Assembly: GCA_022508665.1 (NCBI GenBank)
Contig: JAFLUT010000005.1
Coordinates: forward strand, 1-52,082
Direction of reading: 5' to 3'
Origin: Prevotellaceae bacterium
GTDB taxonomy: Bacteria > Bacteroidota > Bacteroidia > Bacteroidales > Bacteroidaceae
Length of the DNA stretch: 52,082 nucleotides
Positions within the stretch are counted from its first letter, which is position 1; each line of letters starts with the position of its first letter. The notes below the pieces were generated by a model. That model was given only the letters and a program-made list of their open reading frames with translations, was not told the DNA's origin and did not search any database. A program made the translations under genes and the position numbers. Of this stretch, positions 1 through 52,082 are shown one piece after another.

Positions 1-55
1 CCGCCGACCCTCTGCTTGTAAGGCAGATGCTCTGAACCAGCTGAGCTAAACGCCC
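1..55 (-). tRNA. tRNA-Val(TAC), 5' part only
   Basis: The minus strand reads GGGCGTTTAGCTCAG, a typical tRNA acceptor/D-arm start, followed by an anticodon stem-loop CTGC-CTTACAA-GCAG. The anticodon is therefore TAC, which reads GTA (Val). The T arm and the 3' acceptor strand lie beyond the window edge. Confidence 0.9.
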
Positions 56-144
56 TTTCGTTTGTTGAGAAACGCTGATGTTAAGAAATCTGTTTGTAGC
101 AGATGTCGCTTTGTAACATCGTTGTTTCTTCCCGAAAGCGAGTG

Positions 145-152
145 CAAAGGTA
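145..152 (-). promoter_or_regulatory. -7 box TACCTTTG for tRNA-Val
   Basis: TACCTTTG on the minus strand fits the Bacteroidetes -7 consensus TAnnTTTG and lies about 90 nt upstream of the tRNA. The leader holds a nested hairpin: GATGTTA/TAACATC (77-83 with 114-120) enclosing ATCTG/CAGAT. Confidence 0.6.
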
Positions 153-273
153 GGGACTTTTCCGTTTACTGCCAAATATTTAAGCACTTTTTTTTGTATT
201 TTTTTTGAGGAGGTGCCAAAATGTTCCTAAAAACGGCATAAATGCTTGTTTTTTCATGTCTTTCAGTCGGATT

Positions 274-1218
274 TTACTTTATGAATGTTATCATCAGTTT
301 ACCGTCTTCCAGCACAGCATTAAAACCATGATGACGATGCGGCGTGAGGGGTATAGAACATTCGGAGCCATAGCGATGATGCAGTAGGAGCGAAAGTATT
401 CCCATGTTCATTCGGAGATTGATTTCCACGCATGGGTGAATGCGTCCGTCGGCGCATTTCAGCATATCGACGCCGACAGCACCATGATAGGTGATTTGAG
501 AAAGATGCGCCTTGTGATAATCTATCAGCCGTTGCAGCAATGCGTCGTCAACATCAATACGTCGCAGGAGGGATGCTTGGCTTTCTACTAAATTAAATCC
601 GTATGCTCCATTGGTGGCGGCGTGGAAAACGGAATAACCGAGAAAATCGACTGTATGGTCTGGATTTACAAAAAACTCCATGGCAAAGTCAAGCGTCTTG
701 CTATCGTAGAAACGATCCACAAGAAATCCTCCTTGAGTATTCAGAAAACCTTGCAGCCGAGTCCTTGTCTGCTCGTCAAACGACTGAGAAACAAACACTC
801 CCCTACCCGATGATGACCACGGCGATTTGAAAATGAGCGGCGCGGAGAATAGGCGACAAGTGTCGGGGAGAACAGAAGAGGAATATATCATTTCTTTCCC
901 AAGCAATCTTTCATCTCCTATCTCTCCAAGCAACCCCTTGATGTATCCGCACGCAAACTCACGGCTCGACAACTTTCTCACCTCTGCTATCCATTCGTCT
1001 GAAGGCAAATCTTCTGACGGTATGCCTATGCGCTCATACCTCCGTTTGGTCGCCAAACTCCAACCCCATGGACCTGCAAAGCGAGTGCCGCCCCACAAAC
1101 GTGCCAAATCGGCAAGGTCACTTTCCATTTGCTGAATACGTTTAGGAGGTACGTATTCACGAACATTCGCAGCCAACGCCATATCGTTTGAGGGATTGAA
1201 TATACAAGGTAGTGCCAT
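274..1218 (-). CDS. ATP-grasp domain protein, substrate unknown
   Basis: A 314-residue protein with features of the ATP-grasp fold, which couples ATP hydrolysis to carboxylate-amine (or similar) ligation. The stretch KSPWSSSGRGVF (about residues 130-141) resembles the ATP-grasp lysine and glycine/serine-rich loop. GVDML followed by HPCVEINLRMNMG (about 250-272) resembles the Mg-binding Glu/Asn segment at the end of the fold. There is no signal peptide, so it is probably cytosolic. It stands alone between a tRNA and a divergently transcribed hydrolase, so the neighbourhood gives no substrate. The start ATG lies 25 nt downstream of a TAACTTTG -7 box. Similar orphan ATP-grasp proteins occur in Bacteroidales, to my recollection, without assigned function. 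Confidence 0.75.
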   Translation of the reverse strand: MALPCIFNPSNDMALAANVREYVPPKRIQQMESDLADLARLWGGTRFAGPWGWSLATKRRYERIGIPSEDLPSDEWIAEVRKLSSREFACGYIKGLLGEIGDERLLGKEMIYSSSVLPDTCRLFSAPLIFKSPWSSSGRGVFVSQSFDEQTRTRLQGFLNTQGGFLVDRFYDSKTLDFAMEFFVNPDHTVDFLGYSVFHAATNGAYGFNLVESQASLLRRIDVDDALLQRLIDYHKAHLSQITYHGAVGVDMLKCADGRIHPCVEINLRMNMGILSLLLHHRYGSECSIPLTPHRHHGFNAVLEDGKLMITFIK

Positions 1219-1242
1219 ATATTATATATGTGTAATTCTCAA

Positions 1243-1250
1243 CAAAGTTA
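1243..1250 (-). promoter_or_regulatory. -7 box TAACTTTG for the ATP-grasp gene
   Basis: TAACTTTG on the minus strand matches TAnnTTTG, 25 nt upstream of the ATG at 1218. No clear -33 TTTG was seen. It is divergent from the hydrolase promoter at 1284. Confidence 0.5.
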
Positions 1251-1283
1251 AGGAAATGAATTGGAAAAATGGAATAAAATCAC

Positions 1284-1291
1284 TACTTTTG
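1284..1291 (+). promoter_or_regulatory. -7 box TACTTTTG for the secreted hydrolase
   Basis: TACTTTTG matches TAnnTTTG, with TTG at 1261-1263 about 20 bp upstream. Transcription would start near 1298, which supports the ATG at 1316 rather than the in-frame start 120 bp further upstream. Confidence 0.6.
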
Positions 1292-1315
1292 CAGTCACAA
1301 ATCCACAAAACAACA

Positions 1316-2134
1316 ATGAAAAGACACCTTTTGATATTGGCGGCTCTGTGTGCAGTCGCTCTCGCAGCCAACGCCCAATCATCGAGCGGCAAAGAAGAAA
1401 ACCTGCTGATTAGGAACGGGGAACGCACCATTTTCGGAGTGCTGAGTCGTCCTGCCAACAGCAAAAAGAAGCAGCCTGTAGCAATCATTGCACACGGATT
1501 TAATGGAGGGCATTTTTTCGGGAAAAACTATTTTGAGACGCTGAACAGCATTGGCTACCAGTGCTACACATTCGACTTCCCTTGTGGCTCCACATATAGC
1601 AAAAGCGACCCGAACACAATGAACATGTCCATTAAAGATGAACTGAACGACCTGCAAGCCATTGTGAAGCATTTCAGACACCAGCCTGATGTAGACGCCT
1701 CACGCATCGTGCTTATAGGCGAAAGCCAAGGCGGCCTTGTGTCAGCCCTGACTGCGGCGGAAAAGCCAAAGGAAATAAGCAGGCTGATACTCGTGTACCC
1801 TGCGCTTTGTATCCCCGACAACTGGAATGCACGCTATCCGCAACTCGAAGACATCCCCGACACGACACGCCTATGGAACGTGCCGCTTGGAAGACGCTTC
1901 TTCACAGAAATACGTGACATGAATCCATACGATGAAATCGGCAAATACAAAAAGCCAGTGCTTATCATACATGGCGATGCCGACCCTATCGTACCTATCG
2001 ACTATTCCAGCCGCGCCGTAAAGGTTTACAAGAACGCCCGTCTGCACACAATCCCCAATGCCGGCCATGGCTTCAAGCCCAACGAGTTGCAGCAATCGTT
2101 GGAGTGGATAAAGGAGTTTCTGAAGAACAACTGA
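1316..2134 (+). CDS. Secreted alpha/beta hydrolase (esterase-like)
   Basis: A 272-residue serine hydrolase of the alpha/beta fold, resembling feruloyl/cinnamoyl esterases and prolyl-oligopeptidase-type acyl hydrolases. The N-terminus is a signal peptide (MKRHLLILAALCAVALAANA), so the enzyme is exported. Visible motifs are an oxyanion-region HGFNGG, the nucleophile elbow GESQGG (Ser), an acid-loop DADPIVP (Asp) and the catalytic His in NAGHGF. The start at 1316 is chosen because it yields the signal peptide and follows the TACTTTTG box. The frame is open further upstream, but that extension overlaps the promoter. The hydrolase is monocistronic and followed by a strong hairpin. The natural ester substrate cannot be deduced. 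Confidence 0.85.
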   Translation: MKRHLLILAALCAVALAANAQSSSGKEENLLIRNGERTIFGVLSRPANSKKKQPVAIIAHGFNGGHFFGKNYFETLNSIGYQCYTFDFPCGSTYSKSDPNTMNMSIKDELNDLQAIVKHFRHQPDVDASRIVLIGESQGGLVSALTAAEKPKEISRLILVYPALCIPDNWNARYPQLEDIPDTTRLWNVPLGRRFFTEIRDMNPYDEIGKYKKPVLIIHGDADPIVPIDYSSRAVKVYKNARLHTIPNAGHGFKPNELQQSLEWIKEFLKNN

Positions 2135-2167
2135 CCAACAAACGGCTGACTAAACGCTAATAATAAT

Positions 2168-2226
2168 GCCCTCTCATCTGTCTCAACAAAAAGATTTACT
2201 TCAATATATGAGACAGAAGAGAGGGC
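2168..2226. terminator. Long hairpin, probable terminator
   Basis: Arms GCCCTCTCATCTGTCTCA and TGAGACAGAAGAGAGGGC pair over 18 positions with one mismatch around a ~23-nt loop, followed by AAATTTT. It lies 33 nt after the hydrolase stop. Confidence 0.7.
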
Positions 2227-2331
2227 AAATTTTAATGCTGAACGCCCATTTCAGGCGACAACTTTTCTTTACACAAAACGACAACCGTTTCTCGAACTAG
2301 CAGACAACCGCCGGCATAGATAATCTGCATT

Positions 2332-2377
2332 GGCTGACGATTATAATTTGTCACGGCTGACTATTGTAATCGTGAAC
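2332..2377 (+). repeat. Two imperfect 23-bp direct repeats
   Basis: Units 2332-2354 and 2355-2377 both start GGCTGAC and share ATT-TAAT; I count 16 of 23 identities. The second unit forms the beginning of the 51-bp dispersed repeat at 2356. Confidence 0.4.
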
Positions 2378-2406
2378 GGCAGGGCATTTCAGCGGTGCGC
2401 CGTTGT
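2356..2406 (+). repeat. 51-bp dispersed repeat, copy 1
   Basis: This segment matches the reverse complement of 52032-52082 at 50 of 51 positions. In one frame both copies would encode LTIVIVNG(R/W)AFQRCAVV. Similarity stops at 2406 on this side; the other side of copy 2 is cut by the window end. The rest of the 2135-2471 spacer holds the hairpin at 2168 and no recognisable gene. Confidence 0.85.
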
Positions 2407-2471
2407 TGTTTGGGGTACAAAATACGTCATTACGTACCCATATCACAGCCCTCGTTCATTCTCTCTTGCCA

Positions 2472-3497
2472 TTACAGAAACACGCCTATTGCGAAAAGCA
2501 ATCCGAAAAGAAAAATGTTGCGTGCGGTGGTGGCAAGCACTTTGTTAAGTTCACGCCCGTCCAGCGTGTTCAGTTGCCGGAATGCGCGGAAATGGAGAAT
2601 GAGGTAAACTATCATAAGCGGATAGCGGATAGTCGAGAGAGGGAAAAGGAAAAGCGATGTGAAGGAAAGAATGGTGGAGAAAATACCTATCCACATATAG
2701 AAGTCACGACATATCTGCTCAGCCTCTTTTGTGCCAGCCTCGTCGCCCAGTTGCCTTATCTGCTTGTCCATTATGCGCACTACAATGGTGCGTTTGCCAC
2801 TCTGTTTGTCTTGGTGGCGGTCACGGTAGTTGTTGACCATAAGCAGGTTATCCGTTGCAAGCCCCATGGCAAGACCCGCTATGACAAGGGGGATGTTCCA
2901 GCCTCCGTTAGTCATAACATAGTAGGTAAACACGACTGGAACCAGACCGAAAAAGACAAGCACCAGCACATCGCCCCACCCCATGTAGGAGAGGCGTGTG
3001 GTGTAGAGAAAGCAGAACGCAACGCATAAAGCCCCTACTATGAGGAGTTCCCACTGCATGTGCCACAGGAGAATAGAAACGCCGACGAGGCAAGACAGCA
3101 GAGTTGCCACCCCTATGCCTATCCGCATGGCATGAGGAGTAATCCACCCTTGGGCGCATGCACGCTCAGGTCCAAGCCGGTCGGTGCGGTCAGTGCCTTT
3201 CTTGAAGTCAAAGTAGTCGTTGATGAAGTTAGCATCAATCTGCATCATAACGGCAAAAAGAAGGCACAAGAAAAATGGGACGAGGACGTCAAGCAGCCAT
3301 TCACGCACCATCGGGTCTTGCCAGTCGATATGCCACCCTATGCCAAAAGTCTTGGCATGCAGCATGGAGAAAGCCATAGCGCCACCCATAAGCACAGGGG
3401 CAATAGCGCCCGTCAGCGTCTTTGGGCGAGCAGCCAGCCACCACGCACGAACAGAGTTTGTCTTGATTTTCAATGCTGATGAAGCACCGTTATTCAT
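2472..3497 (-). CDS. menA: 1,4-dihydroxy-2-naphthoate polyprenyltransferase
   Basis: MenA of the UbiA superfamily attaches the polyprenyl tail to 1,4-dihydroxy-2-naphthoate, giving demethylmenaquinone in the inner membrane. The 341-residue length is slightly above the family norm. The start region reads AARPKTLTGAIAPVLMG, typical of MenA. The first prenyl-diphosphate/Mg motif is NDYFDFKKGTDRTDRLGPERA, with the expected Asp residues, and the second is NNYRDRHQDKQSGKRT. About eight hydrophobic membrane segments follow. Its start overlaps the 3' end of the MORN-repeat gene by 8 bp, so the two are probably co-transcribed. No other men gene lies in the window. Confidence 0.93.
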   Translation of the reverse strand: MNNGASSALKIKTNSVRAWWLAARPKTLTGAIAPVLMGGAMAFSMLHAKTFGIGWHIDWQDPMVREWLLDVLVPFFLCLLFAVMMQIDANFINDYFDFKKGTDRTDRLGPERACAQGWITPHAMRIGIGVATLLSCLVGVSILLWHMQWELLIVGALCVAFCFLYTTRLSYMGWGDVLVLVFFGLVPVVFTYYVMTNGGWNIPLVIAGLAMGLATDNLLMVNNYRDRHQDKQSGKRTIVVRIMDKQIRQLGDEAGTKEAEQICRDFYMWIGIFSTILSFTSLFLFPLSTIRYPLMIVYLILHFRAFRQLNTLDGRELNKVLATTARNIFLFGLLFAIGVFL

Positions 3498-4122
3498 CTT
3501 CGCCCTTCCAGTACTGTATAGTTATAGTGTTGTTTGTGAAGAACATAGCGCCGAAGCCCATGCGCTTATTGTCCTTGTAGCGACCATAGTAGTAGTTGCC
3601 GTTATTGTAGTAATATATGCCTACTCCGTCACGCATGCCGTTCACCGTCTCGCCAACGTATTTATCGCCATTCTGATATGTCAGCGACTCAAAACGGTAG
3701 GTCTTAACATAGTCAGCAGTGAGTTTATATTTGTCGCCGTCTTTCATGATGTAGAGAGGGTCGCCAGTGGTCAAGTCGTAGCAGATGTAGTGGTCGTTGC
3801 TGCCCACCTTAGCGTTCTGCACTCCCATTTTTATGCCGAAAAGGAAGTTGCCCAAACGATATTGACCATATATGACACCGTCAGAATCCGTGTAATACGC
3901 CCCGAAACCATACACATTCTTTTCCTTAGTTATCTGTCCGAAATACTGACCGTATGACGACTTCGCCACCCCTCCTGCGAAGTTCTTCACATAATCGACA
4001 AATGCAGCGTCGTATTGCGACGGAATGTTAGGGTATCTGTCAAGGCGTGCGAACTGCGCGCGCGCAACAGAAAAGCAGGAAAACATCAGGAGAAATGCCA
4101 AGTAAGAAAGTAAGTTTTTCAT
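3490..4122 (-). CDS. Secreted MORN-repeat protein
   Basis: A ~210-residue exported protein with a signal peptide (MKNLLSYLAFLLMF...VARA). It carries MORN-type repeats, seen as YGFGAYYTDSDGVIYGQY near residue 80 and, in the C-terminal third, NGDKYVGE, GMRDGVGIYYY, NGNYYYGRY and KRMGFGAMF. MORN repeats form an extended beta-sheet scaffold and are not enzymatic. An alternative ATG three codons upstream (4131) is possible; the start used here gives the cleaner signal peptide. The gene sits directly upstream of, and overlaps, menA, but no shared function is obvious. Confidence 0.75.
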   Translation of the reverse strand: MKNLLSYLAFLLMFSCFSVARAQFARLDRYPNIPSQYDAAFVDYVKNFAGGVAKSSYGQYFGQITKEKNVYGFGAYYTDSDGVIYGQYRLGNFLFGIKMGVQNAKVGSNDHYICYDLTTGDPLYIMKDGDKYKLTADYVKTYRFESLTYQNGDKYVGETVNGMRDGVGIYYYNNGNYYYGRYKDNKRMGFGAMFFTNNTITIQYWKGEDE

Positions 4123-4153
4123 ATAAATCATGCGTCAATCTTAAAAAACGTTA

Positions 4154-4161
4154 CAAAAGTA
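4154..4161 (-). promoter_or_regulatory. -7 box TACTTTTG for MORN-menA
   Basis: TACTTTTG on the minus strand, about 30 nt upstream of the MORN-protein start. No convincing -33 box. Confidence 0.45.
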
Positions 4162-4204
4162 CACATAATAAATAAATTATCGACCATAAAACTAAACCTT
4201 TTCG

Positions 4205-4212
4205 TAATTTTG
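4205..4212 (+). promoter_or_regulatory. -7 box TAATTTTG for the outer-membrane protein
   Basis: TAATTTTG matches TAnnTTTG, 46 nt upstream of the ATG at 4259. The -33 region is weak. Confidence 0.5.
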
Positions 4213-4258
4213 TAGTCAATTTCATTATAGAACAAGCAAAATAGCAACAAACTACAAG

Positions 4259-7231
4259 ATGAAAAGAATACTTATGGCCTTGTTACTCGGCGCAACAGGG
4301 CTATATTCTATGGCGCAATCCAAAATCAATGTGTCGGGAACAATTCTCGAGACAGGAACTGAAGAACCTGTTATGTCAGCCACTGTGCGTGTGCTATCGC
4401 TTCCCGACAGCAGCATGGTGAGCGGTGCGGCAACCGACCTTGACGGCAGATATAATATAAAAGATGTGAAAAAAGGGAAATATGCCCTGAAAATCACCTA
4501 CATCGGATATAAGGAACTCATCATGCCGCTTGACCTGACGGGCAAGAAGGAGAAGAATTTCAGCATGGGGTATATACACCTCACTCCCGACGCCAAGATG
4601 CTGAAAGAGGCAGAAGTGGTGGCAAACGCGGCACAAGTGCAGGTAAGCGGAGACTCGCTTGTTTACAACGCTTCAGCATACCGCACGGCTGAAGGGTCGG
4701 CATTGGAGGACTTGGTAAAGAAACTGCCCGGAGCGCAGGTGGATGATGATGGGAACATCACCATAAACGGCAAGACTGTGAAGAAAATACTTGTTGACGG
4801 CAAAGAGTTTTTCCTAAACGACACAAAGGTGGCGATGCAGAACATCCCTACCGACATGATTGAGAAACTGAAAACCTACGAGCGCAAGAGCGATTACAGC
4901 CGTGTGACAGGCATTGACGACGGCGAAGAGGAGACTGTGCTTGACTTGACAGTGAAGAAGGGCATGAACCAAGGGTGGTTTGGCAACATCAACCTCGGCG
5001 CAGGAACGAAGGAGAGGTATTCGGGCAGAGCAATCATCAACCGCTTTACTGACAACAAAAACTTCACTCTGCTCGGAGGTGCAAACAACACGGGCGACCG
5101 TGGCTACGGAGGCGGAGGCGGCCGTGGCTGGGGACGAGGAGGCAATGGACTGAGGAACTCAAAGAACGTGGGAGCGAACTTCGCCACAACGAGTGACAAA
5201 CTCGAAACGGGCGGCAATGTACGATACCGCTACAACGGCAGCGACGTGTGGAATGAATCGTCGGTGCAAAGTTTCGTCACGTCGAGAGGCGCTTTCAGCA
5301 ACAGCGAAAGCCAGTCGTTCAGCGCCTCACACAACTGGAACGCAGATTTCCGCCTTGAATGGAAGCCCGACACGATGACAAACATTATTTTCCGTCCGTC
5401 GGGCAGCCTGTCAAGAAACAAGGGATACAGCAGGAACGAGTCCGTAAGTTTCAGCGCCAACCCAAACGACTACACAGATGACCCACTGCGTGACGGGATT
5501 GACAAATATGATACATTTGACAATCGGGGCGAGAACGCAGACGACAATATTGACAAACTGCTTGACATTATCATCAACACAAACGTTAGCCGTCAGCAGA
5601 CTTACTCCGAATCCCGTCGCATCGCAGGAGAATTGCAGTTGAACCGCCGACTGAACAACGACGGACGCAACGTCACCTTGCGAATGACAGGGAATGCTTC
5701 GGGGTCAGACAGCAAGCAACTCTCAGCAGCGCAAATCCGCTATCGCAACACCGACTCGGAGACTATCAACAACCGATACTACACCACTCCGGGCAGAAAC
5801 AGTGCATACAGCGCTCAACTGACTTATTCAGAGCCTATTGCAAACAGGACTTACCTGCAATTCTCATATAAATTTGACTATAGTTACAACAAGTCTGACC
5901 GACAGGCATTCACTATGGACGCTGCAACTTACACCGACTTGGCGAATGCCCTCGACATTTATCGCTACAACATTGACGGGGCTATCGACTACTTGCAGTC
6001 ACACGAACATTCCTTGAACAGCGCAGACAAAGACCCAGAGGCGAACAAACTGAGCCAATACTCTGTATACAAGAACTTCAACCACACGGCAAGCGTGAGT
6101 TTCAGAAAAGTGACCGATGCCTACAATTTCAGCATCGGCATGGACTTCCTGCCACAGCACAGCGTGCTTGACTACAAATATATGGGTACGGAATACCCTA
6201 CTATCACTCGCAACGTGTTCAACTTTGCGCCAAACCTAAATTTCAGATATGAGTTTAACAAGCAGACAAACCTGCGTGTAAACTACAATGGCCGCACATC
6301 ACAGCCGGGCATGACCAATCTCCTTGACATCACGGACGACTCGAACCCTCTCAACATAACGAAAGGTAATCCGGGCCTGAAACCCTCATTCAATCAAGGA
6401 GTAAACATCAATTTCAACACGTTCACAATGGAGCATCAACGTGGCATATTCTCATGGGCAGGCTTCAACACGACACAAAACAGCATAAGCAACCGAGTGA
6501 GTTACGATGCTCAGACTGGTGTGAGGACTACTCGTCCGGAAAACATCAACGGCAATTGGAGTACATGGTTCGGAGGCGGCACAAACATGTCGCTTGACAA
6601 GGACAACTATTTCACGTTCAACGATTTTACGTCATTAAACTACAACCACAACGTGAGTTATCTTGACCCAGCGCAGTATGAGGAGGACAAATCTCGCACC
6701 AACACATTGGGAATAAACGAGCGTATCGGCTTTGGCTACCGCAAGGACTGGTTTGAGGTCAGCGTGAACGGCAGCGTGAACTACAACCACTCTCGCAACT
6801 CGGTGATTACGACAGGAAATCTTGACACATGGACTTTCAGTTATGGCACAGAATTCAACTTCAATTTTGAAAACGGCTTCTCTGTCTCTACCGACATAAG
6901 CGAAAGCAGTCGTCGCGGCTACTCATCTGCCAGCATGAATACCAATGAACTCTTGTGGAACGCCCAAGTGAGCAAGTCTTTCCTCAAAGGCAATGCACTG
7001 ACCATTAGCCTGCAATGGAATGACATTCTGCAAAACAGAAGCAACATCAGCCGTACAGTAGATGCTTACCAAAGTAGCGATTCTCGCTACAACGCCATCT
7101 ATTCTTACGGCATGGTTCGTGCTGTATATAAACTGAACATTTTCGGCGGCAAGAATGCTAACGGTACGGAACATGCTCGAGACATGAACGGCTGGCGTGG
7201 AGGTCCGGGAGGAGGCCGCCCTCCAAGATGA
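4259..7231 (+). CDS. Outer-membrane beta-barrel protein, TonB-receptor-like
   Basis: A 990-residue outer-membrane protein. It has a signal peptide (MKRILMALLLGATGLYSMAQ) and an N-terminal CarboxypepD_reg-like Ig domain (about residues 22-105, with VSGTILETGTEEPV and GRYNIKDVKKGKY). A plug-like segment follows (EDLVKKLPGAQVDDDGNITINGK, then VKKILVDGKEFF), and a long aromatic-rich barrel runs to the end. This architecture matches the Bacteroidetes outer-membrane beta-barrel family related to TonB-dependent receptors, but no SusD partner is adjacent, so the cargo is unknown. Unusual features are a Gly/Arg-rich insertion near residues 283-298 and a Gly/Pro/Arg-rich C-terminus (GGPGGGRPPR) instead of the usual terminal aromatic residue. 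Confidence 0.85.
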   Translation: MKRILMALLLGATGLYSMAQSKINVSGTILETGTEEPVMSATVRVLSLPDSSMVSGAATDLDGRYNIKDVKKGKYALKITYIGYKELIMPLDLTGKKEKNFSMGYIHLTPDAKMLKEAEVVANAAQVQVSGDSLVYNASAYRTAEGSALEDLVKKLPGAQVDDDGNITINGKTVKKILVDGKEFFLNDTKVAMQNIPTDMIEKLKTYERKSDYSRVTGIDDGEEETVLDLTVKKGMNQGWFGNINLGAGTKERYSGRAIINRFTDNKNFTLLGGANNTGDRGYGGGGGRGWGRGGNGLRNSKNVGANFATTSDKLETGGNVRYRYNGSDVWNESSVQSFVTSRGAFSNSESQSFSASHNWNADFRLEWKPDTMTNIIFRPSGSLSRNKGYSRNESVSFSANPNDYTDDPLRDGIDKYDTFDNRGENADDNIDKLLDIIINTNVSRQQTYSESRRIAGELQLNRRLNNDGRNVTLRMTGNASGSDSKQLSAAQIRYRNTDSETINNRYYTTPGRNSAYSAQLTYSEPIANRTYLQFSYKFDYSYNKSDRQAFTMDAATYTDLANALDIYRYNIDGAIDYLQSHEHSLNSADKDPEANKLSQYSVYKNFNHTASVSFRKVTDAYNFSIGMDFLPQHSVLDYKYMGTEYPTITRNVFNFAPNLNFRYEFNKQTNLRVNYNGRTSQPGMTNLLDITDDSNPLNITKGNPGLKPSFNQGVNINFNTFTMEHQRGIFSWAGFNTTQNSISNRVSYDAQTGVRTTRPENINGNWSTWFGGGTNMSLDKDNYFTFNDFTSLNYNHNVSYLDPAQYEEDKSRTNTLGINERIGFGYRKDWFEVSVNGSVNYNHSRNSVITTGNLDTWTFSYGTEFNFNFENGFSVSTDISESSRRGYSSASMNTNELLWNAQVSKSFLKGNALTISLQWNDILQNRSNISRTVDAYQSSDSRYNAIYSYGMVRAVYKLNIFGGKNANGTEHARDMNGWRGGPGGGRPPR

Positions 7232-7265
7232 TGACAGGTAGCATACATTCTGTTGGCAAATACAC

Positions 7266-7303
7266 GTTATATCATCTTTTGCATGATAAAAGATAACTTT
7301 TTC
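7266..7303 (+). terminator. Possible terminator after the beta-barrel gene
   Basis: GTTAT(ATC)ATCTTTT pairs with AAAAGATAAC around GCATGAT, with a 3-nt bulge, and is followed by CTTTTT. Confidence 0.5.
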
Positions 7304-7344
7304 TATACAAATTACTCCAAAGCAGCAAAAAAACGTTCAAAACA

Positions 7345-7376
7345 TTTGTTGATGTCAAGAAATACTCCTACCTTTG
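7345..7376 (+). promoter_or_regulatory. Promoter of tRNA-Met
   Basis: TTTG at 7345-7348 and TACCTTTG at 7369-7376 are separated by 20 bp, an excellent match to the Bacteroidetes -33/-7 pattern. Transcription would start around 7383, some 50 nt before the tRNA. Confidence 0.75.
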
Positions 7377-7433
7377 CACTCGCTTAAAGGAGATACATAC
7401 CTTTCTATTAAGGAATAAACTCTTTTTAGTAAT

Positions 7434-7507
7434 GGCGAGGTAGCTCAGCCGGTTAGAGCGTCGGATTCATAATCCGGAGGTCGAGGGTTCGAGCCCCTCC
7501 CTCGCTA
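7434..7507 (+). tRNA. tRNA-Met(CAT), probably elongator
   Basis: A complete 74-nt cloverleaf: acceptor GGCGAGG/CCTCGCT (one G-U pair), D arm GCTC...GAGC, anticodon stem TCGGA/TCCGG with loop TTCATAA (one A·G mismatch at its base), T arm GAGGG-TTCGAGC-CCCTC and discriminator A. The anticodon is CAT. It lacks the C1-A72 mismatch of initiator tRNA. Ile2 with a lysidine-modified CAT is the alternative and cannot be excluded by eye. CCA is not fully encoded (ACA follows). Confidence 0.93.
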
Positions 7508-7545
7508 CAAAAGGCATCTGCATGAATGCGGATGCCTTTATTTTG
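7508..7545 (+). terminator. Terminator of tRNA-Met
   Basis: AAAGGCATCTGC and GCGGATGCCTTT form a 12-bp stem (one G-U) with loop ATGAAT, followed by ATTTTG. Confidence 0.8.
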
Positions 7546-7627
7546 TATGTACATTGATTTCCCAGATTTAGAAACCATATTGAATAAAAATGAAACAGAG
7601 ACATAAACATGATTAGTTTTTTTTGAT

Positions 7628-7635
7628 TATCTTTG
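7628..7635 (+). promoter_or_regulatory. -7 box TATCTTTG for uxuA
   Basis: TATCTTTG matches TAnnTTTG and leaves a leader of roughly 75 nt before the ATG at 7718. No clear -33 box. Confidence 0.55.
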
Positions 7636-7717
7636 CACATCCTTTGGGAACAACATGCGCAACACGTTTATGCGTTTGCTAATAAAATCTAATACACATA
7701 TAATATATATATAGACA

Positions 7718-8890
7718 ATGGAAAAAACTTGGAGATGGTTTGGCAAGAAGGATAAAATCACCCTTCAGATGCTGAGACAGATAGGTGTGGAGGGCATAGT
7801 GACCGCTCTGCACGACGTGAAGAATGGTGACATCTGGACGGTGGATGCTATCATGGACTTAAAGAATTACATCGAGGCGGCAGGTCTGCGGTGGTCGGTG
7901 GTGGAAAGTCTGCCTGTGTGCGAGGCGATAAAATACGGTGGGGCAGAACGTGACCTGTTGATAGAGAACTACAAAGTGAGTCTTGCCAACCTCGGCAAGT
8001 GCGGAATACACACCATTTGCTATAACTTCATGCCTGTGCTTGACTGGGCTCGCACGGAACTGGAGCATCCATGGGCAGACGGCAGCACGAGCCTTTATTT
8101 CAACAAGGTGAAGTTCGTGTATTTCGACCGATACATCCTCAAGCGTGAGGGGGCGGAAAAGGACTACACCGATGAGGAAAACGCCAAGGCCGACGAAATG
8201 GCTAAGACGATGACTCCTGCTGATGACGACGCTTTGGTAGATACAATCATCGTGAAGACTCAAGGATTTGTGAACGGCAACATCACAGAGGAGGACAAGC
8301 AGCCTGTTGCACTTTTCCGCAAACTCCTTGCCCTCTATGAAGGGATAACGCCTGAGAAACTGCGTGAGAACTGGAAGTATTTCCTCGAGCAAATCATGCC
8401 TGTATGCGATGAGTATAATATGAATATGTGTGTGCATCCCGACGACCCACCGATGCCTCTGCTCGGATTGCCACGTGTGGTAACGTGCGATGCTGATATT
8501 GAGTGGTTCCTCAATGCGGTGGACAATCCTCACAACGGACTGACGTTCTGCTGCGGAAGTCTCTCGGCAGGAGCGCAGAACGATGTGCCAGCGTTGGCAC
8601 GAAAATATGCAAAGAGGACGCACTTCGTACACTTACGCTCAACCGACGTGTTCGACAATGGCGACTTCATCGAGGCTGACCATTTGCACGGCAGGGCTAA
8701 TCTAATCGAGGTGGTGAAGATATTTGAGGAGCAGAACCCCGACCTCCCAATGCGTGTCGACCACGGAAGAACAATGCTTGGCGACGAGGATAAAGGGTAT
8801 AATGCAGGCTATTCGTTCCACGGCCGCATGATGGGGCTGGCGCAAATGGACGGTGTAATGGCGGCTGTTAAGTATATGAATAATAAATAA
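7718..8890 (+). CDS. uxuA: Mannonate dehydratase
   Basis: UxuA converts D-mannonate to 2-keto-3-deoxygluconate in hexuronate (glucuronate) catabolism, in the cytosol. The 390-residue length fits the family. The N-terminus MEKTWRWFGKKD, with GVEGIVTALHDV, is highly characteristic. Metal/substrate residues are visible in MCVHPDDPP (His/Asp), FCCGSLSAG, FVHLRSTD and VDHGRTMLGD near the end. The next gene, 12 bp downstream, is an SDR oxidoreductase of the type that interconverts fructuronate and mannonate, so the pair forms two consecutive pathway steps. No uronate isomerase, KDG kinase or regulator is seen nearby. Confidence 0.96.
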   Translation: MEKTWRWFGKKDKITLQMLRQIGVEGIVTALHDVKNGDIWTVDAIMDLKNYIEAAGLRWSVVESLPVCEAIKYGGAERDLLIENYKVSLANLGKCGIHTICYNFMPVLDWARTELEHPWADGSTSLYFNKVKFVYFDRYILKREGAEKDYTDEENAKADEMAKTMTPADDDALVDTIIVKTQGFVNGNITEEDKQPVALFRKLLALYEGITPEKLRENWKYFLEQIMPVCDEYNMNMCVHPDDPPMPLLGLPRVVTCDADIEWFLNAVDNPHNGLTFCCGSLSAGAQNDVPALARKYAKRTHFVHLRSTDVFDNGDFIEADHLHGRANLIEVVKIFEEQNPDLPMRVDHGRTMLGDEDKGYNAGYSFHGRMMGLAQMDGVMAAVKYMNNK

Positions 8891-8902
8891 AAATACACAG
8901 AT

Positions 8903-9721
8903 ATGGCAGACTTGAAAGGAAAGATAGCCGTCGTAACTGGCGGCACAGGCGTACTCGGCAGCAACGTGTCGGAGGGTCTGTTGCAGGCGAGTGCCACAGT
9001 GATAGTGGTTGGCTCTCGTCAGGAGACAGTAGATAAGGCACTGAACAAACTCATGCCTGTAGCCGAGGCTCACGGCACAAGCGTAACAGGCTTTGTGTGC
9101 AACGTGCTGAAACACGATGAGATAGTGGCCCTGACCGAGACTATTAAAGAGCAGTTTGGGAGGGTGGACATCCTTGTCAATGCGGCAGGCGGCAATGTGG
9201 GTGGTGCAAACATAATGGACGACATGAATGTCTATGAGTGCGACATTGAGGCTCTGCACAAGGTCATCGACCTCAACCTGTGGGGTACAATCTATCCCTG
9301 CCTCACTTTCGGCAAAATCATGGCTGAGCAGAAAAGCGGCAGCATCATAAACGTCAGTTCAATGGCTGCATACGATGCACTCTCGCGCGTGATGGGCTAC
9401 TCTATTGCCAAAGAAGGAGTGAATGCGCTCACAAAATGGTTGGCACAGGACTTTGCTCGCAAATATGGTGAAAAAATCCGCGTGAACGCTATCGCTCCCG
9501 GCTTTTTCATTGGCGAGCAGAACCGCAAAGCCCTCATCAATGACGACGGCACTCTGACGGAACGCAGCCACAAGGTGCTGAACAAGACCCCAATGGGGCG
9601 TTTTGGCGATATTTCAGAACTTAACGGCATTGTCCGCTTCCTCGCATCTGACGAGGCAAGTTTCGTCACAGGCGCTATCATTCCGATAGACGGCGGATTT
9701 AGTTCGTTCTCGGGCGTGTAA
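8903..9721 (+). CDS. SDR-family D-mannonate oxidoreductase (fructuronate reductase)
   Basis: A 272-residue short-chain dehydrogenase/reductase. The cofactor loop TGGTGVLGSN is at residues 12-21, the NNAG-equivalent is NAAGG, and the catalytic Ser is in INVSSMAAY. The YxxxK motif appears as YSIAK and the tail GAIIPIDGGFSSFSGV is typical. The close spacing to uxuA (12 bp) implies translational coupling and supports reduction of D-fructuronate to D-mannonate. It is an SDR analogue of the long-chain UxuB, so the classical symbol is not strictly applicable. The SDR assignment is sure; substrate specificity is inferred from position. Confidence 0.88.
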   Translation: MADLKGKIAVVTGGTGVLGSNVSEGLLQASATVIVVGSRQETVDKALNKLMPVAEAHGTSVTGFVCNVLKHDEIVALTETIKEQFGRVDILVNAAGGNVGGANIMDDMNVYECDIEALHKVIDLNLWGTIYPCLTFGKIMAEQKSGSIINVSSMAAYDALSRVMGYSIAKEGVNALTKWLAQDFARKYGEKIRVNAIAPGFFIGEQNRKALINDDGTLTERSHKVLNKTPMGRFGDISELNGIVRFLASDEASFVTGAIIPIDGGFSSFSGV

Positions 9722-9820
9722 CCCAATAGAGGAAATTCATTAAATTCATAGAAATTAACACCAATTGAGGTCAAAATGTAAAGTAAAAAATAGGTACAAT
9801 CTGTTGTTTTTTAGACATAA

Positions 9821-10177
9821 AGGTACTGCATCAGAAGTGTATGCAGTTTCTACTTAGCAGTATCCTCCGACACACTCCCAGAACAGTCATTACCTTCAGT
9901 ACCGACATCGCTACATACTCCACAAGAGCGTGTGGGATACATCATCACCTATTGGGGGGATGAAATGGACTCTGGCGACGACCACTACCTATGGATACGT
10001 ACATCGTCATCTCAGCCCCAAGATTGGACTGTTGGCTATGACACAGGGGAATTGCAGGGAAACGGTTCATACGTTATTCGCACATTACCAACACTCTATT
10101 TACTGGATGCCACCAGACAGGTAATCAAGAAAGAAATTTCAATCACATCACTATTGTCAGAAATAGGTGCAAACTAA
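9821..10177 (+). pseudogene. 5'-truncated remnant of a DUF5106/thioredoxin-like protein
   Basis: An open frame of about 118 codons begins right after a stop at 9818 with no ATG. The only plausible start is the GTG at 9932 (81 residues). The product contains WTVGYDTGELQGNGSYVIR followed by TLPTLYLLDATRQVIKK. This closely resembles, from memory, the C-terminal end of DUF5106/TlpA-like thioredoxin-fold proteins of Bacteroidales, where a WxVGYD...PTLYLLD block closes the domain. The N-terminal two thirds, including any CxxC, are absent. The rest of 9722-9820 shows no gene. Its stop overlaps the convergent lrgB stop. A short expressed protein from the GTG is the alternative. Confidence 0.6.
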
Positions 10178-10863
10178 AAGAGTTTCTCTGCCAGCGGTAT
10201 CACTATGGCGGAAATGGCACCCATAAGGGCAATGGCTATTCCGCTCAGCGCTCCCTCTATTGCTCCGAGTTCAATAGCACGTGCAGTACCTACTCCATGA
10301 GCAGCCGAGCCGAGTGCGAGTCCGCGAGCCTGTGGCTGTTTCACACCTGTGCGGTCAAGCACCCAACTGCCAATGAGACTGCCAAATATGCCCGTTAGAA
10401 AAACCACTACGGAAGTGATAGAAACAATTCCTCCCAATGGCTCTGAGATAGAGACTGCTATCGGAACAGTCACTGATTTAGGGGCTATGGAAACGAGAAT
10501 CTCATGGCTTGCCCCCATTGCAGCAGCAATCCCTACCACACTGCCCACACCGACGATGCATCCTGTCAGTGTGGCTGTCAGTATTGCAATCGCATTGCCC
10601 CTAATGTGTTCGCTCTGCTCATACATAAGATAACCGAGCGATACAACAGACATTCCCAATAGAAAATCAAGAATAGACGTCGCCTCACGATATTGCAAAT
10701 ATTCTATCCCTGTTATTTTCAAATAGCCTATCATAAGCAAAAAAGTAAGCAGCACAGGGTGAAAAAGCGTAGTGCGTGTAGCCCTGTAAAGCGCTTGACC
10801 TCCGCAATATATCGCTATTGTCAAAGTAAGCAGAAAAAGATTTGACTTTATGACTTCGGTCAT
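10174..10863 (-). CDS. lrgB: LrgB/CidB-family membrane protein
   Basis: A 229-residue inner-membrane protein with six or so hydrophobic segments. It carries the family's conserved stretches KSVTVPIAVSISEPLGG and, near the C-terminus, GLALGSAAHGVGTARA. In Gram-positive bacteria LrgA/LrgB affect murein hydrolase activity and cell lysis, and related plant/bacterial LrgAB proteins transport small carboxylates such as glycolate or pyruvate. The actual role here is unknown. It lies 13 bp downstream of lrgA, forming the usual two-gene pair, at the end of the dnaN-led gene run. Confidence 0.9.
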   Translation of the reverse strand: MTEVIKSNLFLLTLTIAIYCGGQALYRATRTTLFHPVLLTFLLMIGYLKITGIEYLQYREATSILDFLLGMSVVSLGYLMYEQSEHIRGNAIAILTATLTGCIVGVGSVVGIAAAMGASHEILVSIAPKSVTVPIAVSISEPLGGIVSITSVVVFLTGIFGSLIGSWVLDRTGVKQPQARGLALGSAAHGVGTARAIELGAIEGALSGIAIALMGAISAIVIPLAEKLF

Positions 10864-10876
10864 GGTTACGTGCCTA

Positions 10877-11221
10877 TCAATGTTTATCTTTCCCTTTATA
10901 CATCCACTGCATAACGTGGCCCGTCGATACCATTACAAGCACCGTAGATACTGCTGCCGCCACCAATATAGCCCAGATGTTATCAGCAATTACACGGTAG
11001 GAAATAATCAGCCCTACTCCAAACGGCACAAAGCACACAGCCATATTTGCAGTAAGAAACTTCGCCGCCAGACGTACAGTGTCGGGATTTACCAAACGGA
11101 ATTTCAGAGCGGCAAAAAGCAGCACCATTCCAATAACATTGCCAGAAACCATACCTCCGACAAAGTTACTCAACACATTGCCAATCAGCCAAAAGAGCAA
11201 GATGTACATGATGCCGACCAT
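10877..11221 (-). CDS. lrgA: LrgA/CidA-family membrane protein
   Basis: A 114-residue, four-helix membrane protein of the holin-like LrgA/CidA family. Typical segments are LFWLIGNVLSNFV, SGNVIGMVLLFAAL, a loop LVNPDTVRLAAKFLTANM, and a C-terminal half beginning VCFVPFGVGLI. It presumably pairs with LrgB encoded immediately downstream. The start at 11221 gives MVGIMYI; a second ATG four codons later is equally possible. It follows coaBC by 22 bp, so co-transcription with the upstream metabolic/replication genes is likely. Confidence 0.88.
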   Translation of the reverse strand: MVGIMYILLFWLIGNVLSNFVGGMVSGNVIGMVLLFAALKFRLVNPDTVRLAAKFLTANMAVCFVPFGVGLIISYRVIADNIWAILVAAAVSTVLVMVSTGHVMQWMYKGKDKH

Positions 11222-11243
11222 AAGTGCCTTTGTCCTATTCTCC

Positions 11244-12509
11244 TTAGTCCTTTATGAATGTTTCCAACCTGTCGATGATGTCCTTTGCCACCTCCGCCTT
11301 AGTCTTCAGAGGATATTCCGTCTTGCCGTCTGCTGTGAGAATTGTGATTTTATTAGTATCGGTGCGGAAACCAGCCCCATTGTCTTTCAGACTGTTAAGG
11401 ACTATAAAGTCCAAGTTTTTCTTGCACAGTTTGGCTTGGGCATTGATTTCCTCATTGTTAGTTTCAAGAGCAAAACCTACCAGCGTTTGGTCTCCACGCT
11501 TAACTTTTCCGAGGGATGCTGCAATGTCGGGATTAGGCTTCAAAGTAAGCATCATGTTGTCGCCCGCACGCTTTATCTTCTCCGTCGCAACGGTTTCAGG
11601 GGCATAGTCGGCAACGGCAGCACACAAGATTGCCGATGTAGCAAAAGGAAACAATGCCATGCATGCTTCGTGCATTTCCTTGGCTGTTTCCACGTCGGTA
11701 CGTCGTATGTTTGGATGCTTCGTCTGCATTGCTGCTGACACAACGCCACAAACCAATTCCACCTCTGCTCCACGCTCAGCACATTCCTCGGCAAGAGCAA
11801 ATCCCATTTTGCCCGATGAATAGTTGCCAATGAAACGCACAGGGTCAATCTTCTCATAGGTAGGACCTGCGGTAATCAGTATCTTCTTGCCCCTCAAACT
11901 CTCCGCAGAAGAAGATGCGGCATCTTCTCCGAGCGCCCCATTCTCAAAAAACTCTTCAAGTTGCGCCACAATATTTTCAGGCTCTTCCATTCTGCCTTTC
12001 CCCTCCAGTTTCGATGCGAGAAACCCCGTGCCGGGTTCTATGATATGGTTGCCGTAAGACTGCAAAGTACGCAGGTTCTGCTGTGTTGAATGATGAGCGT
12101 ACATGTCCAAATCCATTGCAGGTGCGACGAACACAGGAGCCTTCATCGACAGATAAGTCGTAATGAGCATATTGTCCGCTATGCCATGCGCCATTTTCCC
12201 TATGGTTGACGCCGTGGCAGGCGCAATGAGCATAGCGTCCGCCCATAGTCCGAGGTCAACGTGAGAATGCCATGTTCCGTCTCGCTGCGCGAAAAAGTCG
12301 CTGATGACAGGCTTGCTCGTCAAGGCAGACAGAGTGATAGGGGTGATGAACTCCTTGCCAGCAGGGGTGATGACCACCTGCACCTCAGCCCCACGCTTGA
12401 TGAGTTGACGGATGATGAGACACGACTTATAGGCAGCGATGCTCCCCGTAATTCCGAGAACTATTTTCTTTCCGTTCAGCATACATTCTCCTTTCTTGCC
12501 TTTAAGCAT
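11244..12509 (-). CDS. coaBC: CoaBC: phosphopantothenoylcysteine decarboxylase / phosphopantothenate-cysteine ligase
   Basis: A bifunctional enzyme of coenzyme A biosynthesis in the cytosol, 421 residues. The N-terminal flavoprotein (CoaC) domain shows KIVLGITGSIAAYK, the catalytic His in GTWHSHVDLG and the PAMDLDMY motif. The ligase (CoaB) domain from about residue 205 shows KILITAGPTYEKIDPVRF, YSSGKMGFALAE, AAVADY and KIKRAGDN. Two in-frame ATGs, at 12509 and 12482, each follow a Shine-Dalgarno-like sequence. The first has AAGGAGGT 3 nt upstream and is preferred. The gene starts 1 nt past the exonuclease stop codon. In many Bacteroidetes recN follows coaBC; here lrgAB does. Confidence 0.95.
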   Translation of the reverse strand: MLKGKKGECMLNGKKIVLGITGSIAAYKSCLIIRQLIKRGAEVQVVITPAGKEFITPITLSALTSKPVISDFFAQRDGTWHSHVDLGLWADAMLIAPATASTIGKMAHGIADNMLITTYLSMKAPVFVAPAMDLDMYAHHSTQQNLRTLQSYGNHIIEPGTGFLASKLEGKGRMEEPENIVAQLEEFFENGALGEDAASSSAESLRGKKILITAGPTYEKIDPVRFIGNYSSGKMGFALAEECAERGAEVELVCGVVSAAMQTKHPNIRRTDVETAKEMHEACMALFPFATSAILCAAVADYAPETVATEKIKRAGDNMMLTLKPNPDIAASLGKVKRGDQTLVGFALETNNEEINAQAKLCKKNLDFIVLNSLKDNGAGFRTDTNKITILTADGKTEYPLKTKAEVAKDIIDRLETFIKD

Positions 12510-12518
12510 ACTACCTCC
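12465..12518 (-). repeat. Tandem 27-bp duplication of the coaBC translation start
   Basis: Two contiguous 27-nt units (12518-12492 and 12491-12465 on the minus strand) each contain GGAG, ATGCT, two A-rich codons and AAGAAA. They match at 21 of 27 positions. They encode MLKGKKGEC and MLNGKK, and three of the six differences are third-codon positions after the ATG. Confidence 0.7.
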
Positions 12519-13287
12519 TTGATTTAGCAGCCAAATAGATGCGTGTCAGCACCTGTTTCGTATTTTGAGAGAAATCTCCCTGCATCATCCACGAATAATA
12601 ACTGGGGTCAAGACGCAGAAGCACATCGGCTACTGGCTTTCCCTTATGTTTGCCAAAATTGAAAACCTCCACGCCGCTGTCATTCTTGATGATACGCCCT
12701 GCAAAATCCACATTATTATTCATCTTGCTGTATTCAGCCAAGAATTTCACGTTGTTAGTGAGGTCAGAAGGGTATCTGTCCAACTGCGCTTCAAGCACTT
12801 CGAGCGTTGCCCGCGTGTCGGCAAGTGCAGAGTGAGCATTCTCCAAATCCTTGCCACAATAGTATTTGTAGGCAGCCACAAGTGTACGCTTTTCCAGTTT
12901 ATGATAGATGTTCTGCACGTCGATGCAACTGCGTTTTGCCACATCGAAGTCTATGCCTTGACGCAGAAACTCCTCGCACAGCAGGGGTATGTCAAACTTG
13001 TTTGAGTTGAAGCCAGCGAGGTCACACCCTTGAAACGTCTTGTACAACTCTGCGGCTATATTCTTGAATGTAGGGCAGTCCTTCACATCTTCGTCATAAA
13101 TGCCATGCACCTCCGACGAATGCTTGGGGATAGGTATGCCCGGGTTTATTCTCATCGACTTCGACTCCTCGTTGCCATTAGGAAAAATTTTGATGTAGCA
13201 AAGTTCCACTATGCGGTCTTTTGCTACATCAACACCTGTTGTTTCCAAGTCGAAGAATATGATTGGATTTTGCAAATTCAGTTTCAT
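12511..13287 (-). CDS. DnaQ-type 3'-5' exonuclease with C-terminal DUF3820-like domain
   Basis: A 258-residue protein with a DEDDh exonuclease fold: ExoI FFDLETTG (Asp/Glu), ExoII AGFNSNKFDIPLL and ExoIII HSALADTRAT (His...Asp). This family degrades DNA or RNA 3'-5' and includes the polymerase III epsilon proofreading subunit. After about residue 205 a separate small domain appears, FNFGKHKGKPVADVL and YYSWMMQGDF. It resembles the DUF3820 domain often joined to such exonucleases in Bacteroidetes. No clear clamp-binding peptide was recognised. It lies between dnaN and coaBC on the same strand, supporting a replication or repair role, but whether it is the true proofreader cannot be told. Confidence 0.88.
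   Translation of the reverse strand: MKLNLQNPIIFFDLETTGVDVAKDRIVELCYIKIFPNGNEESKSMRINPGIPIPKHSSEVHGIYDEDVKDCPTFKNIAAELYKTFQGCDLAGFNSNKFDIPLLCEEFLRQGIDFDVAKRSCIDVQNIYHKLEKRTLVAAYKYYCGKDLENAHSALADTRATLEVLEAQLDRYPSDLTNNVKFLAEYSKMNNNVDFAGRIIKNDSGVEVFNFGKHKGKPVADVLLRLDPSYYSWMMQGDFSQNTKQVLTRIYLAAKSRR
12513..12520 (-). promoter_or_regulatory. Strong Shine-Dalgarno AAGGAGGT for coaBC
   Basis: The minus strand reads AAGGAGGTAGT-ATG. This perfect anti-16S complement is unusual in a phylum that rarely uses SD sequences. It overlaps the stop codon of the upstream exonuclease gene. Confidence 0.65.
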
Positions 13288-13416
13288 ATTCAGATTTATT
13301 CTTGCCGTTAGGATATAGAGGTTATAGACGTGGATAGCATTCTATAGATAATATATAGAATAAAGACTATATATTCTATGTAGCCTATAAACTTCTATAA
13401 GAATTACGGCAAAATG
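13288..13416 (-). other. AT-rich spacer with local inverted repeats
   Basis: This 129-bp gap separates dnaN from the exonuclease gene. TTGCCGT near the exonuclease end and ACGGCAA near the dnaN stop are complementary across the gap, and smaller ATTCTATA/TATAGAAT pairs lie inside. It may form an RNA hairpin in the dnaN transcript. No gene is seen. Confidence 0.4.
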
Positions 13417-14541
13417 TTAGTCCTTCAGCATCATTGGCATCAAGAGCATGATGAGGTCTTCGTTCAGGTAAGGCCCTGCCGGGGTGATGACACCTGCACG
13501 GCTTGGGTCTGCAAGTTCCAGCACCACTTCATTGCTCGTTATGCTGTTCAGCACATCGAGGAGGAATGGGCCATTGAAGCCAATGCTCATTGCTGTGCCG
13601 TCATAGTCGCACATGAGGTGTTCCTCGGCAGAAGTAGAGAAGTCGAGGTCTTGTGCAGACACAGTGAGAGTGCCTTGGTCAACATGCAACTTGATGAGTG
13701 CGCTGCTCTGGCTTGCGAAGACGCTGACACGGCGCAATGCGCTGATGAAAGCCAAGCGGTCGGCTGTCACACGGAACGGATTGTCCTGCGGAATGACCGA
13801 GTTATAGTTAGGATAGCGGCCCTCTATGAGACGGCAACTGATAGTGTAATCTGGCAACTGTATTTCGGCATTACGCTCGTCAAAACGTATCAAAGACTCG
13901 CCCTCTGCCTTCGGAAGGACTGCCTTGAGCAACAACGCCGGCTTCTTTGGGAGGATGAATGCCGATGGCTCGTCTGAATGCACAGAGAACACCCTGTTTC
14001 TCACCAACTTATGACCGTCGCTCGCAACAAATGTGATGCTCTCTGGCGTCATGTCGAAATACACGCCATTCATCTGCGGACGGAGTTCATCGTCAGCCGC
14101 CGCAAAGAGGCAACGGTTGATGCCGTTCATCAGAATTTGAGAGTCTATGGCAATGCTGCGTGAGATGTCAGACACGCTACATGGCGAAGGGAACTCATAT
14201 CCGTTCTGCCCCACAAGGTTGTACTTTCCGTTCTGATAAGTTATCTCAATAGCAAACGTATCAGGGTCGATATTGAACGTGATTGGCTGCTCCGATATTT
14301 CCTTAATGGAACTGATGAGTTGCTTTGACCCAATGGCAAACTTCCCCTCTCCCTCTGCGTCAGTTATCTCAAGGGTAGTAATCATCGTCGTCTCGCTGTC
14401 GGACGCCGTCATCTTCAGTTCTCCGTTGGCGAGTTCAAAAAGTATGCAGTCGAGGATAGGCAAAGCGTTCTTGGAACTTTGCACTCGGCTTATAGTCTGC
14501 AGTCGGTTGCTGAGACTTGTGCTTGAAACATTAAATCTCAT
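13417..14541 (-). CDS. dnaN: DNA polymerase III beta subunit (sliding clamp)
   Basis: DnaN forms the ring-shaped dimer that tethers DNA polymerase III and many repair factors to DNA. The 374-residue length is normal. The sequence has the three-domain clamp character. SSTSLSNRLQTISRVQSSKNALPILD is the usual N-terminal helix, LLKAVLPKAEG and EGRYPNYNSVIPQD mark the middle domain, and the C-terminus ends LIMLLMPMML, forming the hydrophobic client-binding pocket. The promoter at 14566-14596 interleaves with that of the divergent DUF3127 gene. No dnaA lies beside it, as is normal in Bacteroidetes. Confidence 0.97.
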   Translation of the reverse strand: MRFNVSSTSLSNRLQTISRVQSSKNALPILDCILFELANGELKMTASDSETTMITTLEITDAEGEGKFAIGSKQLISSIKEISEQPITFNIDPDTFAIEITYQNGKYNLVGQNGYEFPSPCSVSDISRSIAIDSQILMNGINRCLFAAADDELRPQMNGVYFDMTPESITFVASDGHKLVRNRVFSVHSDEPSAFILPKKPALLLKAVLPKAEGESLIRFDERNAEIQLPDYTISCRLIEGRYPNYNSVIPQDNPFRVTADRLAFISALRRVSVFASQSSALIKLHVDQGTLTVSAQDLDFSTSAEEHLMCDYDGTAMSIGFNGPFLLDVLNSITSNEVVLELADPSRAGVITPAGPYLNEDLIMLLMPMMLKD

Positions 14542-14565
14542 TTGTCGAATTTATTTATTTGAACA

Positions 14566-14596
14566 CAAAGTTAGGGATAAGTTTTGAGAATACAAA
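14566..14596 (-). promoter_or_regulatory. Promoter of dnaN, interleaved with the DUF3127 promoter
   Basis: On the minus strand TTTG (14596-14593) is followed after 19 bp by TAACTTTG (14573-14566). The -33 box sits between the -33 and -7 boxes of the opposite promoter. Confidence 0.75.
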
Positions 14597-14613
14597 AAAA
14601 AAGCGTACTTTTG
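14583..14613 (+). promoter_or_regulatory. Promoter of the DUF3127 gene, interleaved with that of dnaN
   Basis: TTTG (14583-14586) and TACTTTTG (14606-14613) are separated by 19 bp. It overlaps the dnaN promoter, so RNA polymerase cannot occupy both at once. Confidence 0.75.
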
Positions 14614-14654
14614 TGGCAGATTTTTAGAAACGAACAACGATAACACATTAAAAT

Positions 14655-15068
14655 ATGGAATTTACAGGACGAATAATAAAAGTTCTCGAACCTCGCGGAG
14701 GCGTGTCAAGCAGAACGGGCAACCCATGGAAAACACAGGATTTTGTCATTGAGGAAACCGTTGGTCAATATCCCAAAAGAATGGTCTTCAACGTATTCGG
14801 CGAGGAAAATCTCAGCAGATTTAACATACAGGAAGGTCAAGAACTGACAGTATCGTTTGACATAAACGCTCGTGAATATAACGGCCGCTGGTTCAACGAC
14901 ATACGTGTGTGGAACGTAGTGTCTGCACCCACAGCAGCACCTGCCGCACAGTCGTCCGAACCAACTGCTCAGCCCATTGCGCCATTCCCACCTGCGGAAC
15001 AGTCAGCAGCACCTGCGCAGCCAAGTTTTGACAGCACCGAAGACGACTCGAGCGACTTGCCTTTCTGA
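14655..15068 (+). CDS. DUF3127 protein with SSB-like acidic C-terminal tip
   Basis: A 137-residue cytosolic protein. Residues 1-90 (EFTGRIIKVLEPRGGVSSRT, GNPWKTQDFVIEE, RMVFNVFGEEN, ELTVSFDINAREYNGRWFND) match the DUF3127 family as I know it and have the beta-strand pattern of an OB fold. Residues 91-128 are a flexible Ala/Pro/Gln/Ser-rich linker. The end, EDDSSDLPF, copies the acidic tip of single-stranded DNA-binding protein (E. coli DDDIPF), which docks SSB partners. The domain plan, OB fold, disordered linker and acidic DxPF tip, is that of SSB. It is transcribed divergently from dnaN. ssDNA binding is inference; the family has no established function that I know of. Confidence 0.82.
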   Translation: MEFTGRIIKVLEPRGGVSSRTGNPWKTQDFVIEETVGQYPKRMVFNVFGEENLSRFNIQEGQELTVSFDINAREYNGRWFNDIRVWNVVSAPTAAPAAQSSEPTAQPIAPFPPAEQSAAPAQPSFDSTEDDSSDLPF

Positions 15069-15152
15069 TTTTCTGCAGAAAGAATACAGCCACAATAGCA
15101 TTTGAACGCAGGAAATGTTTACACAGCAAACATTCCGACAATTACATGAGAC

Positions 15153-16058
15153 TCAATATTCTATATAGGGTCTCAGTTTTTCTATATCTTCTGCCGTAAA
15201 GATGCCAGTGGCAAGGAGTGACTGCTCGTCTCTCACGTTCCCATATATACGTATGTATTTCAACAGATTACGGGCTTGGTCGTATGTGATGTACGGGTGG
15301 CTGTTAAGAGTCTGAAAAGACGCTCGGTTGATTGGCAATTTGGCCACTGCGACAGAATCGGTTACGGTAAACCATTCCAGCAGTTCAGGCGAAAAGATGC
15401 TGATTTCCAACAGTTGACGAGTAGTATAAAACCCTCCCAAACGTCCACGATAGCGAAGTATGGCATTGCTTATGCCTCCGCTAATCCCCGGAATGCGGCA
15501 CAAAGTTGCTGAATCGGCATCATTTGCATCAATTTTAGTCAGAGTGCTGAATTTATATTTGCTGCCTGTCGCTAAATCCATATTATGAGAAGCAGCATGC
15601 GCCCCTCTTGCCCTGCTCCGTTCCTTGCCCAAGTCCGCTACACGCACGTATGGAGCAAGCATCTCCACATCCTTAACAGTCCATCCGTAAGCAAAGCCCA
15701 TATCCTTTGCAGAACGAAAAACCTTGCCTGCGGCACGGAAACGCATATAGGTTCTGACTTTCCAAGGCTTAATGCCAAACTGGACAAGCGTAACAGAATC
15801 AACAGTATTGGGGTCGAATGGTTCAAGTGTGCGGACATCATTTCCCACCTGCCCACATTCTGCCTCAACGCTACCCGACAGAGGCGCACCGTCATATCCC
15901 TCTGTGGCAGACGCAACCTCCTCTCTGCCTTTCAGAGCATCTTCCACGACAAACACCCCTATGCATAATACGGCAATGCACCCCAAAGCCACCACTGCAC
16001 GGCGGTCGCCTTTGCGGAAAGAAAAGAAGTCACGAATATGGTTTTTCATGCGTGTCAT
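15153..16058 (-). CDS. Membrane-anchored helix-hairpin-helix (ComEA-like) protein
   Basis: A 301-residue protein with an N-terminal basic stretch and one transmembrane helix (AVVALGCIAVLCIGVFVV, residues ~20-37), then several helix-hairpin-helix-type repeats. They are seen in FDPNTVDSVTLVQFGI, DANDADSATLCRIPGISGGISNAILRY and INRASFQTLNSHPYITYDQARNLLKY, with a final ...FTAEDIEKLRPYIEY. HhH motifs bind DNA non-specifically; related ComEA proteins bind DNA outside the inner membrane during uptake. In Bacteroidetes such multi-HhH proteins are common and untested. An ATG three codons downstream (16049) is an alternative start, given the very short leader from the TATATTTG box. Confidence 0.8.
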   Translation of the reverse strand: MTRMKNHIRDFFSFRKGDRRAVVALGCIAVLCIGVFVVEDALKGREEVASATEGYDGAPLSGSVEAECGQVGNDVRTLEPFDPNTVDSVTLVQFGIKPWKVRTYMRFRAAGKVFRSAKDMGFAYGWTVKDVEMLAPYVRVADLGKERSRARGAHAASHNMDLATGSKYKFSTLTKIDANDADSATLCRIPGISGGISNAILRYRGRLGGFYTTRQLLEISIFSPELLEWFTVTDSVAVAKLPINRASFQTLNSHPYITYDQARNLLKYIRIYGNVRDEQSLLATGIFTAEDIEKLRPYIEY

Positions 16059-16071
16059 TTATTCTGTGTTA

Positions 16072-16079
16072 CAAATATA
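16072..16079 (-). promoter_or_regulatory. -7 box TATATTTG for the HhH protein
   Basis: TATATTTG on the minus strand, 14 bp from the first ATG. It implies a leader under 20 nt. Confidence 0.45.
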
Positions 16080-16244
16080 CAGAAAAAAGCACATATTCGC
16101 ATCGCTATCCGTATGAAAAGCCAACATCCCTCCCCATTTTTCCCTTTCTGTCACAGATGACAACGGTCAAGGATGCACCTTGACAAACAATCTCATTATC
16201 CCCCAACACTCATCCACCTACACAGTACTTTGCCATGCTTTCCA

Positions 16245-16330
16245 TTAAAATATAACTTATGTTTTATAAAATTAAACTTGAATTTATATAAATATAACTT
16301 ATATTTTATAAAACATAAGTTATATTTTAA
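16245..16330. repeat. 86-bp AT-rich palindromic repeat, copy A
   Basis: Four related ~22-bp units (lengths 22, 22, 20, 21) carry a core like ATATAACTTATATTTTATA. The outermost 25 bp on each side are perfect reverse complements. A second copy with the same unit lengths lies at 36603. The rest of the 16080-16640 spacer is AT-rich with no supported gene. Confidence 0.8.
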
Positions 16331-16640
16331 GAACAAACAAAGCCGAATACCGCACAAGCGAATGAAAAGCATTCGATTTGGGCAACTATGTGACTCGAGG
16401 AATGCCAACGAATGTGTATGGCATAGAGCAACCCTTCGCACAGACCTACAAACAAAACCAAATACCGCAACAGCAAACCGCCTTTCCCGATTACATTCAA
16501 AATTTCAGAGGGAATATCAAAAGGCGCTACTTCTCCCCAATAAGCATATACATTGCAACATTTTCCTGCACTTTACCAACAAATATAGCGTCTGAACGCC
16601 AAAATGTCTCTTCGAGAGGTTATTTGTCAAACTTTTATTG

Positions 16641-16648
16641 TATCTTTG
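16641..16648 (+). promoter_or_regulatory. -7 box TATCTTTG for rhaM
   Basis: TATCTTTG fits TAnnTTTG, about 70 nt upstream of the rhaM ATG. An upstream TTTG is spaced too closely (14 bp) to be a confident -33 box. Confidence 0.5.
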
Positions 16649-16718
16649 CAATGGAAAAGGGCATGTACGCCCCACAAACGCTAACCTATATCTATAATAT
16701 ATCAAAACAACAAGACCT

Positions 16719-17033
16719 ATGAAGAGAGAAGCATTCAAAATGTTCCTGAAACCGGGGTTCAAAGAGGAATACAAGCGTCGTCACGCCAATCTGTTCCCCG
16801 AACTGAAAGCATTGCTGAGCGAGAGCGGAGTACGCAATTACAGCATCTATCTCGATGAGGACACTAACACGCTTTTTGCCTATCAAGAACTGGAGGGAGA
16901 GGGTGGCAGTCAAGACCTCGGAGGCACAGAGATTTGTCAGAAATGGTGGGCGTATATGGCGGACATCATGGAGACGAACCCAGACAACAGCCCAGTCTCC
17001 ATTCCACTGCCAGAAATGTTTCACATGGACTAA
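16719..17033 (+). CDS. rhaM: L-rhamnose mutarotase
   Basis: A 104-residue protein of the RhaM (L-rhamnose mutarotase) family, which interconverts the alpha and beta anomers of L-rhamnose in the cytosol. Family features are the KPGFKEEYKRRHANLFPEL segment with its conserved Arg/His, the NYSIYLDEDTNTLFAYQE block and the double Trp in CQKWWAYM, with a C-terminal LPEMFHMD. No rhamnose isomerase, kinase, aldolase or transporter lies nearby. The gene is followed after 21 bp by an acyl-CoA ligase in an apparent two-gene operon. The related sugar specificity (for example fucose) cannot be excluded. Confidence 0.9.
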   Translation: MKREAFKMFLKPGFKEEYKRRHANLFPELKALLSESGVRNYSIYLDEDTNTLFAYQELEGEGGSQDLGGTEICQKWWAYMADIMETNPDNSPVSIPLPEMFHMD

Positions 17034-17054
17034 AACCACTGAACGGGAGAGATT

Positions 17055-18680
17055 TTGGCAACAGCAAAGTCAAGAGTGCTAAATCCTGAAGACTATTCAG
17101 TGATGAGCCTGATGGAGAGCGCTATCGTGCGAAATTGGACACGTCAGGCGTACACCAACTATGGCACGGGCGTGACCTACACCTACGGCGATGTGGCTAA
17201 GATGGTCGCGCGTCTGCACAAACTGTTTTGGCATTTAGGGCTTGAACCGGGATGCAAAATTGCTCTGTGCGACAAGAACAGCGCCCATTGGGCAATCGCC
17301 TTCCACGCAGCGTTCACTTTCGGTGCGGTGGTTGTGCCTATCCTCTCGGAGTTCAGCATTGAGCAGATACAGAACATCTACGAGCATTCGGAGGCAAGGC
17401 TCATCATCTGCGGACAGAAATATGCGGACAAACTGAATGCTCGCATCCTCAACATGGCTGACTTCACGATGAAGGACGAGCCGTCTGCTATCGACATGGA
17501 GGCTTTTGCCGACCTGCAACCGTCTGACGTGCAGTATTTCCGTGAACATCCTGACGACCTCGCTCTGCTCAGTTACACGAGCGGTTCGACAGGGCATAGC
17601 AAAGGGGTGATGCTGCCCTACCATTCAATATGGTCTAACATGCAGTTTGCCGACGAGGTGCTTGACTTCGGGGCAGGAGACACCACGCTCGCCATACTGC
17701 CAATGGCGCACATGTATGGCTTTGCGTTCGATTTCCTCTTTGAGTTTCTCATCGGATGCCACGTGCATTTCCTCACCAAAACACCGTCGCCTAACATCGT
17801 AATCAAGGCATTCAACGACATCCGCCCCGTAGTGGTCATCGTTGTGCCGCTCATCTTGGAGAAGATAGTGCATAAGCAAATCTTCCCTATCCTACGTACT
17901 CGCCGCATACGCACTCTCACCGCCATCCCTCTGCTTAAGAAAGTGGTTTATAGGCAGATACGCAACAAACTTATATCTGCTTTCGGAGGCAATTTCTATG
18001 AGTGCATCATAGGCGGAGCAGCAATGAACAAGGAGGTGGAGGAGTTCCTGCATCAGATAGGATTTCCATTTACCATTGGCTACGGAATGACGGAGTGCGG
18101 TCCAATCATCGGGTACGAAGACTGGCATTACTTCGTCAAAGGCTCATGCGGAAAAATTGTGCCTCGCATGGAACTGAAAATCGACTCTTCCGACCCTGAG
18201 GACATAGCAGGTGAAATCCTTGTGCGTGGCGACAACGTGATGATGGGATATTACAAAAACGAAGAAGAAACGCTCGCTGCCATAGACGAGCAGGGCTGGC
18301 TGCACACGGGCGACCTCGGCACAATAGACCGCCACGGAAACATCTTCATTCGCGGTCGCAAGAAGAGCATGCTGCTTGGGGCAAATGGGCAGAATGTCTA
18401 TCCCGAAGAGATAGAGGATGTAATAATGACCCAAACGATTTTTGAGGAGAGCGTCGTCGTGCAGCGAGGTGAAAAACTTGTCGCCCTCGTTTACGTCAGC
18501 GATCCAGCCCTCGAACATCACGGACTGAACCGTGACACGCTACAACAAAAACTCGACACCTATAAGCGCCACATCAATTCCTTGCTGCCAACATTTGCCA
18601 ATATCTCTGCAATCGAAGTTCAGGAAGAAGAATTTGAGAAGACGCCAAAACGGAACATACGGCGATACCTCTATAAGTAA
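17055..18680 (+). CDS. Long-chain fatty acid-CoA ligase family (AMP-binding) protein
   Basis: A 541-residue ANL-superfamily enzyme that activates a carboxylate as an acyl-AMP and then forms a CoA thioester. The P-loop LLSYTSGSTGHSKGVML, the GYGMTECGP motif, GWLHTGDLGTID and IFIRGRKKSMLLGANGQNVYPEE (A8 hinge) are clear, and the C-terminal catalytic Lys lies in KTPKRNIRRYL. The start is uncertain. A TTG at 17055 preceded by GGGAGA retains the DYSVMSLME segment that I recall from homologues, while the first ATG is at 17103. It probably shares the rhaM transcript. The substrate is unknown; a fatty-acid role in the cytosol or at the membrane face is likely. Confidence 0.88.
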   Translation: MATAKSRVLNPEDYSVMSLMESAIVRNWTRQAYTNYGTGVTYTYGDVAKMVARLHKLFWHLGLEPGCKIALCDKNSAHWAIAFHAAFTFGAVVVPILSEFSIEQIQNIYEHSEARLIICGQKYADKLNARILNMADFTMKDEPSAIDMEAFADLQPSDVQYFREHPDDLALLSYTSGSTGHSKGVMLPYHSIWSNMQFADEVLDFGAGDTTLAILPMAHMYGFAFDFLFEFLIGCHVHFLTKTPSPNIVIKAFNDIRPVVVIVVPLILEKIVHKQIFPILRTRRIRTLTAIPLLKKVVYRQIRNKLISAFGGNFYECIIGGAAMNKEVEEFLHQIGFPFTIGYGMTECGPIIGYEDWHYFVKGSCGKIVPRMELKIDSSDPEDIAGEILVRGDNVMMGYYKNEEETLAAIDEQGWLHTGDLGTIDRHGNIFIRGRKKSMLLGANGQNVYPEEIEDVIMTQTIFEESVVVQRGEKLVALVYVSDPALEHHGLNRDTLQQKLDTYKRHINSLLPTFANISAIEVQEEEFEKTPKRNIRRYLYK

Positions 18681-18739
18681 CACTTATTGTCAGAGAAAGA
18701 GTTATTGCCGCATTATAGGGTTTCTTTTATAAATTGGAA

Positions 18740-18772
18740 TAAAAAAGAGAATGAATTTTTCACTCATTCTCT
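18740..18772 (-). terminator. Terminator overlapping the end of the LeuA-family gene
   Basis: On the minus strand AGAGAATGA and TCATTCTCT form a 9-bp stem followed by TTTTTATT. The 5' arm contains the last codons and the stop of the gene. Confidence 0.8.
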
Positions 18773-20283
18773 ATCACGTTCAGCATCTTTATGGTTGCCT
18801 TTATTGCTGCCTCCGTCTGGTCGGCATCGAGTCCGCGAGTACGGTAGGATTTGCCGTTGTGAGTCCACGAGATTGTGGTCTGCACAAGGGCGTCTGTGCG
18901 GCCGCCGGGGGGTATGCTAACCACGTAATTGGTGAGCCATGGGAATGGGCGTTGCAGTTTGTCTCGGTAGATGTGACGCACGGCCCGCACGAAGGCATCA
19001 TACATACCGTCGCCCATTGCTGACTCCTCATACGTTTCGCCATTCACCGCCATTTTCACCGACGCCATAGGCTTGAGACCATAGGCTGTGGATACCATGT
19101 AGGAGATGAGTTTCACTCGGTCGTCGGGCGTGTCGTGTTTCAGCACGTCGGCAACGATGTAGGGCAAATCCTCCTGAGTGACAAGCTGTTTCTTGTCGCC
19201 AAGTTCGATAATGCGGTCAGTCACACGGCGTGTCTGCTCGGGCGTGAGTTCAAGCCCCAATTCCTCTAAGTTTTTAAGTATGTTTGCCTTGCCAGAATTC
19301 TTTCCCAAGGCATAGCCACGCTTCCTTCCAAAACGCTCGGGCAGGAGGTCGTTGCAATAGAGGTTGTTCTTGTTGTCGCCGTCGGCATGAACACCTGCCA
19401 CCTGCGTGAATACACTCTCGCCAATGATAGGCTTGTTGGGCGGAATGGCGATGCCCGACAGGCTTTCCACCATAGTAGATACGGTGCCGAGATTTTCTTC
19501 CTTTATATGAGTATGTACATTGGCATGGTCTTTCAGTATCGCCTGTACCGAGGCAAGAGGGGCATTGCCGGCACGCTCTCCCAGTCCGTTCAAGGCTGAA
19601 TGCACGCCTCGGCAACCTGCCTGTACCGCCGCCAATACGTTGCCTACGGCAAGGTCGTAGTCGTTGTGTGCGTGGAAATCAAAGTGAATATCGGGATAGC
19701 GTGACACCATTTGCCCCACATAGTCGGCTACCAGCATCGGATTGAGTATGCCCAACGTGTCGGCAAGCATGAAACGGCGTATTCCACTGTCTTTCAGAGC
19801 ATCGACAAAGGCAAATACGTATTCGGGGCTGTCTTTCATGCCATTCGACCAATCCTCCATGTAGACATTGACGCTGATGCCCAACTCTTTGGCATAGTCG
19901 ATGCTGCGGAGTATGTCTGCCACATGTTCGCCGAGCGTCTTCTTCAACTGGAATGTGCAGTGCTTCTCGCTGCCCTTGCACAGCAGGTTGATATTGCGGC
20001 ATCCGCAGTCGTTAATCCAGTCGAGCGACGTCGTGCCGTCCACAAATCCAAGCACCTCAACCCTGTCTATCATACCTGCTTGACGAGCCCAACGGCAGAT
20101 GCTCTTCACGGCGTCTTTCTCTCCGTCAGACACACGCGCACTCGCCACCTCTATGCGGTCTACTCCGAGGTCACGCAACAGCATCCGAGCAATAGTCATC
20201 TTCTCATGCAGCACAAAACTCACGCCCTCGGTCTGCTCGCCGTCACGCAACGTTGTGTCCATTATTTCTACGTACTTTCCCAT
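18760..20283 (-). CDS. LeuA-family synthase (2-isopropylmalate or citramalate synthase-like)
   Basis: A 507-residue enzyme of the DRE-TIM metallolyase family that condenses acetyl-CoA with a 2-oxo acid. The signature MDTTLRDGEQTEGVSF lies at the N-terminus. The metal-binding HAHND and GERAGNAPLA segments and VAGVHADGD follow. The C-terminal ~120 residues (VKMAVNGETYEESAMGDG, RTRGLDADQTEAAIKATIKML) form the LeuA allosteric domain that binds leucine or isoleucine. No leuB, leuC or leuD is nearby, so the substrate, 2-oxoisovalerate or pyruvate, is undecided. The ATG at 20283 is chosen over an in-frame TTG two codons upstream. A promoter box lies ~20 bp upstream. Confidence 0.87.
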   Translation of the reverse strand: MGKYVEIMDTTLRDGEQTEGVSFVLHEKMTIARMLLRDLGVDRIEVASARVSDGEKDAVKSICRWARQAGMIDRVEVLGFVDGTTSLDWINDCGCRNINLLCKGSEKHCTFQLKKTLGEHVADILRSIDYAKELGISVNVYMEDWSNGMKDSPEYVFAFVDALKDSGIRRFMLADTLGILNPMLVADYVGQMVSRYPDIHFDFHAHNDYDLAVGNVLAAVQAGCRGVHSALNGLGERAGNAPLASVQAILKDHANVHTHIKEENLGTVSTMVESLSGIAIPPNKPIIGESVFTQVAGVHADGDNKNNLYCNDLLPERFGRKRGYALGKNSGKANILKNLEELGLELTPEQTRRVTDRIIELGDKKQLVTQEDLPYIVADVLKHDTPDDRVKLISYMVSTAYGLKPMASVKMAVNGETYEESAMGDGMYDAFVRAVRHIYRDKLQRPFPWLTNYVVSIPPGGRTDALVQTTISWTHNGKSYRTRGLDADQTEAAIKATIKMLNVIENE

Positions 20284-20303
20284 ACTCAAAAACGTTTGGA
20301 GGA

Positions 20304-20311
20304 CAAAGGTA
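20304..20311 (-). promoter_or_regulatory. -7 box TACCTTTG for the LeuA-family gene
   Basis: TACCTTTG on the minus strand, about 20 nt upstream of the ATG at 20283. Confidence 0.55.
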
Positions 20312-20353
20312 CAACTTTTTCTTCTGAAAAGCAGAAAAAACTACTACCTTTGT

Positions 20354-20839
20354 TCAGAACAAAGCCACTATTTCCTCTAAAAACTTTTTGTCGGTATCGT
20401 CGAATGTAGCCAACTCTTCGCTGTCAATGTCTAAAACCGCCACAACATGACCGCCTTTTTTCAGCGGCACAACAATTTCGCTCCGACTGGCACTGGAACA
20501 GGCTATGTGTCCGGGGAATTTATCTACATCTTCAACAACTACCGTCTCTCCTCTCTCCCATGCCGTGCCGCACACTCCCTTACCTTTTCGGATGCGAGTG
20601 CATGCCAAAGGGCCTTGGAATGGACCCAGTATGAGGATTTCGTCTGCATCGTTTTCTGTTTTCTTCACTCTATAAAATCCTGTCCATAAAAACCCGAATG
20701 TCTCATGAAGCATGCTTGCCACATTTGCCATGTTGGCAATGAGATCTTCTTCGCCTTCGAGCATAGACTTCACTTGCGGTATGAGTTCCCGATACTTGGC
20801 TTCTTTTGAGCCTGTCGCAATAGTCAGTGTTTCTGCCAT
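20354..20839 (-). CDS. msrC: GAF-domain free methionine-(R)-sulfoxide reductase
   Basis: A 161-residue single GAF-domain protein of the fRMsr type, which reduces free methionine-R-sulfoxide with thioredoxin. Hallmarks are NFxWxGFY-like FLWTGFYRV, LGPFQGPLACTRI, GKGVCGTAW and HIACSSASRSEIVVP. They carry the three conserved cysteines (in ACTRI, GVCGTAW and IACSS), followed by VLDIDSEE near the end. The start MAETLTIA at 20839 is chosen because the frame upstream would run through the TACCTTTG box at 20863. It is cytosolic and monocistronic. Its likely job is repair of oxidised methionine, but no other oxidative-stress gene is adjacent. Confidence 0.88.
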   Translation of the reverse strand: MAETLTIATGSKEAKYRELIPQVKSMLEGEEDLIANMANVASMLHETFGFLWTGFYRVKKTENDADEILILGPFQGPLACTRIRKGKGVCGTAWERGETVVVEDVDKFPGHIACSSASRSEIVVPLKKGGHVVAVLDIDSEELATFDDTDKKFLEEIVALF

Positions 20840-20862
20840 TTCCTTTTGTGATGTTTTGAGGA

Positions 20863-20870
20863 CAAAGGTA
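20863..20870 (-). promoter_or_regulatory. -7 box TACCTTTG for msrC
   Basis: TACCTTTG on the minus strand, 24 nt from the ATG at 20839. It decides the start of the gene. Confidence 0.6.
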
Positions 20871-20913
20871 GCAACTTTCGGCAAAACAGCACGTATGGTT
20901 GAAAAAAAACATG

Positions 20914-20921
20914 TATATTTG
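20914..20921 (+). promoter_or_regulatory. -7 box TATATTTG for the first GT2 gene
   Basis: TATATTTG, only 11 bp before the ATG at 20933, implying a very short or nearly leaderless transcript. Confidence 0.45.
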
Positions 20922-20932
20922 CACAAAGAAAT

Positions 20933-21688
20933 ATGATTTTAGAGATACTTATATGCACTATCAACGAGGGAATAGCCAAAGTTCCCGATGTACTGATGCC
21001 GCCGAGGGATGACGTCAGATACGTGGTGTCGATGCAGTGGACAAGGGAAGAAGTGAAGGGCTGTGTGCCGAGTGTTTTAAGGGATAGGGAGGATGTGAAG
21101 TTGGTGTTTCTCGAAGGGAAAGGACTGAGCAGAAACAGGAATAATGCGATGGCGAATGCGAGTGGGGATATTCTGCTGATTGCTGACGATGACAACAGAT
21201 ATACGGATGAGTTGATTGAGAATATCTTTGAAGCATACGAGGCGCATCCAAATGCTGATGTCATTCATTTTCAAGCATTAGACATGGAAGGAAATCCACT
21301 GCACCCCTACCCTGCTGATTTTGTGAGTTCTGTGGAGTTGTCGTTCAGAAGAAAGGTTACAGTGAGGTTTGACGAGCGTTTCGGACTTGGCAGCGAGAAA
21401 CTGTGTGCAGGGGAAGAGCAGGTGTGGATGAAAGATGCTAAAGATGCAGGTTATACTATAATATATGTGGCAAAACCTGTGGTAATGACTTCTGCTGGCA
21501 CGACGGGAGACAAGTTTGTTGGCAACCCAAAGGTACAGATGAGCAAAGGGGCTGCATTTAAGTATGAGTATGGCGTGGGAGAATCCGTGTGGAGAAGCGT
21601 GAAAGAGGCTGGGTGGTATATGTGGCACAAGAAAGTAAATCCTATCCCTATACTCCTCAATATGTTAAAGGGCATTATAGAAATCTAA
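20933..21688 (+). CDS. Glycosyltransferase family 2 protein
   Basis: A 251-residue GT-A fold glycosyltransferase. The N-terminal EILICTINEGI nucleotide-binding strand, a GKGLSRNRNNAMANASGDILL segment and the metal-binding LIADDDNRY (DxD-like) are typical of GT2. A GEEQVWMKDAKDAGY acceptor-side motif follows. There is no transmembrane helix, so the enzyme is probably cytosolic. Its 3' end overlaps the convergent GT4-like gene by 24 bp. The sugar donor and acceptor are unknown. Three glycosyltransferases are clustered here without polymerase, flippase or chain-length genes, so this is not a complete polysaccharide locus. Confidence 0.85.
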   Translation: MILEILICTINEGIAKVPDVLMPPRDDVRYVVSMQWTREEVKGCVPSVLRDREDVKLVFLEGKGLSRNRNNAMANASGDILLIADDDNRYTDELIENIFEAYEAHPNADVIHFQALDMEGNPLHPYPADFVSSVELSFRRKVTVRFDERFGLGSEKLCAGEEQVWMKDAKDAGYTIIYVAKPVVMTSAGTTGDKFVGNPKVQMSKGAAFKYEYGVGESVWRSVKEAGWYMWHKKVNPIPILLNMLKGIIEI

Positions 21689-22762
21689 ATACTGCTGTGC
21701 AACCTTGATATAGTCGTGATGCTTGCGGACATATTCAATGCTCTGACGTTTCAACATCGGCAATATCTCTGGATGCAGAACAAGATTTTCTATTGCATCA
21801 TAGCATGACTTAAATGTAGGTTGTACGTTGATTATTGGGCGTAATTCTTTTTCTCCGAGTATCTCATAGTTTTCCGGCTCTCCCCCTCCAATGTTTACAA
21901 TTCCTTTTGACATGGCAAGCAGAGAGTTCATAGCAGGGGTGTAACTATACAGTTGGTCGAGAATGGCGTCGGAGGTGTTCATCATGTGCTGATACTGGAC
22001 AAACGGTACTCCTTCGGCTACCTGCAAACGGAGTTTATCGGGATATTTAGCCTGCACTGCTCGTGCCGCATCAAGCATAATGTCCGTACCTTTGTATGCA
22101 CTGCGGTTTTTGCTGATGCCGACAAAGAGGGATATTGGATATTGAGTTGCACGGTTCGCTGCTAAGGATGACACTCCGTCAGGCTTTATGGGGAAAGGAA
22201 TAAACCTCATCTTGTAGTCAAACTGCCGATAAGTGACCCAATACTCATATAGTCCTGCCACTATGCCGTCGCAGTCCTTGGCAATCATACGGTTAAGAGT
22301 CTCTTTCGGCGTGCCTATCCAGTCATTTCTATACCGTTCCGCCTCACGGTCGGTACGTATAGTGTCAGCAAAATTGAAATCGCTGTATCGCAAAGGACGC
22401 TCGAAGGTATTGACGTATGCCCAGTAATAATCCATGCCGAAAGCACCAAGAAGTACTTTGCCATTATACCTCCGAAGATACTTATACAAAGGGGGTAATC
22501 GCTCGGCTTTCAACTCAAAGAAGATTGGATTGATGAGTTGAACCACATCATACCCACGAAATTTTGGCAATGCCTTCATCAACCGCCACACAAAACTAGC
22601 ATTGCCCCTCAATCCGAACTCACGCCGCAGGTCAATGTCTCGTGGATAGCCCTTCCACTTGTCGCCATCGCTCGCTACCACACACTCATGCCCTAACGCA
22701 CGCAGACCTTCAGCAAGCGTGGCATGCACATTGGAATAGTCGCCAAGAAGAAGTATTCTCAT
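21665..22762 (-). CDS. Glycosyltransferase, GT4-like (GT-B fold)
   Basis: A 365-residue protein starting MRILLLGDYSNVHATLAEGLRALGH, the usual N-terminal Rossmann start of GT-B enzymes. The C-terminal half shows PISLFVGISKNRSAYKGTDIMLDAA (the G-x-N/K-R donor site) and a downstream Glu-containing NIGGGEPENYEIL segment, the expected E-x7-E region. This fits family 4-like transferases that use nucleotide sugars. It is convergent with, and overlaps, the upstream GT2 gene, and is divergent from the next GT2 gene. The product is probably an LPS or surface glycan, by inference from neighbours only. Confidence 0.78.
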   Translation of the reverse strand: MRILLLGDYSNVHATLAEGLRALGHECVVASDGDKWKGYPRDIDLRREFGLRGNASFVWRLMKALPKFRGYDVVQLINPIFFELKAERLPPLYKYLRRYNGKVLLGAFGMDYYWAYVNTFERPLRYSDFNFADTIRTDREAERYRNDWIGTPKETLNRMIAKDCDGIVAGLYEYWVTYRQFDYKMRFIPFPIKPDGVSSLAANRATQYPISLFVGISKNRSAYKGTDIMLDAARAVQAKYPDKLRLQVAEGVPFVQYQHMMNTSDAILDQLYSYTPAMNSLLAMSKGIVNIGGGEPENYEILGEKELRPIINVQPTFKSCYDAIENLVLHPEILPMLKRQSIEYVRKHHDYIKVAQQYLDFYNAL

Positions 22763-22783
22763 CGTTTTCTAATAATTTCTGTA

Positions 22784-22791
22784 CAAAGTTA
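22784..22791 (-). promoter_or_regulatory. -7 box TAACTTTG for the GT4-like gene
   Basis: TAACTTTG on the minus strand, 21 nt upstream of the ATG at 22762 and back-to-back with the promoter at 22814. Confidence 0.55.
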
Positions 22792-22813
22792 ATCAATTTA
22801 TTCTTTTTTTCCC

Positions 22814-22821
22814 TACCTTTG
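22814..22821 (+). promoter_or_regulatory. -7 box TACCTTTG for the second GT2 gene
   Basis: TACCTTTG, 20 nt upstream of the ATG at 22842. Confidence 0.6.
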
Positions 22822-22841
22822 TATTAAAATCATTTACCAAC

Positions 22842-23843
22842 ATGGAAATAACAGTAATCATACCAGTAAAAGACAGGCGAGATTATATAGGAAAGACACT
22901 CGACAGCATAATGAAGTCGAGCGAACAGCCTACAGAAATCATCATCGTTGATAACGAAAGTACAGACGGAACTTACCAGTTCTGCGAACAATACATCAAG
23001 GACATACCCAACGCAACCTTGCTGAGGGAGACCTTTCCCGGAGCGGCGGCGGCACGCAACAAAGGGCTGAAATCGTGTAAAACCGACTGGGTATATTTTT
23101 TTGATAGCGACGACGAGTTCGACCCTGATTTTATCTCTGTATTGAACAGCCTAAATGTAGATGACTACGATATGATTGCCGTGCCAACAAAGATGCAGGT
23201 AAAGGGCAAAACCATTGTACGCAACTATATCCCGTCATCCGACCCACGTGTGCAGATTACCGCTGGAGTGCTTAACACGCAAGGCATGGTATTCCGTACA
23301 AGTTTCCTTAAAGACATCGGCGCATGGAACACTGAGTGCCGCATCTGGGACGACTGGGAACTCGGCTTACGCGCCATTCTTCACCAGCCTAATATCCTAT
23401 GGTATAAGGAACGAGACTTCCACCTTATCAATGTACACGACGATAGCATCACCAGCAAGAGTTTCTCGGAGAACTACAAAGCGCTCATACGTACTCTTGC
23501 CGTTGCGTTGACAGATCTACAATCCTCCATTTTGCAGCCATTGTCAAGTTACCATGCGCAGCATCTAAACTGCATATATCCTCACCTCGACCAACTCATT
23601 TATCCACTCTATTTGCGTACTAACATACTGCTCGGGAAAATGCAGCGGGAAAAGATGACATACAAAAACAAAAATTACAAATTAGCATCTAAGGCTTTGA
23701 AGATTTTCCGTAATGATCATTTTCACCCGACAAAGAGTCAGAAGCGAGTGGCAAATCTTCTCCGACTTTATACAAAATACGGTGGAAGAGGCACATGGCG
23801 AATAGCCCTTGCTATCTGTCAAGCAGAACACAAAAGCAGATAA
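22842..23843 (+). CDS. Glycosyltransferase family 2 protein
   Basis: A 333-residue GT-A glycosyltransferase. It begins MEITVIIPVKDRRDYIGKTL, the classic GT2 first strand. IIIVDNESTDGTYQ and GAAAARNKGLKSCKTDWVYF come next, then the metal-binding FDSDDEFD, and a WDDWELGLR motif near residue 168. The C-terminal ~100 residues are helical and basic, with no membrane helix. It is transcribed divergently from the GT4-like gene and ends in a strong bidirectional hairpin. Donor and acceptor are unknown. Confidence 0.88.
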   Translation: MEITVIIPVKDRRDYIGKTLDSIMKSSEQPTEIIIVDNESTDGTYQFCEQYIKDIPNATLLRETFPGAAAARNKGLKSCKTDWVYFFDSDDEFDPDFISVLNSLNVDDYDMIAVPTKMQVKGKTIVRNYIPSSDPRVQITAGVLNTQGMVFRTSFLKDIGAWNTECRIWDDWELGLRAILHQPNILWYKERDFHLINVHDDSITSKSFSENYKALIRTLAVALTDLQSSILQPLSSYHAQHLNCIYPHLDQLIYPLYLRTNILLGKMQREKMTYKNKNYKLASKALKIFRNDHFHPTKSQKRVANLLRLYTKYGGRGTWRIALAICQAEHKSR

Positions 23844-23853
23844 ATCTTCACAT

Positions 23854-23899
23854 ATAATAATCGCCTCGCAAACATGGTTGTTTGCGAGGCGATTATTAT
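23854..23899. terminator. Bidirectional terminator
   Basis: Arms ATAATAATCGCCTCGCAAAC and GTTTGCGAGGCGATTATTAT form a perfect 20-bp stem with a 6-nt loop and T-rich flanks on both strands. It lies between convergent GT2 and htpX. Confidence 0.88.
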
Positions 23900-23927
23900 T
23901 TCGTTTATTACAAAAACAGGCCTTTTT

Positions 23928-24929
23928 TCAGAACTGCTCCAAAATACGAATGCGTTCCTCTGTGCTTGGGTGTGTACTAAACAGCGACTGGAAGCGGTCG
24001 AAGAAGTTTTGGGCAAGTTTCTTTGGATGAATGATGAAGAGTTGCGCCACGTCTTCACGCTCCACATTTTGCAGTCCCGGGTTGCGGGATATTTTGCGGA
24101 GGGCAGAGGCGAGGGCTCTCGGGTTGCGTGTCAGTTCCGCACCGCCAGCATCTGCCATGAACTCTCGTTTGCGCGATATGGCAAAGCGTGTGAGCATCGT
24201 GAGGAAGTAGGCAATGGTGGCACAGATTATGGCAGCTACGATGACAATGATTGCTGCCGCACCGCCACCGTTCTTCTCGTTGGAACGGCGTGATGTCATT
24301 CCGCCCCACAGGAAAGCGCGGAGAATGCCACGGGTGAGGATGGTGAGCAGAGTAGAAAGGATGCCGACAAAGACTATGCTGATGATTACTACCTTTGTAT
24401 CGCGATTGCGGATGTGTGTCAGTTCATGCCCTATCACGCCTGCCAGTTCCTCGTCGTCAAGCAGGTTGATGATGCCAGTGGTCAGCGTGACCGTATAGGT
24501 CTTGTTGTTGATGCCCGAAGCAAAGGCGTTGAGTTGCGGGTCGTTGATGATGTTGATTTTCGGCATCGGCATTCCGCAAGTCATGCAGAGGTTCTCCACA
24601 ATGTTGTATATGCGCGGATTTTCCTTTCGTGTCAGAGGTCTTGCACCTGTGGCACTCCTTATCATCTGCACATTAAAGAAGTAGGCAATCAGAAGCCAAA
24701 TGCCGACAATCGCCACAGCCCACGGCACCCAACTGATCCAGATGTTGGTCACCATATCGACATCGAAGTATGTCTGCTCGTAGCCATAACTGTCGTAGGT
24801 GGTTTGGAAACCGAACACGCAGCAGAACACCCACAGCATGCCGAGGATGATGCAGGGGAACATAAGGATAAGCAAGATGCTATTCCTCGTGTTCTTCGCT
24901 ATTTGTGACTGTATGCCGATATACTGCAT
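23928..24929 (-). CDS. htpX: M48-family membrane metalloprotease, HtpX-like
   Basis: A 333-residue inner-membrane zinc protease. Two N-terminal hydrophobic segments (ILLILMFPCIILGMLWVFCC and AVAIVGIWLLIAYFF) precede the cytosolic catalytic site GVIGHELTHIRNRD (HExxH). Two more hydrophobic segments follow, and the third zinc ligand Glu lies in ISRKREFMADAGGAEL. HtpX degrades misfolded membrane proteins. The C-terminal HPSTEERIRIL is family-typical. The gene lies 15 bp downstream of lemA; lemA-htpX pairs are common in bacteria and suggest shared envelope quality-control function. Confidence 0.92.
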   Translation of the reverse strand: MQYIGIQSQIAKNTRNSILLILMFPCIILGMLWVFCCVFGFQTTYDSYGYEQTYFDVDMVTNIWISWVPWAVAIVGIWLLIAYFFNVQMIRSATGARPLTRKENPRIYNIVENLCMTCGMPMPKINIINDPQLNAFASGINNKTYTVTLTTGIINLLDDEELAGVIGHELTHIRNRDTKVVIISIVFVGILSTLLTILTRGILRAFLWGGMTSRRSNEKNGGGAAAIIVIVAAIICATIAYFLTMLTRFAISRKREFMADAGGAELTRNPRALASALRKISRNPGLQNVEREDVAQLFIIHPKKLAQNFFDRFQSLFSTHPSTEERIRILEQF

Positions 24930-24944
24930 TGTCTTCGTCTATTA

Positions 24945-25502
24945 TTAGAATTTTATTTCAGGGGCTTTCTCCACTGCTGCACGTTGCGATGCCTCTATCT
25001 CATACATCGCCTCTTTGTGGAAGCCGAATATGCCAGCCATGATGTTGTTTGGAAATGTCTGCACGGCGTTGTTCAGTTCGCGTGTGGCGGAGTTGAAGTA
25101 GCGGCGCACGGCTGCCAATTTGTTCTCAATGTCAGACAGTTCACCCTGCAACTGTAGGAAGTTCTGGTTTGCCTTCAAGTCAGGATATGCCTCAACAGAG
25201 ATTTTCAAGCCAGCAAGCGCAGAAGTCAGTTGCTGGTCAGCCTTTATCTTGTCGTCGATGCTTGTGGCATTGACTGCTGCCGAGCGTGCCGCTGTTATAG
25301 ACTCAAGCAGTTCTTTCTCGTGCGTTGCATAGCCCTTCACTGTGGCAACGAGTTGTGGCACAAGGTCGTAGCGCTGCTTTAGTTGCACGTCGATGTCGGC
25401 AAATGCATTCTCACGGTTATTGCGGAGTCTCACGAGGTTGTTATAGCCAGCAATAGCGAATAAGAGGAAGGCTACAACAATAAGAATAATGAAAAGTGTC
25501 AT
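24945..25502 (-). CDS. lemA: LemA family protein
   Basis: A 185-residue protein with one N-terminal transmembrane helix (FIILIVVAFLLFAIAGYNNL) and a long helical domain. The motifs NNLVRLRNNRENAFADIDVQLKQRYDLVPQLV, TYATHEK-like VKGYATHEKELLE, and RRYFNSATRELNNAVQTFP with a final FPNNIMAGIFGF are diagnostic. LemA proteins are membrane-anchored helical bundles of unclear function, often encoded beside HtpX or TPM-domain proteins, as here. A good -33/-7 promoter lies about 100 nt upstream, so lemA-htpX is a two-gene operon. Confidence 0.93.
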   Translation of the reverse strand: MTLFIILIVVAFLLFAIAGYNNLVRLRNNRENAFADIDVQLKQRYDLVPQLVATVKGYATHEKELLESITAARSAAVNATSIDDKIKADQQLTSALAGLKISVEAYPDLKANQNFLQLQGELSDIENKLAAVRRYFNSATRELNNAVQTFPNNIMAGIFGFHKEAMYEIEASQRAAVEKAPEIKF

Positions 25503-25598
25503 AGTTTTGTTAGTTTTGTTTATTGTTTTCTGTTGTTATCTGTATAGAACAAGGCGAGTGAGCCACCTGTCTGCCAAATGCTCATCGCAAAATCTATG

Positions 25599-25630
25599 CA
25601 AAACTATCAAAACTTTGTCTGCTTTCCAAA
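25599..25630 (-). promoter_or_regulatory. Promoter of lemA-htpX
   Basis: On the minus strand TTTG (25630-25627) and TAGTTTTG (25606-25599) are separated by 20 bp. Confidence 0.65.
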
Positions 25631-25680
25631 TTTCTTAATGTTTTTTCACACGAACAGACAAAATGTCTTGCTTTCAGAGG

Positions 25681-27639
25681 TCATTTGAAGAGTTTGTCAA
25701 TATCTACCGACATGCCGACGCTTGCAGTCAAGCCGATAGTCACAGGCGAATTGGCGTAGTAGTTCTTTGGCTTGTAGTTGAACAAGTTATCCAATGCGCA
25801 GTTGAGCGTTATTCCTTTTGCGAAGCGTTGCGAAAGAGCCAGTTTCCACAGGCTGTATGCGTCATAATGCCGTTCAGCCGATTGGGCAAGCAGGTTTGTA
25901 GTGTACTCCGTCAGAGTGCCTGCCGAAAGAAATCTGCCAGACAAAGCCACGTTCAGCCCATAGTTGTCGCAGAACTGGCGGTCGTAGTCCACTCTCCACG
26001 TGAGCGAATGCGGACGGCTGCTCGTCAGGTCGGGCTGCCCTTTCTCCACAATGTTTTTAACGAAAGCATACGACACCTTCGCCCCTATGCCATTGCTGTG
26101 TCGCACCTGCACATTGGCGTCTGCCCCAACGATTTTCTGGTTTGCCACGTTAGTGTACATCTGTCCGTATGCTTCGTTTCTCAACACCGTAGCAGTCGTG
26201 ATGTAGTTGTTGAAGATGTTATAATATCCCGTTGCAGTCAGGCAATAATGCAGATGGTCGCCCATTGTCCCATCGTTTGACCACGTGAAAGAAAAGTTGT
26301 GGTTGGTCTCGCACCTCAAGTTCTCATTGCCATAAATCATAAAGAGACCACCCATATAGAAGTTCATATACAGTTCCTTCAGCGACGGCGCTCTGAATCC
26401 CGAAGCGTATGATAGGCGGAAACTGTTACTGCCAGCCGTGTACATCCCTGCCACCTTCCATGTAGGCATACCCTCTGCTGCGGCTGAGAAATAGTCGTAA
26501 CGCAGTCCGCCAATCACCGCCAAATGCTCGTCAGGCGTGTAGTTCCATTGCACGAAAGCATCGTAACTATTCTGAGAATGAGAGTTTTCGTTGTCAGAGA
26601 ACTGGTAAGACATGAGGTAGTCGTTCATAAAATCAACACCAGCAGTAAGGAGCGAATGCCATTCAGACATCTGCACATTATAGAGCATCCTCCCTATGTT
26701 TTGTCGGTTGGAATAGTCACGCACATCCCTTTTCGTCAGCGTGGCAAAGTCCGACTTGTCGTATTGGTCAAAACTGTATGCCACCTCCAAATCCTGCTGC
26801 TGATTGATAGCCCAGTTTCCCCTCACGCCATAATTGAGGTCGCGGTATCTCTCGTGCGAGAAAGTGCTTGAGTTTCGTTCGCGGAAAAAGTAACCTGCTC
26901 GTCCCGTAAGGCGCAGAACATCAGACACATCACATGTCAGCCGCTCCTTCACGTTATAAGTCTTGTTGGCGTATGCTGTAAGCAACGACGACACCTCTCC
27001 ACGCAGCGAAAGCGAGTCGGCATCAGTCATCTGAAATGTTGTCAGCGAATTGACCTTGCCCACGTTGAAGTCGGCACTTGCCCCATGCCTCCACTCCTTG
27101 TTCGCCCCCTCGTATCGAGAGTTTACATTTACAGTCCATTTGTCAGACGGCGATTTAGTGATAATGTTAATCACCCCGCCCATAGCCGCCGACCCGTAAA
27201 GCGTTGATGCAGCACCCTTTACGATTTCTATGCGTTCAATGCTCGCCATGTCAAGGCGTGAGAAATCAATGTTGTCTACCGATTCCCCTGCCATACGTTC
27301 GCCGTCAATCAAAAAGAGAATGTTATTGCCGTCATAGCCCCCCATGTTCAGCACCTGATGCCCCATGGAATAGGTAAACTCCAACCCCGGCAATTCCTGT
27401 TGAAGAATGTCCTTCACATTCGTCGCATCCACCTTCTTAATGTCCTCCGCCGTGATTACTCGCGTCACTATCGGAATGTCTTTCAAAGGCTTAGGCGTGC
27501 GTGTGGCAGTCACCACCACCGTTTGCAGTCCCAGCGGGTCGCTGTTCCACGTTGCTGTGCTGTCCGACGGTTCGCCCTCCGCCTTTGCCGTCGTTGCAGA
27601 AAGAAAAGCCGCTAATATATATATGTATAGCCTTCTCAT
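25681..27639 (-). CDS. TonB-dependent receptor, HmuR-like (haem uptake candidate)
   Basis: A 652-residue outer-membrane receptor. It has a signal peptide (MRRLYIYILAAFLSATTAKA), a TonB-box-like LQTVVVTATR, and a plug domain (DIPIVTRVITAEDIKK...DGERM, IERIEIVKGAASTLYGSAAMGGVINIIT) followed by a 22-strand-type barrel. It contains ASGFRAPSLKELY and then, 25 residues later, YGNENLRCE. These correspond to the FRAP and NPDL motifs of haem receptors such as P. gingivalis HmuR, with NPDL changed to NENL. The ATG at 27639 overlaps the stop of the HmuY-like gene (ATGA), indicating translational coupling. The in-frame sequence further upstream is not a signal peptide. Haem is the likely cargo, inferred from these motifs and the partner. 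Confidence 0.85.
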   Translation of the reverse strand: MRRLYIYILAAFLSATTAKAEGEPSDSTATWNSDPLGLQTVVVTATRTPKPLKDIPIVTRVITAEDIKKVDATNVKDILQQELPGLEFTYSMGHQVLNMGGYDGNNILFLIDGERMAGESVDNIDFSRLDMASIERIEIVKGAASTLYGSAAMGGVINIITKSPSDKWTVNVNSRYEGANKEWRHGASADFNVGKVNSLTTFQMTDADSLSLRGEVSSLLTAYANKTYNVKERLTCDVSDVLRLTGRAGYFFRERNSSTFSHERYRDLNYGVRGNWAINQQQDLEVAYSFDQYDKSDFATLTKRDVRDYSNRQNIGRMLYNVQMSEWHSLLTAGVDFMNDYLMSYQFSDNENSHSQNSYDAFVQWNYTPDEHLAVIGGLRYDYFSAAAEGMPTWKVAGMYTAGSNSFRLSYASGFRAPSLKELYMNFYMGGLFMIYGNENLRCETNHNFSFTWSNDGTMGDHLHYCLTATGYYNIFNNYITTATVLRNEAYGQMYTNVANQKIVGADANVQVRHSNGIGAKVSYAFVKNIVEKGQPDLTSSRPHSLTWRVDYDRQFCDNYGLNVALSGRFLSAGTLTEYTTNLLAQSAERHYDAYSLWKLALSQRFAKGITLNCALDNLFNYKPKNYYANSPVTIGLTASVGMSVDIDKLFK

Positions 27640-28346
27640 TTTGCAAACACAGGATATTTGTATGCCACAGTCATCCATCCCTTTGCCTGATAGCGGTCGT
27701 TGCTCATGTAATTGACCAACTGGATGGCAGCGTATGTGCCATCGGCAAATCGGTACAGCATCACGTTGTCACGCATCGTGTAAATCGGCGGCATGATAAG
27801 GTTGTCGGGCAATGTTCCGATGTTCACATCGAGCCACTTGCTTGCCTCCTTGTTCACATATCCCGGAGCATACACGAGATAAAGTTCAAGCATGTGCGAC
27901 ATATCCACGATTATCGCCTCCTCGCTGTATTCGTCCCTCACCCATTTCCCCTCGCTCGGCATGTCAGCCGACAGCAGAGCCTCTATGGAATGGTATGGAG
28001 TCATCATCACCTCCGCCCCGTTCGTCTTCACGTCATAGCGATGCAAGGCGAAATCCCACTCGTCGGGCTTCTCCGTCTCGCAATAATCCTCCATGCTGAT
28101 TTCCGTCGTGCAGATGCTTGGCTGGTCGGCATGCAGATTGATGTATATCCATTGCGTGTAACTCGTGGCATCTATATAATACTGCCCCGACCGCACACCA
28201 TCCGCAACCGTATGATACTCAATCCTCTCACCGCCATTCTCCGTCTCTTCGGCATCGTCATACAAGCCACCCATCATGTCACATCCCGACAGCACCCCCG
28301 ACAGGGCTACCGTCATCAATGCGACACAATGTTTAACTCTGTTCAT
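27636..28346 (-). CDS. HmuY-family lipoprotein (haem-binding candidate)
   Basis: A 236-residue lipoprotein: signal peptide with lipobox LSGC, lipidated Cys near residue 22. The body shows features of the HmuY family: EWDFALHRYDVKTNG near residue 98, then PPIYTMRDNVMLYRFADGTYAAIQLVNY and the C-terminal KGWMTVAYKYP. HmuY proteins sit on the outer-membrane surface, bind haem and hand it to a TonB receptor. In P. gingivalis the axial ligands are His; some Prevotella homologues use Met, and this protein has many Met in the candidate loops (VDMSHML, LIMPP, TMRDNVM). The ATG at 28346 is preferred to a GTG two codons earlier. It is coupled to the receptor gene. Confidence 0.83.
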   Translation of the reverse strand: MNRVKHCVALMTVALSGVLSGCDMMGGLYDDAEETENGGERIEYHTVADGVRSGQYYIDATSYTQWIYINLHADQPSICTTEISMEDYCETEKPDEWDFALHRYDVKTNGAEVMMTPYHSIEALLSADMPSEGKWVRDEYSEEAIIVDMSHMLELYLVYAPGYVNKEASKWLDVNIGTLPDNLIMPPIYTMRDNVMLYRFADGTYAAIQLVNYMSNDRYQAKGWMTVAYKYPVFAK

Positions 28347-28370
28347 TGCCACCTGCGGAGAAATGCCGTG

Positions 28371-28895
28371 TTACTCCTTTGGCTTGTTTTCGTTTTCAAA
28401 CACCTCGTCGAAATCGTCGGGGTTGAAATAAATCTTTGTGCCTCCCTGCATCATCGAAGGAATGTCAAGCACAGCCACCAATTTGCCGTTTGCAATAGTT
28501 CCTGTAAAGTCAGTAACATATTCCTTAGCCTCAGCATTGCTTGCCCCGCCACCGTATCGTGGTGCAACAACACAGTTACCCTCTCCTGCGAGCGAGTATG
28601 AGCCATCGGCATTCTTTGTCACCGACACCTCGTCATATATGAACTCACCCCATGTCTCGTGCAAGAAAGTCACAGTCGCCGTTTCGCTACCCTTGTTGGC
28701 AACAACAGTGATAGTCTGCCCAGCCTCAGCCATATACTTTGGCATATAAAAGAAACTGCCGTATATGCCCCCTGTGTACGTTCCAGCCACAGCCTCATTC
28801 GGCATCTTTACTTCGTCTTCATCGCTGCAAGAGGTGAAACCCAGTGCCATTGCAACCACCGCAATAATAGCGGTCAAAAATACTTTCTTGTTCAT
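28371..28895 (-). CDS. Calycin-like domain lipoprotein
   Basis: A 174-residue lipoprotein with lipobox FTSC at about residue 23. The body contains the pattern AGTYTGGIYGSF...AEAGQTITVVANKGSETATVTF, KNADGSYSLAGEGNCVV and TGTIANGKLVAVLDIPSM. I recognise it as the calycin-like (lipocalin-type barrel) domain common in Bacteroidales surface lipoproteins. It is first in the three-gene operon with the HmuY-like lipoprotein and the TonB receptor (24-nt gap) and so may be an additional surface ligand-binding component. The function is otherwise unknown. Positively identified are the lipobox and repeated TG.. strand pattern. Confidence 0.78.
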   Translation of the reverse strand: MNKKVFLTAIIAVVAMALGFTSCSDEDEVKMPNEAVAGTYTGGIYGSFFYMPKYMAEAGQTITVVANKGSETATVTFLHETWGEFIYDEVSVTKNADGSYSLAGEGNCVVAPRYGGGASNAEAKEYVTDFTGTIANGKLVAVLDIPSMMQGGTKIYFNPDDFDEVFENENKPKE

Positions 28896-28989
28896 GTCGT
28901 CTTGAATTATTTATAGTTTGTCGTTTTCGCTAATGTTATTTTCGTACAATCTTTCTCTATTTGCAAAACAGAGATTTTCTTTTCGGCTA

Positions 28990-28997
28990 CAAAGTTA
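28990..28997 (-). promoter_or_regulatory. -7 box TAACTTTG for the calycin/HmuY/receptor operon
   Basis: TAACTTTG on the minus strand, ~95 nt upstream of the first ATG. The remaining 28998-29206 sequence is AT-rich with only a small ATTGTAGAC/GTCTATACAAT inverted repeat near 29140 and no gene. No Fur-type palindrome was recognised. Confidence 0.5.
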
Positions 28998-29206
28998 CGC
29001 ATTCCCACAGAAACTTGCAATACTTAAATGTAAGTAAATACGTAATTTTTGTCGATGTATTCCAAACTTCTACCTCATTCCTCTATGACATTTCATCCAC
29101 ATTCTTTACTATCCTTATAATTATACAGCATAACATAAAATTGTAGACAAGTCTATACAATCCGCCAATTGTTTACGATTTGCTTGGGCAATAAAATAAT
29201 TATCAG

Positions 29207-29214
29207 TATTTTTG
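29207..29214 (+). promoter_or_regulatory. -7 box TATTTTTG for the unknown membrane protein
   Basis: TATTTTTG with TTGG at 29184-29187, a ~20 bp spacer, 35 nt upstream of the ATG at 29249. Confidence 0.5.
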
Positions 29215-29248
29215 CAATGGATTTCTCATATAAAAACAATTAGTGATT

Positions 29249-30100
29249 ATGATACACCATTTTTTATCGGCTGCACGTAGCGCAACAGAACACTTAGAAC
29301 AGATAGCAGAAAACACTGCTTTTACTTGGTTACCAGCAAAAGCGACATTAACTATCTCTATTTTAGCATTTATAGCAGGTGTCATATCTACCATATACAC
29401 CATTTGCACTTTCATCTCTCAAAAGAAAACAGAGCGTAACACAGGCTTATTGAACATGAGCGAACAGCGTAGGTTGCTGATTGAAATGATACGCCATTTG
29501 TATAGAAACATGGTAGTTTCATACAGCATAGCGGTGAAGATGAAAGCAAAAAACTTCATGGCCTATCCCTCTGAAGAACATCTAAAAAAGATGAGTGTTG
29601 AATTAGGAGACATACACCTAAATTTGTTCTACCGCTCTGACAAGGAACATCAAGAGATAAATAAGTTCTATATGGAAGTACGCAACTACAATATGGAACT
29701 TGATGTTATATGCGACCATTTCCGCAATCCATACATAGACACTGAGACGAAGGAGAGAGATTTGCGAACATTATGTTTCAAGTGCGACTATCTGACTATG
29801 CGCATAATAACAATTCTCAACCTCGTTGTATGGGGCGAAAATCAAGCAACACAAAATTGCTTCCAAGAGGCACGTGACATCATAGAAAAGGAAATCAAAG
29901 AAAAGAACTCTATGCCGGGTATTGCCTATACCAAAAACTTCAAGCCATACGACAACCAAAATTCTTTCTATGCCAAGGAACTGTTTGCCAATGACACAGA
30001 GAATTTCTTGAATGGCTTTAACGAAAATGTCAACCACGAATGCGGCACTAACAGCGAAGGTGCTGAGAAAATCCACATGATAACACTACGCCAGAGATAA
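29249..30100 (+). CDS. Unknown single-pass membrane protein with helical cytosolic domain
   Basis: A 283-residue protein. Residues ~32-57 (TLTISILAFIAGVISTIYTICTFI) form one transmembrane helix, followed by basic QKKTERN. By the positive-inside rule the long C-terminal part is therefore cytosolic. That part is helical and charged: SEQRRLLIEMIRHLYRN, AYPSEEHLKKMSVELGDIHL, FYMEVRNYNMELDVICDHF, TKERDLRTLCFKCDYLTMRI. I recall similar Bacteroidetes hypothetical proteins sharing the RHLYRN...YPSEEHL...LRNYN order, but no function. It is monocistronic, with its own promoter and a strong hairpin terminator. No catalytic motif was recognised. The ATG at 29249 is preferred to a GTG two codons upstream. 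Confidence 0.72.
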   Translation: MIHHFLSAARSATEHLEQIAENTAFTWLPAKATLTISILAFIAGVISTIYTICTFISQKKTERNTGLLNMSEQRRLLIEMIRHLYRNMVVSYSIAVKMKAKNFMAYPSEEHLKKMSVELGDIHLNLFYRSDKEHQEINKFYMEVRNYNMELDVICDHFRNPYIDTETKERDLRTLCFKCDYLTMRIITILNLVVWGENQATQNCFQEARDIIEKEIKEKNSMPGIAYTKNFKPYDNQNSFYAKELFANDTENFLNGFNENVNHECGTNSEGAEKIHMITLRQR

Positions 30101-30118
30101 CAAAGATTATCATAAAGC

Positions 30119-30171
30119 ATATTGCTAAAAAGCAGGTACGGAATTAACCGCACCTGCTTTTTTAGCAATAT
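30119..30171. terminator. Bidirectional terminator
   Basis: ATATTGCTAAAAAGCAGGT and ACCTGCTTTTTTAGCAATAT form a ~19-bp stem with one extra T, between convergent genes. Confidence 0.85.
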
Positions 30172-30187
30172 CTGTAAATCAACTTGA

Positions 30188-31219
30188 TTACCATATAGGC
30201 TTAAATGGCTCAGATTTAACCATAACATCATTGACACATCCATGAAGGTCTGTATTCTGTGTTGTGTCAATCTTCAGCACAGGCGCACCTTCGCTGAGGT
30301 CAAGACTACCCAACTCAATTCTGAACACAGAGAACTGATAAGCGAGTCCGAAATAGTAGATGAGATTTTTGCTGTCTGCCACACTACGCCACTGAGTAGA
30401 AGAAAGATTTGGCGACCCCTCCAACTCATAGCCCAACGGCACAGCCACATTGTTAAGCACACTCAGCACCTCTGCTGCTGCTGCCTTATAGTCAACGTTG
30501 CTTGGCACATGCTCGATAAAGAAGGATGCACGAGCAAAACGGTCGGGGCTGCGCACTGTTCCGGGCAAAGAGTTTGCACCTCCCACCTGCTTCCAGTAGT
30601 TGTTTATTGCTTGTATCTGTTCAAATGGTGGGTCATTAGTCAGCACACGGTAGTCACGTGAAACGAAAACGTCCAGTTTTCCATGCTGAAATTCCATAAC
30701 CAAAGTATTGCCCGAGCGGTCTGTAATTGCCCAATGCAGCGCTGCGGTAGTACCTTCGTCAAACGTCTCTCCATAGATGCCGAATTCATTCTCTTGCAAC
30801 CACTGATACACCTCGTCCACAGTTTCGAAATTGTCAAGGAAATAACTAACAAATACCGCCAAACTCATAGAACGCAATTTGCCGTCAGCAGATGTACGAT
30901 AAACAGAGCCTTTGCAGAACAGAGCGTTCATAATCAAGCCCTTCTCATTCATGCCCTCTGTCACACCTCCATCGTATGACACAGCCAACACCGAACCATA
31001 CTTTGACTTCCACTGATAGGTATTTCCCGACGGCATACCCTTCTTCTCCATACCCCTTGGATAAACATAGAGGTTAGTCGGGATTGGTGTACGCCAATCA
31101 AGAGTGCGCCCTACAAGTGTCAGACTGTCCTGCCCCAAGAAAACCACTCGTGAGCAAGAAAACGCATTGCCGCATCCGAGCAGCAAAGCGAACAAGAAAA
31201 GAAATAAACGATTTTTCAT
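30188..31219 (-). CDS. Exported Ntn hydrolase (linear amide C-N hydrolase / choloylglycine hydrolase family)
   Basis: A 343-residue protein. A signal peptide (MKNRLFLFLFALLLGCGNAFS) is directly followed by CSRVVFLGQDSLTLVGRTLDWR. The Cys after the predicted cleavage site is the N-terminal nucleophile, and Arg/Asp residues in GRTLDWR match the family. Others are YDGGVTEGMNEKGL, the oxyanion/Asn segment VLTNDPPF and the PGTVRSPDRFARA block with the conserved Arg. The family hydrolyses amide bonds in bile salts, penicillin V or N-acyl homoserine lactones. Substrate here cannot be told. Processing by signal peptidase would create the active site. The ATG at 31219 is preferred because it gives a compact signal peptide. 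Confidence 0.87.
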   Translation of the reverse strand: MKNRLFLFLFALLLGCGNAFSCSRVVFLGQDSLTLVGRTLDWRTPIPTNLYVYPRGMEKKGMPSGNTYQWKSKYGSVLAVSYDGGVTEGMNEKGLIMNALFCKGSVYRTSADGKLRSMSLAVFVSYFLDNFETVDEVYQWLQENEFGIYGETFDEGTTAALHWAITDRSGNTLVMEFQHGKLDVFVSRDYRVLTNDPPFEQIQAINNYWKQVGGANSLPGTVRSPDRFARASFFIEHVPSNVDYKAAAAEVLSVLNNVAVPLGYELEGSPNLSSTQWRSVADSKNLIYYFGLAYQFSVFRIELGSLDLSEGAPVLKIDTTQNTDLHGCVNDVMVKSEPFKPIW

Positions 31220-31286
31220 AATACATATTATAAACAAACACTAATTCTCTGCTTCTCACATTGTATTAAAGCGACAGCGACAATCG

Positions 31287-32279
31287 TCAATACACTCTAA
31301 ATCCAATAATCTTGCGCACTTCTCTCAGCGTGGCAGCAGCACTTTCCCGTGCTTTCTCCGCCCCCATGCGCGCCACCTTATCCAAAAGTTCCTGATTGCT
31401 CTTATATTCGAGTATGCGCTCACGAATTGGGGCAAGGGTTGCTACAATGTCCTGCGCCAATTGCTTCTTCATGTCGCCATAGCGAATGGTCATGTCATTC
31501 CATTTCTCGTTGAAATAGTCGTATGTCTCTTTTGTAGAGGCTATCTCCATAAGAGTGAAGAGGTTCTGTATCACCTCTGGCTTCTCTTGGTTTGGTTCTG
31601 TTGGGCCAGAATCAGTCACGGCTCTCTTCACCTTCTTTTCAATAGATTTAGCATCTTCATAGAGATATATGCAGTTGCCTTCGCTCTTGCCCATTTTACC
31701 CGACCCGTCCAGTCCGGGGATTTTGATTGCATGGTCGCCAAAATAGAAGTTCTGAGGCTCGGGGAAGAAGTCAACGCCATAGATATTGTTGAAACGTCGT
31801 GCGCACTTGCGAGCCATTTCCATGTTCTGCTCTTGGTCCTTGCCCACAGGCACTTTGTTGGCACGATGCTGAAGAATGTCGGCAGCCATTAAGGTTGGGT
31901 AAGTGAGCAGACCAGCATTCACATTGTCGGGCTGCTTGCGCGCTTTCTCCTTGAATGTCGTCACACGCTCCAATTCGCCAAGGTAGCAATTCATATTAAG
32001 GTAGAGATACAATTCTATTGTCTCGGGAACATCGCTCTGAATGTAGATAGTCGATTTCTCGGGGTCAATGCCGCAGGCAAGGTATTCTGCCAAGATAGTA
32101 CGTGCCGAGTTCTGTATGTCTTCGGGTTTAGGATGCGTTGTGAGGGAATGCCAATCGGCTATGAAGTAGTAGCAGTTGAAGTCTTCCTGCATCTTCACAA
32201 AATTCTGTACTGCTCCGTAATAATTGCCGAGGTGGAGGTTTCCTGTTGGGCGAATGCCACTGAGAACAATCTGTTTCAT
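31287..32279 (-). CDS. trpS: Tryptophan-tRNA ligase
   Basis: A 330-residue class Ic aminoacyl-tRNA synthetase charging tRNA-Trp. The HIGH-type motif is NLHLGNYYGA at residues 14-23, the ATP/tryptophan region has IADWHSLT and LLTYPTLMAADIL, and the KMSKS-type loop is GKMGKSEGN near residue 196. Length and order are canonical. The gene has its own TATCTTTG box in the short gap after the MATE gene. It is followed by the exported Ntn hydrolase, 67 nt downstream, with no functional link. Confidence 0.97.
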   Translation of the reverse strand: MKQIVLSGIRPTGNLHLGNYYGAVQNFVKMQEDFNCYYFIADWHSLTTHPKPEDIQNSARTILAEYLACGIDPEKSTIYIQSDVPETIELYLYLNMNCYLGELERVTTFKEKARKQPDNVNAGLLTYPTLMAADILQHRANKVPVGKDQEQNMEMARKCARRFNNIYGVDFFPEPQNFYFGDHAIKIPGLDGSGKMGKSEGNCIYLYEDAKSIEKKVKRAVTDSGPTEPNQEKPEVIQNLFTLMEIASTKETYDYFNEKWNDMTIRYGDMKKQLAQDIVATLAPIRERILEYKSNQELLDKVARMGAEKARESAAATLREVRKIIGFRVY

Positions 32280-32302
32280 CGTCTTTATGCTTAAATTTTA
32301 TG

Positions 32303-32310
32303 CAAAGATA
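32303..32310 (-). promoter_or_regulatory. -7 box TATCTTTG for trpS
   Basis: TATCTTTG on the minus strand, 23 nt upstream of the trpS ATG and just after the MATE stop codon. Confidence 0.6.
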
Positions 32311-32326
32311 AGCATTTTCGTTCATT

Positions 32327-33670
32327 CTAAATGCGTTTTGCAACCAAATAAATGCAAATGCACATAAATGTCAAGGCTTCGGACAACGGCACGGCAAGCC
32401 ACAAACCGCTATCGCCAATCAACGACGGCAGCAGCAGAAACGACGGCACAATGAGCAGATAGCCACGCAATGCCATGAAAAGAGTAGATGCACGTGCCTG
32501 TTCCAATGCCTGATAATAGCCTATCAGCACAAGATTTAGAGAAAAGAAGATGAAACTCAACGAAAACAGAGGAAAACCATCAACGGCTATCTGATAAGCA
32601 GGAACTGACGGACTGAGGAAGCATCTGATTAGCGGTTGGCAAAAGAACATTCCGAATGCCACAATTGGCAAAGAACAAAGCGTGGCAACAACGACAGAGA
32701 GACGAAATGTGCGACGAATGCGCAGAGAATTGTGCGTGCCATGGTTATAACTGATAATAGGCAACGCCGACTGCGCCACAGCACTGCCGAACATGAATAC
32801 CAGCGGAAAGGTATAGCACGCCACAGAATATGCAGCCACTCCATCCTCGCCCAACCTGCTCATATACATAAAGTTGCCAACAATCATCATGCACGACAAT
32901 GCCGTCTCGCCAATAAAAGTAGAGAAACCAACCTTTATCATATATCCAACATTGCGCATCGTCAGTTTTAGGCTTGTCCGTGACAGTTTCAGCCGATAGA
33001 GCCTCAACGTTTTAGCACGGCAAAGAAGATAGTAAATCGCCATTACTGCACTGACACCACAGGCAATAGAGGTGCCGACAGCAGCCCCCTTGATGCCCAT
33101 TCCGCAAGGAAAGATGAAAAACCAGTCGAGAATGATATTGACCACAGAACCAACAGCATTGGCTATCATAGCGAAATTGGGAGACCCGTCAAGCCGAACA
33201 ATAAAAACGCCAATAATAGATATTATGCAAAATATGAGTGCCGGCATCACATAATAAAGATAATCAATGATATACGGCATCAATCGTTCAGACCCGCCAA
33301 ACATGAAAGCCACTTCACGAGGGAACGCATAAACCAGCGCCGCAACAAGCAACATCAGCACCGTTGCCACAATCACCGCTTGCGTCACATTGATGCAAGC
33401 AGCTTTCTTATTTCCCTGCGACAGATGGATTGCCGCCACAATGCTTGCGCCGCTTCCGAACATCATCGCTATGCCTGTCGAAATCTGAAAGAGAGGCGCC
33501 GCAATGTTGATTGCCGCCAATGCGTCACTGCCAACGCCTTGCCCCACAAAAATGCCGTCAGCCAACGTGACAATGGCCCAAAACAGCAATCCCAACAGCA
33601 TAGGAATAAAAAGTTTCACAAACAATCGGGGAATGTTTGTCCTGCCAAAATCAATGGAATCTCTCTGCAT
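32327..33670 (-). CDS. MATE-family efflux transporter
   Basis: A 447-residue inner-membrane transporter with about 12 hydrophobic helices, in the two six-helix halves of the MATE/NorM fold. Recognisable parts are the N-terminal KLFIPMLLGLLFWAIVTLADGIFVGQGVGSDALAAINIAAPL, GSGASIVAAIHLSQGN and, in the second half, VGFSTFIGETALSCMMIVGNFMYMSRLGEDG. These proteins export cationic drugs or metabolites using a Na+ or H+ gradient. The sequence resembles the DinF/MepA-like branch. It is monocistronic, with its own TACCTTTG box. The substrate is unknown. Confidence 0.9.
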   Translation of the reverse strand: MQRDSIDFGRTNIPRLFVKLFIPMLLGLLFWAIVTLADGIFVGQGVGSDALAAINIAAPLFQISTGIAMMFGSGASIVAAIHLSQGNKKAACINVTQAVIVATVLMLLVAALVYAFPREVAFMFGGSERLMPYIIDYLYYVMPALIFCIISIIGVFIVRLDGSPNFAMIANAVGSVVNIILDWFFIFPCGMGIKGAAVGTSIACGVSAVMAIYYLLCRAKTLRLYRLKLSRTSLKLTMRNVGYMIKVGFSTFIGETALSCMMIVGNFMYMSRLGEDGVAAYSVACYTFPLVFMFGSAVAQSALPIISYNHGTHNSLRIRRTFRLSVVVATLCSLPIVAFGMFFCQPLIRCFLSPSVPAYQIAVDGFPLFSLSFIFFSLNLVLIGYYQALEQARASTLFMALRGYLLIVPSFLLLPSLIGDSGLWLAVPLSEALTFMCICIYLVAKRI

Positions 33671-33699
33671 CGTTTCTCTACGTCTAAATAAATGGGGTG

Positions 33700-33707
33700 C
33701 AAAGGTA
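33700..33707 (-). promoter_or_regulatory. -7 box TACCTTTG for the MATE gene
   Basis: TACCTTTG on the minus strand, 29 nt upstream of the ATG at 33670. Confidence 0.6.
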
Positions 33708-33787
33708 GCACTTTTTCATTTATTATAGAATTTTATAGGCACTTATTTCTCACATCCATACGCTTTGCGATGATGCGCAAGCAATGC

Positions 33788-35032
33788 TCACTTTACCCTA
33801 ATCTTTACGGGGTGGTCAATACTCCCCTTCCACTCCTCTAACGAGGCGAACCACTCCGTTGCCGAATGGTAGCCCTTGTCCTCCTTGTCTGCACAGAAAC
33901 TGACATAATAGCGGATTGCGGCATCTTTGCCTGCATTGAGAACATACAGATAGTTTAGTTCATCTTCTTTAGCCTCCACAATATATTCCGTCGGCACATA
34001 CACCGCCAAACCCACCGGCTCGGGAGGCCATTGCTGCTTCTTGCCCATGTCGGGATAGTCGCATCCCCATGAGGCGGCGATGCCGTCGGCACGCAAGATG
34101 CCCTCTGACTGATGCCCACGGCGCACCGAGTCGTCGGCTGTCACACCCACTTTCTGAACGCCAGTACAGAAAGGTTTGTCAAGCATTTTATCAAATATGA
34201 CGTCGACCTTCAAGTCACGGTGGCCAGCATAGAGAGAGTAATACTGGTGCATATTATATAATGTGCCATCCTCAGCCTTCGTCCCAAGGTCATACACCTC
34301 CACCACTGTTCGCAACGCCCCAGCCGTCACCACTCTCTGCCCTCTCACCTTCACATCTGTCCAGTTCTCGGGTTTGCCGTCTTTCCAGTCCTTGAACGAG
34401 CCGCACCCAATGGCATTGCCAGCCCACAGCACATCCACTCCATAGCCTTCAGCCAACTGCTCCACCGAGGTATAAAACTGCGTTTCGGGCAATTCTATCC
34501 GCCTAAACTTCTTGCCATAGAGGTCGATGTTCTGCCTATGGTCGAAATATATTCTGTAGCCCGTCAGTTCCGACTCTATCGTAATGCCATGCATATAGAT
34601 GTCGTTGAAGAGGAAACTGCTGCCCGACGCCTCAACTTTCATCACATCGGGATGCTTGTCCTGCTTGTCACGGATTTGAAGGGCGGTGTAGATGCGTGGC
34701 TCTACACGGCTCTCCGTCTCTTTCGCCAGCAGTTCCACATCAAACACTTGTGTCTCACCTGCCTTTATGTCTGCAAGGAAAAACACCTCATCCACCAGCA
34801 AATCTCCGTCCATATCGTCCAACTGGCACGGCACTTCCCTGCCCTGCAAGGTCACTTTCGCCCCTCGCACTTCAAAGCCTATCTTTTTGACCTCCGACAA
34901 TTTTACCGTCACGGGGTCATTCACTTTGTCCACGCTCCAATCATTCGTGACTGTCACTCGCACTGTTTTCACTTGTGCCGATGCCACCAACGCCCACAGC
35001 AACACCGCCAATAAAAGAACCGATTTTTTCAT
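33788..35032 (-). CDS. DUF4861 family secreted protein
   Basis: A 414-residue exported protein with a signal peptide (MKKSVLLLAVLLWALVASAQ). The sequence matches the DUF4861 family as I recall it. An N-terminal Ig-like part (VTVTNDWSVDKVNDPVTVKL) is followed by a carbohydrate-associated beta-sandwich core (YRIYFDHRQNIDLYGKK, ELPETQFYTSVEQLAEGYGVDVLWAGNAIGCG). DUF4861 proteins in Bacteroidetes are often encoded with pectin or rhamnogalacturonan degradation genes. No such genes are near, so the role is open. It has its own promoter, and no SusC/SusD pair or other glycan enzyme lies close by. Confidence 0.75.
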   Translation of the reverse strand: MKKSVLLLAVLLWALVASAQVKTVRVTVTNDWSVDKVNDPVTVKLSEVKKIGFEVRGAKVTLQGREVPCQLDDMDGDLLVDEVFFLADIKAGETQVFDVELLAKETESRVEPRIYTALQIRDKQDKHPDVMKVEASGSSFLFNDIYMHGITIESELTGYRIYFDHRQNIDLYGKKFRRIELPETQFYTSVEQLAEGYGVDVLWAGNAIGCGSFKDWKDGKPENWTDVKVRGQRVVTAGALRTVVEVYDLGTKAEDGTLYNMHQYYSLYAGHRDLKVDVIFDKMLDKPFCTGVQKVGVTADDSVRRGHQSEGILRADGIAASWGCDYPDMGKKQQWPPEPVGLAVYVPTEYIVEAKEDELNYLYVLNAGKDAAIRYYVSFCADKEDKGYHSATEWFASLEEWKGSIDHPVKIRVK

Positions 35033-35055
35033 TTCTCATCCTCCTTTGCCATGCA

Positions 35056-35063
35056 CAAAGATA
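35056..35063 (-). promoter_or_regulatory. -7 box TATCTTTG for the DUF4861 gene
   Basis: TATCTTTG on the minus strand, 23 nt upstream of the ATG at 35032. Confidence 0.6.
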
Positions 35064-35117
35064 GGGGAAAATCCCTACACCGCAAAGAAATCCCTACAAT
35101 TATTATCGTTTTTCCCA

Positions 35118-35149
35118 TTTGCGAGTTTCAAATTAATGCACTAACTTTG
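35118..35149 (+). promoter_or_regulatory. Promoter of the Tyr-rich lipoprotein
   Basis: TTTG (35118-35121) and TAACTTTG (35142-35149) are separated by 20 bp, about 50 nt upstream of the ATG at 35200. Confidence 0.75.
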
Positions 35150-35199
35150 CAAACATCAAACAAAGAAAGCAAAGACAAAACCATAAAACACTATAAGTT

Positions 35200-35793
35200 A
35201 TGAAAAAGTCCATTACACTATTATGCACTATCGCAACACTGGCTATATGCTTCACATTCACATCGTGCATGAATGAAGACGTTGGAGAATCTATCGTTCT
35301 TTCAGGGCAATGGAGAGGTGACTGGGGAATGTACTATGAATTTCCAGACCGTTACGGTCGCATATACAGATACGACTCTTTCGACACCGACATAGTGTTC
35401 TATCCCCAATATGACTATGCTACTTATGGCTACGGCTACCAAGTAGACTGGTATGACTACGGTCCTTACGAAAGACTTAGTTTCCGCTTCACATGGCGCA
35501 TAGACAACGGCATTGTCCGCATCTACTACCCCGGCTATCCAGAGTACGACACCTACATACGCTCCTACCGTCTTGACAACGACTATTTTTCGGGCTACAT
35601 TGGCGACAGCAGCACACGATTCCGTCTCAGCAAAATCAGAGACTACTATGACTGGAGTTACTACTACAACTATGACTACCACCAATGGGAATGGGGCTAC
35701 TATTACGGCAAAACACGCAGTGCTGACAGCGAAGAAACAACCGTATCACCTGACGCACAAATCATAAAGATAGGCAACAGATATACGGAATGA
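35200..35793 (+). CDS. Tyrosine-rich lipoprotein of unknown function
   Basis: A 197-residue lipoprotein with a lipobox FTSC (Cys ~23), so probably anchored in the outer membrane. The mature part is extremely rich in Tyr, Asp and Arg, for example DRYGRIYRYDSF, YPQYDYATYGYGYQVDWYDYG and DYYDWSYYYNYDYHQWEWGYYYG. Tyr makes up about 20% of the protein by eye. Alternating aromatic/charged residues suggest beta strands. Early GQWRGDWGMYYEF and the late RFRLSKI resemble a small lipocalin- or calycin-type barrel, but I do not recognise a family. It has a perfect promoter and its own bidirectional terminator. Confidence 0.8.
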   Translation: MKKSITLLCTIATLAICFTFTSCMNEDVGESIVLSGQWRGDWGMYYEFPDRYGRIYRYDSFDTDIVFYPQYDYATYGYGYQVDWYDYGPYERLSFRFTWRIDNGIVRIYYPGYPEYDTYIRSYRLDNDYFSGYIGDSSTRFRLSKIRDYYDWSYYYNYDYHQWEWGYYYGKTRSADSEETTVSPDAQIIKIGNRYTE

Positions 35794-35834
35794 CAAAGAG
35801 TGATGACGAGGCAATAGACACACGGCACAACAAA

Positions 35835-35865
35835 AAATGTGGAGGCATGGGAAACCTCCACATTT
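35835..35865. terminator. Bidirectional terminator
   Basis: AAATGTGGAGG and CCTCCACATTT form a perfect 11-bp stem with a 9-nt loop, between convergent genes. Confidence 0.85.
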
Positions 35866-35883
35866 CTTATTATAGACACTTTC

Positions 35884-36507
35884 CTATCCCTTCAGCACAT
35901 ACACCTTAGTGCTTCTCACGCCCTCATGCCCTATGCCAGTGGAAGCGTCTTCGCTAAATTTGCGGAGTTCTATGCTCGCCACACTTCGGCTCTGCCCAGT
36001 CATCTTGGCATAGGTAGCCACTCGGATATAGGCATGCTCTTTCAGATAATTTTTGAGCATGGCGAGACGCTCATCGGCAGTGGTCTTCACCTCGGCTATC
36101 TCTGAAACGTCGCCCACTTTCTCCAGCACGATACGCTTTTTCAAGTCACGCACCCAGTCACGGTCAGCGCTGAACGTTATCTTCTTGATAGTCACATCGT
36201 TTGTGTTGTAGCGGTCTTCGCCGCTCTTTATCTCCTCAGCCTTCACTCCGTCTTTCATTCCCAATGAGATATAGAACACTCCGAGACCATCGACCTTTAC
36301 GGAATGACCAATCTCAATGTAACTGGTCAGTCTATCGACGAGACCTTCAATTACGCCACGGGTTGTTCCGGCATTGAAGCCCGTCAGATTTGCTATTTCC
36401 TTTACGAGTTCGTCCGTACTGATGACAGGGAAATGGTCTGCCTTCGGATAAACCTTGCGCTTGCCCTCTCCTGAGAGGTCTGGCAGTTCTCTGAATTTGT
36501 ACTGCAT
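35884..36507 (-). CDS. HU-HIG family DNA-binding protein with extra C-terminal domain
   Basis: A 207-residue protein. The central region ISTDELVKEIANLTGFNAGTTRGVIEGLVDRLTSYIEIGHSVKVDGLGVFYISL (residues ~30-82) has the HU/IHF core in the Bacteroidetes HU-HIG version; HU proteins bend and compact DNA. An extra C-terminal segment (from ~130) reads RLAMLKNYLKEHAYIRVATYAKMTGQSRSVASIELRKF. It looks like a winged or helix-turn-helix module, ending in RSTKVYVLKG. The start MQYKFRELPDL at 36507 is chosen since the -7 box lies at 36561; the frame is open upstream but would cross the promoter. Possible nucleoid-associated regulator; targets unknown. Confidence 0.82.
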   Translation of the reverse strand: MQYKFRELPDLSGEGKRKVYPKADHFPVISTDELVKEIANLTGFNAGTTRGVIEGLVDRLTSYIEIGHSVKVDGLGVFYISLGMKDGVKAEEIKSGEDRYNTNDVTIKKITFSADRDWVRDLKKRIVLEKVGDVSEIAEVKTTADERLAMLKNYLKEHAYIRVATYAKMTGQSRSVASIELRKFSEDASTGIGHEGVRSTKVYVLKG

Positions 36508-36560
36508 AATTCTGTTTTGATTTTTAAGTGATGTTGATAAAAGCCAATGTCTTTCATGGG

Positions 36561-36568
36561 CAAAGATA
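36561..36568 (-). promoter_or_regulatory. -7 box TATCTTTG for the HU-like gene
   Basis: TATCTTTG on the minus strand. It lies between the palindromic repeat and the gene and decides the start at 36507. Confidence 0.6.
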
Positions 36569-36602
36569 AGCATTATAAACCGATTGGCAAAACTGAGACT
36601 GA

Positions 36603-36686
36603 TAAAATATAAGTTATATTTTATAAAACATAGGTTAAATTTTGATAAATATAAGTTTAATTTTATAAAATATAACTTATATTTTA
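36603..36686. repeat. AT-rich palindromic repeat, copy B
   Basis: Same four-unit organisation as the 16245 copy (22, 22, 20 and 21 bp). The outer arms AAAATATAAGTTATATTTTA and the distal partner are perfectly complementary over 25 bp, though they differ from copy A at two positions per arm. It lies just upstream of the HU-like promoter. Confidence 0.8.
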
Positions 36687-36738
36687 AGAATGCACACGGC
36701 TGAGAGGGGATATGGATGCTGATTTATGCCCGAAATAA

Positions 36739-37056
36739 TTATTGAGCGTCATCCATGTCGCCCGACCGCTCTGCCCCGTCTGGCTTAGCCCTTTTCCTGT
36801 GTTTTTTAAGCCGTTTTATTCCTTCTGCACCTAAAATTGTCAAACCACCATACTGGGCGGTTTTGGCAAGTCCGAAGAAAAGAACCCACAATGCGCCTTT
36901 CAGCGATGTGCTGATGGGCAATGCCATTTGGGCAAAGGAAATGATGTAGAATGGGATGCATGCGGTCAGAACGATTACTCCCGTGCGAAAAGAAAGTTTG
37001 GAAAGGCGGGTACTGACCGCCTTTCCAAATTGTTGAAAGAATGTTCTGACATTCAT
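36739..37056 (-). CDS. Small two-helix membrane protein, unknown
   Basis: A 105-residue protein. Residues ~24-45 (TGVIVLTACIPFYIISFAQMAL) and ~52-72 (ALWVLFFGLAKTAQYGGLTIL) form two hydrophobic helices. The C-terminus is strongly basic (KRLKKHRKRAK) and then acidic (GDMDDAQ), suggesting a cytosolic tail. The ATG at 37056 is preferred to a start 15 codons upstream, which lacks a plausible signal. I do not recognise a family with certainty; similar short proteins occur in Bacteroides. It lies 78 nt downstream of rfbA and may be co-transcribed with it. Confidence 0.62.
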   Translation of the reverse strand: MNVRTFFQQFGKAVSTRLSKLSFRTGVIVLTACIPFYIISFAQMALPISTSLKGALWVLFFGLAKTAQYGGLTILGAEGIKRLKKHRKRAKPDGAERSGDMDDAQ

Positions 37057-37133
37057 TATATAAATGTTATTTTCGAGAGTATAAAAACGTGATTTACGCA
37101 AGTATATAAAAGCGATTTACGCAAGGAGGCAAA

Positions 37134-38030
37134 TCACTCCTCCACGTCGCCGAAATAGTTGGTATCTGCCAATTTGAGGAGATACTGCCCATACTGGTTT
37201 TTTATCATCGGCTGAGCCAACTGGCGCAGTTGGTCGGTCGTTATCCACCCTTGGCGATAGGCGATGCCTTCGAGGCATGCTATTTTCAGACCTGTGCGTT
37301 TTTCAAGAACTTCTATGAATGTTGACGCTTCGGAGAGAGAGTCGTGTGTGCCTGTGTCGAGCCATGCGAAGCCTCGTCCGAGGAGTTGCACTTTGAGGTT
37401 ATGCTCGTTCAGAAACTCTTGGTTCACTGTTGTTATCTCCAATTCGCCACGTGCCGACGGCTTTATGTTCTTCGCAATCTCCACAACCTTGTTTGGATAG
37501 AAATACAGTCCTACGACGGCATAGTTGCTCTTTGGGTGCTGCGGCTTCTCCTCGATAGAGAGACAGTTGCCCTCTTTGTCGAACTCGGCAACGCCGTAAC
37601 GCTCTGGGTCTTGCACCCAGTAGCCGAAGACGCTTGCCTTTCCCTTTTCGGCATTGGCAACGCACTCTTTCAGCATGCCCGAAAAGCCACGTCCGTGGAA
37701 GATGTTATCGCCCAGCACGAGGCACACGTCATCGTCGCCAATGAACTTCTCGCCAATGATGAAAGCCTGCGCAAGTCCGTCGGGAGAGGGCTGCTCGGCA
37801 TACTCGAACCGCACTCCGTAATCCGAACCGTCGCCAAGCAGACGCTTGAATCCCGGCAGGTCGTAAGGAGTGGAGATAATGAGTATCTCCTTTATGCCAG
37901 CCAGCATCAGCACAGATATTGGGTAATAAACCATTGGCTTGTCGAAGATTGGGATGAGTTGCTTGCTCACTCCTTTTGTTATGGGATACAGACGTGTACC
38001 CGAACCGCCTGCGAGAACTATTCCTTTCAT
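37134..38030 (-). CDS. rfbA: Glucose-1-phosphate thymidylyltransferase
   Basis: RfbA couples dTTP and glucose-1-phosphate to dTDP-glucose, the first step of dTDP-rhamnose synthesis, in the cytosol. The 298-residue length is typical. The N-terminal nucleotide-binding signature is [33 protein letters not shown]. Next come [19 protein letters not shown], the acceptor-side [14 protein letters not shown] and the DTGTHDSL segment. rfbB, rfbC and rfbD are not adjacent, so the other steps must be encoded elsewhere. It has its own TAATTTTG promoter box. Confidence 0.97.
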
Positions 38031-38114
38031 TGTTGTCCTTTTTAGATTACATGCGCCACACCATTCCTGCCCAAGTATATCCTATCACTCCAATGGCAGA
38101 ATGGGAACATAGTG

Positions 38115-38122
38115 CAAAATTA
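38115..38122 (-). promoter_or_regulatory. -7 box TAATTTTG for rfbA
   Basis: TAATTTTG on the minus strand, 84 nt upstream of the rfbA ATG. Confidence 0.5.
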
Positions 38123-38211
38123 CTAAAAACTGTCAAATGTCGCAACTTTTAGCCTATCTTTTTCACACATTACTCACCAAGTCACACATCCTCTACCCTT
38201 TTGCCTCACTG

Positions 38212-38243
38212 ACAAAAAGTCCCCACGCAATCACTGCGTGGGG
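38212..38243 (-). terminator. Terminator of the orphan transcript
   Basis: CCCCACGCA and TGCGTGGGG form a perfect 9-bp stem with a 5-nt loop. On the minus strand it is followed by ACTTTTTG. Confidence 0.75.
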
Positions 38244-38747
38244 TACTCCATAAAATATTTATTAACCAGATAAAGCACGGTGTCTCACGACATGCTCATG
38301 CGCTTGTTTCTTAAATGGAAAAAATTGCGTTCTTTGCCAAACACACTCCATCGCACGCATCATCACACGCTACTTATCCTTAGGCATTTGCCCCAAATGT
38401 TTTAGTGTATAGACACAAAAAAAGTGGAGAATCTTTTGCTCGTCCACTCTTTGAGGTCTTCGCTACCTAATTACATTGAACGAGCAACGAAAAACCTCCA
38501 CATTGATGATATATTCACTGGCATTTACTCTAAACAATGACCACACAATCCATGCTGTCATGCTAAAGAAATGCATTGTTTCTTCATCATCCAATGCGGT
38601 ATTTATCGCTGCATGTCCTTGTATGTAATCTGAAAGTTGCGAAGTTTCAAAGAGTCAAGAACAAGCGCCAATAAACGCCATTACTATATGTCTGTCACCT
38701 TTTTCACCGCCCTCTGCCCTGTCAGCATAAGTCCAGTTTCCAATTTG
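38244..38747 (-). ncRNA. Orphan transcription unit: candidate sRNA or decayed gene
   Basis: A near-perfect promoter at 38754-38785 drives leftward transcription into a stretch with terminator-like hairpins at ~38416 and ~38212. It holds no intact gene. One minus-strand frame is open for about 63 codons (roughly 38660-38470), reading ...LSDYIQGHAAINTALDDEE, TMHFFSMTAWIVWSLFRV and NASEYIINVEVF. It looks protein-like but lacks an ATG at its head, and stops interrupt it upstream. Either a regulatory RNA, a degraded gene, or a dispersed element. The rest of 38031-38909 shows no gene. Confidence 0.45.
38416..38448 (-). terminator. Internal terminator-like hairpin
   Basis: Minus strand: AGTGGA...TCCACT with a 14-nt interior, followed by TTTTTTT. 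Confidence 0.5.
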
Positions 38748-38753
38748 ACATGG

Positions 38754-38785
38754 CAAAGATAAACACTTTCTAACTATGTGCCAAA
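38754..38785 (-). promoter_or_regulatory. Promoter of the orphan transcript
   Basis: On the minus strand TTTG (38785-38782) and TATCTTTG (38761-38754) are separated by 20 bp, an exact consensus match, yet no gene follows. Confidence 0.7.
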
Positions 38786-38909
38786 CTTTTCAACGTTTTT
38801 TATACAAAAAGGAACGGCATGAGATAAACTCGCTGCCGTCCCTTGGTATGATTGCCCTATGGAGTTATCGCAACTGAGGGCAATCGCTAACAAAGAAATA
38901 TAATAATAA

Positions 38910-40289
38910 CTATGCGTGTTCGTAAGCCGTCTCTCCATGCTCGTAGATGTCGAGACCCTCGTCCTCAATGCGTGCAGGAACACGGAGACCGTGAACTTTG
39001 TCGAGGACTTTGAAGATGACGAAGCCAATGCTGACTGCCCATGCGCCGACGACGAGAGCGCCGAACACTTGAGCGCCAAGGAAGTTCCATGTGTGGTCGC
39101 CATAGAATACACCTACCATGGTGTCGTCAACCTCGCCTGTGGCGAAGAAGCCTGTGAGGATAGTGCCAAGCACACCGCAAACGCCATGTACGGAACTTGC
39201 TCCCACAGGGTCGTCGATATGGAGGATGTGGTCGATGAACTCTACAGAGAATGGCATGACGATACCAGCGATGACACCGATGATTGCTGCACCGCCAACG
39301 CTGACGAGGTCGCATCCGTCGGTTATGGCTACGAGACCTGCCAAGACGCCGTTGAGCGTGAGAGACAGCGACGGTTTGCCATACCGTAGCCATGAGACGA
39401 TGAGAGTGGCTGCACCTGCCGTGCAGGCAGACATGTTGGTTGTGAGGAATGTATGTGAAATGGCAAGGCTATTAGCTTCTCCGTATGCAGCAAGTTGAGA
39501 GCCGGGGTTGAAGCCGAACCACCCGAACCAGAGGATGAACACGCCGACTGCGGCAAGGCTGAGAGAGTGGCCCGGAATGGCACGGCTCTTCTTGTCCTTG
39601 CCATATTTGCCACGTCTCGCCCCAAGCACTGACGCACCAACGAGGGCGAGCCATCCGCCTACGGAGTGAACGACGGTAGAGCCTGCGAAGTCGTGGAACC
39701 CTGTGCCGAAAACATCGTGCATGAATGTTCCTTCGCCATTGTCGTTGAGCCAGCCTCCGCCCCAACTCCAATGTGCTTGTATGGGATATACGACGATGGA
39801 GATGAGGAGGGAATATATAAGATACATTGAGAACTTTGTACGTTCAGCCATAGCACCAGAGACGATGGTTGCCGCCGTGGCACAGAAGACGGTTTGGAAC
39901 ATAAGGAAACCCTCGACAGGAAGCCCGTCGTCACGCTTCATGAAACTGAGGTCGCCAAAACTTGGCATACCCATAAATCCTGCTCCGTCGCAGCCGAACA
40001 TTACGCCGAAACCCACGAGCCAAAAGCAGACGGAGCCGAGCATGAAGTCGCAGAAATTCTTCATAAGGATGTTGGCGGTATTCTTCGAGCGTGTGAAACC
40101 AGCCTCGCAGAGGGCGAAACCGGGCTGCATGAAGAATACGAGCATTGCTGCCAAGAGCATCCAAACGGTGTTGAGCGACGTTTCCGCCACGGTGTCTGTG
40201 CTGGGAGCAACCTCCTCGGCATGGGAGAATATGGGAATGAGAAGCAAGGAGGCTATGAGTGCAAGCCTCTTAATATCAATCTTTTTCAT
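38910..40289 (-). CDS. amt: Ammonium transporter
   Basis: A 459-residue Amt/MEP channel protein moving ammonium across the inner membrane. A signal-like N-terminus precedes eleven helices. The first is VWMLLAAMLVFFMQPGFALCEAGF; hallmarks DGAGFMG, GFHDFAGSTVVHSVGGW (first channel His) and VHGVCGVLGTI (second channel His) are present. The C-terminal tail GLRVPARIEDEGLDIYEHGETAYEHA is the usual cytosolic gate that interacts with GlnK. glnK is encoded immediately upstream, the classic glnK-amt arrangement. The operon head, a porin, suggests outer-membrane delivery as well. Confidence 0.96.
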   Translation of the reverse strand: MKKIDIKRLALIASLLLIPIFSHAEEVAPSTDTVAETSLNTVWMLLAAMLVFFMQPGFALCEAGFTRSKNTANILMKNFCDFMLGSVCFWLVGFGVMFGCDGAGFMGMPSFGDLSFMKRDDGLPVEGFLMFQTVFCATAATIVSGAMAERTKFSMYLIYSLLISIVVYPIQAHWSWGGGWLNDNGEGTFMHDVFGTGFHDFAGSTVVHSVGGWLALVGASVLGARRGKYGKDKKSRAIPGHSLSLAAVGVFILWFGWFGFNPGSQLAAYGEANSLAISHTFLTTNMSACTAGAATLIVSWLRYGKPSLSLTLNGVLAGLVAITDGCDLVSVGGAAIIGVIAGIVMPFSVEFIDHILHIDDPVGASSVHGVCGVLGTILTGFFATGEVDDTMVGVFYGDHTWNFLGAQVFGALVVGAWAVSIGFVIFKVLDKVHGLRVPARIEDEGLDIYEHGETAYEHA

Positions 40290-40323
40290 GTGTGTATTGT
40301 GTCGTTTTGTGTTTGTGTTGTCG

Positions 40324-40671
40324 TTACTTTTTGTCTCTCAAAACGGTATCGCCGTTCTCGCCAGTGCGGATGGAGTAGGTGTCTATGACATCGCTCACGA
40401 AGATGCGACCGTCGCCGATTTCACCTGTGTGTGCCACCTTTAGAATGACCTTGATGGTAGGCTCTAAAATGACATCGCGGCAAACGATTGTCAGTGCCAT
40501 GCGTTCTATCGTGTCGGTGTTGTAATGCACTCCACGGTAGATGCGTTCCTGACGGCTCTGCCCGATGCCATGTACATCGTGATACTCGAACCAGTCGATG
40601 TCGGAGTTCAGCAATGCCTCCTTCACTTCCTCGAACTTTGTTTTGCGGATGATTGCTTCAATCTTTTTCAT
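40324..40671 (-). CDS. glnK: PII-family nitrogen regulator
   Basis: A 115-residue PII signal protein that binds ATP/ADP and 2-oxoglutarate and plugs the Amt channel when nitrogen is plentiful. It starts MKKIEAIIRKTKFEEVKEAL, the standard first strand. The T-loop is GIGQSRQERIYRGVHYNTD, where the Tyr after YRGVH corresponds to the uridylylated Tyr-51 of GlnB, and the B-loop is VAHTGEIGDGRIFVSDV. The T-loop sequence is unlike E. coli GlnB (a QSRQERI segment replaces RQKGHTEL), so the Amt contact may differ. It lies 34 nt before amt. Confidence 0.94.
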   Translation of the reverse strand: MKKIEAIIRKTKFEEVKEALLNSDIDWFEYHDVHGIGQSRQERIYRGVHYNTDTIERMALTIVCRDVILEPTIKVILKVAHTGEIGDGRIFVSDVIDTYSIRTGENGDTVLRDKK

Positions 40672-40767
40672 AACTGTATTTGTGTTATATGAGTGAATAT
40701 AAAGTATTAAAAGGCGATAGGATATTGGGTAAGAGATTGCATGGTTACTTGTAACCAGCCGAATGGC

Positions 40768-40797
40768 ATAACCTCTAACCTTATAACCTCTAACTTA
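40768..40797 (-). repeat. 15-bp tandem repeat in the porin-glnK spacer
   Basis: ATAACCTCTAAC recurs with period 15 (40768 and 40783), next to the porin stop codon. A palindrome TGGTTAC-TT-GTAACCA (40742-40757) follows it in the spacer. Confidence 0.65.
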
Positions 40798-40798
40798 A

Positions 40799-41512
40799 TC
40801 AGAACGAAACTCCTGCTGTAAAGAAGAGGCTCTGCGTGCTTGGATTGGCAGTGATTGCTCCAAAGAGAGGGAGCGAGAATGTAGGGGTTATTTTGATTTC
40901 TTTGGTTGCCTGCAAACTGACATTTGTCACGGCAAAGCCCGAAGCATCGGCGTAATAATCAGTAGCGTATGGCACTGCACCCAAAGTGAAGCCCCATTCA
41001 ATGCCACCAAACGTGAATGGCACGCCAACCTCAACGTATGAGGAGTAAGCACGCTTGCCCGACTTGCTCTGCCCGTCTGCACCTGCGAAGTTCGTGAACC
41101 AATTGAGCGAAAGAATGCCGAAGTCATAGCCAACGTTTGCTTCGAAGACGTGTGCTGTCTTGTTGGCATCGTAGAGGAAGTACTTTACAGGACAATTGCT
41201 GCTGCCATTTACACAATAATAATCTGTAATGCCAACTGTAAAACCTCCGACTGAATACGCCAAAGTGAAGTCCAATTCCTTTGTGTCGTCTTTGCTCACA
41301 AAGCCGTAAGACCCCCACGCTGTGAGACTTAACCCCTTGTAGGCAACACCTACTGAGGGTTGAATTGCGGCAGATCCCATGTCCTGACCACGCCAAATGT
41401 AATTAGAAACGAGGTCTGCACCAACGGTTGCCTCTACTTTGTCCTGTGCATTTGCCATGAAAGGCAATGCCAATGCCGCACATGCAGCACACATCTTAAA
41501 CAATCTGTTCAT
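40799..41512 (-). CDS. TorF-family putative outer-membrane porin
   Basis: A 237-residue exported beta-barrel protein. The signal peptide is MNRLFKMCAACAALALPFMANA. Repeated amphipathic strands follow (KVEATVGADLVSNYIWRGQDMG, LSLTAWGSYGFVSKD, FTVGITDYYCV, VEVGVPFTFGGIEWGF), with the C-terminal Phe typical of barrels. The N-terminal SNYIWRGQDMG is characteristic of the Gcw_chp/TorF family. It heads the porin-glnK-amt set. The 127-nt spacer to glnK contains repeats and no promoter that I can see, so one transcript is likely. The barrel probably feeds ammonium or another small nitrogen source into the periplasm. Confidence 0.8.
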   Translation of the reverse strand: MNRLFKMCAACAALALPFMANAQDKVEATVGADLVSNYIWRGQDMGSAAIQPSVGVAYKGLSLTAWGSYGFVSKDDTKELDFTLAYSVGGFTVGITDYYCVNGSSNCPVKYFLYDANKTAHVFEANVGYDFGILSLNWFTNFAGADGQSKSGKRAYSSYVEVGVPFTFGGIEWGFTLGAVPYATDYYADASGFAVTNVSLQATKEIKITPTFSLPLFGAITANPSTQSLFFTAGVSF

Positions 41513-41564
41513 ACCTTAATGATTTTGTTTGTTAATAAATAATGTGTTTGTGTCTCAAATCAAA

Positions 41565-41658
41565 AATGATTACCGTATGGCGCAATCGTCAACTATGGGT
41601 TTGTCGTGTTGCATTATGTGTTTGTGTTGTGTCTATCCTTGCGCCACCGGCAATCATT
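41565..41658 (-). promoter_or_regulatory. Long-stem 5' leader of the porin-glnK-amt operon
   Basis: AATGATTACCGTATGGCGCAA (41565-41585) is complementary to TTGCGCCACCGGCAATCATT (41639-41658): 7 + 3 + 7 pairs plus, in the minus-strand RNA, a U-G wobble, with a small bulge. The stem would form within ~10 nt of the transcript start and close a ~53-nt loop. Candidate regulatory leader; ligand unknown. Confidence 0.5.
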
Positions 41659-41674
41659 TTGCTGTTTGACAATA

Positions 41675-41707
41675 CAAAGATACTTACTTTTTAATATATA
41701 AAACAAA
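41675..41707 (-). promoter_or_regulatory. Promoter of the porin-glnK-amt operon
   Basis: On the minus strand TTTG (41707-41704) and TATCTTTG (41682-41675) are separated by 21 bp. The leader is ~160 nt. Confidence 0.7.
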
Positions 41708-41830
41708 TGTTTTGCTTACTTTTTGCTTTTATTTTTACATTTTCATTGTTTTTATGCTCTTTTGACTAAATATACAATACTTTTATGCTGCAAAGGCTGT
41801 ATCTATTAACCCTCATACAAGAAAAGAAAG

Positions 41831-41870
41831 CAAAAAAATCGCCTCCGACCTTAGATAAGGTGGAGGCGAT
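41831..41870 (-). terminator. Terminator of the M23/LysM gene
   Basis: On the minus strand ATCGCCTCC-ACCTT and AAGGT-GGAGGCGAT-type arms pair over 15 positions with one mismatch, followed by TTTTTTT. Confidence 0.85.
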
Positions 41871-41911
41871 ATATTTGCAGTGATTTTTATGTCAACAGTA
41901 ATAACAGGAAT

Positions 41912-42913
41912 TTATGAGCATTTTATTACTTGACCTATGCGTAGGACAGAGTTTGATTTCAATCCATTAAGTTTTTGCAGTTTTGCCACTGTTGTGCCAT
42001 GTTTGCGAGCAATTGAATATAATGTGTCACCAGACTTCACGGAGTATGAGCGTGATTTAGACGTACGCTGTTTGGGTGCAGCGGCTTTAACGCTTGGGGC
42101 TGCATCATTGGATGATGTCTCGACTGATGCTACTTCCGTGTTGTCATTTGCCATAACCATTGCCGCTTCTTGCCTATGATCTTCTGCTGTGATATTACTT
42201 GCTGTACGTGCTGCGGCAGATGTGCTTGCCTTGGAAATAACACCATTGCTCATGCTATAGAAATCACCTGTAACATCTTGGTTCTCAAAGTCGAACATGA
42301 GAGCAGGATCGATAGGCTGACCAAGCAGTCGAGTCTCAAAATGCAGATGTGAGCCGTATGAACGCCCCGTGTTTCCACCAAGTCCGATTGGCTCACCTGC
42401 ACGGACAATCTGGTCTTTTTTAACAATCTGCTTGCTCAAATGTCCATAAAGAGTTTCCAAGCCATTAGGGTGACGAATGACGATATAATAGCCGTAGCCT
42501 CTAGCATTGAATTTGCAGATACGAACTTTACCGTCGAAGGCTGCACGGATTGTATCACCAATATATACCTTGACGTCAAGTCCTTCGTGCCTTCTACCCC
42601 AACGTGGACCAAACTTTGAGTTTATTTTGCGGCTTGGAGTAGGCATGCAGAAACCTCGAAGGTCTATTTTATGGTTGGCAGGAACATGACCGCTACACTT
42701 TCTGATTTCGTCTGTCCAGTCAGTGTATATATCAGCAGCAGGGTTTGCCAAATCAACAGCCCTTACGGTATTGTTCAATTTTACGTTGTGGATGTCTTTC
42801 AGTCGCTTGTCTGACGGCGCCTGACGAGCGATTTTATCCTGTGCGAAACCACCAAGGGCTGTCATTGAGAGCAGCACTATGCTAAGCGATTTCTTGATTG
42901 TTGATAAATTCAT
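41912..42913 (-). CDS. M23 peptidase with LysM domain
   Basis: A 333-residue exported cell-wall protein. The signal peptide (KKSLSIVLLSMTALGGFAQ) is followed at residues ~95-205 by an M23 (LytM-type) metallopeptidase domain with zinc ligands in KFGPRWGRRHEGLDVKV and the HLHFETR motif. A Ser/Ala-rich linker leads to a C-terminal LysM domain (SYSVKSGDTLYSIARKHGTTVAKLQKLNGL) that binds peptidoglycan. It probably cleaves peptide cross-links or, like EnvC-type proteins, activates amidases, although its His and Asp ligands look intact. It is followed by a strong terminator. Confidence 0.93.
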   Translation of the reverse strand: MNLSTIKKSLSIVLLSMTALGGFAQDKIARQAPSDKRLKDIHNVKLNNTVRAVDLANPAADIYTDWTDEIRKCSGHVPANHKIDLRGFCMPTPSRKINSKFGPRWGRRHEGLDVKVYIGDTIRAAFDGKVRICKFNARGYGYYIVIRHPNGLETLYGHLSKQIVKKDQIVRAGEPIGLGGNTGRSYGSHLHFETRLLGQPIDPALMFDFENQDVTGDFYSMSNGVISKASTSAAARTASNITAEDHRQEAAMVMANDNTEVASVETSSNDAAPSVKAAAPKQRTSKSRSYSVKSGDTLYSIARKHGTTVAKLQKLNGLKSNSVLRIGQVIKCS

Positions 42914-42959
42914 TGGTTAAGGTTTGTTTTAGGTGTAAAATAAATTAAAGAGGACAATC

Positions 42960-43421
42960 TTAATACTCATCATTGGCATACAGATACTGCATATTGCCCG
43001 GAGTGTAGTCGAATATCTCCTCTGGTTTGAAGAAGCGGTTCAGTTCGATGACCGCATTCTCGGGAGAGTCGGACGTGTGGATGATGTTCTCTTGAAAACT
43101 CATGCCGTAATCGCCACGGATTGTACCGGGTGCAGCCTTACGTGAGTTGGTGCATCCTGTCATGGTGCGTACTGTCTCCACGGCATCGACGCCTTCGTAG
43201 CAGCAGCAAATGACTGGGGCAGCCATCATAGAGTTCTTGATGCGCTGGAAAAAAGGCTTGTCAGCGAGGTGAGAATAGTGTTCGTTAAGCAGTTCGTCGG
43301 TAAGTTGCATCATTTTCATTCCTGCAAGGCGTAAGCCTTTACGCTCGAAACGAGCAGTTACCTCGCCTACTATTGCACGCTGTACTGCACCGGGCTTCAA
43401 TATTACAAGTGTTTTTTCCAT
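42960..43421 (-). CDS. ndk: Nucleoside-diphosphate kinase
   Basis: A 153-residue enzyme that transfers the gamma-phosphate between nucleoside di- and triphosphates. It begins MEKTLVILKPGAVQRAIVGEV. The catalytic His lies in ENIIHTSDSPENA, and KAAPGTIRGDYG forms the nucleotide-binding segment. The length is somewhat above the usual ~140. It has its own TACCTTTG box at 43514 and is not in an operon with xseB, which ends 151 bp upstream. Confidence 0.97.
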   Translation of the reverse strand: MEKTLVILKPGAVQRAIVGEVTARFERKGLRLAGMKMMQLTDELLNEHYSHLADKPFFQRIKNSMMAAPVICCCYEGVDAVETVRTMTGCTNSRKAAPGTIRGDYGMSFQENIIHTSDSPENAVIELNRFFKPEEIFDYTPGNMQYLYANDEY

Positions 43422-43513
43422 CGGCTTGTTATGATTGTCTCGTCCTTTTTGTTATCTATTCTTTTATTTGTTTGCAAAGCACATAATATGCTACAAACTT
43501 TTAATATTCATTG

Positions 43514-43521
43514 CAAAGGTA
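43514..43521 (-). promoter_or_regulatory. -7 box TACCTTTG for ndk
   Basis: TACCTTTG on the minus strand, ~90 nt upstream of the ndk ATG. Confidence 0.6.
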
Positions 43522-43571
43522 CGGAAAATTATTGGGGCGTACAACAATGTACATGATAAATTATGTTTTTT

Positions 43572-43760
43572 TTACATATCGAGGCATTTCTTCACTTCTT
43601 CTTCAGTTTCAGTGAGTTTATTTTTGCAGTATTCGACCAAAGACTTGGCTGTCTTCAGATTTTTAGCCAATGAGTCAATGTCCATTTCGCCGTTTTCTAT
43701 CTTAGCAACAATCTGCTCCAATTGTTTTACGGCTTTTTCGTATGTCATTTCTTTTTCCAT
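43572..43760 (-). CDS. xseB: Exodeoxyribonuclease VII small subunit
   Basis: A 62-residue helical protein. MTYEKAVKQLEQIVAKIENGEMDIDSLAKNLKTAKSLVEYCKNKLTETEE is the standard XseB helical hairpin. Several XseB chains decorate the XseA subunit to form exonuclease VII, a single-strand DNA nuclease. The ORF overlaps the 3' end of xseA by 16 bp, consistent with coupled translation. Confidence 0.92.
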   Translation of the reverse strand: MEKEMTYEKAVKQLEQIVAKIENGEMDIDSLAKNLKTAKSLVEYCKNKLTETEEEVKKCLDM

Positions 43761-45043
43761 GTTACAGTGGATTTTATAGTTCCTGATGCTAAAATTGTCT
43801 CGATTATGTCTCCGTTATTTATGCTGTCGGACGTTCTGATTGCCTTACCATTTATGCGTGTGATGCTGAAGCCGAGTTGCAGGATACGGCTGGGGTCAGC
43901 ATATTGCAATTTGCTGTCAATCAGTTCTATGCGATGCTTTTGCTTGGCGATGGTCAAAGGGGTAAGCAAACCTAACTGAGTATGTAGCATCTGCACTTTG
44001 TTTCTTTGGCTTTCAAGGCGTTGCATGCTTTTACTGTTGAGGATTACAAGAAGTTGCTGCAAGTATGTCTCCTGCTTTGTTTTGATAGCGGTGAAAAGCA
44101 TTGGGATTTTTTCGGCAAGTTGGCTGAGACGTGCAGAGTGGCTGAGGAGGAGTTTGTCGGCGGCGTGCGTGAGAGCATTTGCCAGATATTCGATGTTGTT
44201 CAGTTCCTCTTCTTGATGATGAACGATGAAATCGGCTGCCGCCGTGGGGGTCTTGACACGAGTGTGGGAAATGAGGTCTATGATTGTGTCGTCACGCTCA
44301 TGACCTATGCCTGTGATGATTGGCAGCGGAAACTGTGCCACGTTCTCTGCAAGTTTCAGCGAATCGAAACCGCTTAGGTCAGAGGTGGAGCCTCCACCAC
44401 GGATGATGACTACAATATCCCATTCGTCACACTGCTCTGCAATGCGATTCAGCGCAGAAATCACACTGTCTTCCACATCTTTTCCCTGCATGGTCGCCTG
44501 AAACAGTTGGGTATTGAAGGCTAATCCTCTTTTGTTACTATGCAGTTGGTTGCAAAAGTCGCTATATCCTGCGGCAGTGGCGGATGATATGACGGCTATG
44601 CGTTGCAACAGTCGCGGCAAAGGAAGTTCCTTGTTCATCGTCTCCACCCCCTCTTCCCTAAGAGTACGGAGTATCTCCTGCCGTCGCCTTGCGATGTCTC
44701 CGAGGGTGTAGGTGGGGTCAATGTCTGTCACGTTAAGAGAATAGCCGTACATCTCGTGGAAGGTCACTTGAACCTTTACCAACACCTGCATTCCGGCAGC
44801 AAGCGACTGTCCTGTGGTACGTTCAAACATTGGTTTTATGATGAACCACTTGTTGGCCCACACCTGCGCTCTCGCCTTGGCAATCAGTCCATTGCCGTCG
44901 TCTTTCTGTACGAACTCCATATAGCAATGCCTATTCACGTGGAGTTCGCTTATCTCGGTGCGTATCCAGTATTCGTCATATAGCATCAACTCTAATGTCT
45001 GCCGCACGAGGTTATTCAGTTCGTATAGTGTAAGTGTGGTCAT
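43745..45043 (-). CDS. xseA: Exodeoxyribonuclease VII large subunit
   Basis: A 432-residue catalytic subunit of exonuclease VII, which cuts ssDNA to oligonucleotides in both directions. The N-terminal OB domain is WIRTEISELHVNRHCYMEFVQKD. The catalytic region contains AAGYSDFCNQL, DIVVIIRGGGSTSDLSGFDS and ITGIGHERDDTIID, followed by the expected coiled-coil region (LSQLAEKIP...LQRL). Its ATG overlaps the stop of the upstream unknown gene by 4 bp (ATGA) and xseB overlaps its end, so all three form one translation-coupled operon. Confidence 0.96.
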   Translation of the reverse strand: MTTLTLYELNNLVRQTLELMLYDEYWIRTEISELHVNRHCYMEFVQKDDGNGLIAKARAQVWANKWFIIKPMFERTTGQSLAAGMQVLVKVQVTFHEMYGYSLNVTDIDPTYTLGDIARRRQEILRTLREEGVETMNKELPLPRLLQRIAVISSATAAGYSDFCNQLHSNKRGLAFNTQLFQATMQGKDVEDSVISALNRIAEQCDEWDIVVIIRGGGSTSDLSGFDSLKLAENVAQFPLPIITGIGHERDDTIIDLISHTRVKTPTAAADFIVHHQEEELNNIEYLANALTHAADKLLLSHSARLSQLAEKIPMLFTAIKTKQETYLQQLLVILNSKSMQRLESQRNKVQMLHTQLGLLTPLTIAKQKHRIELIDSKLQYADPSRILQLGFSITRINGKAIRTSDSINNGDIIETILASGTIKSTVTWKKK

Positions 45044-45732
45044 ATCTTGGGACGCTTGCCGTTCAGAATGTTCATAAATGCGTCAAAGTCTCGGTCTATA
45101 TGGCTCAGTTCATACTGCTCTACATTTAGCGAGAAACGTGCTGGCAGGTCTTCAAGTCCGAAATATACCTTGGTGAAACTGACCATGTTGAAAGCCATAT
45201 CATTGTGGCGTTTGATGATAGCCATACAGCATTTTCTTGCAACAGTCTTGTCCTCTATCAATTTTAGAGTCTTGAATATCATGTAGTATGACGATGGAGA
45301 ATCAACCTTCAGCAGGATAGACAAGCGCGTTATATCGTTGTCAATATGAAAAGCCTTAAACATCTCCCTCATCTGCTTCTCTGTACGCAGATGAGGAATC
45401 ATCATGTTACATAGTTTTACTATGGATTGTGGATGAGTTTCTTTCAGATAAGCATATAATTGCTCTACATTTTTGCCATTGAACCTCAATGTTTCAGCGT
45501 CAGCCAAATGCTCAATGGCAACTACACAACTAATAAATGCAGTCCTTTTATATATAATAATGTGTAATAATGCTTCCCAAAAAGCATTATTATCCAACTC
45601 TGACAGCACTTCCTCCCTCATGACACGCTCCATTCGCCTGAACTCCATGTTGCTGAGACTACCTAACATTTTGTTCATGCCGCCCCAGTCACGTGTACTG
45701 ACGATTTGTAGCATTATTTCTTTGTGATCCAT
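45040..45732 (-). CDS. Unknown conserved-looking protein encoded with xseAB
   Basis: A 230-residue cytosolic-looking protein, rich in Met and charged residues and predicted helical, with no signal peptide or membrane helix. Segments include RRMERVMREEVLSELDNNAFWEALLHIIIYKRTAF, MIPHLRTEKQMREMFKAFHIDNDI and KTVARKCCMAIIKRHNDMAF. The repeated short helices could be a TPR/HEAT-like solenoid, but I do not recognise a family. It overlaps xseA by ATGA and lies just downstream of tmRNA. An ATG 21 nt upstream (45753) sits only 3 nt from the tmRNA 3' end, so the internal ATG at 45732 is preferred. Function unknown; DNA metabolism is a guess from neighbours. Confidence 0.68.
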   Translation of the reverse strand: MDHKEIMLQIVSTRDWGGMNKMLGSLSNMEFRRMERVMREEVLSELDNNAFWEALLHIIIYKRTAFISCVVAIEHLADAETLRFNGKNVEQLYAYLKETHPQSIVKLCNMMIPHLRTEKQMREMFKAFHIDNDITRLSILLKVDSPSSYYMIFKTLKLIEDKTVARKCCMAIIKRHNDMAFNMVSFTKVYFGLEDLPARFSLNVEQYELSHIDRDFDAFMNILNGKRPKI

Positions 45733-45756
45733 GCTGCAATCTGCGAGTTGCATTAG

Positions 45757-46152
45757 TGGAGATGGAGGGGATTGAACCCTCGTCCAAACAAGGAAGCCAT
45801 ACGCTTTCTACATGCTTATTCTTGCCTTCGGTTTTCGTGATGCAGCAAGACCAAGACCACCAACTGCACCCTTATCCTCTTAGGTTTCATCAGCAGAGCG
45901 AGGCATCCACTGACTATTTCCGATTTTATAGCACCGCTGGTCAGAACGCATCGGAACAAGTTGCTTTCTGGGCGATGTCTCGTTCCCTCGCCTTGCAAGG
46001 GAATAATGCTAATCTACTGTGCTTCGATTAAGCAGCGAGAGCGTAAGAAGTTTCGCCAATTAATTGTTTGATGTCTGATATTATAGAGAGGGGCATCGAC
46101 TCTCTGCATGCTTACGCACCACCTCATCTTGCTGTCAAATCCAGTCATCCCC
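45757..46152 (-). ncRNA. ssrA: tmRNA (SsrA), tag GETSYALAA
   Basis: tmRNA rescues stalled ribosomes. The minus strand starts GGGGATGACTGGATTTGACAG and ends with a T-arm GAACCCTCGTCCAAAC-like sequence and CATCTCCA. The acceptor arms GGGGATG and CATCTCC pair with one G-U. Tag-coding sequence at 46057-46028 reads Gly-Glu-Thr-Ser-Tyr-Ala-Leu-Ala-Ala-stop. The final ALAA is the degron. The size, ~396 nt, is usual for one-piece tmRNA. CCA is not encoded (CTA follows). Confidence 0.95.
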
Positions 46153-46257
46153 GATTGTTTGCCTATATGCCTTTGGGGCATGTATGAGCGTTTCGCAAGG
46201 TTCGCTAACCATTGTTGAGTCTCACTTACAGTGGCAAGACATTGTGATTTTGTGCTG

Positions 46258-46289
46258 CAAAAGTACAGCGTTTTTTTTGTGTGGGCAAA
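46258..46289 (-). promoter_or_regulatory. Promoter of tmRNA
   Basis: On the minus strand TTTG (46289-46286) and TACTTTTG (46265-46258) are separated by 20 bp. About 100 nt precede the mature 5' end. Confidence 0.75.
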
Positions 46290-46311
46290 TTTTTAGCAGA
46301 GAAAAACATTT

Positions 46312-48210
46312 TTAATTGAAAAATGCCTGAATTTTCTGTTTTTCTCCAGCTACAACGATTATGTCGCCCTCGTTCAGCAATGTCGTAGGATCGGGATTAG
46401 TACGGATGCTATCGGTGGAATTGCCGATGCCTATGACTATACAGCCTCCTTTTTCCCTTATGCCCGATTTCTGTATGGTTTTGCCACATATAGGAGAGTC
46501 AGCAGTTATGGTGTAGTTGTCAAGAATTATGCTGGTGTTACTGTTGCGCTTGTTGTCTTCCGAGGTCGCCATGCTTGTCTGCATGAGGTCTTGGAAAGCG
46601 GCGATATCGGTATCGGAACCTGCGATGATGATGCGGTCATTGGGGAAAATTCTATTGCTTCCACCGGGTATGTTGATATTCACCCCACCACGTATTATGC
46701 GGACGATGCTTGCTCCAGTTTTGTTGCGGATATAGAGGTCTTTTAGCGCCTTGCCTGCAAAGGCTGTGTTTTCAGGCACTTCTATCTCGGCAATCCTTAT
46801 GTCGAGAGTGAGGAGAGAATCCGCCACCTCCTTTTCTAATCCTCGTTTGGATTCGGCAAGCCTTTCTCGGGCATAGAGGTTGTCGTTGAACAGTCGCAGA
46901 AATTGGTTGATGCCGGGTGTCATTGCGATTTTCAGCAGCATAAATTTAGTGATACGAACTGGTTGCCTCCTCCATGACGGTACGGATTGGGCAGATGTGC
47001 CAGACTTTCTTTTCTCTGTGTTGCCGTCAAGCAGTTTCCTTGTTTCTTCACTCATGTGACGCTCAAAGAATGCAAGGGTTGGGTAAGCAAGACGCATGAT
47101 GTAAGGAGTAAGGAAAGTCGTTATCACGCTGACAGCTACGACTATTGGGTAGAGGCTTGGCTCTGTGACGTGCAGGTTTTGTCCGAGACTGGCGATGATG
47201 AATGCAAATTCCCCTATCTGCACCAGTGAAAAGCCCGATTGCAAGGCGACTCGCAACGGCTGACCCGACAGCAATGTGCCGACACTGCCAAAGAAAATTT
47301 GTCCGATGATGACAACAAGCGTGATGACTGTGATAGGAATCCAGTATTGCAAAAGCAATGCAGGGTCAATCATCATTCCGACTGACACGAAGAAGATTGC
47401 CCCAAAAATATTCTTCACAGGTTGCACAAGATGTTCAATCCTTTCAGCCTCCACCGTCTCAGCCAGTACCGTACCCATAATGAATGCTCCGAGAGCGCTG
47501 CTAAAACCTGCTCCAACAGCCAACAGCACCATGCCGAGGCAAAGACCAATGGAAAAGATTGTAAGCGTTTCGTTGTTGAGATACTTCTTGAATTTCTTTA
47601 GAAATGTTGGTATCAATGTGATGCCAAGCACAAACCATAGCAATATGTAAAGAACCAGTTTGCTGACTTGCCACAGCAATTCCGTACCTTCGAACTCATT
47701 CTTGACTGCGATAGAAGTGAGCAAAACCATTAGTACCACAGCAAAAATATCCTCCACGATGAGTATGCCGAAACACACGCTTGCAAAACGATGATTGCTC
47801 AGCCCTGCTTCTTCTATTGCCTTAAACACAATAGTGGTAGATGACATGCAGAGCATACCGCCAAGGAAGAGTGCGTTCATGCTGTCAAGCCCAAGCAGAC
47901 GGGCGGTAACAACTCCCGTAATCATCATGCCAGTCACGATTACTCCTGCTCCAATCAGTGCCGTGCTGCCGACTTTCAACAATTTCTTGAAAGAGAACTC
48001 AAGACCGAGGCTGAACAAAAGGAAAAGAACGCCAATTTCGCCCCATGTCTCTACGTTTTCCTCATTCGTGACCCACGACTCTCCCAGCATGTGCGGACCA
48101 ACGAGCATTCCCGCCACGATATATCCCAACACAATGGGCTGTTTGAACAACTTGAATAGAAGGCTCGTAATGCCTGCTGTCAGCATGATGATACAAAGGT
48201 CTTGAATCAT
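46312..48210 (-). CDS. CPA2-family cation:proton antiporter with two TrkA-C domains
   Basis: A 632-residue inner-membrane protein. The N-terminal two thirds form about 12 helices of the Na+/H+ exchanger fold, with GYIVAGMLVGPHML, LLFSLGLEFSFKKLLKVG and SLGQNLHVTEPSLYPIV. The C-terminal 180 residues contain two TrkA-C (RCK-C) ligand domains: first GASIVRIIRGG...GSNRIFPNDRIIIAGSDTDI, then KGGCIVIGIGNSTDS...LNEGDIIVVAGEKQKI. There is no TrkA-N NAD-binding domain between. It resembles KefB/GerN-type K+/H+ antiporters. It is last in the lpxK-thiL-AGCS-antiporter gene string. The transported ion is not certain. Confidence 0.87.
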   Translation of the reverse strand: MIQDLCIIMLTAGITSLLFKLFKQPIVLGYIVAGMLVGPHMLGESWVTNEENVETWGEIGVLFLLFSLGLEFSFKKLLKVGSTALIGAGVIVTGMMITGVVTARLLGLDSMNALFLGGMLCMSSTTIVFKAIEEAGLSNHRFASVCFGILIVEDIFAVVLMVLLTSIAVKNEFEGTELLWQVSKLVLYILLWFVLGITLIPTFLKKFKKYLNNETLTIFSIGLCLGMVLLAVGAGFSSALGAFIMGTVLAETVEAERIEHLVQPVKNIFGAIFFVSVGMMIDPALLLQYWIPITVITLVVIIGQIFFGSVGTLLSGQPLRVALQSGFSLVQIGEFAFIIASLGQNLHVTEPSLYPIVVAVSVITTFLTPYIMRLAYPTLAFFERHMSEETRKLLDGNTEKRKSGTSAQSVPSWRRQPVRITKFMLLKIAMTPGINQFLRLFNDNLYARERLAESKRGLEKEVADSLLTLDIRIAEIEVPENTAFAGKALKDLYIRNKTGASIVRIIRGGVNINIPGGSNRIFPNDRIIIAGSDTDIAAFQDLMQTSMATSEDNKRNSNTSIILDNYTITADSPICGKTIQKSGIREKGGCIVIGIGNSTDSIRTNPDPTTLLNEGDIIVVAGEKQKIQAFFN

Positions 48211-48275
48211 ATATGTCTGTTATGGTTTTGCTTTATAATATATGATATATATAATAATATGTGTAGGCTTGTCTG

Positions 48276-49649
48276 TTAGTATTCGCTTTCCTCATCCAAA
48301 TGATTGTTCCACAAATAATGCTGTGTCTCTTTGGCGATGACTCCCGACAAAAACAAAAGAGAGATTAGGTTAGGCACTGCCATTAGCGCATTCATAATGT
48401 CCGCCAAGTTCCACACCAGCGAAAGGCTCATAGTCGCCCCTGCGAAAACAAGCAACACAAATACTATCCTGTAAAAAATGATGCTGCGCCGTCCGAGCAG
48501 ATACTCCATAGCCCTTTCTCCATAGTAACTCCAGCCAAGAATGGTGGAGAAGGCGAATGTTATGATGCCAAAGGTCAAGATAGGCGTGCCGACGTATGGT
48601 ATCATGCCAAAAGCCTTTTTGGTCAGCATTCCGCCGTCCTCTTGACTTATGGCTGGGTTGGCAATGATGCTTGTCACTATTACCAAACCTGTTATGGCAC
48701 AGATGATTACAGTGTCCCAAAAAGTTCCAGTTGACGACACAAGCGCTTGACGCACAGGGTTTCGTGTTTGTGCGGCAGCAGCCACGATAGGCGCAGAACC
48801 CATGCCAGACTCGTTAGAGAAAAGCCCACGGGCGATACCATATCTTGCCGCCATCATCAGCACTGTACCTGCTGTGCCACCGCCTATTGCTTTCAGAGAA
48901 AATGCTTCGTGGCATATCAAAGAAATGGCCTCGCCAAGATAAGTGTAGTTTACGCACAGAATGTACAGACACCCCAACACATACAGCATCGCCATTAGCG
49001 GAACGAGTGCCGTACACCATTTGGAAATGCTTTTCACTCCACCAATGATTACAAAGCCTATCAGTGCAGCAAGCGTGAAACCGACTATCATCTTAGTATG
49101 TTCAGGGCTGATAAAGTCCTCGCACACCATCGAAAGGTTCTCGCTGATTGCATTCGCCTGCACCGTGTTGCCGATACCGAATGCTGCGATTGATGCAAAG
49201 ATGCAGAACAGCATGCCGAGCCACTTATATCCCAGTCCGTTCTGAAGGGCATACATAGGGCCTCCCAACATTCTGCCGTCCTTGGTCTTTACTCTGTATT
49301 TGATTGCCAAAAGCCCTTCGCCATATTTCGTAGCAATGCCGAACACGCCCGTTATCCAGCACCACAGCACCGCCCCGGGACCTCCAAGACTGACCGCCGT
49401 TGCTACACCTATGATGTTGCCTGTCCCAATAGTAGCGGCCAACGATGTTGCCAGTGCGGCAAACTGGCTCACGTCCCCTGCCGAGTTTTTATCCTTAGTA
49501 ACAGAGAGTTTGATAGCCGTAAATATCTTCCGCTGAGGAAATTTCAGTCTGACAGTCAGAAAGATGTGTGTGCCAAGCAGGAGTACAATCATTGGCCATC
49601 CCCATACAAGGCCGCTGATTTGTTCCGTGATGTTCAGTAACTGTTCCAT
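48276..49649 (-). CDS. AGCS-family alanine/glycine:cation symporter
   Basis: A ~457-residue inner-membrane transporter of the AGCS (AgcS/DagA) family that imports alanine or glycine with Na+ or H+. The N-terminal WGWPMIVLLLGTHIFLTVRLKFPQ, the signature AATIGTGNIIGVATAVSLGGPGAVLWCWITG and MSLSLVWNLADIMNALMAVPNLI near the end are diagnostic, together with RGLFSNESGMGSAPI. The start MEQLLN at 49649 is chosen over an ATG ten codons upstream. That upstream ATG would lie inside the thiL stop region, while this one leaves an 11-nt gap. It probably belongs to the same operon as thiL. Confidence 0.93.
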   Translation of the reverse strand: MEQLLNITEQISGLVWGWPMIVLLLGTHIFLTVRLKFPQRKIFTAIKLSVTKDKNSAGDVSQFAALATSLAATIGTGNIIGVATAVSLGGPGAVLWCWITGVFGIATKYGEGLLAIKYRVKTKDGRMLGGPMYALQNGLGYKWLGMLFCIFASIAAFGIGNTVQANAISENLSMVCEDFISPEHTKMIVGFTLAALIGFVIIGGVKSISKWCTALVPLMAMLYVLGCLYILCVNYTYLGEAISLICHEAFSLKAIGGGTAGTVLMMAARYGIARGLFSNESGMGSAPIVAAAAQTRNPVRQALVSSTGTFWDTVIICAITGLVIVTSIIANPAISQEDGGMLTKKAFGMIPYVGTPILTFGIITFAFSTILGWSYYGERAMEYLLGRRSIIFYRIVFVLLVFAGATMSLSLVWNLADIMNALMAVPNLISLLFLSGVIAKETQHYLWNNHLDEESEY

Positions 49650-49660
49650 TGTCCTACGTC

Positions 49661-50719
49661 TTATTTCAAAGCGTTCCACCCCTGCGCCTTCAACTCAAAC
49701 TCCGCTCCATCGCGAGTGATGAGGGCGCAGCCAAGGTCTTGCTTGGTGATGTGGCCAATGAGTTTCACATCCTCCATCTGCTCAATCTTGTCGTGATCGG
49801 CAATGGGGACGGTGAAGAGGAGTTCATAGTCCTCGCCTCCATTCATAGCAGCAGTGGTGAGGTTCATGTTCATCTCCTCACACATCACGGCTGTCTGGTA
49901 GTCAATCGGTATGCGTTCCTCATAGATGCGGCATCCGCACTTGCTCTGAGTGCAGATGTGGAGCAGTTCAGATGAGAGTCCGTCGCTGATGTCCATCATA
50001 GCCGTGGGGCGTATGCCAGCCTCGCGAAGTCGCAGCACGATGTCACGCCGTGCCTCGGGTTTCATCTGGCGCTCGAGCAGATATTCCCTTCCGCTGAAAT
50101 CAGGCTGTGATATTGCCATACGCTCGGCATCTGTCTTGGCCGTTTCTATCTGCTTGTAATACACTTCTTTCTCTCTTTCAAGCAGTTGGAAGCCCATGTA
50201 TGCCGCTCCGAGGTCACCGCTCACGCAGATAAGGTCTGTCTCCTTAGCGCCGTTTCGGTAGATAGCCTTTCCTTTCTCCACCTCGCCGACGACCGTTATG
50301 GAAATGGCAAATCCTGTTCGCGAACTGGTTGTGTCGCCCCCTGCTATGTCCACTCCATGAGCGTCGCACGCCAATTGCAGACCTGCGTAGAACTCCTCCA
50401 TATCCTCAACGCTGAACCGCTTGCTCAGTGCCACGCTGACCGTTATCTGCTTCGGCATTCCGCCCATAGCATAGATGTCGGAGAAGTTTACCATTGCCGC
50501 CTTGTAGCCCAGATGCTTCATAGGCAGGTAGGTGAGGTCGAAATGCACGCCCTCCATCAGCAGGTCGGTAGAGACGAGTATGTCCTTATCGTCGCCATAG
50601 TTCAACACTGCGCAGTCATCGCCAACGCCATATTTTGTTTCGGGGTTTTTCAACTCGATATGCTTCGTAAGGTGCTTGATGAGACCGAACTCACCAAGAG
50701 TGGAAATCTCTGTTGCCAT
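49661..50719 (-). CDS. thiL: Thiamine-monophosphate kinase
   Basis: ThiL phosphorylates thiamine monophosphate to the active diphosphate in the cytosol. The 352-residue ATP-binding protein has FGLIKHLTKH, KYGVGDDCAVL with the Asp-rich metal site, VSTDLLMEGVHFD and MGGMPKQITVSVALS. It also has DIAGGDTTSSR, and the second-half MMDISDGLSSELLHI. Its ATG overlaps the lpxK stop by 1 bp (TAATG), so translation is coupled. No other thi gene is present; lpxK-thiL neighbourhoods are known in Bacteroidetes. Confidence 0.95.
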   Translation of the reverse strand: MATEISTLGEFGLIKHLTKHIELKNPETKYGVGDDCAVLNYGDDKDILVSTDLLMEGVHFDLTYLPMKHLGYKAAMVNFSDIYAMGGMPKQITVSVALSKRFSVEDMEEFYAGLQLACDAHGVDIAGGDTTSSRTGFAISITVVGEVEKGKAIYRNGAKETDLICVSGDLGAAYMGFQLLEREKEVYYKQIETAKTDAERMAISQPDFSGREYLLERQMKPEARRDIVLRLREAGIRPTAMMDISDGLSSELLHICTQSKCGCRIYEERIPIDYQTAVMCEEMNMNLTTAAMNGGEDYELLFTVPIADHDKIEQMEDVKLIGHITKQDLGCALITRDGAEFELKAQGWNALK

Positions 50720-51753
50720 TATTCTTTTACCTTGTTCAATACGCTGTTGCGTGAGTTTTTTATTATAAAATCTTTTATTGCCTGGTCAAATTCTTCGCCC
50801 TTATCATTCATAAACTCCACTTCGACAGGTATGACCTTCATATTCTCCAGTCCCCTCAACCGTGTCGCATCCTTCTCGGTGGTGATGATTGTCCGCCCTG
50901 CCGCTCTCTTTCGGATGCTCTCAATGTCCTTTTTCGAGAAATTGTGATGGTCGGGGAAACTCATCAGTTCAAACTGAGGAATGATTTTCCTTAGGTCATA
51001 CACCATCTGCTCTGGCGACGCTATCCCCGTCACGAGCAATGGATTATCTCCCACGTCGCCTATACTGTCGGGGTATTTATAAGTAGTGAAAAACACCTTC
51101 TGCCAACTTTCAAGGTCAAGGCTACGAACTATTCCTCGCCTGTCCATCGGGGTAATGTCTTGCGGACACTTTGTCACTATCACGATGTCGGCTCGGTGTC
51201 TCCCAGCCTTATGCTCACGCAAGCGACCAGCCGGCAGCAACTGGTCGAAATATATCAGTCGGTGATAGTCCATCAGCAGAATGTTGAGACCTGCCTGCAC
51301 ATACCGGTGCTGATAGGCGTCGTCCAAGATGACCACATCCGTAGGAGGCCTCACGCCCTCTTTCATCAACTCCCTTATACCTCTGCGTCGGTTGCTGTCC
51401 ACCGCCATGTGGATGTGCGGAAACTTCTGTTTCATCTGATACGGCTCATCGCCAATCTCCTCCATGCTTGTCTCGTCCGTAGCCAATCTATACCCTCGTG
51501 TTTTCCGCTTATATCCACGGCTCAACACAGCCACTTGATACTCTTTAGACAAAAGACGCACAAGATACTCCGTGTGTGGCGTCTTCCCTGTTCCTCCAAC
51601 CGTAAGATTGCCCACGCAGATGACTGGCAACCTAAACGACTGCGATTTGAGCATACCAAAGTCAAACATCATGTTCCTGATGCCTACCACAAGCCCATAT
51701 AGCCACGCCAGTGGCATAAGCCAATAGTTCACTTTAATATGGTCGCCTTCCAA
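50719..51753 (-). CDS. lpxK: Tetraacyldisaccharide 4'-kinase
   Basis: LpxK phosphorylates the lipid A precursor to form lipid IVA at the inner membrane. The 344-residue protein has a membrane-associated N-terminus (YWLMPLAWLYGLVVGIRN) and the P-loop VGNLTVGGTGKTPHTEYLVRLL. It also has AVLSRGYKRKTRGY, VVILDDAYQHRY and a conserved HHNFSKKDI. The only starts are a TTG at 51753 and an ATG 12 codons later; the TTG preserves MEGDHIKVNYW, which matches LpxK N-termini from memory. A stop lies two codons upstream of the TTG. It is first in the lpxK-thiL-AGCS-antiporter string. Confidence 0.95.
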   Translation of the reverse strand: MEGDHIKVNYWLMPLAWLYGLVVGIRNMMFDFGMLKSQSFRLPVICVGNLTVGGTGKTPHTEYLVRLLSKEYQVAVLSRGYKRKTRGYRLATDETSMEEIGDEPYQMKQKFPHIHMAVDSNRRRGIRELMKEGVRPPTDVVILDDAYQHRYVQAGLNILLMDYHRLIYFDQLLPAGRLREHKAGRHRADIVIVTKCPQDITPMDRRGIVRSLDLESWQKVFFTTYKYPDSIGDVGDNPLLVTGIASPEQMVYDLRKIIPQFELMSFPDHHNFSKKDIESIRKRAAGRTIITTEKDATRLRGLENMKVIPVEVEFMNDKGEEFDQAIKDFIIKNSRNSVLNKVKE

Positions 51754-51780
51754 ATGGCTTTACTTTCTTAAATGCAAGTG

Positions 51781-51788
51781 CAAAGATA
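51781..51788 (-). promoter_or_regulatory. -7 box TATCTTTG for lpxK
   Basis: TATCTTTG on the minus strand, 27 nt upstream of the TTG start at 51753. Confidence 0.6.
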
Positions 51789-51926
51789 AACAAATAATTT
51801 TATATTTGGGGATGAAGAGTTTGGATTTAATGCTATTGACAGACGCATTATGGCTATTTTATTGTAATAACATAATAAATTTCTACATTATTGCAGTGTT
51901 GCTAAATTGTGATTATCTACATGTAA

Positions 51927-51990
51927 ATTTAACGTCAGTTCGACGCAAAGATATTTATGATCATTGAAGTTCGTCGAGTTCACGTTAAAC
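51927..51990 (-). promoter_or_regulatory. Inverted repeat flanking a second upstream promoter box
   Basis: ATTTAACGTCAGTTCGAC (51927-51944) and GTCGAGTTCACGTTAAAC (51973-51990) are inverted, matching at 14 of 18 positions around a 28-bp spacer that contains a minus-strand TATCTTTG (51946-51953). Possible operator. The rest of 51789-51926 shows no gene. Confidence 0.45.
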
Positions 51991-52031
51991 AGTTTGGCGC
52001 TACCCAAACTACCCTTTTACTGTCCAGAACG

Positions 52032-52082
52032 ACAACGGCGCACCGCTGAAATGCCCAGCCGTTCACGATTACAATAGTCAGC
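52032..52082 (-). repeat. 51-bp dispersed repeat, copy 2 (cut by window end)
   Basis: Reverse complement of 2356-2406 with one difference. The copy may extend beyond the window. Confidence 0.85.

Follow-up and report, generated by a model that had tools for sequence, protein, structure and literature searches.

Known SSB-type proteins and family DUF3127

Bacterial SSBs of family PF00436, among them E. coli SSB and B. subtilis SsbA, are composed of an N-terminal OB fold, a flexible linker and an acidic tip ending in PF. Published work describes this tail as a universal docking hub that every known bacterial SSB possesses (PMC3991886, PMC5016991). A second SSB-like protein per genome is also encountered in the form of SsbB/SsbC-type paralogues and of the short tailless SSBs from flavobacteria; all of them are PF00436 members, and the short ones display no tip. 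PriB possesses an OB fold similar in size to that of DUF3127 proteins. Its gene sits between rpsF and rpsR in E. coli and, to our knowledge, PriB carries no acidic PF tail.

Phage databases already call family DUF3127 (PF11325) 'ssDNA-binding protein'. Group PHROG_4932, which includes Cellulophaga phi10:1 gp21 and a LoVEphage protein, belongs to this same family, with a full-length match that extends to the tip. Its members are phage-borne and lie among recombination or replication genes, and their label 'single strand DNA binding protein' rests on annotation. In addition, an SSB from a Pantoea phage combines an RPA/OB-like domain and a DUF3127 domain (PMC8004638). Our literature search found no published study on the chromosomal DUF3127 gene. 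What is new here, and undescribed in the papers searched, is a putative second SSB-type hub that is chromosomal and near-universal in Bacteroidia and is kept where SSB is tailless. The expression 'new factor' used in the first-pass annotation was thus too strong with respect to the phage annotation. On the basis of sequences and a predicted structure, DUF3127 would be a second, dedicated SSB-type protein and hub of Bacteroidia, separate from PF00436 and able to carry the tail function in trans, a reading to which we give a probability of about 0.72.

The DUF3127 gene and its predicted fold

The window (i.e. the whole stretch of 52,082 nucleotides that was analysed) contains the DUF3127 gene at the coordinates, and with the C-terminus, first read from the letters alone. 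Its features are the following:

14655..15068, forward strand: DUF3127 gene, 137 aa, ATG to TGA, with PF11325 and PHROG_4932 matches; proposed SSB-like second ssDNA-binding hub
14655..14924, forward strand: OB-fold domain, residues 1-90 (AlphaFold2, Foldseek, alignments)
14925..15038, forward strand: Ala/Pro/Gln-rich disordered linker, residues 91-128 (pLDDT 55-66, alignment)
15039..15065, forward strand: acidic SSB-like tip EDDSSDLPF (PF end in 165/168 distinct chromosomal homologues)

The translated ORF ends in ...SFDSTEDDSSDLPF. Its residues 2-88 matched Pfam DUF3127 (PF11325) with 98.4 bits for a cut-off of 27, which was the sole Pfam match of the protein, none being found to PF00436. PHROG_4932 was matched over the full length (residues 1-137 on profile positions 1-117 of 117, E 7.5e-18). 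Homologue alignments placed G5, W25, Q38, P40, G49, G61, W79 and W86 among the invariant or nearly invariant residues of the OB domain. The genome harboured a single DUF3127 gene and, elsewhere (G000:C60), a single canonical SSB. The nearest named public contigs originated from uncultured Bacteroidaceae/Prevotellaceae, mostly from the rumen.

A monomer model was built with AlphaFold2 from 83 window and locus sequences. Residues 2-90 formed a beta barrel (pLDDT about 95 for residues 1-90, low from residue 91) with predicted strands at 2-10, 14-17, 24-33 and 42-48, a helix at 50-56 and two further strands at 63-75 and 78-90. Foldseek comparison with the PDB ranked the SSBs of M. tuberculosis, M. 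smegmatis and M. leprae on top and PriB next (E 5e-5 to 1e-3), and the 47 matches at E <= 0.001 were SSB or PriB almost throughout. Against a viral library, DUF3127 proteins were among the best matches and phage SSBs made up many of the remainder. The OB fold proposed earlier for the N-terminal part was thus recovered as an SSB-like one in both the model and the Foldseek matches, and the SSB-like domain plan as a whole was further supported by tail conservation and phage context (see below).

At the sequence level, no homologue of solved structure was found (phmmer and profile searches). Alignment of the OB parts with PF00436 by hhalign gave E 0.07, and column-shuffled decoys were equally good. 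Membership of DUF3127 in PF00436 was consequently dropped, although two divergent DUF3127 relatives showed a sub-cut-off PF00436 match. By sequence, DUF3127 is a family separate from that of canonical SSBs. It shares with them the fold, linker and tip and would have a comparable genome-wide role, but it displays no profile similarity above noise and has its own gene beside that of SSB, and its barrel domain, at about 90 residues, is shorter. Likewise, it differs from the SsbB/SsbC-type and short flavobacterial proteins by family, and from the latter by its tip.

PriB structures 1woc, 2ccz and 4apv also figured among the best Foldseek matches, as would be expected of an accessory OB protein that acts like PriB in fork restart, bears an SSB-type tip and helps to load DnaB/PriA at stalled forks, without bulk ssDNA coating. 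Such a protein is nevertheless an unlikely candidate. The linker and the conserved tip are SSB features, and the neighbours of the DUF3127 gene are dnaN, an exonuclease gene, coaBC and a ComEA-like gene instead of rpsF/rpsR.

Tip conservation and distribution

The disordered linker and conserved acidic xPF tip of the SSB plan were both present in the family. A PF end, mostly DLPF, was displayed by 165 of the 168 distinct chromosomal DUF3127 proteins retrieved with a profile of diverse members, a count that could favour tailed sequences since this profile contains the tail. In a control with the tail-free PF11325 model on the relatives' genomes, the same three short copies were the only ones without PF among the matches read. 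These three exceptions are divergent extra DUF3127 copies of 97-102 aa. Divergent second copies of this length, devoid of linker and tip (L054, L055 and L056) and possibly borne by mobile elements, were recorded in three genomes of one genus. Conservation of the tip, the lack of which the first-pass annotation had named as a refutation, was therefore confirmed. Linkers varied in both length and sequence among homologues while the tip stayed, which argues for separate selection on the tip.

Phage proteins ended in PF in 60 cases out of 67, and three of the other seven displayed DLPF plus one extra residue. In phage loci L216, L225, L279 and L285, DLPF was followed by one to seven residues (DLPFD, DLPFS, DLPFN and DLPFDHGAYGR), so that PF is not terminal. 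On Runella plasmid pRUNSL03 (L129, 5001-5570), a DUF3127 OB domain was associated with an unrelated tipless C-terminal part, beside conjugation genes.

DUF3127 occurred in 71 of 72 other sampled Bacteroidia genomes (completeness >= 90%), nearly always as one copy and beside a separate canonical SSB. Relatives at order level or closer were represented by 33 good genomes, 30 of which carried it, and many genomes from other classes of the phylum carry it too. The idea that it substitutes for a second SSB was not pressed, since two PF00436 proteins occurred in many phylum members without DUF3127 and in some with it.

Canonical SSB tails in DUF3127 genomes

The tails of canonical SSBs were read in genomes both with and without DUF3127. 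Ten genomes from five families (G021, G057, G067, G072, G119, G270, G325, G341, G363 and G373; loci L082, L087, L307, L312, L397, L398, L399, L407, L448 and L449) encoded a sole detected PF00436 protein without PF end. Several of these stop directly after the OB fold, e.g. ...EILLLGGK at 110 aa. The ATG of the next gene lies 9 bases past the ssb stop in G021, so that no frameshift-hidden tail is present there, and the frames past the stop were also checked in G057, G363 and G373. Genomes G270, G341 and G119 are single contigs of 99-100% completeness; the assemblies of G021, G363 and G373 are incomplete or of unknown completeness. A further apparent case, G052, was excluded as an artefact, since its sequence is masked and frame-shifted there and DDLPF is encoded in a different frame. 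The gene next after ssb in G021 and G067 is gldE-like.

DUF3127 ended in DLPF in all ten genomes with a tailless sole SSB, and its end was strongly acidic in family f28 (DDDDDLPF). Among single-SSB genomes, the SSB tail was kept in 62 of 73 with DUF3127 (the other 11 including artefact G052) and in six of six without it, the latter being too few for a statistical claim. DUF3127 is therefore not generally a replacement for SSB. Within the genus of the window, all 30 SSBs displayed a weakly acidic xYPF end (1.9 acidic residues among the final ten), versus a DLPF end with 3.1 for DUF3127 (Wilcoxon p 4e-6 for 30 paired genomes, to be read with their relatedness in mind). The window genome's own SSB ends in NNGEYPF.

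This more acidic tip, together with the fact that the clients of one cell would encounter both tips, could suggest a regulator or decoy without tight ssDNA binding, the tip of which would compete with SSB for clients. We hold this to be improbable: the tip persists in the ten genomes whose single detected SSB has no tail, phages keep DUF3127 in the SSB slot, and the OB and aromatic residues are conserved. Competition for SSB partners, as first suggested, is probably too narrow a description. Supply of tails in trans fits better, because DUF3127 is tailed and the single detected SSB tailless in these ten genomes.

SSB-like tips were also observed on other proteins. In G270 and G072, where the sole detected SSB is tailless, a protein of about 503-505 aa that is DnaB by sequence (L504, G270:C1:787485-790502; L519, G072:C2:314653-317670) ends in ...MNDFDDDDDFPF, i.e. 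the helicase bears an SSB-like tail (DDDDDFPF). The window's own genome contains a 294-aa DNA-methylase-like ORF with an SSB-like CDDLPF end (L489, G000:C117 near 42467). As the search for DxLPF-type ends returned these DnaB tails and this ORF, DUF3127 is not claimed to be the exclusive extra tail carrier.

Phage homologues

Viral contigs were scanned with the single protein and with alignment A1, neither of which gave matches, and with alignment A2, which did. In Cellulophaga phi10:1, Maribacter Panino and Flavobacterium morran9-1, the DUF3127 gene adjoins exonuclease, Erf, NinG or primase/helicase genes. PHROG matches (E <= 1e-5) in IMG/VR contigs revealed exonuclease VIII, RecE, RecT, Erf, NinB/Orf, primosomal and replication-initiation families as near neighbours (<= 2.2 kb), and helicases, methylases and antirepressors at 3.8 kb or more on the same contigs. 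The primosomal and replication-initiation families would also suit the PriB-like function considered above. Yet no canonical SSB (PF00436 above cut-off) was detected in any of the six DUF3127-carrying phage records, which suggests a coating role; the sole weak PF00436 match in these records was the phi10:1 DUF3127 gene itself.

Genomic neighbourhood

The DUF3127 gene is preceded by a divergent dnaN, the two start codons being separated by 113 bp. The features of this region are:

13417..14541, reverse strand: dnaN, DNA polymerase III beta clamp, divergent neighbour (TIGR00663, 238.9 bits, cut-off 137.65)
14566..14596, reverse strand: predicted Bacteroidetes-type promoter of dnaN (consensus match; 14-bp overlap with the DUF3127 promoter)
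14583..14613, forward strand: predicted Bacteroidetes-type promoter of the DUF3127 gene, TTTG-N19-TAnnTTTG (exact consensus match in the 113-bp gap)

Among 49 relatives with divergent dnaN, strict matches to the DUF3127 promoter were found in 13 (0.4 expected from shuffling), to the dnaN promoter in 30 (0.55 expected) and to both in 12 (0.05 expected). Linked regulation of the two genes is plausible. An operon is excluded by their divergent orientation. A divergent dnaN occurred throughout the genus of the window and in Bacteroides, where the organization recN-coaBC-exonuclease-dnaN|DUF3127 was kept. At loci from families other than Bacteroidaceae no dnaN pairing was seen; the neighbours differ there, one being what we take to be a leucyl/phenylalanyl-tRNA-protein transferase gene, and dnaN adjacency was ruled out as a general functional link. 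The earlier claim of expression with dnaN is thus only partly borne out, the two genes being divergently oriented with promoters predicted to overlap, and their pairing being restricted to Bacteroidaceae.

Just downstream, a ComEA-like helix-hairpin-helix gene (15153-16058, reverse strand) converges on the DUF3127 gene. Elsewhere in the window, a 135-aa ORF without Pfam or NCBIfam match (10850-11257, forward strand) overlaps an opposite-strand ORF and may not be a gene.

Phages frequently encode DUF3127 homologues, which also occur on the Runella plasmid. Considered with the ComEA-like gene, this could point to an SSB of phage origin that was domesticated for a restricted purpose, e.g. competence or mobile-element transfer. 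This origin appears doubtful to us in view of the near-universal single copy across Bacteroidia and the core chromosomal surroundings of the gene, and no ComEA-like neighbour was found at the other DUF3127 loci read.

Proposed role and implications

As a second SSB-type protein, DUF3127 would coat or cap ssDNA at forks and gaps through its OB domain, and its tip may recruit SSB clients such as RecO, PriA, RecG, RecQ and similar proteins. The job of the SSB tail would be shared with DUF3127, or carried by it in some lineages. In genomes with a tailless SSB, the tails would be provided in trans by DUF3127 bound to the same ssDNA, which supposes joint occupancy by both proteins. A further-reaching proposal, which we advance tentatively from the sequence comparisons and at somewhat less than even odds, is that in Bacteroidia the C-terminal hub of SSB resides mainly in DUF3127, SSB thereby being free to lose its tail or, as in the genus of the window, to weaken it. 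If true, ssDNA coating and partner recruitment would be divided between two protein families, and SSB tail loss would have been repeated, in at least five families.

A near-universal Bacteroidia protein from another family thus bears the SSB tail, and complete genomes exist in which the single detected SSB is tailless, which makes the question of a hub in trans directly testable. A conserved gene that gut and environmental Bacteroidota share with their phages thereby gains a proposed function.
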